35,982 nucleotides of DNA from a virus. The translations under genes and the position numbers were made by a program. Shown piece by piece: positions 1 through 35,982 of this stretch (positions are counted from its first letter, which is position 1; every line of letters starts with the position of its first letter). The notes under the pieces were generated by a model. That model was not told where the DNA came from, searched no databases, and saw only the letters and a list, made by a program, of their open reading frames with translations. The stretch spans positions 1 through 35,982 of the IMG/VR virus record IMGVR_UViG_3300025174_000065, one strand, 5' to 3'.

Positions 1-128
1 CCCGCGAATGGCTGCCGCCATTGGCCGCCGCAGTCGAGGCCGTGGCCGGCGCGCAGAACGGTGTCACGGTCGCTCGGCTGATTGTGCGCTGGAATGGAGT
101 TATAGATAATTGGACAAGAAGCGCATAA
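1..128 (+). CDS. 3' end of an unidentified gene (partial)
   Basis: The frame starting at base 3 is open from the window edge to a TAA at 126-128 and gives 41 residues with normal composition, including LAAAVEAVAG and a C-terminal NGVIDNWTRSA. The frame starting at base 2 is also open to 109 but is Arg-rich and less protein-like. The product cannot be identified from so little. It overlaps the next gene by 19 bases, in keeping with the tight packing elsewhere, and its place before the terminase genes suggests a packaging-proximal gene. Confidence 0.45.
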   Translation, partial: REWLPPLAAAVEAVAGAQNGVTVARLIVRWNGVIDNWTRSA

Positions 129-571
129 GAAACAAATCGCTTTCTGATAACAGAAGCAAATCACAAAAAGAGGCGGCACAGAAGCGATTGCAGACATGGA
201 AGCCGGGTCAGTCAGGCAATCCAGCGGGCGCGCCAAAGCGCGGCGAATCATGGAAAGAGATTGTCGCCAAGATCGGAAACATGACTCCGCGAGAGGCCGC
301 TGATCATTGTAATGAGATCGCCAAGCAAATCAGAAAAATAGGCGACGGCATTACACTGAAAGAGGCGGTTGTTTTGCGCGTCTATACGGCCTTGCTTTTT
401 GAGCCTCAACCCGGTTTACTCAATGCTATAATGGAGCGCGACGAAGGCAAGGTTACGCAGCCTATCAGCGGGCCGGAGAATGGGCCAATTAAGTTCGAGG
501 ATGTCAAGTCAAGTCTATTCGGCAAGCTGGTTGAGGTCTCAATCGAAGACCCAACGAATCCAGTTCCTTAA
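110..571 (+). CDS. DUF5681 protein, candidate small terminase subunit
   Basis: A 153-residue basic protein. Residues 31-45 carry KPGQSGNPAGAPKRG, the hallmark of the DUF5681 family, which is regularly found just upstream of phage large terminases. The rest is mostly helical and charged. The start is TTG at 110, directly after an in-frame TAA at 107-109, so it cannot start further upstream. The small-terminase role (DNA recognition during packaging) is inferred from position; DUF5681 itself has no proven activity that I know of. Its last 92 bases overlap the terminase gene. Confidence 0.85.
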   Translation: MDKKRIRNKSLSDNRSKSQKEAAQKRLQTWKPGQSGNPAGAPKRGESWKEIVAKIGNMTPREAADHCNEIAKQIRKIGDGITLKEAVVLRVYTALLFEPQPGLLNAIMERDEGKVTQPISGPENGPIKFEDVKSSLFGKLVEVSIEDPTNPVP

Positions 572-1832
572 AAACTTAACAGATGAAGAGGCCGCTGTCT
601 TGTATTACGATTGGTCTTTCTGGGCGCGGCCTGAGCAATTGCCGCCGCCGGGTGATTGGCTCGTGTGGCTGCTGAGAAGCGGGCGCGGCTTCGGCAAGAC
701 ACGCACGGGCGCGCAATGGGTGATCAATCGGGCACAGATAGGCTTTCGACGTATTGCACTCGTCGGGCAAACTAAAGCCGATGTGCGCGATACGATGGTC
801 GAAGTCGGCGATAGCTCAATCCTGAAACTGTCCCCGCCGTGGTTTTATCCCGATTACGAACCTAGTAAGCGCCGCATCACCTGGCCGAATGGCGCAATCG
901 GAATCATCTATAGCGGTGATGAGCCTGATCAATTGCGTGGCCCACAACATGATAGCGCCTGGGTCGATGAACTGGCAAAGTTCAAATATCCGCAGGAGAC
1001 GTGGGATAATCTGATGCTTGGGCTTCGCATCGGGCCTAAGCCGCAAGTATGCGTAACTACAACACCGCGCCCGATCCCGCTGATTAAAGCACTCATTGCG
1101 GATAGGGACACAGTTGACGTTAAGCGCAGTACATACGATAATATCGCCAATCTGTCGCCGGTCTACATTCGCAAAGTGATCAGGCCGCTTGAAAATACGC
1201 GACTGGGCCGGCAGGAGATCAACGCCGATATTTTGGATGATGCACCGGGCGCGCTTTGGAAACGGGATTGGCTCGAACGAAATCGTGTAACGAACTTTCC
1301 CGATCTGGCGCGCGTGGTTGTGGCGATTGATCCGGCGGCAACGAGTGATGATGAGGAGAGCGCAGAAACCGGTATTGTGGTCGCCGGCCTGGGCACAGAT
1401 GGATTCGGCTATGTGCTTGATGATGTGAGTCTGCGCGATACACCTGAAGGCTGGGCAAAGGCAGCCGTCGCCGCTTATCACCGTCATCGCGCGGATCGAA
1501 TCATTGCCGAGACGAATAACGGCGGCGAGATGGTTGGGCATACGATCCGAACTGTCGAGCCGGGCGTGCCGTTCTCGGAAGTGTATGCGACACGGGGCAA
1601 GGCCATCAGGGCTGAGCCGATTAGCGCGCTGTATGAGCAAGGTAGAATCAAGCACGTCGGATTTTTCGCAGACCTTGAGGATCAACTTTGTACCTGGATG
1701 CCGGGAGAGAAATCACCGGATCGACTTGACGCTCTGGTGTGGGCATTCACTGAATTAGACATCGCAGGCACAGAATCCTATGGAGCAGCCGTCGTCGCCG
1801 AGCAGACCTACATCAGCAGCAGCGATTATTAG
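480..1832 (+). CDS. terL: Terminase large subunit (packaging ATPase and nuclease)
   Basis: A 450-residue packaging motor protein. The Walker A motif is SGRGFGKT (residues 67-74) and the Walker B region is SAWVDEL (159-165). The C-terminal RNase H-like nuclease has the expected acidic residues D284 (VAIDPA), E344 (IAETNN) and D417 (RLDALVWA). Length is normal for the family, and it should drive DNA into the prohead docked on the portal. The ATG at 480 overlaps the upstream gene by 92 bases; an ATG at 501 preceded by GAGG is an alternative. The stop is TAG, showing that amber is used as a normal terminator here. Confidence 0.96.
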   Translation: MGQLSSRMSSQVYSASWLRSQSKTQRIQFLKNLTDEEAAVLYYDWSFWARPEQLPPPGDWLVWLLRSGRGFGKTRTGAQWVINRAQIGFRRIALVGQTKADVRDTMVEVGDSSILKLSPPWFYPDYEPSKRRITWPNGAIGIIYSGDEPDQLRGPQHDSAWVDELAKFKYPQETWDNLMLGLRIGPKPQVCVTTTPRPIPLIKALIADRDTVDVKRSTYDNIANLSPVYIRKVIRPLENTRLGRQEINADILDDAPGALWKRDWLERNRVTNFPDLARVVVAIDPAATSDDEESAETGIVVAGLGTDGFGYVLDDVSLRDTPEGWAKAAVAAYHRHRADRIIAETNNGGEMVGHTIRTVEPGVPFSEVYATRGKAIRAEPISALYEQGRIKHVGFFADLEDQLCTWMPGEKSPDRLDALVWAFTELDIAGTESYGAAVVAEQTYISSSDY

Positions 1833-1986
1833 AGACATCGCGGGCCGCATTATCGATGCCGTATTCCCGCTGTCGATAGTCGAGCCGCGCAGCGATGGTA
1901 TCCATGACGGCGCGCTCTATGGGCCGAAGCCGAAGCCGAAGCCGGATTTTGTGCAAGAGGATGATGAGGGATGGAGACCGCTTTAA
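1780..1986 (+). CDS. Small hypothetical protein
   Basis: A 68-residue ORF overlapping the terminase 3' end by 53 bases. It has a short hydrophobic stretch (AIIRDIAGRIIDAVFPLSIV) and a C-terminal run of Lys-Pro dipeptides followed by acidic residues. I do not recognise it. Its TAA shares a base with the ATG at 1986 (TAATG), typical of translational coupling. No clear ribosome binding site precedes the ATG at 1780. It may be a real small protein or a spacer remnant. Confidence 0.5.
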   Translation: MEQPSSPSRPTSAAAIIRDIAGRIIDAVFPLSIVEPRSDGIHDGALYGPKPKPKPDFVQEDDEGWRPL

Positions 1987-2174
1987 TGGATATATCGCTC
2001 AATCAAATTGAGGTGACAAGGGCCGTCCAAACGCTCGTCGAAATTGATGCGACTGAAGCGGCGGTGAATCTAAGTAATATTCTCTCAGCACTTCTCAAGC
2101 CAACCGAACAAGCCGAGGATGCACTTTCGGAATATGGCATATCAAAAGGAGCGCGCCTTGAGCCAACCCGCTGA
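1986..2174 (+). CDS. Ectopic tape-measure protein fragment
   Basis: A 62-residue ORF coupled by TAATG to the previous gene. From residue 3 (ISLNQIE) to GIS it aligns without gaps to residues 220-270 of the tape measure gene of this same window (ISFDQVA to GLS near 22440-22592); by eye about 34 of 51 residues match, including an identical NILSALLKPT-like core (NLSxILSALLKPT). The DNA also aligns, with many third-position differences, so it is not a fresh duplication. After the match it continues only 11 residues. It is probably a relic of a related phage's tape measure gene, though a retained small protein is possible. Confidence 0.7.
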   Translation: MDISLNQIEVTRAVQTLVEIDATEAAVNLSNILSALLKPTEQAEDALSEYGISKGARLEPTR

Positions 2175-2197
2175 TACTTGATCGCCTTCGACGCCGC

Positions 2198-4120
2198 TTG
2201 GCGCGCTTCTTGGCGCGCTTTGAGCCTGAGCCGCCGTTCGGCTTAGCCGTGCCAGCCGATGCTTTCACGATCCGCGACGGCGTGAACTATGCGCTGCCGA
2301 TTATCGTGCCGCCAGAACTATCCGGTCAGGCACGCGAAGAATTCATCCAGGCTGCAATCAAAGAAGCAACAGCGGATTATCATTTTCAATTTGACCGGTC
2401 CTACTCCTCCGAATCCCCCTTCCGAATCCCCATCGTCGATCCCCTGACGGAATGGGATTTCGTCACCCGCCGCTCTGTACTCGCTTCCTGCCATTCCGCC
2501 GCCGAACGCAATCCGATTGCGAAAGCGGCGGTCAAAATCATTCGCCTGTTTACGATGGGCGAGGGCTTGACGATCAATTACCAGGCGGAAGATGTCGAGC
2601 GTATCTTAGAGGATTTTCGCACCAGTACAGATAACCAGATCGATACACTCGAAAAGGAATTGCTCGATACACTTATCATCGATGGCGAAATCTTCGTGCG
2701 CTTTTTCAGCGATGATAACGGGCAAACTGTTATCACGCCGATACCCGCTTTTGAGATTGACTGGATAGAAACCGAACGCGGTTTTGCTAAGCGCCCGCTT
2801 ATCTATCATCAAACTGGGCGGCAATCATCGGGTAAGCCGGGCGATTCAGAATCTATTGATGAAGAGATTGATGCCGATCAAATCCTGCATGTGGCAATCA
2901 ATAAACTATCCTATGAGGTGCGAGGGCGGCCCGATCTGTTTGCGATTCTGCCGTGGCTGAAAGCATACAAGCAATGGCTAGAGAACCGAGCGCGTCAGAA
3001 CTATTGGCGTGGCGCGATCCTGTGGTGGTTGAAGCTTATCGGCGGCACGCCAGCGCAAGTGACAAATGCGCGCGCTCAATACAAGCAACCGCCGCCGCCC
3101 GGCTCGCTGCTCGTAACGAATGACAAACAGGAACTTGCCGCCGTCGATGGGCGCGTGGGCGCAAGCGATGCCGCCGAGGATGGACGGCAAATGAAACTAA
3201 TGAATGCTGTCGGGATGCTATTGCCTGAGTACATGCTATCCGATGGCGCAAATGCCAATCTTGCCAGCGCGACGGCGCAGCAGTTGCCAGCGCTGCGTTC
3301 ATTCACTGACTACCAGGATATTGCGACTAATACTTGGAAGCAAATCTATCGCCGCGTGCTGGAGAAAGCGATCGCGGCGGGCGTGCTACAGACGGAACTC
3401 AATCAGATCGATACTGACGGAGACCCGGTCTATGAGGATGATGGCACGACACCCAAGACCATTGATGCGCTCGAAGCATTCGACATTCGCGCGCCAGAAC
3501 TTGAAACAAGCAATCTCAAGACGCTGGCCGATGCGCTGATGATCGCAGTCAATGCCGGCTGGGTGAGCAATGAGACGGCATCTGCTGAGATGGGCTTCGA
3601 CTATCGCCTGGAACGCAAGAAAATCGAGGGTGAGGAAGAGGCGGAGCAGCAAGCGGTCGCGCAAGGGCGCGGCATGACGCCGACTGATCAGCAACCCGGC
3701 GCGCCGACACTGGCGGATTATCAGCAGCAAGGCGGGGAGGAGCGCGAAAGTGATATGAACAGACAAGACCTGGCGCTAGTGATGCAGATGATTCAGGCGA
3801 TGGGCGCGCGTAATCCGCCTTTCAGTATCACGCTCAAAGAGGCCGAGGTTCAATTGCCGGAATATCAGCCACCGGTGATCAAATTCGAGCCTCAGATTAT
3901 AATCAATGTGCCGGAACAGGCTGCGCCGATCGTGAATGTCGAAGTGCCGGCCCAGGAAGCGCCGCGCGTCATCATCAAGACGCCGCCACAACCGACGCCA
4001 ATCGTGAACGTGCCGCCCGATGCGATCCGGCTCGAAGTGCCTGATGAAACGCTGCGCGTGACTGAGCGTGATGGTGATGGACGCGTGAAAGAAATCCAGA
4101 AGAGGCGGAGCTATGAATAA
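2198..4120 (+). CDS. Portal protein
   Basis: A 640-residue protein directly after the terminase, the expected position for the dodecameric portal through which DNA enters the head. The core contains RRSVLASCHSAAERNPIAKA and the LIIDGEIFVRFF strand typical of HK97/lambda-type portals. The last 85 residues are a Pro/Val-rich extension with repeated INVP and IVNV elements, seen at the C-terminus of some portals. The TTG at 2198 has no good ribosome binding site; the frame is open back to 2162, and a good AAAAGGAG site (2144-2151) precedes TTG at 2158 in another frame, so the true N-terminus is uncertain. Confidence 0.9.
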   Translation: MARFLARFEPEPPFGLAVPADAFTIRDGVNYALPIIVPPELSGQAREEFIQAAIKEATADYHFQFDRSYSSESPFRIPIVDPLTEWDFVTRRSVLASCHSAAERNPIAKAAVKIIRLFTMGEGLTINYQAEDVERILEDFRTSTDNQIDTLEKELLDTLIIDGEIFVRFFSDDNGQTVITPIPAFEIDWIETERGFAKRPLIYHQTGRQSSGKPGDSESIDEEIDADQILHVAINKLSYEVRGRPDLFAILPWLKAYKQWLENRARQNYWRGAILWWLKLIGGTPAQVTNARAQYKQPPPPGSLLVTNDKQELAAVDGRVGASDAAEDGRQMKLMNAVGMLLPEYMLSDGANANLASATAQQLPALRSFTDYQDIATNTWKQIYRRVLEKAIAAGVLQTELNQIDTDGDPVYEDDGTTPKTIDALEAFDIRAPELETSNLKTLADALMIAVNAGWVSNETASAEMGFDYRLERKKIEGEEEAEQQAVAQGRGMTPTDQQPGAPTLADYQQQGGEERESDMNRQDLALVMQMIQAMGARNPPFSITLKEAEVQLPEYQPPVIKFEPQIIINVPEQAAPIVNVEVPAQEAPRVIIKTPPQPTPIVNVPPDAIRLEVPDETLRVTERDGDGRVKEIQKRRSYE

Positions 4121-4295
4121 GAAATATCCATATTGGACTACGGGTTTTAACCCTTTGGGGTCGGCAGAATATATTCCCACCATGAAGGTAGTTTCTGATA
4201 CCTAGTGGCGCTGCCATAAGTGCGGCAAGGACAATGAGCTTTTTCAACAGCTTTGTGAGAAATGCGGAGCGATCCGCGAGAAAGAGGAGGCTTAG
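4113..4295 (+). pseudogene. Zinc-ribbon ORF interrupted by an in-frame amber codon
   Basis: Read as 61 codons, the ATG at 4113 overlaps the portal stop and runs in frame to TAG at 4293-4295, with one internal TAG at 4203-4205 (codon 31). The first half begins MNKKYPYW and ends VVSDT; the second half, WRCHKCGKDNELF and LCEKCGA, has two CxxC knuckles and is a convincing zinc ribbon. A GGCGGAG ribosome binding site precedes the ATG. The second half has no start codon of its own before the cysteines. It is either inactivated by a nonsense change, expressed by suppression or readthrough, or carries a sequence error. Confidence 0.6.
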
Positions 4296-4298
4296 GAC

Positions 4299-4748
4299 AT
4301 GGCACATACCTGGACGGATACCGGTCTATCCGCGCTGCTGGCGCACTGGCCGCGCTCGGCATTCAACACATCGGGCGTGTTCTACATCGGCTATTTCGGC
4401 AGCCAGACGAGCGGCACTGTGCCGAACCGCACAGCATTCGGAGGCGCGACGCCCGGCGGCTGGGTAGAATCAGTCGCCATGCCCCGTATGGTTGTCAGCG
4501 CGGGACAATGGGGCGTGCCGGCCAGCAACGGCAATGGCTACCGCGTCACCGCATTGCAGTTGGCGAGCACGGCGACGGCGGCGGGAAGTGCAAATGGCTT
4601 TTTCCTGGGGACGCATGTATCCAGCGTCGCCGCCGATCTCAGTTACTTCTTCGCCAACTTCGATGACCTGACGCAAGTTGCTTACAACTCCGGCGACGTG
4701 ATTCGCATTACGCCTGCTGTGCAGTTCAACGTTAGCGCCCTGTCGTAA
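4299..4748 (+). CDS. Putative virion surface or decoration protein
   Basis: A 149-residue protein rich in Gly, Ser, Thr, Ala and aromatic residues and almost free of charge, typical of beta-structured virion proteins. An AGGAGG site lies at 4284-4290, inside the end of the zinc-ribbon ORF. No domain is recognised. It lies between portal and head protease genes, followed by two further structural-looking proteins, so a head-associated or fibre role is inferred from place and composition only. Confidence 0.75.
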   Translation: MAHTWTDTGLSALLAHWPRSAFNTSGVFYIGYFGSQTSGTVPNRTAFGGATPGGWVESVAMPRMVVSAGQWGVPASNGNGYRVTALQLASTATAAGSANGFFLGTHVSSVAADLSYFFANFDDLTQVAYNSGDVIRITPAVQFNVSALS

Positions 4749-4763
4749 GCGCGGGGAGGTCAC

Positions 4764-5519
4764 ATGCGGCGTTGGCTCTATGCCATTATGGTCATGGCGT
4801 TATTCGCCGCGACTGTAACTGGAAATGCGAAAGGGGCAGAAATGACGCGCCGGTACTATATCGCGCCGTGGACAGTGCTATACGCGATCGGCGGCGGGCA
4901 ATTCTCGCTGACCGATCCGGGCGGGGCACGCCAGGTGCAGGGTAGCCGCGTGCTGCTCTGGGGCACGTGGCTGCGCGATGTGACCGGTCACTACGCCGAG
5001 ACGATCAAGCCGCGCTCGGCGCGCGGGCAGGCGAAGGGAACCTGCATGAGCTATGTCGAGGCGCCGGATGTGGACCCACTGGCCCTTCATGCGCTGATCG
5101 CGGCGGACACGGAGATCGCCGCCGCGCCGTGGACTCCCGACAACCTGGACGCGACTTTCGGCACGCTGACGGCTGGGCAGCAGTCCCAAGTGAGGAGCGC
5201 GCTGTCAGCGGTGTTCATGGATGACCAGTGGATCGCGGGCGGCACAACGTTCAGGCGCATCATGTCGTACATCCTGCACGTGCTGTTCGGGGCGCAGGGA
5301 CTCGGATCGGACTACCCCGACGGGCCGCTCACGTCGCGCTGGAACTCGCTGGCTGGCACGCGCCAGGTGGCGATCAACGCCTGGCTCGTCTCGGTTGGCC
5401 GGCCGGCCGTGACGGGCAACCCGACAATACGTGATGTGGTGAACAGCATCGCGCAGGTGGACTACGGCACGAACAACCCGACGATGGGCGGCGTGCAGTT
5501 CGGGGCATGGACTCCCTAA
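4764..5519 (+). CDS. Putative virion protein with signal-peptide-like N-terminus
   Basis: A 251-residue protein of unknown family. A strong GGGGAGG site at 4752-4758 supports the ATG at 4764, giving an N-terminus that looks like a Sec signal or anchor: MRRW, a hydrophobic core LYAIMVMALFAATV, then TGNAKGA. A second ATG at 4842, preceded by AAAGGGG, would give a cytosolic form beginning MTRRYYIAPW; both could be used. The body has two hydrophobic patches around residues 165-180 and ends TMGGVQFGAWTP. It sits in a row of structural-looking genes. A signal peptide would be odd for a virion part. Confidence 0.75.
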   Translation: MRRWLYAIMVMALFAATVTGNAKGAEMTRRYYIAPWTVLYAIGGGQFSLTDPGGARQVQGSRVLLWGTWLRDVTGHYAETIKPRSARGQAKGTCMSYVEAPDVDPLALHALIAADTEIAAAPWTPDNLDATFGTLTAGQQSQVRSALSAVFMDDQWIAGGTTFRRIMSYILHVLFGAQGLGSDYPDGPLTSRWNSLAGTRQVAINAWLVSVGRPAVTGNPTIRDVVNSIAQVDYGTNNPTMGGVQFGAWTP

Positions 5520-7427
5520 ATGGCCTCTGTATCTGATCTCTTTAATAGGGCAGACAGCACCGCTCTCGGCGCGGATTGGGCCGAGGATACCGATTTTCAG
5601 ATCGTCAGTAACACGCTGCGCGATGCAACCGGATCGGGCAACTACAAAAAGTGCCGCTGGGTCGGCACTCCGATGGACTCCAATAATTATGATTCCGAGG
5701 TGGACGGGCGCGCAGCATCAAATGATCTGGGTTTTGGCGCGTTCGGGCGCGGCGCGGTCTCGGCGGTCATCACCTATTACGCTTTCGAGGGCTTCGGCGG
5801 AGATTCGTTTTATCTGGTCGAGGTTACTGCTGGTGTCGATAGTATCATTGCCACCGGCTCGGCCTGCACGGCCAGCACGACTTTCAACGCGCGCCTGCGG
5901 TGCAACGGTTCGGCACTCACGGGCTTTCGAAATGATGTGAGCGATGCGACGGGCAGCGATTCATCGCTCGCCAGCGGCGCGGTTGGGTGCGTCGCCTATG
6001 GGCCTCTGAACGGGGTGAATAGCTGGATCGATAATTTCGCGGCCGCTGATCTGGTTGCAGTCTATACTAAGACGGGAGGCGTATCGTCAACACGGCTGGC
6101 TAGCGGCGTCGATGCGAATATCTTCACCGAAACGGGAAGTGCCGCATCGCCACGCATCATTATCGGCGCAGATGCAGATGTCTTTGTCGAGACCGCGCGC
6201 ATATTCTCTCCAGGCGTCATCACTGGCGCAAGTGAGTATGTGCCAGGCTTTATCATTTATACCAAGACTGGCTTGATCGCCGCGACCGCGCAAATCAATG
6301 GTATAGATGCAAATGTGTTTGGTGAGACTGGCTTCGGTGCGATAACCGCACAGGTCAGCGGTTCAGATGCCAATATCTTTAATGAGGTTGCGGGCGCATC
6401 CGCGCCGAGTGTCATCACTGGCGCAAGTGAGTATGTGCCAGGCTTTATCATCTATACCAAGATTGGCTCAATTGCCGCAACGATGCAGGCCAGTGGCGCA
6501 GACTCCAATGTATTCGAGGAGACAGGTGCGGGCATTGCCACGGCGCAGGCCAATGGCGCAGATGCAAATGTGTTCGGAGAGACAGGTTTTGGCGCGGCAA
6601 CTGCACAGATAAGCGGCGCAGACTCCAATGTATTCGAGGAGACAGGCACGGGCATTGCCACGGCGCAGATTGCCGGCGCGGATAGTGCAGTTGCCAATGA
6701 GACAGGCGGCGCCACAGCCACGACGCAAATCTCCGGCGCAGATGTGACAGATAGCGTCGAAACGGGCGGCGTCACAGCAACGGTTCAGGCAGCGGGCGCA
6801 GATGCGAATGTCTTTACCGAAACCAGCGTCGCCGTTTCTCCTGGAGTCATTACCGGTTCATCGTCTGCGATTGCCGTATATGAAAAAACCGGCGCGGTGA
6901 CATCGACCCTCCAGGCAGCCGGCGTTGATGTGGTGCTGTTTATTGAATCGGGCGGCGTGATTGCCCCAGCACAGATAAGCGGTGAGGATGTATCAATTGC
7001 AGTCGAATCGGGCGGTGTCATTTCGCCGAGTGTCGTATCGGCGACGAAGATCGCCCTCTTCGAAGAGACCGGCTCGGCGACTGCGCCTGCGGTTGTTACC
7101 GGTGCGAGCGTATTCGAGCCAGCGTCCGGGCTTTACACCAAGACCGGCGGCGTGTCGGCCACAATGCAGGCGGGCAGCGGCGCACGGCGCATGGTCTATG
7201 TTGACAATGGCGCGGCGCTATTGGCGGCTGCGGCTGCGGGCCTGGATAGCATTGTCCTAAACAAGACGGGCGGGGCGATTGCGCCTGCGGTTGCTGGTGC
7301 GCGGCGTGTACGGGGCATCGGCGGCACGATCCCGGTTGGGATCGGTGAGTATGTGCTGGCGGCGACTGAGGAAGAGCGTCGGCGCCGGATCAATCAGGAT
7401 GACGAAGAAATCCTGTTTATGCTATGA
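5520..7427 (+). CDS. Repeat-containing fibre-like protein with lectin-like N-terminal domain
   Basis: A 635-residue protein. Residues 1-175 (LFNRADSTALGADW, DNFAAADL) resemble the concanavalin/laminin-G jelly rolls found on phage surface proteins. From about 180 to 600 it consists of imperfect units of about 20 residues of the type ETGxGxATAQxSGADxNVF, which suggests a long regular beta stalk. The C-terminal about 35 residues are charged (EEERRRRINQDDEE). The gene follows the previous stop directly. Its place between portal and head protease suggests a head fibre, but a receptor-binding tail fibre is also possible. Confidence 0.8.
   Translation: MASVSDLFNRADSTALGADWAEDTDFQIVSNTLRDATGSGNYKKCRWVGTPMDSNNYDSEVDGRAASNDLGFGAFGRGAVSAVITYYAFEGFGGDSFYLVEVTAGVDSIIATGSACTASTTFNARLRCNGSALTGFRNDVSDATGSDSSLASGAVGCVAYGPLNGVNSWIDNFAAADLVAVYTKTGGVSSTRLASGVDANIFTETGSAASPRIIIGADADVFVETARIFSPGVITGASEYVPGFIIYTKTGLIAATAQINGIDANVFGETGFGAITAQVSGSDANIFNEVAGASAPSVITGASEYVPGFIIYTKIGSIAATMQASGADSNVFEETGAGIATAQANGADANVFGETGFGAATAQISGADSNVFEETGTGIATAQIAGADSAVANETGGATATTQISGADVTDSVETGGVTATVQAAGADANVFTETSVAVSPGVITGSSSAIAVYEKTGAVTSTLQAAGVDVVLFIESGGVIAPAQISGEDVSIAVESGGVISPSVVSATKIALFEETGSATAPAVVTGASVFEPASGLYTKTGGVSATMQAGSGARRMVYVDNGAALLAAAAAGLDSIVLNKTGGAIAPAVAGARRVRGIGGTIPVGIGEYVLAATEEERRRRINQDDEEILFML
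6060..7310 (+). repeat. Intragenic degenerate 60-bp repeat array
   Basis: The stalk coding sequence repeats with a period near 60 bases. Some copies are almost identical: a 41-base block at 6216-6256 recurs at 6411-6451, and a block of about 54 bases at 6495-6548 recurs at 6615-6668 with two differences. The spacings (195 and 120 bases) are multiples of three. Near-identical copies amid diverged ones suggest recent expansion by unequal exchange. Confidence 0.9.
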
Positions 7428-7435
7428 GGATAGAC

Positions 7436-7657
7436 ATGGCGCGTCCACCTGTACCCTATGAAGTCAAACACGATAAGCGGATGATCAAGGTCTGCCCGCA
7501 ATGCGAATCGACCGTGTTTCAAGGCCCATTTATTCGTGGGCCGATTGTGAACGGTGAGCATCAATCGCACGAAACCTGGTATCAGTGCATGGGCTGTAAT
7601 GCGGTTCGGATGCTCGAACAGTTGAACGAACGCGAGTTGCCGACGACGGATGACTGA
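7436..7657 (+). CDS. Small zinc-ribbon protein
   Basis: A protein of 73 residues from the ATG at 7436, which has GAGGA six bases upstream; an ATG at 7424 that overlaps the previous stop (ATGA) would add four residues. Two CxxC pairs (KVCPQCES and YQCMGCNA) frame a beta region with WYQCMGC near the end, a clear zinc ribbon. Function is unknown; such proteins are common between phage head genes. It is followed by an AT-rich homing endonuclease gene that separates it from the minor head gene. Confidence 0.8.
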   Translation: MARPPVPYEVKHDKRMIKVCPQCESTVFQGPFIRGPIVNGEHQSHETWYQCMGCNAVRMLEQLNERELPTTDD

Positions 7658-7678
7658 GTGGAAAGTGAGCCTTGAGCC

Positions 7679-8140
7679 ATGCACATACAATCTGCATTTG
7701 ACATTGATCTTGATATTGATCCATTGTGGTGTGCATGGTTTAGCGGATTAGTGGATGGCGAAGGAAGTTTCTGTATCGATGTCCAGAATAATACCAGAAG
7801 CATTAAGGCATATCTGGCAATAAATATGCGTGCAGATGAATTTGAAGGATTAAGAAAAATTCAAGACACTCTACACTGTGGTAATTTAGTATATCAGCAT
7901 TGTCGGAAAGGAAATCGGAATCCAGCTTATCAATATAGAATAGAGGCTCAATCATCCATTCGTCATATACTCATTCCATTATTTGATCGATACCATTTGC
8001 GAATGAAGAAAAGGCGCGACTATGAAATCTGGCGAAAGGCTGCACTTCTTATTTGTCAAGATGCACACCTGAATGGATATCGTGAAGAAGTCCTGGAATT
8101 GAAGCGACGACTAGAAGAAGGTAGGCGCTATAAGGAATGA
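7679..8140 (+). CDS. LAGLIDADG-type homing endonuclease (free-standing)
   Basis: A 153-residue protein with one LAGLIDADG-like helix, WFSGLVDGEGSF (residues 20-31), then the usual alternating strands and helices ending in a basic C-terminus. One motif implies that it acts as a homodimer to make a double-strand break at an intron- or gene-less cognate site, which spreads its own gene. The gene is clearly more AT-rich than its neighbours, a sign of separate origin. It is preceded by GTGAGCCTTGAGCC rather than a standard ribosome site, and its 3' end overlaps the next ATG. Confidence 0.92.
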   Translation: MHIQSAFDIDLDIDPLWCAWFSGLVDGEGSFCIDVQNNTRSIKAYLAINMRADEFEGLRKIQDTLHCGNLVYQHCRKGNRNPAYQYRIEAQSSIRHILIPLFDRYHLRMKKRRDYEIWRKAALLICQDAHLNGYREEVLELKRRLEEGRRYKE

Positions 8141-9165
8141 CTAGTGCCGCGTTGCGCCGCAAGTGGATTTACGATAACGAGCAATTCGTTCGAGGCCGAA
8201 TCTGGTCGCTCGAAGAATCGGCGGTTCAATCGCTGATCGAATTGTTCACCGATTCGCGCGGGCGGTTGCAGCAAGGCTTGACGGATGTCTTCGACCGATA
8301 CGCGCCGGGCGGACAATGGACGGCGGGCGATGCGGCTTTTCGACAGCGCACAGAATATCTACTCGCACAGATTGACAATGAAGTTGCCGGGCTAATGGCC
8401 GCCTCACAGGATGCGACATTGCGCGCGGCAACGCTGGGCTATCAGGGCGGATTCTACGGACGGGCCTGGATGCTCGAACAGGGCTTGCGAACTGACCAGT
8501 TGATCAACCTGCCGCTCCTGCCGAGTGAGGCGATCCGGGCGGCAATCCTCGCGCCCTATCGTGGTCTGACCTTTATTGATCGCTTCGCGGATGCGCGCGA
8601 TGATTTCGTGAGGCGCATCCGCCGGGCAATCGTCCAATCGCAGATCGAGGGTGATACGATTTACCAGGCACAGAAACGGATCGCGGATGCACTGGGGATC
8701 AACATCGGGCGGCGCACAAAACTAGCACGCCTGGCAAATCAGGGGCTTTTCAACCGAACCGAGATGATCGCCCGAACCGAAATTCTGCGTTCATCCAATC
8801 TGGGCGCGATGCAAATTTACCTTGAGAATCGGGATACGATTAAGGGTTGGCAATGGCTGCTGACATTCGACGAACGCACCTGCGAAATATGTATCGGCAA
8901 GAACGCGGGCAATAAGGTTTACACATTCGAACAGCGCGAAACGCCGCCGGCTCATCCGCGCTGCCGATGCACTATCGTTCCGGTATTGCACGATGGCGCA
9001 TTGGAGCGCAACATCGCAGGCGAGCGGATGACCTATGACCAATGGGCTGGGTCGCGCGGATTGCAAGGCGCGGACGGTAGCGTGATGCGAATGCGCGGGC
9101 GGCCTGCTCCGAAATCCAGGAGCACGGCGGCGGCACAAGCCGCACCGGGGGTTTACCCGGCATGA
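8137..9165 (+). CDS. Mu gpF-like minor head protein
   Basis: A 342-residue protein. The C-terminal half holds the phage Mu F domain: IARTEILRSSN (211-221), TFDERTCEICIGKNAG (243-258) and PPAHPRCRCTIVP (270-282), with C249, C252, H273, C276 and C278 as likely metal ligands. Family members are minor head proteins near portal and protease genes. The N-terminal half is helical. The ATG at 8137 overlaps the endonuclease stop (ATGA). The gene would normally follow the portal directly; here fibre-like genes and a homing endonuclease intervene. Confidence 0.93.
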   Translation: MTSAALRRKWIYDNEQFVRGRIWSLEESAVQSLIELFTDSRGRLQQGLTDVFDRYAPGGQWTAGDAAFRQRTEYLLAQIDNEVAGLMAASQDATLRAATLGYQGGFYGRAWMLEQGLRTDQLINLPLLPSEAIRAAILAPYRGLTFIDRFADARDDFVRRIRRAIVQSQIEGDTIYQAQKRIADALGINIGRRTKLARLANQGLFNRTEMIARTEILRSSNLGAMQIYLENRDTIKGWQWLLTFDERTCEICIGKNAGNKVYTFEQRETPPAHPRCRCTIVPVLHDGALERNIAGERMTYDQWAGSRGLQGADGSVMRMRGRPAPKSRSTAAAQAAPGVYPA

Positions 9166-9365
9166 TTGATTCAATGGCCGCGCCCATCCATCAGGATTGG
9201 TATTTTCACGAACGGTCACAGACTGGCCTGATGATCGTGGCACGCTCCGGGGCATTATTGTTCCGATTCGATCCGCAGACGAACACGATCTTTTCGTGGG
9301 ATAAGCACGCCAAGCGCGAGGTTAGTATTCGGTTAGAGGACTTGACGAATTGGGCGAATCAGTAA
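9162..9365 (+). CDS. Small hypothetical protein
   Basis: A 67-residue protein starting at an ATGA overlap with the minor head gene; an ATG at 9174 would give a form beginning MAAPIHQDWYFHE. It has beta-strand-like segments (LMIVARSGALLFRFD, TIFSWDKHAKREVSIRLED) and no known motif. The coupled start suggests co-expression with the minor head protein. Function unknown. Confidence 0.7.
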   Translation: MIDSMAAPIHQDWYFHERSQTGLMIVARSGALLFRFDPQTNTIFSWDKHAKREVSIRLEDLTNWANQ

Positions 9366-9400
9366 TACAATCGCATAGGCACAGAACCGCAGAGCCGCAG

Positions 9401-9447
9401 CAACGAGAGCCGCGCCGGGATCGCATCCGGGGCGGCTCTTTTCGTTG
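9401..9447 (+). terminator. Stem-loop before the head protease gene
   Basis: CAACGAGAGCCGC (9401-9413) can pair with GCGGCTCTTTTCGTTG (9432-9447), leaving three bases bulged on the 3' side and a loop of about 18 bases. Only a short interrupted T run is present, so it may be a weak terminator or an mRNA-stabilising hairpin instead. It sits in the 93-base gap before the protease gene, whose GGAGGA site follows directly. Confidence 0.5.
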
Positions 9448-9458
9448 CGGAGGATAAC

Positions 9459-10949
9459 ATGCCATACAAAGCATTCAAGCAAGGCGGCAAATTCGCAGTC
9501 CACAAGATCGGCCCGGATGGTGGGCCGATGGGCGCGGCAATGGGGATGCATGACACGATGGACGCGGCCAATAAGCAAGTGGCGGCGTTATACGTATCAG
9601 AAAAGAAAAAGCCCAAGCGCGCCGCCGAAAGTGAACGCCTTGAAGAGAGAGAATTCAGCGGCGAGCAGCGTGAGAAACTTGCGGGCAAAGGCGCGGCGAT
9701 GGAAGACGGCTCATTCCCCATCGTCAACCGGGGCGATCTGGAGAATGCCATCCGCGCAATTGGCCGCGCCAAAGACCCGGCAGCGGCAAAGGCACACATT
9801 AAAAAGCGCGCGCGCGCATTGGGCTTGACTGACTTGCTGCCGGAGAAATGGCGCGAATCCGAGACCGGCCTGCGAACCGGCTACTTCCGCGAACTCGTCA
9901 GCCTGGCCGAATCTAGCCTTGACGCAGCCGAATTCGTCGCCAAAGGCGTGACGATTATCACGCCGGGTTTTTCGAAGAATATCGACCGCGCTGGTCGCCC
10001 GCGCTATTATCCACGCGCCACGCTCACCGCCGCATTGCGCGCCTTCGAGGGCGCGCCGGCCTTTGCTAATCATCCGCGCCGTGATGATGCCGAACAACTC
10101 CCGGAACGCGACATCCGGGATAAAGTAGGCTATTACGAGCATATCCAACAGTCTCTTGATGATGGGCGCATTATCGGCGACTTCCGCGTAATCGGTGAGG
10201 CGCGTCAATGGCTATGGCCGATGATTGCCGAGACGAAACGCAAGCCTGATTACGTGGAATTGTCGATCAATGCGCTGGGTCAAACGCGGCTCGGCGAGGC
10301 TGAAGGCAAACAAGCTGTCATCGTTGAGGGCATCGTTAAGGCAAACAGCGTCGATGTCGTGACACGCGGCGCGGCGGGTGGCACATTCTCTGGTGCGCTA
10401 TTGGCCTCCAATGGCGATGATCTGACGCATGATCTACTCTCCGCGATGACCTTCGAGGAGTGGCGCGAAGCCAACCCCGATCATCTAAAGCAACTGAAAC
10501 GCGAATGGCAATCTGCGCGCGATTCAAAGGCGCTCGAAGAAACACGCGCCGAACTCGAATCGATGCGCTTGCAATTGACCGCACTGCAAGAGACAAGCCG
10601 GGCGGATAAGGATGCGTTGGCAAAATACCAGCGCATCGAGGCCGCCGACAGGCTGCTCTCTGCCAGCAGCATCCCGGTCAAACTGCGTGAGGCAATCCGG
10701 CCCGAACTGTTGAACCAAGACGAAGCGGGCATGGCCGCGATCATTGCGCGCGAATCGGCGAAATATGCCGCCGCGCCCAAAGCGCCGCCGCCCGTTTCGG
10801 GTTCTGGTCAACGCTCGGAATCCAGATCAACGCAGGCGACAATCGCGCCCGCGCCGGTATTCGAGGCGTTGGGTATCCGTGATACGCGCCTTGTGCCGCT
10901 GCCGAACGAATCTCCGGAGCAATGGCATCAGCGCGTCAAGCAACTCTAA
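9459..10949 (+). CDS. Head maturation protease with scaffold-like C-terminus
   Basis: A 496-residue protein with three parts. Residues 66-127 (FSGEQREKLAGKG, IGRAKDPAAAKAHIKKRA) match the DUF6582 element often fused to phage proteases. Residues 160-310 form the protease: VTIITPGFSKN, FANHPRR (H205), ELSINALG (S269) and KANSVDVVTRGAAGG, with H205 and S269 the likely catalytic pair. Residues 340-420 form a charged coiled coil like a scaffolding domain, followed by a Pro-rich linker. It should cleave itself and head proteins during prohead maturation. GGAGGA precedes the ATG. Confidence 0.88.
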   Translation: MPYKAFKQGGKFAVHKIGPDGGPMGAAMGMHDTMDAANKQVAALYVSEKKKPKRAAESERLEEREFSGEQREKLAGKGAAMEDGSFPIVNRGDLENAIRAIGRAKDPAAAKAHIKKRARALGLTDLLPEKWRESETGLRTGYFRELVSLAESSLDAAEFVAKGVTIITPGFSKNIDRAGRPRYYPRATLTAALRAFEGAPAFANHPRRDDAEQLPERDIRDKVGYYEHIQQSLDDGRIIGDFRVIGEARQWLWPMIAETKRKPDYVELSINALGQTRLGEAEGKQAVIVEGIVKANSVDVVTRGAAGGTFSGALLASNGDDLTHDLLSAMTFEEWREANPDHLKQLKREWQSARDSKALEETRAELESMRLQLTALQETSRADKDALAKYQRIEAADRLLSASSIPVKLREAIRPELLNQDEAGMAAIIARESAKYAAAPKAPPPVSGSGQRSESRSTQATIAPAPVFEALGIRDTRLVPLPNESPEQWHQRVKQL

Positions 10950-10964
10950 AGGGAGGTCAACCCT

Positions 10965-11492
10965 ATGGCGACAGCCATATTCGGCAACCCAATGTTGTGG
11001 GAAGATGACCGGATCATCTATGTCTCTGCCCACGGCACGACTGCCATCACCAAAGGCGACTGGGTGCAATATTCCGGCGCGGTCGGATCATGGCTCAATA
11101 AGGATGCGAGTCCAGCGTTCCGCACCAGCGGCGTCGGTATTGCACTCTCGAATAACCCGATCTATGACGAGCTGGGTCGGGCGCTCAACAACTCGGCGCT
11201 GCCCGTGCTGCGGCGCGGGATCATCCGCGTATCGGGCGGCAACAGTGGCACGCCGCCGCTGGGCGCGGCAGTCTATCCCGCCACGACTGCAAGCGGCATC
11301 GTCGGGCAGACCGGCGCAACCGGTGTGGGAGCGGTGTGGGTTACTGCGCCACGCCAGGGCATCAGCGCCGGGCCAACCGGTGCGCTCGCATCCGGCGTCG
11401 GCATCGTCATCAGAGTGCCACTGGCCGGAGATGTATCGGCTGCACAGTGGGATGTGCACTTCGACGCGACCAAAGCCTGGGGCTACTTCTAA
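10965..11492 (+). CDS. Capsid decoration-like protein
   Basis: A 175-residue beta-rich, Gly/Ala-rich protein directly upstream of the major capsid gene, the usual place for a head decoration or stabilising protein. Sequence such as ITKGDWVQYSG, ASGVGIVIRVPLAGD and a terminal KAWGYF resembles trimeric decoration proteins of the DUF2190 kind, but no diagnostic motif was found. A GGGAGG site lies eight bases before the ATG. Function is inferred from position. Confidence 0.75.
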   Translation: MATAIFGNPMLWEDDRIIYVSAHGTTAITKGDWVQYSGAVGSWLNKDASPAFRTSGVGIALSNNPIYDELGRALNNSALPVLRRGIIRVSGGNSGTPPLGAAVYPATTASGIVGQTGATGVGAVWVTAPRQGISAGPTGALASGVGIVIRVPLAGDVSAAQWDVHFDATKAWGYF

Positions 11493-11504
11493 GGGGGAAT
11501 AGCG

Positions 11505-12569
11505 ATGTCACTCACAAGCAAGATCATCGACATCCTTGACCCCCAAAGCGGGCGGCTCAAGGAGACCGTGCTGACCGACAACGAAACTGCGCCGCGCGTC
11601 AACCTGTTCGAGGCCAAAGGCGGACGGCGCATGACGCTTCAAGAGGCCACGATGACCGCCGACTTCCCGATGTTGCTGCGCGATGGCATCCGCACGATCG
11701 CATTCGACCGTTACATGGCGACACCCGTCACTTGGAATCAGTGGGCGGATGTCCTACCGAGCGATAAGGCCAGCGAAGACTGGCTCGAAGAGAATTCGTT
11801 CGGCGAGTTTCCGGTCGTGCACGAGAACACGCAATATCCGGAAGTCAAGGAAGACCTGGATCGGACGCTGAACATCCGCAACTACAAGCGCGGCATGATT
11901 GTCTCTGTTACCGAAGAGATGATCCGCTTCAACAAGGTTGGTCTGCTCACAAAGCGCGCGGCTAAACTCGGACGCGCGGCGGCTAACACGCGCGAGCAAT
12001 CCTGCTACACAGTGCTGACCACGGCAGGCAACTATGTTCGCAACAGCACGACCAGCGACAATGACATCGGCGCAAACACGGCGGCGACGACCTTCAGCGC
12101 GACCGGTCTCAATACCGCACTGACGGTACTCCGCACGATGAAGGATCGCAAGTCCGGCGCTTACCTGGGCGTCAACCCGGATTTGCTCATCGTCGCGCCG
12201 CGCCTCGAAGCGGCGGCGAAGCAACTGCTTCTGTCGCCGTTCCTGATGGGCATCGGCGACGCGGTGAGCGCCGTGACGTATGGACAAGGCACAACCAATC
12301 CGTTCCGGGGATTGGTCAATCGGATCATCGTCTCGCCGCGCCTCGGTACATCCTATCAATGGGTGCTGATGGAGGCGAAGCAGGCCGTCGTGCTGCAAGA
12401 AGTCGAGGGCTTCCAGATTTTCCAGGAGTCCGCGCAGCGTATCGAGCACGAAGGCTGGTTCACCTATGACGTGATCCGCTACAAGGCACGTGACTGGTTC
12501 GGTGTCGGCATGTTGAATGACCGGTACGCGTACTACAGCAGCAGCACGACCGCGCCGACGGTCGATTAG
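11505..12569 (+). CDS. Major capsid protein
   Basis: A 354-residue protein with HK97-fold features: a long N-terminal arm, a spine-helix region (EEMIRFNKVGLLTKRAAKLG), a central AAAKQLLLSPF segment and C-terminal strands FQIFQESAQRIEHEGWFTYD. The general plan recalls Mu gpT-like capsid proteins, which fits the Mu gpF-like minor head protein upstream. Size and the order protease, decoration, capsid are canonical. A GGGGGAA site precedes the ATG. The gene ends in TAG and is followed by a strong stem-loop. Confidence 0.93.
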   Translation: MSLTSKIIDILDPQSGRLKETVLTDNETAPRVNLFEAKGGRRMTLQEATMTADFPMLLRDGIRTIAFDRYMATPVTWNQWADVLPSDKASEDWLEENSFGEFPVVHENTQYPEVKEDLDRTLNIRNYKRGMIVSVTEEMIRFNKVGLLTKRAAKLGRAAANTREQSCYTVLTTAGNYVRNSTTSDNDIGANTAATTFSATGLNTALTVLRTMKDRKSGAYLGVNPDLLIVAPRLEAAAKQLLLSPFLMGIGDAVSAVTYGQGTTNPFRGLVNRIIVSPRLGTSYQWVLMEAKQAVVLQEVEGFQIFQESAQRIEHEGWFTYDVIRYKARDWFGVGMLNDRYAYYSSSTTAPTVD

Positions 12570-12591
12570 CACAATCGAATAGTCAATCGTG

Positions 12592-12618
12592 GGGTGGGGG
12601 GTGTGTATCCCCCCACCC
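12592..12618 (+). terminator. Perfect 10-bp stem-loop after the capsid gene
   Basis: GGGTGGGGGG (12592-12601) and CCCCCCACCC (12609-12618) form a perfect 10-bp stem with loop TGTGTAT. No T tract follows, so it is not a classic terminator; it may protect the abundant capsid mRNA or attenuate downstream expression. Confidence 0.6.
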
Positions 12619-12635
12619 TACCCGGAGAGAGGAAC

Positions 12636-13037
12636 ATGGACGACAAGAAACTGATCAAGTTCATCGAGGCGGCACTCAGCAATCCGGCGCACCCGATCTA
12701 TAAGGCGGGCATGGTTCATTCACCCGCGCTCCAGCATTACGCCGTCAACGTATCAATCCTCGGCGCGCTGACGGGTGAGCAATGGGTGAAAGAGAATTTC
12801 CAGGGCCATGCGGAGAAGATCAATACCGTGATGGAATTGATCGAAGCCGAATCAGCCGCGCCTGTTGCGCCCGCCGCGCCTGCAACGCCCGTCATGCAAC
12901 CTGATCCGGTCGCCGCGATGCGCGCCGAATTGGATGCGCTGAAGGCTGAAATCAAGGCGATGGCGACGCCTCCTGCGCCCGATACCGACAAGCCGAAAGA
13001 TGACGACGAGGAAGATGACGACGAAGGCGACAAATAG
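12636..13037 (+). CDS. Hypothetical head-region protein with acidic tail
   Basis: A 133-residue protein from the ATG at 12636, which follows GGAGAGAGG; an upstream in-frame GTG at 12594 lies inside the capsid stem-loop and is rejected. The N-terminal 70 residues are helical (KLIKFIEAALSNPAHPIYKA), then an Ala/Pro-rich linker, a short helix (AMRAELDALKAEIKAM) and a very acidic tail of Asp and Glu. It may help assembly or bind basic partners, but the family is not recognised. Confidence 0.8.
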   Translation: MDDKKLIKFIEAALSNPAHPIYKAGMVHSPALQHYAVNVSILGALTGEQWVKENFQGHAEKINTVMELIEAESAAPVAPAAPATPVMQPDPVAAMRAELDALKAEIKAMATPPAPDTDKPKDDDEEDDDEGDK

Positions 13038-13045
13038 GAGGCGCG

Positions 13046-13414
13046 ATGCCTGGCGATTACGGTGAGATCAAGATCATCACAGCGACGATTGCCAGCGGCG
13101 CGGGCACGGCGAGCGGCGTGTTTCCCGGCGGCTTCCGATACATCAATCTTTTCATTCCGACACTGACATCTGCCGCGATTTCATTCGTCGGCGAAACGGC
13201 GCGCTCGGCGAATTCAGCCGTCGCCCAGGCATTCGCCCCATTCCGCACGACAGCCGGCACGCTCATCAGCGCCGCGCCGCCGGGCGGGATCACGGCGATG
13301 TGGCTGGCGAGCGATAATCTGGATTTCCTGCGCGGCTTTGCGGGCGAGGTGCGAATTAGTGCGGCGGCGGCACAGGCTGCAAACCGTGATTTCGTTTGGC
13401 ATCTGAAAGGCTAA
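13046..13414 (+). CDS. Hypothetical virion protein
   Basis: A 122-residue Ala/Gly-rich, beta-type protein (IKIITATIASGAGTASGVF, RYINLFIPTL, FAGEVRISAA). AGGAGG overlaps the preceding stop codon, giving a well-supported ATG at 13046. It lies between capsid and connector genes. No family is recognised; a head-associated or small surface role is likely from context. Confidence 0.78.
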   Translation: MPGDYGEIKIITATIASGAGTASGVFPGGFRYINLFIPTLTSAAISFVGETARSANSAVAQAFAPFRTTAGTLISAAPPGGITAMWLASDNLDFLRGFAGEVRISAAAAQAANRDFVWHLKG

Positions 13415-13417
13415 TCC

Positions 13418-13969
13418 ATGCCGCTCACGATCGCGCAGCAGGTGCGCTTGAGAATCAGCGACCGCTGGCGCTATGCGTCCGAAGTGCGCTATGGTGATGG
13501 TAGCGGCTCGGCATTCAAGTTGGCGCAGGGTGCGCCATTTAGCAATCTCAATAGTGGCGCATCGGCGCTGGTTGCCACGACTGCCGGCTGGAGTGCATCG
13601 GGCGCGACCTTTAACACGGCGCTCGGCGTGCTGACATTCAGCGCAATCGTTTCGGCCAACAGTGCATGGCAAGCGGTGTATGAATGGGCCGTGTTTTCCG
13701 AAGAAGAGATCGGTCAGTTCACCGCCGTGGGCGCAGGCGTACCGGGCGCGGCGCTAGAAGCCGTGCGAACGCTGATGTTCGATGGCCTGCGCCGAGCGCG
13801 CTGGCACGCGGCGGACGGCACGATCTATGATGATACCGCCGCGCTCAAGCATTTGGCCGATATGCAAGACCGCCTGGAGAAGGAAGCCGAAGATATACCA
13901 GCGGGTGGGATCGAATCCTGGAGCGAGCAGCAGCAGTGGTGGGACGCGCCATATAGCCTATCGGGATGA
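13418..13969 (+). CDS. Putative head-tail connector protein
   Basis: A 183-residue protein in the slot usually held by the head-tail adaptor. It starts MPLTIAQQVRLRISD, with a beta-rich middle and a helical C-terminal half (AALEAVRTLMFDGLRRARW, ALKHLADMQDRLEKEAEDI), an arrangement seen in gp6/gp15-like adaptors that join the portal to the tail. Assignment rests on gene order and secondary structure, not on a clear motif. It overlaps the next gene by ATGA. Confidence 0.7.
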   Translation: MPLTIAQQVRLRISDRWRYASEVRYGDGSGSAFKLAQGAPFSNLNSGASALVATTAGWSASGATFNTALGVLTFSAIVSANSAWQAVYEWAVFSEEEIGQFTAVGAGVPGAALEAVRTLMFDGLRRARWHAADGTIYDDTAALKHLADMQDRLEKEAEDIPAGGIESWSEQQQWWDAPYSLSG

Positions 13970-14337
13970 CACGACCTGATTCAGAATACATCCGCAGACA
14001 AGCGGCGGTAGTGCTGGCGGGTGCCGGACAGACGGCGATTCTGCGAACGTTCGTCAGCGCGGCGGGCGGCTCGCCTCAATTTGGAATGAATGAAGCCGAA
14101 TCATTCCAGCAGCGAATCATCACGGGTATTTTCCGCGCGCCCTCGGCTATCGAACGTTCAATGCCTGGCGGGTTTGCTTTTGATGCCGACGTGTTGATTT
14201 CAACCGATAGCGCGCTCGCATCGCGTGACGAAATCACCTGGCAAGGTGTGCGCTATACGGTCGCAGGCAGCGCACAGATCGCATATCTGGGCGGGCGCGT
14301 GCAATATCGTTCGCCGCTCAAACTCGCAAACGGATAA
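13966..14337 (+). CDS. Putative head closure (stopper) protein
   Basis: A 123-residue protein beginning at an ATGA overlap. The N-terminal helix (DSEYIRRQAAVVLAGAGQ) followed by a beta-barrel-like region ending ITWQGVRYTVAGSAQIAYLG resembles head-tail joining proteins, in which a Gxxxxxxx strand pair measures the connector channel. The order capsid, connector, stopper, tail completion is canonical, but here the tail completion gene lies 4.9 kb further on, after a five-gene sugar-enzyme cassette. Confidence 0.68.
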   Translation: MTRPDSEYIRRQAAVVLAGAGQTAILRTFVSAAGGSPQFGMNEAESFQQRIITGIFRAPSAIERSMPGGFAFDADVLISTDSALASRDEITWQGVRYTVAGSAQIAYLGGRVQYRSPLKLANG

Positions 14338-14361
14338 AATCAATGGAGAGCCACACGAGCC

Positions 14362-15771
14362 ATGAAGCACATTAACAACCAAACAGGCAAACCTTATCGG
14401 ATTCTGTGGTTCGGTGATATGGTCATCCTGTCCGGCTTTGGCCGGATCGGTAACGAAGTTCTGCGCCGCTTGAAGGGACGCGGTTACGAGGTGCAGGCTG
14501 CTGGCATCGGTTATAGTGGCTGGCCGCATGATCTGCCGTTTCACGTCTGGCCGCTGGCGAATACCGATCTCTGGAATCCCATCACGTCGATCGTCGCTCA
14601 GACCCAGCCGGACATCCTGATTTCATGTCAGGATTTTCCCTATCACACGATGCTCTACAACGGCTGCCGGATCGATTTCTCCCGCCTCAAATGGTTATGG
14701 ATTACGCCGATCGATGGCACGCCGGTTCATCCTGATTGGCTCAGGGCGGCTGATTATGCCGATGCGGGAATGGTCATCTCGCGCTTTGGCGTCGAGGCCA
14801 TGCGGCAGGCAGGCAAGCACGTCGATCTGTGTCATCCGGGCGCGAATGCCGGCGAGTTCTATCCGGCGGCACAGGATGAGCGCGCGCGGTTAAGAGAAGT
14901 CGCCGGATTCGCGCCCGATGATTTCATAGTTGGCGTCGTATGTATGAACCAGGGTCGCAAGGCAATTCCGCCGATGCTTGAAGCCTTCCATGAATTCGCA
15001 CGCGATAAGCCAAATACCCAACTCATCCTGGACATGGATAAAGCAAGTCCGGCGGGATGGGATTTGCCGAACCTGCTCGTGCAGTTGGGATGGACGGATG
15101 AACAGAAGAAGCGCATTCGCTATCGAGAGGACTTGTTCAAAGCGCCGGACATGCTGCCGCTTCGCAATCGGTACGTGCTAATGGATGCCCATATGGTCAT
15201 CAGTCACCGTGAGGGATTCGGCCTGCCATTGCTCGAATCGATGGCTTGCCGGATTCCGACGATCACCTTAGACTATTGCAGTGGTACAGAGATCATCGGA
15301 GAGAATCGCGGCTGGCTGATACCACGTCTGGACTACATGCAGCACGGCACGTGGGGCGGCGCGCGCGATGCTTTCCCGGATGTGCCGGCGCTCATTGCCG
15401 CGCTTGAGGACATCTATCGAAATCCAATCGAAGCCGCCGCCCGCGCCGAGCGCGGCTACCAATGGGCACAGGCGCAAACGTGGGATGTAACGACGGATCA
15501 AATCGAAGCCGTGATACAACGCATCGTGAAGGAGATCAAGAGCCATGCAGAGCCAAGACACGCTAACACAAGCGGCATCCCCGCTCCCGGTTTATCTGAC
15601 ATCCACAGCCGGGGACACCGCGACGGTCAACATCCAGAATCCGCGCACGCTGTCGATCGTGATTCCGAGTTACAACGGCCTGGCACACTTGATCCCCTGC
15701 TTGAGGTCGCTGGTGCAGACGGCGCACCTGGCGGGGCAGGCGGGACGCTTACAGATCATCATCCAGGATGA
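14362..15771 (+). CDS. Glycosyltransferase, GT4-like (GT-B fold)
   Basis: The first about 393 residues form a GT-B glycosyltransferase: an N-terminal domain with RILWFGDMVILSGFGRIGNE and a C-terminal donor-binding domain with REGFGLPLLESMACRIPTI (the E-x7-E signature) and YCSGTEIIGENRGWL. It should transfer a sugar from a nucleotide-sugar donor. The reading frame continues for about 75 more residues after KEIKS, overlapping the next gene by 227 bases; that tail is low in hydrophobics and looks out of frame, so a lost stop codon is likely. It is the first gene of the cassette inserted between head and tail genes. Confidence 0.88.
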   Translation: MKHINNQTGKPYRILWFGDMVILSGFGRIGNEVLRRLKGRGYEVQAAGIGYSGWPHDLPFHVWPLANTDLWNPITSIVAQTQPDILISCQDFPYHTMLYNGCRIDFSRLKWLWITPIDGTPVHPDWLRAADYADAGMVISRFGVEAMRQAGKHVDLCHPGANAGEFYPAAQDERARLREVAGFAPDDFIVGVVCMNQGRKAIPPMLEAFHEFARDKPNTQLILDMDKASPAGWDLPNLLVQLGWTDEQKKRIRYREDLFKAPDMLPLRNRYVLMDAHMVISHREGFGLPLLESMACRIPTITLDYCSGTEIIGENRGWLIPRLDYMQHGTWGGARDAFPDVPALIAALEDIYRNPIEAAARAERGYQWAQAQTWDVTTDQIEAVIQRIVKEIKSHAEPRHANTSGIPAPGLSDIHSRGHRDGQHPESAHAVDRDSELQRPGTLDPLLEVAGADGAPGGAGGTLTDHHPG

Positions 15772-16429
15772 TTGCTCAACTGATTTCGATGTGATGGAGT
15801 GCATCGGGCCGCCAGCAGAACCAGAGCGTAATGCGGTCAATCTCGGCTTCGCGGGCAATTGCAATGCAGGCGCGCGGCGGGCAGGCGGTGACATCCTGCT
15901 CTTTCTCAACCAGGATACACGCGCATTTAATGAATGGTTCGAGCCGCTAATGATCATGTTCGATGATCCGAAAGTGGGAATCGTCGGGCCGAAATTGATC
16001 ACGCCTGTAATGAAGCCTGATGGAGCGCGCGACTATTCGATTCAATCCTGCGGCGGATTGTATGACGGCAATAAAGGCCCTTTCCATCGCTTTCTTGGCT
16101 GGGCCGCAGATGATCGCCGAGTAAATGTCCGAGAGCGTGTGAGTTGGACGACTGGCGCGGCGTTGGCAATTCGGCGTGATCTGTTCGCGGGTGTCGGCGG
16201 CTTCGATGAGGATTACAAGCGCGGCTACTTCGAAGATGTTGATTTGTGCGAGAAGGTAAAAGGGACAGGCTTTGAAATATGGTATTGTCCGGATGCTATT
16301 TTTCAGCATACGGTTGGGGTATCGGGTGGTGTGCCGGCAGAAGTGTTCAAGACAAATTCGATGCGCTTCCATCGCAAGTGGGACGCGATAATCACACCGG
16401 ATACCGGGATTATCCATGTCAATTACTAA
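15545..16429 (+). CDS. Glycosyltransferase family 2 (rhamnosyltransferase-like)
   Basis: A 294-residue GT-A enzyme. Residues 36-55 contain the family start RTLSIVIPSYNGLAHLI, followed by IIIQDDCSTD, the NLGFAGNCNAG acceptor-side loop, LLFLNQDTR (DxD position, 118-126) and FEDVDLCEKVKGTGF with the conserved ED pair. This pattern fits rhamnosyl-type GT2 enzymes. About 33 N-terminal residues precede the domain. The ATG at 15545 is preceded by AAGGAGATCAAGAGCC. It overlaps the GT4 gene upstream by 227 bases and the next gene by 14. Confidence 0.92.
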   Translation: MQSQDTLTQAASPLPVYLTSTAGDTATVNIQNPRTLSIVIPSYNGLAHLIPCLRSLVQTAHLAGQAGRLQIIIQDDCSTDFDVMECIGPPAEPERNAVNLGFAGNCNAGARRAGGDILLFLNQDTRAFNEWFEPLMIMFDDPKVGIVGPKLITPVMKPDGARDYSIQSCGGLYDGNKGPFHRFLGWAADDRRVNVRERVSWTTGAALAIRRDLFAGVGGFDEDYKRGYFEDVDLCEKVKGTGFEIWYCPDAIFQHTVGVSGGVPAEVFKTNSMRFHRKWDAIITPDTGIIHVNY

Positions 16430-17276
16430 GCGCATCCTCATCGCCTGCATCCATTATCCTGTCGCCAGCGGGCGCTATATCGCAATGGCGCTGCGCCGGA
16501 TGGGATATGACGTGAGAACGACCGGCCCGACGACGGGTAATCGAATCTGGGGCATCGAAGTCGATGCGCGCTATACCTGGAAACCAGACGAGCCTGAAGA
16601 AGGCTGGACGCCGGATTTGATCATCACCGCCGATAGCGCCTACACGATTCCAGATCGGCCCGATTGGACTTGCCCGCACATCCTATGGGGACAGGATAAT
16701 CATGCCAGCGATTATCGGCTCAGGGAATGGGATGCGATGTTTCTGTGCCATACTTGGGGTGCGCGCATGAATGAACCGAATGCATATTGGCTGCCGCCCT
16801 GTTACGATCCGAGCATGTGTTACGATGCGGGTCTAACGCGAGACATCGACGTGACATTGATTGGCTATCCCTATCAAGAGCGTATCGAACTGGCGGAGGC
16901 ATTTCAGGCCGGCGGACTTAAAACGCACTTTGGAATGGGCGCGGTATATGATGAATATCGGGAGATTTACAATCGCACGAAAATCGCACTCAATTGGTCG
17001 CACGGTGACATCACGAATCGCATCTTCGAGGCCGCCGCGATGGGCTGTTGCGTGCTGACGAATCCCTGCCACGATCTGGATAAAATGGGGCTTTGTCCCG
17101 GCGTCGAATTGTGGACATATATCGATACACCGGGCGCAATCCGTTCTGCGCAACAGTTGATCGAGACAGGCAACTGGCAGAAAGTCGCGCAGGCGGGCAG
17201 GCAAGCCGGCGCGCCGCACACCTGGGACAATCGAGCCGCGTTCGTGTTAGAAACGATGGGAGCCAAGAGCCAATGA
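16416..17276 (+). CDS. Glycosyltransferase, CgeB/GT1-like
   Basis: A 286-residue protein. It begins with ITKRILIACIHYPVASGRY, has a central WGQDNHASDY segment and ends with the donor-site pattern EYREIYNRTKIALNWSHG followed by NRIFEAAAMGCCVLTNP, typical of the Glyco_trans_1_2/CgeB group. It probably adds another sugar to the same product as its two neighbours. It overlaps the GT2 gene by 14 bases and ends at an ATGA overlap with the methyltransferase gene, so the cassette is one operon. Confidence 0.87.
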   Translation: MSITKRILIACIHYPVASGRYIAMALRRMGYDVRTTGPTTGNRIWGIEVDARYTWKPDEPEEGWTPDLIITADSAYTIPDRPDWTCPHILWGQDNHASDYRLREWDAMFLCHTWGARMNEPNAYWLPPCYDPSMCYDAGLTRDIDVTLIGYPYQERIELAEAFQAGGLKTHFGMGAVYDEYREIYNRTKIALNWSHGDITNRIFEAAAMGCCVLTNPCHDLDKMGLCPGVELWTYIDTPGAIRSAQQLIETGNWQKVAQAGRQAGAPHTWDNRAAFVLETMGAKSQ

Positions 17277-17956
17277 AACTCAATCTCGGCTGCGGTAACG
17301 TAATCTTCCCGTTGAATCGTGATGAGCCGATTCCGTTTCAGAATCATCTAATGCCACTTCAGCCGGAATGTTTCGAGGATAGTTGGACGAACGTTGACAA
17401 GTGGCCGAATCCAGGCGTTGCCGAAATCGTCAATCTATTTCATTTTCCCTGGATACGCTCAACTACCAATGCACCCTGGCCGGATAATAGTATTGATTAC
17501 ATTTACTGCGGACATCTCGTCGAGCACATCCCGCATGAAGTCAGAATTAGCCTGGATTGTCCGGTCTATATGTGGGCAGACTATACTCGGCTGTGCGAGG
17601 GATTCAATGGTCTATATATCTTCTTCCACGAAGTATGGCGCGTCCTAAAACCGGGTGGGCGTATTCATGTGCGGACACCCTATGCGCTGAGCACGGCGGC
17701 GTTATCCGACCCGACACATACACGATATATGACGCCGGCGACACTGGCCTACCTGGTCAAGCCGAAAGAGGTAATCCCATTCGACAATCATCTGCCGTTT
17801 GATTTCGATATGCCGCAATTGCCCATCATGCGAATCTGCGGCGATTTCGTCAAAGAAGTGCATGAGGGCATGACTGAAGAGGAATTCCGCAAACGCGCCA
17901 GCGACCAACTCGATTTCGTCGATGAGATTCAGACGACATTGGTCGCCATTAAATAG
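17273..17956 (+). CDS. Class I SAM-dependent methyltransferase
   Basis: A 227-residue enzyme starting at the ATGA overlap; a longer in-frame ORF from 17093 is a shadow of the previous gene. KLNLGCGN (residues 2-9) is SAM-binding motif I, PDNSIDYIYCGHLVEHIP is the acidic/post-II region and RVLKPGGRIHVRTPY is motif III. The substrate cannot be read from the sequence. Position among glycosyltransferases suggests sugar or glycan methylation, a known capping chemistry, but protein or small-molecule methylation is possible. Confidence 0.9.
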   Translation: MKLNLGCGNVIFPLNRDEPIPFQNHLMPLQPECFEDSWTNVDKWPNPGVAEIVNLFHFPWIRSTTNAPWPDNSIDYIYCGHLVEHIPHEVRISLDCPVYMWADYTRLCEGFNGLYIFFHEVWRVLKPGGRIHVRTPYALSTAALSDPTHTRYMTPATLAYLVKPKEVIPFDNHLPFDFDMPQLPIMRICGDFVKEVHEGMTEEEFRKRASDQLDFVDEIQTTLVAIK

Positions 17957-17981
17957 GATGAGCCATGAGCCACGCCAATGA

Positions 17982-19244
17982 TTGCATATCTGCCTGACAT
18001 TTCCTAGGAGCACCTTCCTCGAAGACCCGATGGTCATGCCGCCGCTGGGCCTGTGGTATTTGGCTGCCCAGTTGGAAGCGCAGGGCCACGCTACGGATTT
18101 CCGCGCACTGGATATTGACGAACTACCCCTTGACGGCGATTACGATCAACTCTGGATAAGCGCCACGTCGAGCCAGATGTTCGATGTCCGGCGCATCGGC
18201 GCGATTACGGCAGGTTGGACACGCACGCGCACGGTCTTCGGCGGCGCGGCAGCCTGGGCCAATCCCACTTCAGCGCTCGAATTACCGTTTGATGTCATCG
18301 TGTCGGGTGAGGCTGATCATCCCGATAGCGTGCGCCAAATTGCGAGAGGCGGGCAGCGACTCATTCAACCCGCCATTACGCCCGGCCCGATCAATTGGGC
18401 CTTGCCGCCGATCAGGAGATGGGACAATCGATACCACTTTGCACTCGAAGATCGCGCGGGCAATCGTCATCGTACAACGACCTTATTTACGAGTCGTGGT
18501 TGCCCTATGGCTTGTGCCTTCTGCGAATCTGGCCGTAACGGTGTTATCTGGGATCGGTTCGTCCGCTACGAGCCTTTATCTCTGGTCGAGGCGCAACTGA
18601 GAGAGATCGCCGAGCGCGGACATACTGGCGTCATGTTTTACGATGACATCCTGCCGTTGAACAAGCCGCGCACACTAGGGATCATGCAACTCCTCAAGCG
18701 ATATGGTCTCATCTGGCGTTGCTTCCTGCGGACAGATGTCATCAGCAAGCAAGGCGGATTCGATTACTTGCGCGAATTGGCTGATGCTGGATTGGTCGAG
18801 GTATTGGTCGGAGTCGAGAGCGCCGACCAGCGCATCAAAGATAACGTGCATAAGGGCACGACGATTGAACAAGATACCCAGGTGCGCGCCTGGTGTCGGC
18901 AGTTGGGCATTCGATTCAAGAGTCTATTTATCCTGGGCTTGCCGGGTGAGGATGCGGATAGCATGGCCCGCACGCGGGCATGGATATTCGAGCATCGGCC
19001 AGATCGGATCGATGTCGGCATCCTGATTCCATTTCCCGGCACGCCCATCACACGCAGCCATGACTATGCTGGCGCGGAATACGATCTGTATTGGACTGAG
19101 AAATTGCCCGAAGAATATTTCTACAAGGGCCAGCAGCGCAAGACGAACGCGCTCGTCGGCACTTCGGCGTTGCGGCCTGCTGAGATCGAGACATTCCGCA
19201 ACGCGCTGGTTGCCGACATCATCGCGGCGGGGATACCTTACTAA
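17982..19244 (+). CDS. B12-binding-domain radical SAM enzyme
   Basis: A 420-residue protein. Residues 1-130 resemble a cobalamin-binding domain (EDPMVMPPLGLWYLAAQL), without an obvious DxHxxG motif. The radical SAM core follows: SRGCPMACAFC (171-181) gives the CxxxCxxC cluster ligands C174, C178 and C181, and LVEVLVGVESAD and LFILGLPGEDADS are the later barrel motifs. It should use a [4Fe-4S] cluster and SAM to start radical chemistry such as methylation or rearrangement. Start is TTG at 17982; a GATGAGCCATGAGCC repeat lies just upstream. Stop is coupled (TAATG) to the tail gene. Confidence 0.9.
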   Translation: MHICLTFPRSTFLEDPMVMPPLGLWYLAAQLEAQGHATDFRALDIDELPLDGDYDQLWISATSSQMFDVRRIGAITAGWTRTRTVFGGAAAWANPTSALELPFDVIVSGEADHPDSVRQIARGGQRLIQPAITPGPINWALPPIRRWDNRYHFALEDRAGNRHRTTTLFTSRGCPMACAFCESGRNGVIWDRFVRYEPLSLVEAQLREIAERGHTGVMFYDDILPLNKPRTLGIMQLLKRYGLIWRCFLRTDVISKQGGFDYLRELADAGLVEVLVGVESADQRIKDNVHKGTTIEQDTQVRAWCRQLGIRFKSLFILGLPGEDADSMARTRAWIFEHRPDRIDVGILIPFPGTPITRSHDYAGAEYDLYWTEKLPEEYFYKGQQRKTNALVGTSALRPAEIETFRNALVADIIAAGIPY

Positions 19245-19669
19245 TGGCACTCATTACGATTGACACGAAAGAGCTGCGCCAACTGGCGCAGGACATGAGG
19301 CCGAGTGATATGCTGATGGTCGCGCGCGCGCGTAAGGCACTCAAGAAGGTTTCGTTCGCAACTGAGAAACGCGTCAAGCAAGAAATGCCCGTTGACACAG
19401 GCCGGGCGCGCGCTTCGTGGGGGCATTGGTCGGGTGGCACACATAACCCGGAAGCATCCGAAGGAGATTCTATTTTCCGCGAAGAGGATGGTGGATTAAG
19501 TATCATACAAGGCTCGAACGTGCCCTACATCGAAGCCTTGAATGCGGGACATAGCCAGCAAGCGCCGGCGGGCTTCATCGACAAGGCGAAACAGGATTCC
19601 GATGAAATACTCTCTCAAGAGTTGGCTTTCATCGATATTCTGAGGCGCGTCGAAGCGGGCGGTGAGTGA
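19244..19669 (+). CDS. HK97 gp10-like tail completion protein
   Basis: A 141-residue protein with the gp10 signature: MPVDTGRARASWGHW near the middle and PYIEALNAGHSQQAPAGFID toward the end. Family members join the head connector to the tail. The start is at a TAATG junction with the radical-SAM gene, so the foreign cassette is translationally joined to the tail genes. In most siphophages this gene follows the stopper gene directly. Confidence 0.92.
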   Translation: MALITIDTKELRQLAQDMRPSDMLMVARARKALKKVSFATEKRVKQEMPVDTGRARASWGHWSGGTHNPEASEGDSIFREEDGGLSIIQGSNVPYIEALNAGHSQQAPAGFIDKAKQDSDEILSQELAFIDILRRVEAGGE

Positions 19670-20193
19670 TGCCATTCACGGCGCATTATGGCGCGGCATA
19701 TAACGTCGAGGGATCGTTCAATGATTTCTTCCGCGTCAATCTGACCGGCGCCGGCCTGCCAACCTGGATGCCCAGCGCCGTGATCAATTACGATTATCCG
19801 CGCAGGCCGTTGACCTTTCCATCTTTCAGCGTATCGCACATTGGCGCAACGCCCTTCACGATCGCAGAGGGTGATACTTTGGATGCGGGCTATCGCGGCG
19901 TGAGACAGATCGGATTGGCTGAGATCAATATTTGGGAAAGCATTGTCCGCGATCCGACTGGCTATCGGAGAAACATTCAGCAGATGCGTGATATGGTCGC
20001 GCGCGTGTTCGCAACCGGTGCGGCGATCAGCATTCTCGATGTGTACGGCACGACCGCCAGTCCAACCGGGATCGGCGCGCACATTCGGGCGCGCCCGGCA
20101 GAGACGATAGAAGTCCCTATCGATCCGAATCCTGACATTGTGCGGATTAGGATGCTCATCGGGTATAACTGGCTCGAACGAGTCAGCGGATAA
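19669..20193 (+). CDS. Putative tail terminator protein
   Basis: A 174-residue protein from ATG 19669, which overlaps the previous TGA (TGATG). It lies between the gp10-like and tail-tube genes, the normal slot of the tail terminator that caps the tube. Features include MPFTAHYGAAYNVEGSFNDFF, a central GLAEINIWESIVRD and a C-terminal ADDRESS-free beta region ending IRMLIGYNWLERVSG. No diagnostic motif; assignment is by position and size. Confidence 0.68.
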   Translation: MPFTAHYGAAYNVEGSFNDFFRVNLTGAGLPTWMPSAVINYDYPRRPLTFPSFSVSHIGATPFTIAEGDTLDAGYRGVRQIGLAEINIWESIVRDPTGYRRNIQQMRDMVARVFATGAAISILDVYGTTASPTGIGAHIRARPAETIEVPIDPNPDIVRIRMLIGYNWLERVSG

Positions 20194-20208
20194 GAAAGGA
20201 GAATCGAC

Positions 20209-20682
20209 ATGGCAAGAGAAGTTCGTGTATTCGCAGAGGGCACGCTACGCTGGGTGCAGGCATCCGGCACGGGCGGCTGGGCGACGGCCAGCGGCGCGCT
20301 CACGGGCCTGATCGGATTCGTGCAGGCTGGCTCGAATTTCGCCAGTGCACGCGAATTTGCACAGATTCGTGAGCGTGGTGTATTGCATCATCACAAGTTC
20401 CAAAGCAATGCCGCCACCGAGATGACATTTACCTATCTGCAATCGGTTGCGGCCAGCGGCGCGAATCCGGCGACGGCCAGTGGTGCATCGACACCTCAGA
20501 TTCATCTCGAACTGCGCCAGAATGCAGCAGAGGATGGCGCGACTAGCGGCGAATATTTCCAATTCCGCAATGGCGTCATGCTGTCGCGCGGCTGGACAGA
20601 AGCCGAAGAGGGCAACCAGTATCAGGAATCGTGGCGCTTCCTGTCCTATCTCGGCCCGACAGCCAGCGGCTATATCGCCTGA
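20209..20682 (+). CDS. Major tail (tube) protein
   Basis: A 157-residue protein with a strong AAGGAG site before the ATG. Sequence is beta-rich with REVRVFAEGTLRW, LTGLIGFVQAGSNF and YFQFRNGVMLSRGWTEAEE, and its length and position before the chaperone genes fit the protein that polymerises into the tail tube. A second protein of similar style follows at once. Which of the two is the main tube subunit is uncertain. Confidence 0.75.
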   Translation: MAREVRVFAEGTLRWVQASGTGGWATASGALTGLIGFVQAGSNFASAREFAQIRERGVLHHHKFQSNAATEMTFTYLQSVAASGANPATASGASTPQIHLELRQNAAEDGATSGEYFQFRNGVMLSRGWTEAEEGNQYQESWRFLSYLGPTASGYIA

Positions 20683-20685
20683 GCC

Positions 20686-21114
20686 ATGCCCGGAATCGCA
20701 ACGGGCGAAGTGTTTGCCTTTCCAGAAGGCAAACTATATCTATACGCCAGCGCATCAGGCACGACCAGCGGCAGTGGGGTCGGCTTTGCCGAGAATGCGG
20801 CGCTTCAATTCGCCTATGATTGGATCGACGCGGCGGGCGCAGATGGACGGCACGATCACGTGCTGATGGCGAAAGAGGCGCGCCTGACGATTGGCGCGCT
20901 CGTCGGCGATCTGACACTATGGCGGCTGGCGAATGCAACGGCAGCAGTCAATGCCAAGTTCGAGGGATTGATCACGGGCGGCTACATTCAATCGGCTCAA
21001 TTCGTGCTGTATTCTGGCGCGGTCGATGCCGCCGGGATCAATCAGGCAGAAGGCGATCTATTCAGGGGTCGCTATGAAATGCACGCCTATGAATGGAGTG
21101 CGTTTGGGGGATAG
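20686..21114 (+). CDS. Second tail-tube-like protein
   Basis: A 142-residue protein starting three bases after the previous stop, preceded by CCTGAGCC. It has beta-type sequence (GEVFAFPEGKLYLYASASG, AKEARLTIGALVGDLTLW, FEGLITGGYIQSAQFVLYSG) and ends YEWSAFGG. The central part, with AKEARLTIG, recalls tube-fold proteins. It may be a tube subunit, a minor tube variant or a tail decoration protein. Confidence 0.72.
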   Translation: MPGIATGEVFAFPEGKLYLYASASGTTSGSGVGFAENAALQFAYDWIDAAGADGRHDHVLMAKEARLTIGALVGDLTLWRLANATAAVNAKFEGLITGGYIQSAQFVLYSGAVDAAGINQAEGDLFRGRYEMHAYEWSAFGG

Positions 21115-21118
21115 GACA

Positions 21119-21646
21119 ATGAGCCAAGAGCCAATCATCGCGCGCTCGCTCGACGATCTCTCAGAAGTCGAAATCTACATCACCGTTACCCGGCCCGATG
21201 GTCAGAAAATCGATGTACCATTGCGGGCCATGACCGGAGAAGAAGTCTGGAAAATTCGCCGGACGATTACCTGGCCGAAGCCGCCAATCAAAGATTTTCA
21301 GAAAATTCGCGGCAAAGTCGAACCGGTCTATGACGAGCAGAACGCAGATTATCAGGCGGCGCTTGAGGATGCCAATCGCCTACTCTCCTATAGGATGATG
21401 CTCGGCAGCCTCAAGATCGAAATCCCCGGCGCGACTGAGGAAGAGAGACTTGCAACCCTAATGAACCGGCTGGGACAATGGGCATTCAATCACCTACTGG
21501 CGGCGACATCGCGGCTCAACATTCCTCAGTTGGATGAGGTTGTTGAAGCCGCGTTGTCTTTTCGTCCCTTTAGACCTGCTGAGACACAAGGCGATGGCGG
21601 CGCACCGGTTGACGATGGGCGAATGGATGAGGCTGAGACGGGCTGA
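21119..21646 (+). CDS. Tail assembly chaperone, upstream frame (gpG-like)
   Basis: A 175-residue acidic protein from the ATG at 21119; the longer frame from 21026 is rejected because it overlaps the tube gene. It has a beta N-terminus (EVEIYITVTRPDGQKIDVPL), a helical body (GEEVWKIRRTITW, RLLSYRMMLGSLKIEI) and a disordered tail. Position between tube and tape measure genes and an overlapping second ORF in another frame match the lambda G/GT arrangement, whose products chaperone the tape measure protein. Confidence 0.82.
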   Translation: MSQEPIIARSLDDLSEVEIYITVTRPDGQKIDVPLRAMTGEEVWKIRRTITWPKPPIKDFQKIRGKVEPVYDEQNADYQAALEDANRLLSYRMMLGSLKIEIPGATEEERLATLMNRLGQWAFNHLLAATSRLNIPQLDEVVEAALSFRPFRPAETQGDGGAPVDDGRMDEAETG

Positions 21647-21779
21647 GCAAATCGATCTGATGGCCTTCGAGCACTGGCGCAGCCGGGAACGGGGATCACT
21701 CATTCGGGAAATCATCGACAAAATCCCCAACGAATTCGGCGCGCTGGCGCAGGCATTAATCATGGCATTGGATATCTAA
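21534..21779 (+). CDS. Tail assembly chaperone, downstream frame (gpT-like)
   Basis: This frame overlaps the gpG-like gene by 113 bases and ends just before the tape measure gene. The convincing part is AHRLTMGEWMRLRRAEQID followed by LMAFEHWRSRERGSLIREI. Relative to the upstream frame it is shifted +1, equivalent to -2, so a G-T fusion would need that shift rather than the -1 shift of lambda. Independent initiation at the ATG at 21594 (after AAGGCG) is an alternative, and the start used is not known. Confidence 0.75.
   Translation: MRLLKPRCLFVPLDLLRHKAMAAHRLTMGEWMRLRRAEQIDLMAFEHWRSRERGSLIREIIDKIPNEFGALAQALIMALDI
21557..21572 (+). other. Candidate programmed frameshift site
   Basis: In the gpG frame the codons are TCT TTT CGT CCC TTT AGA. 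At CCC-T (21566-21569) a proline tRNA could slip +1 from CCC to CCT, entering the gpT-like frame, which then reads LDLLRHKAM. A -2 slip in the T-rich stretch just before is also possible. This is a prediction from frame geometry only. Confidence 0.3.
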
Positions 21780-21782
21780 TCT

Positions 21783-24587
21783 ATGGCGACGCGCGAAACG
21801 ACGATTCGGCTTACAGTCAAAGACAATTTCTCCGCGCAACTACGCCAGTTTGCGGCAGCGCTCGACGCCTCGGAGAAATCCGCGCTCAGATTACAGGCGA
21901 CGGCCAGCAGCGGATTTGCCCGGATCGGCGATGCCGCGCGGCGGCTGGGCAGCGGCATGGCCCGGATCGGGAACGAAATCACGACCGGCTTGACCTTGCC
22001 GCTGGTCGGAATCGGTGTAGCCGCTGGCAAGATGTCAATGGATTTCGAAACGTCGATGAGCCGGATCGTCGGACTCGTCGGCGTCTCACAAGATCAGGTT
22101 GATGCCTGGTCAAAGGAACTTCTACAACTCGGCCCGGCGCTGGGCAAATCCCCGCGCGAACTCGCTGAGGCGCTTTATTTCGTCACGTCATCCGGTATCA
22201 AAGGCGCACAGGCGCTCGAAGTCCTGACCGTCTCAGCGAAGGCAGCCAGTGCCGGCTTGGGGCAAACTCAAACCGTGGCTGATGCAGTTACATCGGCGAT
22301 GAATGCCTATGCCCGATCAGGCCTCGATGCCGAACATGCGACGGGCATTTTGATTGCCGCCGTGCGTGAAGGCAAGGGCGAGGCGAGCGAATTCGCCGGC
22401 TCAATCGGGCGCGTGATCCCCGTCGCCGCGCAGTTGGGCATCTCATTCGATCAAGTTGCGGCGGCAATGGCCGCCCAAACACTCGTTGGCTTCGACGCGG
22501 CGGAAGCGGCGACGAACCTGAGCGGTATCCTCTCTGCGCTTCTCAAGCCGACTAAACAGGCCAAAGATACACTTTCGGAATATGGCTTATCGATGGACGA
22601 TTTGCGGGCAAAGGCCGGGCGTGAGGGCTTGCTGCCTGTGCTGATGGATTTGAGCAATACAATCGGCGACAATGATGAAGCACTCGCCGCCATTTTCCCG
22701 AACATTCGTGGCTTCCGTGGTTTGCTTTCCCTCGTCGGCGAGAATGCGGATAAGTCAAATAAAATCTTCGCGTCATTGGCAAAGACAACCGGCCAGGATT
22801 TGACGAATGCCTTTGCCGCCGCCGAAAAAACAGCGGGCTTCAAATTCAAGCAAGCGATGGCTGGCGTGCAAGTCGCACTCATTCAGTTGGGGGATGACAT
22901 ACTCCCGCCGTTGATGCCACTCATCAAGGGCCTGGCCGAAACGCTCGGCTCTGTGGTCAAGGCGTTTACATCATTGCCACAGCCAATACAGCAGGCAGTG
23001 GTGCAGGCGCTTGCCTTCGGCGCGGCGCTGGGGCCTATCCTGCGGATCGGCGGCGGATTGGTCAGTCTATTTGGCGGGTTGATCAGCGGCTTTGGCAAAT
23101 TGGCCGGGTTGCTTGTCAGCGGCGCACAGGCTGCTGGCTCATTTGCGAAGACAGGTTTTGAGGCCGTGCAATATTTGACCCAGGCAGGCGCAATCACGCC
23201 GATGCTCATCGGCAAACTCGGCTTGCTCGGTGCCGGCCTGGTCGTCGTGGCAAAATATCTTGAACAGGTTGCCGTGGCTGGGCGCGCGACAAACGATGAA
23301 TTACTCAAGATGTCCAAGAGCGGTGATTTATTCGAGCAAGCCGCTGCCTCGACCGAGATTATGGCGAATGGCAGTAAACGTTTACGTGATGTGTTTATTG
23401 AGCATCAAACAGAAATGCGCCAGAAACTTGAGGCAGGACAGGTCTCACTTGAGGAATATAACGCAGAAATTGAACGATCTGCGCGTGTCGCCGGTGTATG
23501 GCGGGAAGAGTTACACGTCGGCACGGGTACAGTTGAGGTTATCGATGAAGCGGTACAAATACTCACTGAAGATCAATATGAATTTGCTAAATCGCTTGAT
23601 GAAGTAAATGCGCGAATGCAAGCGCAAAATGTCGAGCGGTTGCGGCTGGAATATCCAGAAGTCTCTAAAGCCGCTGATGAACTGACAGATAGCACGAAGA
23701 ATCTAACCAGCAGTCAATGGGAAGTCAACCGCGTTACGCCATTGACTCGTGAAGAAATGGAGAAACTTGCCGAGGCTTTCCGCGATGCACGCGAAGCGGC
23801 AGCCGATTCGATTGATACTTATTACGAAACGGCGGCGGCGATTGTCGGTATGACAAATGCCGATCTTGCTGCAACGGCACTGGGCAATTTGCGGCAAGCG
23901 ATGATTGACGGGCGTATCAGCGAAGAGGAATACAATGAGCAAGCGGGACTCATCGCCGAAACCTATGGCGGTGTGACAAAACAAGGCTTGTTGATGACGG
24001 ATACTCTTGATGAAATCACCGGACTAATGCAGGCCGGTTATTTGCCTGCCTCGGAATATGCTAAAGCGGTGCAACTTATCGATGATGCGGCAAAGGATGG
24101 GAAGATCAATATCGGCGAGTTGGGGCAAGCCGTATTAGATGCTCAGGTCAAGGCGGGGGATGCAATCGACGCACACGAACGGCACGCACGCGCACTGGAG
24201 AGGGGCGCAGCGGCGGCGCGCGGCTTGGGAGATGCGATTCGTTCGATCCCGCTTTATACCGAAATCACGACACGCTATCATATTGTCACCGAGCGCACCG
24301 AAGAAGGAAGTCCAACCGGCGGCGGGCGGCAACACGGCGGGTCGATCTTCGGCGGCGTGCCCTATATGGTCGGCGAGCGCGGGCCTGAGATCGTCGTGCC
24401 AGGCATGGCGGGCAGCGTGTTTAGTTCGCCACAGTCCGCTGAGATGCTCACACTTCTGGGCGCGATCTTGGCCGCGTTGAAGCAATCCGGGCGCGGCTCA
24501 AATTACAATCTCACCGTCAACACCTCAGCGGGTATCAATCCCTCGCAAGAATTCGGCATGATGCGCGCGCTCGCGGGAGCAACGTAA
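21783..24587 (+). CDS. Tail tape measure protein
   Basis: A 934-residue protein. Residues about 75-290 form the PhageMin_Tail domain (MSMDFETSMSRIVGLVGVS, AEALYFVTSSGIKGAQ, NLSGILSALLKPTKQAKDT). Residues 375-490 are hydrophobic and Gly/Ala-rich with several membrane-active segments. A helical region follows, and the C-terminus has the common GGSIFGGVPYMVGERGPEIV motif. It sets tail length; at about 1.5 angstrom per residue a tail near 140 nm would be expected. Residues 220-270 match the stray ORF at 1986-2174. Stop and next start overlap (TAATG). Confidence 0.95.
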   Translation: MATRETTIRLTVKDNFSAQLRQFAAALDASEKSALRLQATASSGFARIGDAARRLGSGMARIGNEITTGLTLPLVGIGVAAGKMSMDFETSMSRIVGLVGVSQDQVDAWSKELLQLGPALGKSPRELAEALYFVTSSGIKGAQALEVLTVSAKAASAGLGQTQTVADAVTSAMNAYARSGLDAEHATGILIAAVREGKGEASEFAGSIGRVIPVAAQLGISFDQVAAAMAAQTLVGFDAAEAATNLSGILSALLKPTKQAKDTLSEYGLSMDDLRAKAGREGLLPVLMDLSNTIGDNDEALAAIFPNIRGFRGLLSLVGENADKSNKIFASLAKTTGQDLTNAFAAAEKTAGFKFKQAMAGVQVALIQLGDDILPPLMPLIKGLAETLGSVVKAFTSLPQPIQQAVVQALAFGAALGPILRIGGGLVSLFGGLISGFGKLAGLLVSGAQAAGSFAKTGFEAVQYLTQAGAITPMLIGKLGLLGAGLVVVAKYLEQVAVAGRATNDELLKMSKSGDLFEQAAASTEIMANGSKRLRDVFIEHQTEMRQKLEAGQVSLEEYNAEIERSARVAGVWREELHVGTGTVEVIDEAVQILTEDQYEFAKSLDEVNARMQAQNVERLRLEYPEVSKAADELTDSTKNLTSSQWEVNRVTPLTREEMEKLAEAFRDAREAAADSIDTYYETAAAIVGMTNADLAATALGNLRQAMIDGRISEEEYNEQAGLIAETYGGVTKQGLLMTDTLDEITGLMQAGYLPASEYAKAVQLIDDAAKDGKINIGELGQAVLDAQVKAGDAIDAHERHARALERGAAAARGLGDAIRSIPLYTEITTRYHIVTERTEEGSPTGGGRQHGGSIFGGVPYMVGERGPEIVVPGMAGSVFSSPQSAEMLTLLGAILAALKQSGRGSNYNLTVNTSAGINPSQEFGMMRALAGAT

Positions 24588-27010
24588 TGGGACTCTGGAC
24601 AATCCGCGTGCCGGAGGTGGGCACGAATTACGTCCTGAATCCGAGCGCGGAGGCGACCGGGAATTTCGCCGCGCATAACGGCGCGACCGTCGCGCAATCC
24701 ACGATCTATGCGCGCCTGGGCGTGTATTCCTACAGCGTCGTGCTAGGCGCGGTCAATCGCGGGATCAATCTCACTCTCTCCGCTCTGGCGAACGCAATCC
24801 ACAACGTAACCTTCTACGTGCGCGGGACGATCACCGGCACACTGCAAGTCAGCCTCAATGCGGGCGCGAACTATAATGCCGCCTCGATCATCGGCGGCTC
24901 GAATGGCGCATGGGTGCGCTATGGCATTGAGATCTCGGCGGCGCAGGCTAATGGCTCAACAGCCTGCATTATCCGGGATACCGCAGCTGATGGGACGATC
25001 TACATTGACGCGGTTCAAGTCGAGCAGACATCAGGTTATTACACATCCTATATCGATGGCGATCTAGTAGGTGGATTCACAGGTGCGTATTTCTGGTCGG
25101 GCTTGCGCCACGGCTCGACCTCTCTACGTAGACTTCAGGAGCGCGGCGGCGGGCGCGACGTGGATATTGCCACATATGGCGCGAATGTGTTGCAATGGCC
25201 GGGCGCGGGCTTGCCCGAAGTGACCAATAATATTCAGGAATTGGCCTTGCAACCAGGCGCGTTTTTCCAGAACACGAAAGTCTTGCCGCGTCAAATGACT
25301 TTGCTTGTGGATATGCACTCGGCGACGCTGGCTGGCTTGCATGGTATTCGCAAAGATATTATCGACGTGATCAAGCCTGATCTAACGCGGGGAAACCAGG
25401 CATTCATTCTGGGCTACACGGGCGCGCTTTCAACGAAACCTGTTTACTGTGCATTTCGTTATGCGGGCGGCGCGGAGCAGATAGAGATCGCCGGCAGCGG
25501 AATGTGGACAGAGGGTAATGCGCGCGTGCCGATCCGCGTGCTAGCCGTCGATCCGTTCTGGGCCGAGGATAGCCAGGAAGTCGCCGCGCTCGATTTTCAG
25601 GACAGCATCGCGGCGGCGGCCTATGGCCTGCGCCGTATCAATGGTCAATGGCAGGCACTGGGGACGGGATTCAATGGATTAGTGGCGACAATTGCTATTG
25701 ATAAACAGCGTGGACGCGTCTATTTCGGCGGACAATTCACGACTGCGAATGGTGTAACAGTCAATCGGATTTGTTATTGGAATGGCACAACTTTTGTAGC
25801 AATGGATAGTGGGGCAGGAAATGCAACTGTTAATACGATCCGAGTTGCCCCTAATGGCGATGTTTGGATAGGGGGAAGCTTCTTGAATGTTGGAAGTGGC
25901 GCAGCGGTCTGCAAGGGATTGGCACGCTGGAATGTGAGTGCTGGAACCTGGACAGCATTCAATCCAGCCACAACCCTATTTACAGCAGTGCTTGCTATCG
26001 AAATTGATTCAGCCAATGGAAATGTTTATGTCGGCGGAGATTTCACTAACTGGGATGGTTTAGCCAATGCCGATTATATTGCTATGTGGAATGGTTCGGC
26101 TTGGTCGGCATTGGGCACAGGCATGAATGGTGCTGTTTATGAAATTGAATTATCAAGTAGTTCTATTATCTATGTATGTGGACTTTTTACGACCGGTAAT
26201 GGTGTAACCTTGAATCGAATTGGATACTGGAATGGCACAACGTTTGTGGCAATGGGTGGGGGTGCGGATGCACTTGTTGCTTCTATGGCGTTAGATGCGG
26301 CCCAAAATCTATACATTGCCGGCAGTTTCACCGTGACACCCGTCGCAGGACGTGTTGCCAAATGGGATGGAGCGACTTGGGTTGGATTAGGAGTCGGGGT
26401 TAATAATGATGCTTATCGAATAGAAACCGATAGGATTACAGGGTCAGTATATCTTTCTGGTATTTTCACGCAAGCGGGTGGCTTGAATATAGCGGATCGT
26501 ATTGCAGTTTGGAATGGTTCAACTTGGATTCATCTCGATGTTGATTTGCCAGGTACGCCAATAGTTTATGCTATCTTGCCTGATGAACAGAATAAATTGT
26601 ATCTAGGATATACAACTACGGGTACGGCGCTCGTCGCTGGCATAACCTACATTACAAATTCGGGCGCGACATTGGCCTATCCGATTATTACCCTCATCGG
26701 CCCGACCTCTGGCTCTTGCATCCTGCAATGGCTAGAAAATCATTCGAGCGGGCATCGCTTATATTTCAATCTCACAATTCAGGCAGGTGAGACCGTCACC
26801 ATTGATTTGACTACTGGTAAAAAGACGGTAACAAGCGACTGGCGCGGCCTCATTGCGGGTGGTGATCTTTCCGGTTCTGACTTCGCAACCTTCCACCTTC
26901 TGCCCGGCCTGAATGCCATCTTCTCATTCATTACCGGCACGATCACCGGCGTCTCGCTGCAAATGCGCTGGTCGAATCAACATTGGTCAGTCGATGGAGT
27001 CGCGGCGTGA
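24587..27010 (+). CDS. Dit-like distal tail protein with CBM-like and beta-propeller insertions
   Basis: An 807-residue protein. Residues 10-165 (NYVLNPSAEATGNF to QVEQTSGYYTSYIDGD) look like a carbohydrate-binding jelly roll. Residues about 170-345 resemble the N-terminal Dit core. Residues 352-683 contain seven repeats with patterns FGGQFTT, NRICYWNG, WIGGSF, YVGGDFTNWDG, CGLFTTGNG, YIAGSFT and YLSGIFTQ, a seven-bladed propeller. The last about 120 residues (HRLYFNLTIQAGETVTIDL, TSDWRGL) match the C-terminal galectin-like part of siphophage tail proteins. Likely hexameric tail tip with host-binding accessories. The propeller DNA (25640-26636) is more AT-rich than its flanks. Confidence 0.85.
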   Translation: MGLWTIRVPEVGTNYVLNPSAEATGNFAAHNGATVAQSTIYARLGVYSYSVVLGAVNRGINLTLSALANAIHNVTFYVRGTITGTLQVSLNAGANYNAASIIGGSNGAWVRYGIEISAAQANGSTACIIRDTAADGTIYIDAVQVEQTSGYYTSYIDGDLVGGFTGAYFWSGLRHGSTSLRRLQERGGGRDVDIATYGANVLQWPGAGLPEVTNNIQELALQPGAFFQNTKVLPRQMTLLVDMHSATLAGLHGIRKDIIDVIKPDLTRGNQAFILGYTGALSTKPVYCAFRYAGGAEQIEIAGSGMWTEGNARVPIRVLAVDPFWAEDSQEVAALDFQDSIAAAAYGLRRINGQWQALGTGFNGLVATIAIDKQRGRVYFGGQFTTANGVTVNRICYWNGTTFVAMDSGAGNATVNTIRVAPNGDVWIGGSFLNVGSGAAVCKGLARWNVSAGTWTAFNPATTLFTAVLAIEIDSANGNVYVGGDFTNWDGLANADYIAMWNGSAWSALGTGMNGAVYEIELSSSSIIYVCGLFTTGNGVTLNRIGYWNGTTFVAMGGGADALVASMALDAAQNLYIAGSFTVTPVAGRVAKWDGATWVGLGVGVNNDAYRIETDRITGSVYLSGIFTQAGGLNIADRIAVWNGSTWIHLDVDLPGTPIVYAILPDEQNKLYLGYTTTGTALVAGITYITNSGATLAYPIITLIGPTSGSCILQWLENHSSGHRLYFNLTIQAGETVTIDLTTGKKTVTSDWRGLIAGGDLSGSDFATFHLLPGLNAIFSFITGTITGVSLQMRWSNQHWSVDGVAA

Positions 27011-28113
27011 GCATCGGCGGCACAGAGTATCAGGTCGCGCTCTACACCGCTAAGGGCGCACGGTTGGCGATGCTCGATCGGTTCGTGTCGCTGGAATATG
27101 CGCGCGTGCTGAATAATGTTGGCGCATTTTCGATTGTCCTGCCATCCGATTTCGACATCACCCTTATCGATTGGAATCGTCGGATCGACATCTGGCGCAA
27201 GCCTCCCGATAGCATAGGCCGGCGCGACTTCTCCGGCTTCATCATGTCGTGGGATTTCGACGTTGATGAATTGGGCGAACAGACAATCTCGATCATAGGT
27301 TCTGATCATAATGACTTATTGCGGCGACGCATCATTGCCTATGCTGCTGGGCTGACCACGGCAGAGAAGACCGATAACACCGATGACATGATCAAAGCAA
27401 TCATCCGCGAAAATCTCGGCGCAAGCGCACCCATAATTCGCAACATTGCAACTGACTACGGTTTCACAGTCGATGCCGATACCGCACAAGGGCCGACCGT
27501 CTCGCGCGGTTTCAGCCGGCGCAACATGCTCGATATGATACGCGACATCGCGGACATCTCGCGCAACAACGAAACAGAGTTGTTCTTCGAGATCGTGCGT
27601 GACAGCGATACCACGATGCGATTCTCGACATTCATCAACCAGCGGCAGGATCGCACGGCTGACAGCGCCGCGCCGCTCATTTTCAGCCGTTCGCGTGGAA
27701 ACCTGAGCAGGGCGAAATATAGAGTTGATTATCGAGACCATGCAAATGTAATCTATTGTGGCGGACAGGGCGAGGAAATCAATCGAGAGATCGCCGTCGC
27801 CACAGATGAAATCGGCTCAACGGTTGCAATCGCGCGTGTAGAAAAATTTGTCGATGCCCGGCAGGAAAATGAATGGCTGGGCGTTGTGGCTGCGTCACAA
27901 TCCGCGCTCATCGAGAATCGACCGCGTAAGGAATTCACCGCGACAATTCAGGATGCGCTGGGAAGTATTTATGGTACGGATTGGGATTTAGGCTATCGCG
28001 TGACGGCTTCGGAGTTTGGCTTGCAATTCGATTGCCTTATCCGGGCCGTGACAGTGAAGAAAAATAAGGACAGCAGCGAACAGGTAACGGCGTTGCTGGA
28101 GAACTATGCCTGA
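27007..28113 (+). CDS. Baseplate hub / Gp37-like tail protein
   Basis: A 368-residue protein starting at GTG 27007 in a GTGA overlap; an ATG at 26983 would add eight residues from the overlapping gene. It contains LVNVGAFSIVLP-like strands (LNNVGAFSIVLPSDFD), DIWRKPPDSIGRRDFSGFI and a middle region VSRGFSRRNMLDMIRDIAD, a pattern seen in the siphovirus ReqiPepy6 Gp37-like family and other hub proteins. It follows Dit, as hub/Tal genes do, and no peptidase motif was seen. It should form the tail-tip hub that closes the tube. Confidence 0.83.
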   Translation: MSIGGTEYQVALYTAKGARLAMLDRFVSLEYARVLNNVGAFSIVLPSDFDITLIDWNRRIDIWRKPPDSIGRRDFSGFIMSWDFDVDELGEQTISIIGSDHNDLLRRRIIAYAAGLTTAEKTDNTDDMIKAIIRENLGASAPIIRNIATDYGFTVDADTAQGPTVSRGFSRRNMLDMIRDIADISRNNETELFFEIVRDSDTTMRFSTFINQRQDRTADSAAPLIFSRSRGNLSRAKYRVDYRDHANVIYCGGQGEEINREIAVATDEIGSTVAIARVEKFVDARQENEWLGVVAASQSALIENRPRKEFTATIQDALGSIYGTDWDLGYRVTASEFGLQFDCLIRAVTVKKNKDSSEQVTALLENYA

Positions 28114-28543
28114 AATCGATACCGAGCGGAGACTGGCGGCGCTGGAGAGGCGAATCGCCGTGCTGGAGGCGACTGCGCCGGAGAAGGTATTTACGGCGAC
28201 AGTCACGACGACGGATGCGACGGCGACGACGATTTACTCATTCTCGACTTCATCCAATAGTGTCATGCTGATGGATGTTAAAGTCATTGCACTTCGGACA
28301 GATGTCTATGGCGAAACAGCCGCTTATCGATACTTTATAAAGATTGAGAATATTGGCGGGGTAGTTGTAGCGGCATTGCTTCAAGATGCTGCGCTCGATG
28401 ATTCGGCATTTATTCGAGAGGATAATGCAGCCTGGGCTGTACCCACATCTATCAGCGGCACAAATTTTTTAGTGCGGGTAACAGGTGTAGCGGGTAATAC
28501 GATCAATTGGTACATGCGCGCGACGATCATCGGTTCAGTATGA
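28106..28543 (+). CDS. Small fibre-like tail protein
   Basis: A 145-residue protein that overlaps the hub gene by eight bases. Residues 5-24 (TERRLAALERRIAVLEATA) form a trimeric-type coiled coil, followed by a Thr/Ser-rich linker and a beta domain (VMLMDVKVIALRTDVYG, NFLVRVTGVAGNTINW). This layout fits a short tail-tip fibre. It ends at TGA 28541-28543, which overlaps the ATG of the D/R-repeat ORF. Confidence 0.8.
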   Translation: MPEIDTERRLAALERRIAVLEATAPEKVFTATVTTTDATATTIYSFSTSSNSVMLMDVKVIALRTDVYGETAAYRYFIKIENIGGVVVAALLQDAALDDSAFIREDNAAWAVPTSISGTNFLVRVTGVAGNTINWYMRATIIGSV

Positions 28544-28773
28544 TTCGCGCCCGCGTCATTGCGTTTTATCATATCTACCCCGACTGCGACCGCGATCCCA
28601 ATCCCGATCGCGACCGCAACCCCAACCATGACCGCGACCGCGACCGCGACTGCGACGGCGACCCCAACCACGATCGCGACCCCGACCACGACCCGAAATT
28701 GGCCACTCCCCACAACGGGCTGAGAAACGTGTGCCGCGACCGCGACCACGACCGCGATCGCGGTCGCGACTGA
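28540..28773 (+). CDS. D/R/N/P-repeat ORF of unknown meaning
   Basis: A 77-codon ORF that starts at an ATGA overlap with the fibre gene. After MIRARVIAFYHIYP it becomes a repeat of Asp-Arg, Asp-Pro and Asn-Pro units (for example DRDPNPDRDRNPNHDRD), with a CDGDPNHDRDPDHD stretch reminiscent of calcium-binding D-x-D-x-D loops. The +1 frame of the same DNA (TTG 28559 to TGA 28723) encodes an equally simple Thr/Ala/Pro repeat, and the minus strand frames are also open. It is thus unclear which frame, if any, is translated. It is the last rightward gene before the convergent leftward operon. Confidence 0.4.
   Translation: MIRARVIAFYHIYPDCDRDPNPDRDRNPNHDRDRDRDCDGDPNHDRDPDHDPKLATPHNGLRNVCRDRDHDRDRGRD
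28577..28766 (+). repeat. GCGACC-type simple repeat ending in an 18-bp palindrome
   Basis: The DNA is built from variants of the hexamer GCGACC (also CCCGAC, CCAACC, GATCCC), interrupted near 28694-28735 by a normal-looking stretch. At 28749-28766 CGACCGCGATCGCGGTCG is a perfect palindrome able to form a 9-bp cruciform arm or hairpin. It lies between convergent operons and may act as a terminator or block, or be plain slippage-derived repeat. Confidence 0.8.
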
Positions 28774-28801
28774 TCATATCCAGTGCGTAAGATCACCGCG
28801 T

Positions 28802-29134
28802 TCATTTTTGCACTCGTGGCAAAACCGCGATCTGGCAGGCATCAATGACCGCACCACGCCCGACAATAACTTCCCCGTTCGGGAACGGTTCGACCTCATC
28901 GAAATTCGATGTTGCAACGGCCTGGGCGAATCGCCCGGTATCCGCGATCCAGGCAGCATCTTTCAGAATGATCTCGTGCGTCGTGACACGCACGACACGG
29001 CCCGTGTCAATCATGGTCACGGTACGGATTAAGTAATTCGCGCCGATCACGTATGGGTGATCGGCCATGCCTCCGCTACCGATCATGGCGACTATTTGTT
29101 TCACGTCTGCGATGGTCAACTCATCGATATTCAT
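28802..29134 (-). CDS. Hypothetical phage protein, last gene of the leftward operon
   Basis: A 110-residue protein from the ATG at 29134, which follows AAGGAAAGGG; a longer frame to 29185 overlaps the neighbour and is rejected. It starts MNIDELTIADVKQIVAMIG and has beta strands with YLIRTVTMIDTGRVVRVTTH and EIILKDAAWIADTGRFAQ, a pattern seen in small conserved proteins of many phages with no known function. The end faces the rightward D/R-repeat ORF 28 bases away, so the two operons converge. Confidence 0.85.
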   Translation of the reverse strand: MNIDELTIADVKQIVAMIGSGGMADHPYVIGANYLIRTVTMIDTGRVVRVTTHEIILKDAAWIADTGRFAQAVATSNFDEVEPFPNGEVIVGRGAVIDACQIAVLPRVQK

Positions 29135-29148
29135 TTTATCCCTTTCCT

Positions 29149-29343
29149 TCATTGAGCTTTCATCTTCTGCGCTCTCTGGCGGCATGGCCAGCGGCGATGG
29201 TCACATTTTGATGATACATGACAATGACATTTATGGCACCATTTCCATCCCGGCCCTATTACAATATTCTCATAGCAATGCAAATGCGCGGAATTTGGTG
29301 TACTGGATTTTCCATATCCTTCCCAAATCAATGTTGATTGCAT
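29149..29343 (-). CDS. Small Cys/His-rich protein
   Basis: A 64-residue protein from the ATG at 29343, seven bases after the previous stop. The C-terminal half holds WKWCHKCHCHVSSKCDHRRW and PCR, many possible zinc ligands, and ends in basic residues. The N-terminal half is neutral (MQSTLIWEGYGKSS). It could be a small zinc-binding nucleic-acid protein. Its TGA lies 12 bases before the next start. The DNA is more AT-rich than its surroundings. Confidence 0.6.
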   Translation of the reverse strand: MQSTLIWEGYGKSSTPNSAHLHCYENIVIGPGWKWCHKCHCHVSSKCDHRRWPCRQRAQKMKAQ

Positions 29344-29350
29344 TGTTATC

Positions 29351-29584
29351 TCAATAGTCCGACTGGTCGATGACGCGCGCGACCGGCAGCGCGGCAAGCG
29401 CGTGCGGCGATGCGGTGAACTGCTGCGGCGAGATACCGATCACGCGCGCGACGGATTCAACTGCGAGATCGAAGCCGGCGCGCTCAGCAGGTGAAAGCGT
29501 GGCGCTTGCGGCACGCACACCGTCAAGCACGCGCGCGATGTCTTCTCGAAACCACACCTTGAAATCAACTTGCTTTTGCAGCAC
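29351..29584 (-). CDS. Small helical hypothetical protein
   Basis: A 77-residue protein starting at GTG 29584, overlapping the previous gene by 20 bases. It is mostly helical (VWFREDIARVLDGVRAASA, ERAGFDLAVESVARVIGI) with an Ala-rich C-terminus. No domain is recognised. Its place after the putative DNA-binding protein and before small unknown genes suggests an accessory regulatory role, but nothing in the sequence proves it. Confidence 0.78.
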   Translation of the reverse strand: MLQKQVDFKVWFREDIARVLDGVRAASATLSPAERAGFDLAVESVARVIGISPQQFTASPHALAALPVARVIDQSDY

Positions 29585-30050
29585 GTCTCAACCTCTCAAT
29601 TCGCTCTACACGCTTCCGGTACAACACCGCGACCGTTTCCCATTGCGCGTCCGTCGGCGCGTAGTCGAATCGGTCGCGCAGTCGGCGGGCGATGTCGGCG
29701 GTTGGCAGTTCATGCAAGCGGCGAATACGGCGGCGCTTACCCTCACATGATTTCTGTTGGCGATGAATCTTGCCACACTTCGCGCAGGCCGCAACCGGTA
29801 TCAGTTCGGGTAATTTGAATGCGCGCCGAATCTCTGCCCGCTTCGGCTCGACGCCATTTGCCAGCCGATAAACTGCGCCGTGCGTCACCGCAATACCTGA
29901 GCGGCGTGAGATTTCGGCGGCGACCGCCCGATACGTCAAAAGCGTTTCTGGTAACTTCATGCCCCGTATCACCACACGTAGTTTGTACGGAGCGCGTACA
30001 TGCGCTTGACGCGATTTACGGGCCTTCTGGCGGCGAGTCACGATCCCCAT
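29565..30050 (-). CDS. Putative DNA-binding protein with HTH and zinc knuckle
   Basis: A 161-residue basic protein. Residues 36-70 (TLLTYRAVAAEISRRSG and VTHGAVYRLANG) look like a helix-turn-helix, 89-102 (CAKCGKIHRQQKSC) is a CCHC-type metal site, and the C-terminal 40 residues form a charged helix (TVAVLYRKRVERIERLRR). It may be a transcription regulator of the phage. ATG 30050 is the likely start, with MKLPETL at 29960 as an alternative. Three CATTAC repeats lie just upstream of its start. Confidence 0.78.
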   Translation of the reverse strand: MGIVTRRQKARKSRQAHVRAPYKLRVVIRGMKLPETLLTYRAVAAEISRRSGIAVTHGAVYRLANGVEPKRAEIRRAFKLPELIPVAACAKCGKIHRQQKSCEGKRRRIRRLHELPTADIARRLRDRFDYAPTDAQWETVAVLYRKRVERIERLRRAAKAS

Positions 30051-30074
30051 TTAACCTACCCTGTCACATTCTGG

Positions 30075-30105
30075 CATTACAGTAACGCGCATTACGTTAC
30101 ATTAC
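30075..30105 (-). promoter_or_regulatory. Triple CATTAC repeat upstream of the HTH gene
   Basis: CATTAC occurs at 30075-30080, 30090-30095 and 30100-30105, that is GTAATG read along the leftward transcript, and the pair AGTAACG / CGTTAC is inverted around the middle copy. It lies between the membrane-protein stop and the HTH-protein ATG at 30050. It may be an operator for autoregulation or an internal promoter element. No certain -10/-35 pair was seen. Confidence 0.4.
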
Positions 30106-30677
30106 GCTATCATCCCCTGCCCGTTCGGCTGGGGTAGGGGAGAGAGCGCCGAGATAAGCGCGGCGACATTCGGGAAACGTCGCCCGCAGTATGTACCCTT
30201 GTTGCCCGCGAGTACGTAATAGAACTCCTTGAGATAGTCGATTCCGGCTTGCCAGGTAGTCGCGCTACCAGAGAATTTCTCGGCGGGCAAAATGCGCTCC
30301 GAGCCTGGCCCATAATCAGGATCGCGCATCGTTTGCTGTAGCACATCGAGTGCATGTGTGCGCCGTGCATCATTAGCGATCAGTGCGTTAGGGATTGGCA
30401 GACCATTGATTGTCGTGGTATTGCCCAATGCGCCAAGGATTTCAGGCGGATAAAATTTGATGTAGGGGATCGCAACCCAGCGAAAAAAACCCGCTGGGCG
30501 CGCGACATATTTGACGTAGCCATAGCCGCCGCGTAGTGGCTCGACGCGGGCTGCTGCAACCGCATTCGCACGCATCTCAGTATCGAGCGCGATGATGCGT
30601 TTGCAAAACCACACGAACGCGGCGATGCCGACGATGATGATGATGAGTTTCGCGGTGGCTTCGAGGATGTCAGCCAT
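30102..30677 (-). CDS. Membrane-anchored protein of unknown function
   Basis: A 191-residue protein from the ATG at 30677 (MADILEATAK), which has AAAGAGA upstream; an ATG at 30692 without a ribosome site is the alternative. Residues about 10-27 (LIIIIVGIAAFVWFCK) form one membrane helix, and the rest (VKYVARPAGFFRWVAIPYI, AGIDYLKEFYYVLAGNKG) should lie on one side of the membrane. It is larger than a holin. It may act in host takeover or superinfection control; no family is recognised. Confidence 0.8.
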   Translation of the reverse strand: MADILEATAKLIIIIVGIAAFVWFCKRIIALDTEMRANAVAAARVEPLRGGYGYVKYVARPAGFFRWVAIPYIKFYPPEILGALGNTTTINGLPIPNALIANDARRTHALDVLQQTMRDPDYGPGSERILPAEKFSGSATTWQAGIDYLKEFYYVLAGNKGTYCGRRFPNVAALISALSPLPQPNGQGMIA

Positions 30678-30954
30678 GCCATTCTCTTTCATTCAATGTT
30701 GGCAATAAACGATCACGCCATTTTCTTTCATGCTTTAAGAGGAAACGGTTTTGAAGCTTCACCCAAGCAACTTCTGAATTCCCAAACTCTTTCAATTTGT
30801 GATGGTATATGAGTCTAATATCTAGATGTTTTGTTTTGCCTACATAGATAACCTTATTTCTGTGGATGATAAAGTACACGCATGATATACGCGGGATTCC
30901 ACCACGGGATAGTTTGATTCTTGGAAGCATAAGCGGATCAATCTCTCTGTTCAT
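30670..30954 (-). CDS. GIY-YIG endonuclease domain protein
   Basis: A 94-residue protein that is almost only a GIY-YIG nuclease: VYF (26-28) and VIYVGKT (35-41) are the two signature strands, with Y27, Y37, R47, H51, E76 and N88 at the expected active-site positions. There is no DNA-binding module. It could be a small homing-type or repair-type nuclease acting on phage or host DNA. The gene is clearly AT-rich and overlaps both neighbours (ATGA with the upstream gene), so it is fitted into the operon. Confidence 0.85.
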   Translation of the reverse strand: MNREIDPLMLPRIKLSRGGIPRISCVYFIIHRNKVIYVGKTKHLDIRLIYHHKLKEFGNSEVAWVKLQNRFLLKHERKWRDRLLPTLNEREWHG

Positions 30955-31127
30955 TTTGATTTCACCTTGCGAGCCTCAGCACGCTTCTTGGCGCGTCGGC
31001 GCTCAGCTTCCATGATGCCCCGGAGCACCCGGTTAATCATGCCGCCGGGTAGCAACCGGAGCGCCGCCCCGCGCTGGGCGAAATAGAGATGAAGGTCGTC
31101 ATCGATTGCAACGGTTCGTTTAGTCAT
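30951..31127 (-). CDS. Small ribbon-helix-helix-like protein
   Basis: A 58-residue basic protein, first gene of the leftward operon, overlapping the nuclease start (ATGA at 30954-30951). TKRTVAIDDDLHLYFAQRG looks like the strand plus first helix of an Arc/MetJ-type ribbon-helix-helix, followed by GGMINRVLRGIMEAERRR as the second helix and a long basic tail. It may bind the operator-like repeat at 31204-31218 and regulate the divergent region. The start is ATG 31127, 24 bases downstream of the -10 box. Confidence 0.72.
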   Translation of the reverse strand: MTKRTVAIDDDLHLYFAQRGAALRLLPGGMINRVLRGIMEAERRRAKKRAEARKVKSK

Positions 31128-31150
31128 GTGTAAGCCTGGATTTATGTATG

Positions 31151-31180
31151 ATTATAGCACTGCAAGCGTACAAATGTCAA
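31151..31180 (-). promoter_or_regulatory. Sigma70 promoter of the leftward operon
   Basis: Read on the minus strand, TTGACA (31180-31175) and TATAAT (31156-31151) are both perfect consensus boxes, separated by 18 bases. Transcription should begin near 31144 and reach the ATG at 31127 with a leader of about 17 bases. Confidence 0.85.
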
Positions 31181-31203
31181 GGGGGTATGATTATGTCATC
31201 CCG

Positions 31204-31218
31204 TGCAATGATATTGCA
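31204..31218. promoter_or_regulatory. Operator-like inverted repeat
   Basis: TGCAAT-GAT-ATTGCA is a perfect 6-bp inverted repeat with a 3-bp centre. It lies 24 bases upstream of the leftward -35 box and before the rightward genes, where a repressor or activator could control both directions. Confidence 0.5.
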
Positions 31219-31335
31219 ACACTCTACACGGTTCTATTTTGGCAAACTCGTTGTACAATGTAGTCGAGATTAGGAGAGAGAATGATCAATTGACCTTCGG
31301 CAGTAGCGCCGCCGTCCGGTAGTATCCGACACCGA

Positions 31336-31366
31336 TTGCGGCCCACGGGCCGCCGGGATGCGCCCG
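31336..31366 (+). repeat. Palindromic leader element, copy 1
   Basis: GCGGCCC-AC-GGGCCGC (31338-31353) is a perfect 7-bp palindrome arm pair, followed by CGGGATGCGCCCG. The 31-base block recurs at 31855-31884 with only a one-base indel and few changes, each time about 50 bases before a gene start. AGCGCA also follows both copies. Confidence 0.8.
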
Positions 31367-31388
31367 ACACAGCGCAGAGGTGAGCGGA

Positions 31389-31847
31389 ATGAGAATCCTA
31401 AAAACCCTGGCAGAGATCGTAAAATTAGGACAAGAGCGGGCACTGTATATCCGCTGGTCGCGCGGCCCGACCCTTGATCGCGAGTGGGCGCACTCAGTTG
31501 ATCAAGTTAGCGGGCGTGTCCACAATGGCTTATCGGTGCAACGTGTGCGCGCCGATGATCCCTGGCTACTCGCAAAGATGCTGCAAGAGTATCAATTCCT
31601 GCGCCGCAAAGACGCCAAAATCTATTGCTGGATTTTGGCCGGCAGCGAAAACGGGACGGACTCGGACGGCGCACCGACAATCGATGCCGACACGATCAAA
31701 CCAATTGGCCGCATATCCGATGAGCTTATCCAGCTATGCTCGGCCTATAACAATGCTTGCTGGCAATGGGCGCGGGTTGGCTACCGCTCCAATCATCCGA
31801 GTGGTATTGGGGCTGAGGTCGAAAGATTGTGGCAACAAATCATCTAA
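31389..31847 (+). CDS. DUF6098-like protein
   Basis: A 152-residue protein from ATG 31389 (an upstream GTG at 31380 would add three residues). It contains YIRWSRGPTLDRE, VSGRVHNGLSVQRV, LLAKMLQEYQFLRRKD, CWILAGSENG and a late PIGRISDELIQLCSAYN, which follow the conserved order of the DUF6098 family, an uncharacterised group with R-W-S-R-G-P near the start. Function is unknown. It is the first full gene after the divergent control region. Confidence 0.72.
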   Translation: MRILKTLAEIVKLGQERALYIRWSRGPTLDREWAHSVDQVSGRVHNGLSVQRVRADDPWLLAKMLQEYQFLRRKDAKIYCWILAGSENGTDSDGAPTIDADTIKPIGRISDELIQLCSAYNNACWQWARVGYRSNHPSGIGAEVERLWQQII

Positions 31848-31854
31848 CACGGCG

Positions 31855-31884
31855 TTGCGGCCCACGGGCCGCCGGGTGCGCCCG
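31855..31884 (+). repeat. Palindromic leader element, copy 2
   Basis: TTGCGGCCCACGGGCCGCCG and the following GG-TGCGCCCG repeat copy 1; the palindrome core is at 31857-31872. It lies between the DUF6098-like gene and the next start at 31902. The element probably forms a stable RNA hairpin close to the ribosome binding region. Confidence 0.8.
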
Positions 31885-31901
31885 TGATAGCGCAGGCAAC
31901 C

Positions 31902-32183
31902 ATGACGACCAAGTACATTCCGTTCGAGGAATTGACCAACGAAGGTAGAGAGAAGAATCGCGCGGCCTTGAGGCAGGAAGTCGTCGGCAGTAAATGTGTC
32001 CATGCTGGGCGCGTCAATGGCCCGGCAGACACATTTGCTACACCCGAAGAAGTTGCGGCTTTCGTGCCCGCTGGCATGGTGATCCGCAGCGCAGAGATTT
32101 ATGAGACCGGCAGTATGAACATTTTCGTGGGTCTGCCTGGTATGCCGAAAGCCAGCGGCTTCGTCCGCTACAGACCGCACTAG
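31902..32183 (+). CDS. Hypothetical protein
   Basis: A 93-residue protein from ATG 31902; the longer frame from 31884 begins inside the leader repeat. GCAGG stands upstream as a weak ribosome site. The protein has TKYIPFEELTNEGREKNRAA, then FATPEEVAAFVPAGMVIRS and a beta end MNIFVGLPGMPKASGFVRYR. No family is recognised. Confidence 0.7.
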   Translation: MTTKYIPFEELTNEGREKNRAALRQEVVGSKCVHAGRVNGPADTFATPEEVAAFVPAGMVIRSAEIYETGSMNIFVGLPGMPKASGFVRYRPH

Positions 32184-32335
32184 CATCCGCCTCCGCGTCT
32201 GGCGGCGACGCCGGTCGCCGTCAGCAGCGGGAGCAGGTGAGCAATCGCCCTACCGCCGAAAAGCCGGACACCGGCGACATCAGCAGCAGCCGGGAACATC
32301 GGCGGCGGGGCGCGGCGAGCGAGAGGAGCAGAGCG
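32184..32335 (+). other. GC-rich intergenic leader with hairpin
   Basis: This 152-base gap contains CGGCGAC-GCCG-GTCGCCG (32203-32220), a perfect 7-bp hairpin with a four-base loop, and Ser/Arg-coding-like simple sequence without a credible gene. AGAGGAGCAGAGCG before the next start is the ribosome site. The frame from 32237 is open into the next gene but has no support. Confidence 0.55.
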
Positions 32336-32749
32336 ATGAAAACGAGCATCCTGGTTGACCGGAATGGGAAGGGCGAGATTTTTGAGCGCGCCGTGCTGCC
32401 CAACGACGCAAACGCCGACGCCGATCCGCGACGAATTGAGGCGCACACGCCGCGCTTTTTTCCGGCGCATGACGCGACCGCGCAGCGCGTCCGCTCTGAT
32501 TTCTCGCTGGAGAAACCGCGTACTATGCACGAACCTGATAAGGTTGCGGTCGGTCACAACTTGTATCGCGTCAAGCGCGGTGAGGTTGTCGGCGCGCGCG
32601 TCATTGCATCGGAAGCAGCAGATGAGATCAACTGCATTGACCGCGAGATCGACCGGCTGCACATGCTGCGCTGGCAGGTCATGGCTGAGGCGTGGCGACG
32701 CGCCCGCCCGCTGAGGCTGAGTGATCTGAATGGAGCGGAGGCGAAATGA
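32336..32749 (+). CDS. Hypothetical protein
   Basis: A 137-residue protein from ATG 32336, preceded by AGAGGAG. It has a beta-like start (KTSILVDRNGKGEIFERAVL), a disordered middle and a helical C-terminus (NCIDREIDRLHMLRWQVMAEA). A pattern such as VAVGHNLYRVKRGEVVGARV recalls small nucleoprotein-like strands but no family is recognised. It overlaps the next gene by ATGA. Confidence 0.72.
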   Translation: MKTSILVDRNGKGEIFERAVLPNDANADADPRRIEAHTPRFFPAHDATAQRVRSDFSLEKPRTMHEPDKVAVGHNLYRVKRGEVVGARVIASEAADEINCIDREIDRLHMLRWQVMAEAWRRARPLRLSDLNGAEAK

Positions 32750-33156
32750 AAACAACGCCCGAAGACGGCACACTCGATCCCGAAACCGGCGCGCCCACCG
32801 TCCCCCTGGCCCGCCTGCGCCAGGCTGAGCGCGAGCGGGATGAAGCGCAGCGCCATGCCGCCGCGCTCGAATCAGAACTGGCGACCCGCGATGGGCCGCT
32901 GGTTGACCGGCTGGAGGCGCTAGAGGCGGAGCGCGACGACTTGCGCTTGCAGCGAGATGAATTGCTGCGTGCGGTAGCTGCCTGGTGCGGGTTTGCGCTT
33001 ACTAGAGAAGATTCACGTATATATCATGCCGGGCTGATGCTCACCGATGCGCGCGACTACTGCCGCTGGACACCCGCTGAGCGCGCCCGCGACGCCGAAG
33101 AGCGCGCGGGGCAGGCGGCTGCGGCAGATGAGGCAGCGCTGAGGTATGGAGGATAA
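32746..33156 (+). CDS. Coiled-coil hypothetical protein
   Basis: A 136-residue protein. Residues 22-75 form a long coiled coil (LARLRQAERERDEAQRHAAA, LEALEAERDDLRLQRDELLR), followed by a short globular region with AWCGFALTREDSR and CRWTPAERARDAEERAG. It starts at an ATGA overlap. Coiled-coil small proteins in early phage regions often bind host enzymes, but nothing specific can be said. Confidence 0.75.
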   Translation: MKTTPEDGTLDPETGAPTVPLARLRQAERERDEAQRHAAALESELATRDGPLVDRLEALEAERDDLRLQRDELLRAVAAWCGFALTREDSRIYHAGLMLTDARDYCRWTPAERARDAEERAGQAAAADEAALRYGG

Positions 33157-33157
33157 G

Positions 33158-33313
33158 ATGTATTTTCTCAAAGTCGTGGGCGAAAGTTTTACTCACTGGA
33201 TCAACCTGGAAAATGCAACGGTTATCCAGGATGTCGATCTAGTCGCATCGCTCCAGGGAGAGATTGAAAATCTCCGATACGCGATGGAGCATCACGATAC
33301 TAGCAGGCGCTGA
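33158..33313 (+). CDS. Small hypothetical protein
   Basis: A 51-residue protein from ATG 33158, which follows GGAGGATAAG, one base after the previous stop. It reads MYFLKVVGESFTHWINLEN and ends in a helix with SLQGEIENLRYAMEHHD. The first half has a beta pattern. The strong ribosome site and normal composition support it. Function unknown. Confidence 0.65.
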   Translation: MYFLKVVGESFTHWINLENATVIQDVDLVASLQGEIENLRYAMEHHDTSRR

Positions 33314-33422
33314 CCCGTCGCTGGCTGCGCTAATTCAGGCGCGTTGTCGCGCTGAGGTAGAGCATATAGTGGAGCCGGGTGGGAATCCGGTTGAGTTAGC
33401 GCAGCCAGCGGCGGACGAGTGA
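33264..33422 (+). CDS. Possible small overlapping gene
   Basis: A 52-codon frame from TTG 33264, preceded by AGGGAGAGA at short distance, to TGA 33420-33422. It overlaps the previous gene by 50 bases. It reads MKISDTRWSITILAGADPSL at the start, then a neutral helix and ends LAQPAADE. Composition is protein-like, but the unusual start codon leaves doubt; otherwise the 33314-33464 gap holds nothing clear. Confidence 0.35.
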   Translation: MKISDTRWSITILAGADPSLAALIQARCRAEVEHIVEPGGNPVELAQPAADE

Positions 33423-33464
33423 GCCGCAAATGAACTGAGCCGACATTCAATGGAAGGAAAGGAC

Positions 33465-33935
33465 ATGAAACGCAACGAGGCATTTCCCAGCAAGTACATC
33501 AGCAAAGAGGATTTACCCGAACCGCGCATGTTCACGGTCGAAGATGTGCAAATGGAAGTCTTCGATGACGATGAAGGTCAGAAGTCGAAGCCAGTCATGT
33601 ATTTCGCCGACGAAGATTCCAAACCATTCATCGTCAATGGCACGAACTGGCTTACCATCGAAGGCATGTACGGCGAGGATAGCGACAACTGGAAGGGCAA
33701 GCCGATCACTCTGTTCAACGATCCGAGCGTGATGTTCGGGAAAAAACGCGTCGGCGGCGTGCGTGTTCGGATTCCGGGCGAGATCAAGCCGATGGTTTCC
33801 AAACAGACCGGAGATGTGATCACCGCGTTCTGGGTGATGGTCAAAGAGAAGAGCCTGGACGGTAAGGAGATCATCGCACGGCACAACGGTGATTTCCAGG
33901 CCGCGCTGAATGAGGCCAATTCTATCGAGGTCTAG
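33465..33935 (+). CDS. Conserved phage protein of unknown function
   Basis: A 156-residue protein from ATG 33465, preceded by GGAAGGAAAGG; an ATG at 33450 would add five residues. It starts MKRNEAFPSKYISKEDLPEP and has KPVMYFADEDSKPFIVNGTN, LTIEGMYGEDSDNWKGKPI and GGVRVRIPGEIKP. This arrangement (phage protein in which KPVLYF, the NxTNxxxI element and YGDDxDxWxGK occur in order) is common next to replication and recombination genes, but its role is not established. Confidence 0.85.
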   Translation: MKRNEAFPSKYISKEDLPEPRMFTVEDVQMEVFDDDEGQKSKPVMYFADEDSKPFIVNGTNWLTIEGMYGEDSDNWKGKPITLFNDPSVMFGKKRVGGVRVRIPGEIKPMVSKQTGDVITAFWVMVKEKSLDGKEIIARHNGDFQAALNEANSIEV

Positions 33936-33975
33936 CGCACTCGCCCGCCCGCGCCGGGTAGCGGGCGGGCTGCGG

Positions 33976-34029
33976 GCCGCTGCGCCGTGCGCGACGGGAG
34001 CGGGCACACACTGGCGGCGGCGCGGCGGC
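33976..34029 (+). repeat. Long inverted repeat, copy 1
   Basis: GCCGCTGCGCCG (33976-33987) can pair with CGGCGCGGCGGC (34018-34029), 12 pairs with one G-U, around a 30-base loop. The same arms recur at 34239-34332. It lies just before the ribosome site (AAAAAGGAG) of the 34050 gene, and the outer sequence CGCCCGCCCGCGCC / GGGCGGGC forms a further GC-rich hairpin upstream. Confidence 0.75.
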
Positions 34030-34049
34030 TAATCAAAAAGGAGATCACT

Positions 34050-34226
34050 ATGCAATATCAGATTGTCAGATCGCAGAAAGAAATTGACGCCGTGCTCAAT
34101 CGCGTTGCCGAAGCTGATGCAGAGGGCACTACGGCTTTTGGCGGCATGACATTCGAGCAGGGCATCAAATACGCAATCGAATGGCTCACGAACAAGAACG
34201 CCCCTCATCCGATTGATGAGGAATAG
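34050..34226 (+). CDS. Small hypothetical protein
   Basis: A 58-residue protein from ATG 34050, with AAAAAGGAG upstream. It begins MQYQIVRSQKEIDAVLNRVA and continues with MTFEQGIKYAIEWLTNKN, likely two helices. The longer frame from 33987 begins inside the inverted repeat and is rejected. It is placed between two copies of the long inverted repeat. Function unknown. Confidence 0.72.
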   Translation: MQYQIVRSQKEIDAVLNRVAEADAEGTTAFGGMTFEQGIKYAIEWLTNKNAPHPIDEE

Positions 34227-34238
34227 CGTGGCGTCAAT

Positions 34239-34332
34239 GGCCGCTGCGCCGTGCGTGACGGGCAGCATCGACCCAATTTCGAGCGGACGCGCGATGTCAG
34301 GTAGCACCTGACTTGACGGCGGCGCGGCGGCC
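34239..34332 (+). repeat. Long inverted repeat, copy 2
   Basis: GGCCGCTGCGCCG (34239-34251) pairs with CGGCGCGGCGGCC (34320-34332), 13 pairs including one G-U, around 68 bases. The left arm and the following GTGCGTGACGGG match copy 1 nearly exactly; the interior differs and contains its own 7-bp hairpin at 34296-34312. Confidence 0.75.
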
Positions 34333-34463
34333 AAATTAATGTGCAGCGGCGTGGAGAGCAGACACGCAGCCTGTAGGGATGGCGGTGGCGGTGGCGTAAC
34401 CCCATATATCCGATCCGCACAGCCGGAGTAGCGCCCGGCCTGCACATTCTCAAAGTCGGCGCG

Positions 34464-34484
34464 GCGGCCCACGACCGCCGGGCG
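34464..34484 (+). repeat. Degenerate third copy of the palindromic leader
   Basis: GCGGCCCACGACCGCCGGGC aligns to the copies at 31338 and 31857 with two changes that damage the palindrome (GGGCCGC becomes GACCGCC). Like the others it stands shortly before a gene start (34525). Confidence 0.5.
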
Positions 34485-34524
34485 GCGAGCCGAAACCGGC
34501 AGCCGTCCGGCAATGAGGAGAGCG

Positions 34525-34817
34525 ATGAAAATCGATATTGATCTACGCTTTGGGGAACATCGGATGAGCGTGCCGCGAAGTGGCGCGGAATCCTAGCTGA
34601 TCCGTTCCTGCGGCGGTATGTCGGCTGGGCGATTTATAGAGGTATTCTGCCTGCACGAATTACCGCCAATCTGAGCGCCGCCGATCTGCGCGCCGCCAAT
34701 CTGAGCGCCGCCGATCTGCGCGCCGCCAATCTGAGCGACGCCAGATATTGTCGTCACACAATATGGTCGGACGATTTCGATCCAAAATTGAGTGGTGCGG
34801 TCTTGATTGAGGATTGA
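34525..34817 (+). pseudogene. Pentapeptide-repeat gene with a frameshift
   Basis: ATG 34525, well served by GAGGAGAGCG, reads MKIDIDLRFG and ends after 23 residues at TAG 34596. From 34551 the -1 frame is open to TGA 34817 without a start codon and reads WGTSDERAAKWRGILADPF, then RYVGWAIYRG and NLSAADLRAANLSAADLRAA, a right-handed pentapeptide repeat (A(D/N)Lxx). Joining the frames near 34549-34551 gives a plausible protein of about 97 residues. It is probably a single-base indel, real or from sequencing. Pentapeptide-repeat proteins can mimic DNA. Confidence 0.65.
34663..34737 (+). repeat. 30-bp tandem repeat, 2.5 copies
   Basis: The unit CCGCCAATCTGAGCGCCGCC plus GATCTGCGCG is present at 34663-34692 and 34693-34722 exactly, with a partial copy to 34737. 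It encodes two pentapeptide coils (NLSAA DLRAA) per unit. Exact copies show recent expansion. Confidence 0.9.
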
Positions 34818-35020
34818 TGATGACCTGCGCTGACTGTGGCAAGGCAATAGAGCCGGGAACGCATCGCAACGTTGCATTTGACCGACCGGTACGCATTAAC
34901 GTTCCGACGCATGGCGGGCGATGTCAGGATAGTGTGCGTGCCTGGAACGTCAGTCAACTGCTGGAATACGTTGATGGTCAGCAGAATCAGCGCGCGCAAC
35001 GGCGGGTTCAGGAAATGTGA
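34817..35020 (+). CDS. Small zinc-binding-like protein
   Basis: A 67-residue protein from ATG 34817 (TGATG overlap with the previous frame); ATG 34820 is possible. It begins MMTCADCGKAIEPGTHRNVA, with one CxxC pair and later HGGRCQDS, so one metal site of C2HC type is conceivable. The C-terminal half is helical (VSQLLEYVDGQQNQRAQRRV). Function unknown. Confidence 0.7.
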   Translation: MMTCADCGKAIEPGTHRNVAFDRPVRINVPTHGGRCQDSVRAWNVSQLLEYVDGQQNQRAQRRVQEM

Positions 35021-35022
35021 GC

Positions 35023-35289
35023 ATGAAACAAATCATACATAATCGATTCCGTGTGACTGTGGAATGCGGATCGCATTCATGGGACGATACGAACAATGAG
35101 GCGCAGCGAATAAGGGACGAAATCAAACGGCATGTCGATTTCGCTGGAAGTATTTATGTCGAAAACGATAGCGAGGATCAATGTTCATTTTGTAAGATGA
35201 CTTGGGAAGTGGATAAGGAGACGGGTTGTCCGGTGTGTTGCCATGCAGCAGTAGTCGAATGGACAGCGGCGCAGGAGGCACGGACATGA
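35023..35289 (+). CDS. Zinc-ribbon protein
   Basis: An 88-residue protein from ATG 35023 (GTG at 35017 is an alternative). The N-terminal half (FRVTVECGSHSWDDTNNEAQ, RDEIKRHVDF) precedes a zinc ribbon CSFCKMTWEVDKETGCPVCC with two CxxC pairs. It overlaps the next gene by four bases. Function unknown. Confidence 0.75.
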   Translation: MKQIIHNRFRVTVECGSHSWDDTNNEAQRIRDEIKRHVDFAGSIYVENDSEDQCSFCKMTWEVDKETGCPVCCHAAVVEWTAAQEART

Positions 35290-35522
35290 TCAGAAATGCT
35301 AAACCGGGCGATCGTGTGAGCTTCGTCAATCTGGGCAAGGTAACGACGTATAACCGAGCCGGTGAAATCGTTGCACACGCCGATAGCGCAACGTGTACGG
35401 CTGGTACAGTGGTGCGGCGGGTGAGGAAATATGTCGTGGTGAAATTCGATCCTCCAGGAATCGGGGAAGATTGGTTCAGACCAGGCGAATTGATACAATT
35501 AATGGACGGGGCTGGAGAATAG
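35286..35522 (+). CDS. Small beta-barrel-like hypothetical protein
   Basis: A 78-residue protein from ATG 35286, preceded by GCAGGAGGCACGGAC and overlapping the previous stop. It has an SH3/KOW-like pattern: AKPGDRVSFVNLGKVTTY, TAGTVVRRVRKYVVVKFD and EDWFRPGELIQLMD. Such small barrels often bind nucleic acid or protein. No specific family is recognised; the longer frame from 35226 is a shadow. Confidence 0.75.
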   Translation: MIRNAKPGDRVSFVNLGKVTTYNRAGEIVAHADSATCTAGTVVRRVRKYVVVKFDPPGIGEDWFRPGELIQLMDGAGE

Positions 35523-35524
35523 AT

Positions 35525-35725
35525 ATGATTCGCGGAAGGGATAAGAGCATTATCACGCGCTGGATGCGCCTGAGCCGTGAGACACTCAGCGTCACGCGCT
35601 GGCAATTATTCCTGCCTGATGGACATCCACATCCGGTCATCAAAGAGCGCGTCTACAACCTCATGCCAGCCAGCGCGCGGCGGGCGGAACGCGTCAACGT
35701 GGCGCGCGCGATGAGGGCGGCATGA
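35525..35725 (+). CDS. Small basic hypothetical protein
   Basis: A 66-residue basic protein from ATG 35525, preceded by GGAGAATAGAT; an overlapping frame from 35393 is rejected. It reads MIRGRDKSIITRWMRLSRET and ends with ERVYNLMPASARRAERVNVA. The many Arg residues suggest nucleic-acid or membrane contact, without a known motif. It overlaps the next gene by ATGA. Confidence 0.65.
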   Translation: MIRGRDKSIITRWMRLSRETLSVTRWQLFLPDGHPHPVIKERVYNLMPASARRAERVNVARAMRAA

Positions 35726-35964
35726 TAAAGCGTGAGCATATGGCCTGGTTTATCATAGCAGCCTGCATTGGTATCCTGGTTGTCGCGCTCATTACTGGCG
35801 GCTGGCTGGCACACAGCCGCGAGGCATTGGAGTTGCTAGGCTTTGGCTTGGCGGCGATCTGGATATACGCGCTGTGGCGCGCATTTGATGACGAGCCGCC
35901 GCCGATAAGGACATTGGATGATGACGAACCGCAACCGCCGTCGCAAACCGACAGGCTACAATAA
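35722..35964 (+). CDS. Two-helix membrane protein
   Basis: An 80-residue protein with two membrane helices, AWFIIAACIGILVVALITGG (residues 8-27) and LLGFGLAAIWIYALW (about 38-52), then an acidic, proline-rich tail (DDEPPPIRTLDDDEPQPP). The size and topology would suit a small holin, but the acidic tail is atypical and no lysin gene is in the window. It starts at an ATGA overlap. The assignment as holin is not made. Confidence 0.7.
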   Translation: MIKREHMAWFIIAACIGILVVALITGGWLAHSREALELLGFGLAAIWIYALWRAFDDEPPPIRTLDDDEPQPPSQTDRLQ

Positions 35965-35982
35965 GCATCAGCCGCCGCCAGT
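35918..35982 (+). CDS. Possible start of a further gene, cut by the window
   Basis: From ATG 35918 or 35921 a basic frame (MTNRNRRRKPTGYNKHQPPP) is open to the edge, overlapping the membrane-protein gene by 47 bases. No clear ribosome site precedes it. The overlap style fits this region, but there is too little sequence to be sure. Confidence 0.3.
   Translation, partial: MMTNRNRRRKPTGYNKHQPPP

Follow-up and report, generated by a model that had tools for sequence, protein, structure and literature searches.

Virion glycosylation has been demonstrated in few phages so far. PMC12363180, PMC11256854, and PMC12619734, citing Freeman 2023, describe phage glycosyltransferases (GTs) that glycosylate the capsid and tail tube of the mycobacteriophages Che8, Corndog, and Myrna, and PMC12619734 locates this glycosylation at C-termini. 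The Che8 set, gp108-110, consists of three genes near the right genome end that encode a GT2 with a TylF-like methyltransferase (MT) domain, a GT2, and a GT25. Phage-borne GT sets also include GtrABC, which carries out serotype conversion.

We analyzed the window, an IMG/VR virus record of 35,982 bases that may be an incomplete contig. Its late genes are those usual for a tailed phage: terL, portal, MuF-like minor head protein, maturation protease, major capsid protein (MCP), stopper, tail completion protein, TMP, and minor tail proteins. Between the stopper and the tail completion gene lies a cassette for three GTs, an MT, and a B12-binding-domain radical SAM enzyme (rSAM) (Table 1). Like the Che8-type set, it has at least two GT genes in one run, accompanied by a methyltransferase; unlike that set, it sits among morphogenesis genes rather than at a genome end. 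Compared with gp108-110, the GT2 weakly resembles gp109 (20 bits), while the GT4, CgeB-like GT, and MT have no match. Given this lack of homology, the cassette may work like the Che8 set but does not belong to the same gene family. No radical SAM gene is present in the stretch of Che8 around gp108-110. In contrast to GtrABC, the cassette is without GtrA and membrane proteins.

Table 1. Positions of the cassette, its borders, and the capsid features discussed here
Feature	Position	Strand	Basis
Major capsid protein (MCP)	11505..12569	+	phrog_133 2.2e-32; phrog_371 major head protein
Ser/Thr-rich MCP C-terminal tail (SSSTTAPTVD), candidate O-glycan site	12537..12566	+	column conservation
Head-tail stopper/adaptor, upstream border of cassette	13966..14337	+	PF05354 (Phage_attach) 0.013 and phrog_939/763, weak; position conserved in relatives
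GT4-type glycosyltransferase	14362..15771	+	PF00534 5.7e-10, over cut-off; phrog_2170 3.8e-24
GT2-type glycosyltransferase	15545..16429	+	PF00535 2.5e-16; NQD and EDVD motifs intact (alignment)
CgeB-like glycosyltransferase, GT-B fold	16416..17276	+	PF13524 1.1e-16
Class I SAM methyltransferase (MT)	17273..17956	+	PF08241 (Methyltransf_11) 1.3e-5, over cut-off; LGCG motif intact
B12-binding-domain radical SAM enzyme (rSAM)	17982..19244	+	PF04055 2.3e-16; PF02310 2.5e-8; CPMACAFC
gp10-like tail completion protein, downstream border	19244..19669	+	phrog_169 tail completion/Neck1 (PHROGs) 1.8e-16; TAATG coupling

A similar late-gene placement is seen in the isolates phiPsal1, S-CBS4, and Mae-JY09, in which a homologous GT4 (tblastn, 2e-9 to 5e-23) lies among portal, MCP, and neck genes. 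We used single-sequence tblastn here because our GT4 and GT2 HMMs were partly trained on these phages, and the HMM scores for them are therefore not counted as evidence. All three also have GT2-like genes, and phiPsal1 and S-CBS4 have an MT. They differ from the window in gene order and in the MT itself, and they have neither a CgeB-like GT nor the rSAM.

The five enzyme families had been named in a sequence-only reading of the window, and all five ORFs proved open and intact on one strand, each scoring over its curated Pfam cut-off. Gaps of 24 and 25 bases occur; otherwise the genes overlap, and promoter- or terminator-like sites across the cassette were not above those in shuffled sequence. 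The proposed coupling of rSAM to the tail gene was seen as TAATG at 19242-19246, joining the stop of one to the start of the other. Of the two borders that the reading had assigned, the downstream one was well matched, while the upstream stopper gave a weak match only. The gene bounds held in part: the MT begins at the ATG at 17273, in an ATGA overlap with the CgeB gene, and not with the longer TTG frame at 17093, while rSAM starts at a TTG that is ATG in its homologues. PADLOC matches were trivial. Elsewhere in the window, we noted a minus-strand GIY-YIG endonuclease domain (30670-30954) and a DUF6098 protein (31380-31847).

The catalytic domain of GT4 extends to about 15528 and has an intact, conserved EX7E motif by alignment (residues 284-292); a C-terminal extension follows (15529-15771). 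GT2 scored 97.9 bits against the NCBIfam model MftF, below its cut-off, and its profile aligns with polypeptide GalNAc-transferases over almost its full length, which is compatible with a peptide acceptor. An AlphaFold model of the CgeB-like GT (pLDDT 90.9) gave GT4/GT-B proteins as PDB matches. Membrane segments were predicted in none of the five cassette proteins.

The final 80 codons of the GT4 ORF overlap GT2 out of frame (227 bases, 15545-15771), and comparable GT4/GT2 overlaps of 149 to 383 bases occur in eight relatives. When GT2 codons were reshuffled synonymously, the second frame stayed open in 6, 3, and 29 of 2000 trials for L095, L111, and L148, respectively. For these cases, which were picked for having an overlap, this suggests a real dual-coded tail rich in Pro, Ser, and Asp.

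Is the cassette a chance insertion in one phage? We gathered relatives by an IMG/VR scan seeded with MCP rather than with cassette genes, reaching MCP identities down to about 38%. The order GT4-GT2-CgeB-MT between the stopper and gp10 was found in every MCP relative that spans the interval, 18 of 18 distinct lineages, where lineages are counted as distinct contigs rather than on a dated tree and records may be fragments. This count includes a variant, L123, with a second GT4 in place of CgeB; in L095, a GT4 is present after GT2. A search with PF13524 (CgeB family) gave a match in 17 of 17 records, over the cut-off in 16. Relatives gathered via GT4 agree, but they are not independent evidence. 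Because the same order recurs in all spanning relatives, we conclude that the cassette is not a chance insertion. The placement of the cassette inside the late operon by the sequence-only reading is also supported: the gene order is kept within the morphogenesis block of the relatives.

In degree of conservation, the core matches the capsid genes. Median pairwise identities were 46% for GT4, GT2, and CgeB and 41% for MT, compared with 40% for MCP and portal. Core-gene distances track those of MCP (Mantel, 0/500 for GT4, GT2, and MT and 9/500 for CgeB) and also those of portal, so that the core is seen to be inherited together with the structural block. A scan of a genome collection with the GT4 alignment returned a single match, to 5.8 kb of phage sequence in an Anaerolineae MAG, which is too weak to assign a host.

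Homing endonucleases have entered the cassette of one group of relatives (the L087 group), where HNH and LAGLIDADG types lie at the GT2/CgeB joint and beside rSAM (L106:12112-12930 and L106:14494-14931); in L092, an HNH-like ORF occupies the GT2/CgeB joint. Given these entries in the L087 group, gain and loss of genes at these joints are ordinary.

The cassette had initially been read as a single unit of five genes. This view did not survive the comparison: four genes form a fixed core, and rSAM is an accessory gene, mobile among phages that are not related. Within the lineage, rSAM was found only in the window and in the L087 group, which comprises several assemblies of one phage type. In L092, MT runs directly into gp10 without rSAM, and a search of the remaining lineage records showed no radical SAM gene at any other place. 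The nearest relatives of rSAM outside the lineage belong to phages whose MCP is of the SU10 type (L002, L126, L127, L134, and L135), and no backbone genes common to these phages and the window lineage were detected. There, rSAM ends a run directly after MCP that consists of a gene matching GTs below threshold only (L002:6025-6804), a GT4, an MT, and another GT. Full-length rSAM copies share 65 to 74% identity, and in a tree the window-lineage and SU10-type copies form one supported group (97/98), apart from copies in large phages. The order inside this group is not resolved, and the tree does not separate one from two acquisitions by the lineage (AU p 0.38). Judging from this distribution, rSAM is an accessory gene, acquired horizontally and exchanged between unrelated phages.

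The more distant copies in large phages lie beside MT, GT2, GT4, and epimerase genes. Relatives in a plasmid collection had 22 to 28% identity among the matches listed; one, in Azospirillum, has epimerases and GTs as neighbors, and one, in Azoarcus, belongs to a lipid-type cluster without GTs, which counts against a glycan role. One large phage (L136:1-7344 and 20918-21301) encodes a 2447-residue protein that shares repeats with its neighbors and adjoins a radical SAM gene of a second type and a GT2-like gene.

By domain content, rSAM belongs to the B12-domain radical SAM superfamily, with PF04055 and PF02310 both over cut-off and an invariant CPMACAFC (CxxxCxxC) motif. Its scores against NCBIfam models were far below the family cut-offs: 102.5 bits for HpnJ (TIGR03471, cut-off 577.6), 80.4 bits for AprD4 (NF033070, cut-off 500), and 83 bits for PhpK. 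Hence, rSAM is a subfamily outside the curated families. HpnJ and AprD4, its best curated and PDB matches, are themselves of the B12-domain type, and AprD4 is the best single PDB sequence match; the likeness covers the radical SAM core and not the whole protein, and rSAM is not a member of either family. HpnJ, a hopanoid cyclitol-ether enzyme, and AprD4, a radical SAM diol-dehydratase, both act on a sugar unit. AprD4-like radical SAM enzymes may lack cobalamin. An AlphaFold model of rSAM (3-row alignment, pLDDT 51) was too poor to judge cobalamin binding or to serve in a fold comparison. The main reason for assigning a sugar role to rSAM is that it lies repeatedly beside sugar genes in unrelated backgrounds.

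From the methyl and radical SAM steps, the sequence-only reading had deduced an unusual capped or rearranged sugar, not known to it from described phages. The methyl step is not new, since Che8, which glycosylates its virions, encodes a GT2 with a TylF-like MT domain (gp108). On a radical SAM step in phage virion glycans, we found no paper in the open literature.

Reading from genomes alone, we think it probable that the cassette is a virion-glycosylation module and belongs permanently to the morphogenesis block in this tailed-phage lineage. GT4, GT2, and the CgeB-like GT, soluble and cytoplasmic, would assemble a short glycan from host nucleotide sugars on at least one newly made virion protein, and MT would cap or decorate this glycan. 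A further change to a sugar would be made by rSAM, which is confined to the window's phage and a single group of relatives; by analogy with AprD4 and HpnJ, it could be deoxygenation, C-methylation, or ring contraction. As the cassette is expressed together with the late genes, the glycan would be added during particle assembly. Soluble enzymes acting on a virion protein fit the lack of membrane segments, of GtrA, and of a ThyA-type enzyme, together with the late-block position. We infer the virion acceptor, the MCP tail as its site, the sugar type, and the rSAM reaction.

The MCP C-terminal tail is a candidate acceptor site. Its sequence YYSSSTTAPTV is kept while the remaining MCP diverges: the last 10 columns have 77% majority residue compared with 58% for the whole protein, and the window of the last 12 ranks 20th of 302 in conservation. 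Of five relatives that have no cassette, three (LPPA33, PY223, and Stenotrophomonas S1) have an MCP without such a tail; in the other two, L4768 and Mushu, MCP ends in different Ser/Thr-containing tails. The conservation could instead have structural reasons.

Two other proteins of the late block drew our attention. A 635-residue protein between portal and MuF (5520-7427) consists mostly of about 18 imperfect 20-residue repeats (ETGxxxATxQxxGADxNVF). It has no Pfam match, a diverged relative was found in L094 only, and it is possibly a head appendage and an additional glycan acceptor. The tail protein g20209 (20209-20682) has a conserved C-terminal tail of the GPTASGYL type, and a second copy of its family lies between portal and MuF in L087 (L087:3418-4065).

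Perhaps the cassette alters host surface polysaccharide instead, for serotype conversion or superinfection exclusion? Exopolysaccharide and rhamnosyl GT profiles do weakly match GT2 and GT4, and host-serotype-altering phage GTs are known from literature cited in PMC12619734. However, no GtrA-type flippase was found in 14 records, which may be fragments, the five proteins are without membrane segments, and in all relatives the cassette lies with the late virion genes, whose time of expression would be late for an exclusion function. We therefore consider a host-surface role quite unlikely. Glycosylation of phage DNA on a modified base seems to us highly improbable. GTs of DNA-hypermodifying phages are known, again from literature cited in PMC12619734, but the cassette is placed with virion genes and not with replication genes, and no homologue of ThyA (thymidylate synthase/hydroxymethylase) was found among 17 records, which include five of 44 to 67 kb and may all be incomplete. 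A Tet/JBP search likewise gave no match, but neither did its control, so that search carries no weight. With both targets considered, the virion is the likeliest acceptor, as the sequence-only reading had supposed.

The part of rSAM in a virion glycan is less firm. The core GTs and MT might glycosylate the virion while rSAM is a passenger acting on a peptide, lipid, or nucleotide; rSAM is dispensable in the lineage and was separately acquired, and a P-methyltransferase and RiPP enzymes are among the curated proteins nearest to it. We think a passenger role unlikely, as members of this rSAM family stand at the end of GT/MT cassettes in two phage lineages that are unrelated and lie amid glycan genes in a third, and the best PDB match of rSAM is the sugar-acting AprD4. 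That an rSAM passed between capsid lineages carries out radical chemistry on a virion-attached sugar, perhaps at the MCP C-terminal tail, is a tentative proposal that we rate somewhat short of probable.

What is new is the fixed place of the four-gene core across the lineage and a radical SAM gene common to unrelated phages. With the same rSAM in two unrelated capsid lineages, the idea of sugar tailoring lends itself to direct testing, and the five-gene set offers a small, genetically clean system for enzymology. If our reading of the core is true, virion glycosylation would be obligatory throughout a lineage of uncultured phages, and the glycan would have to matter for particle function, since its genes are conserved like capsid genes. 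If the radical SAM step is also true, it would represent antibiotic-style sugar chemistry on virus particles.
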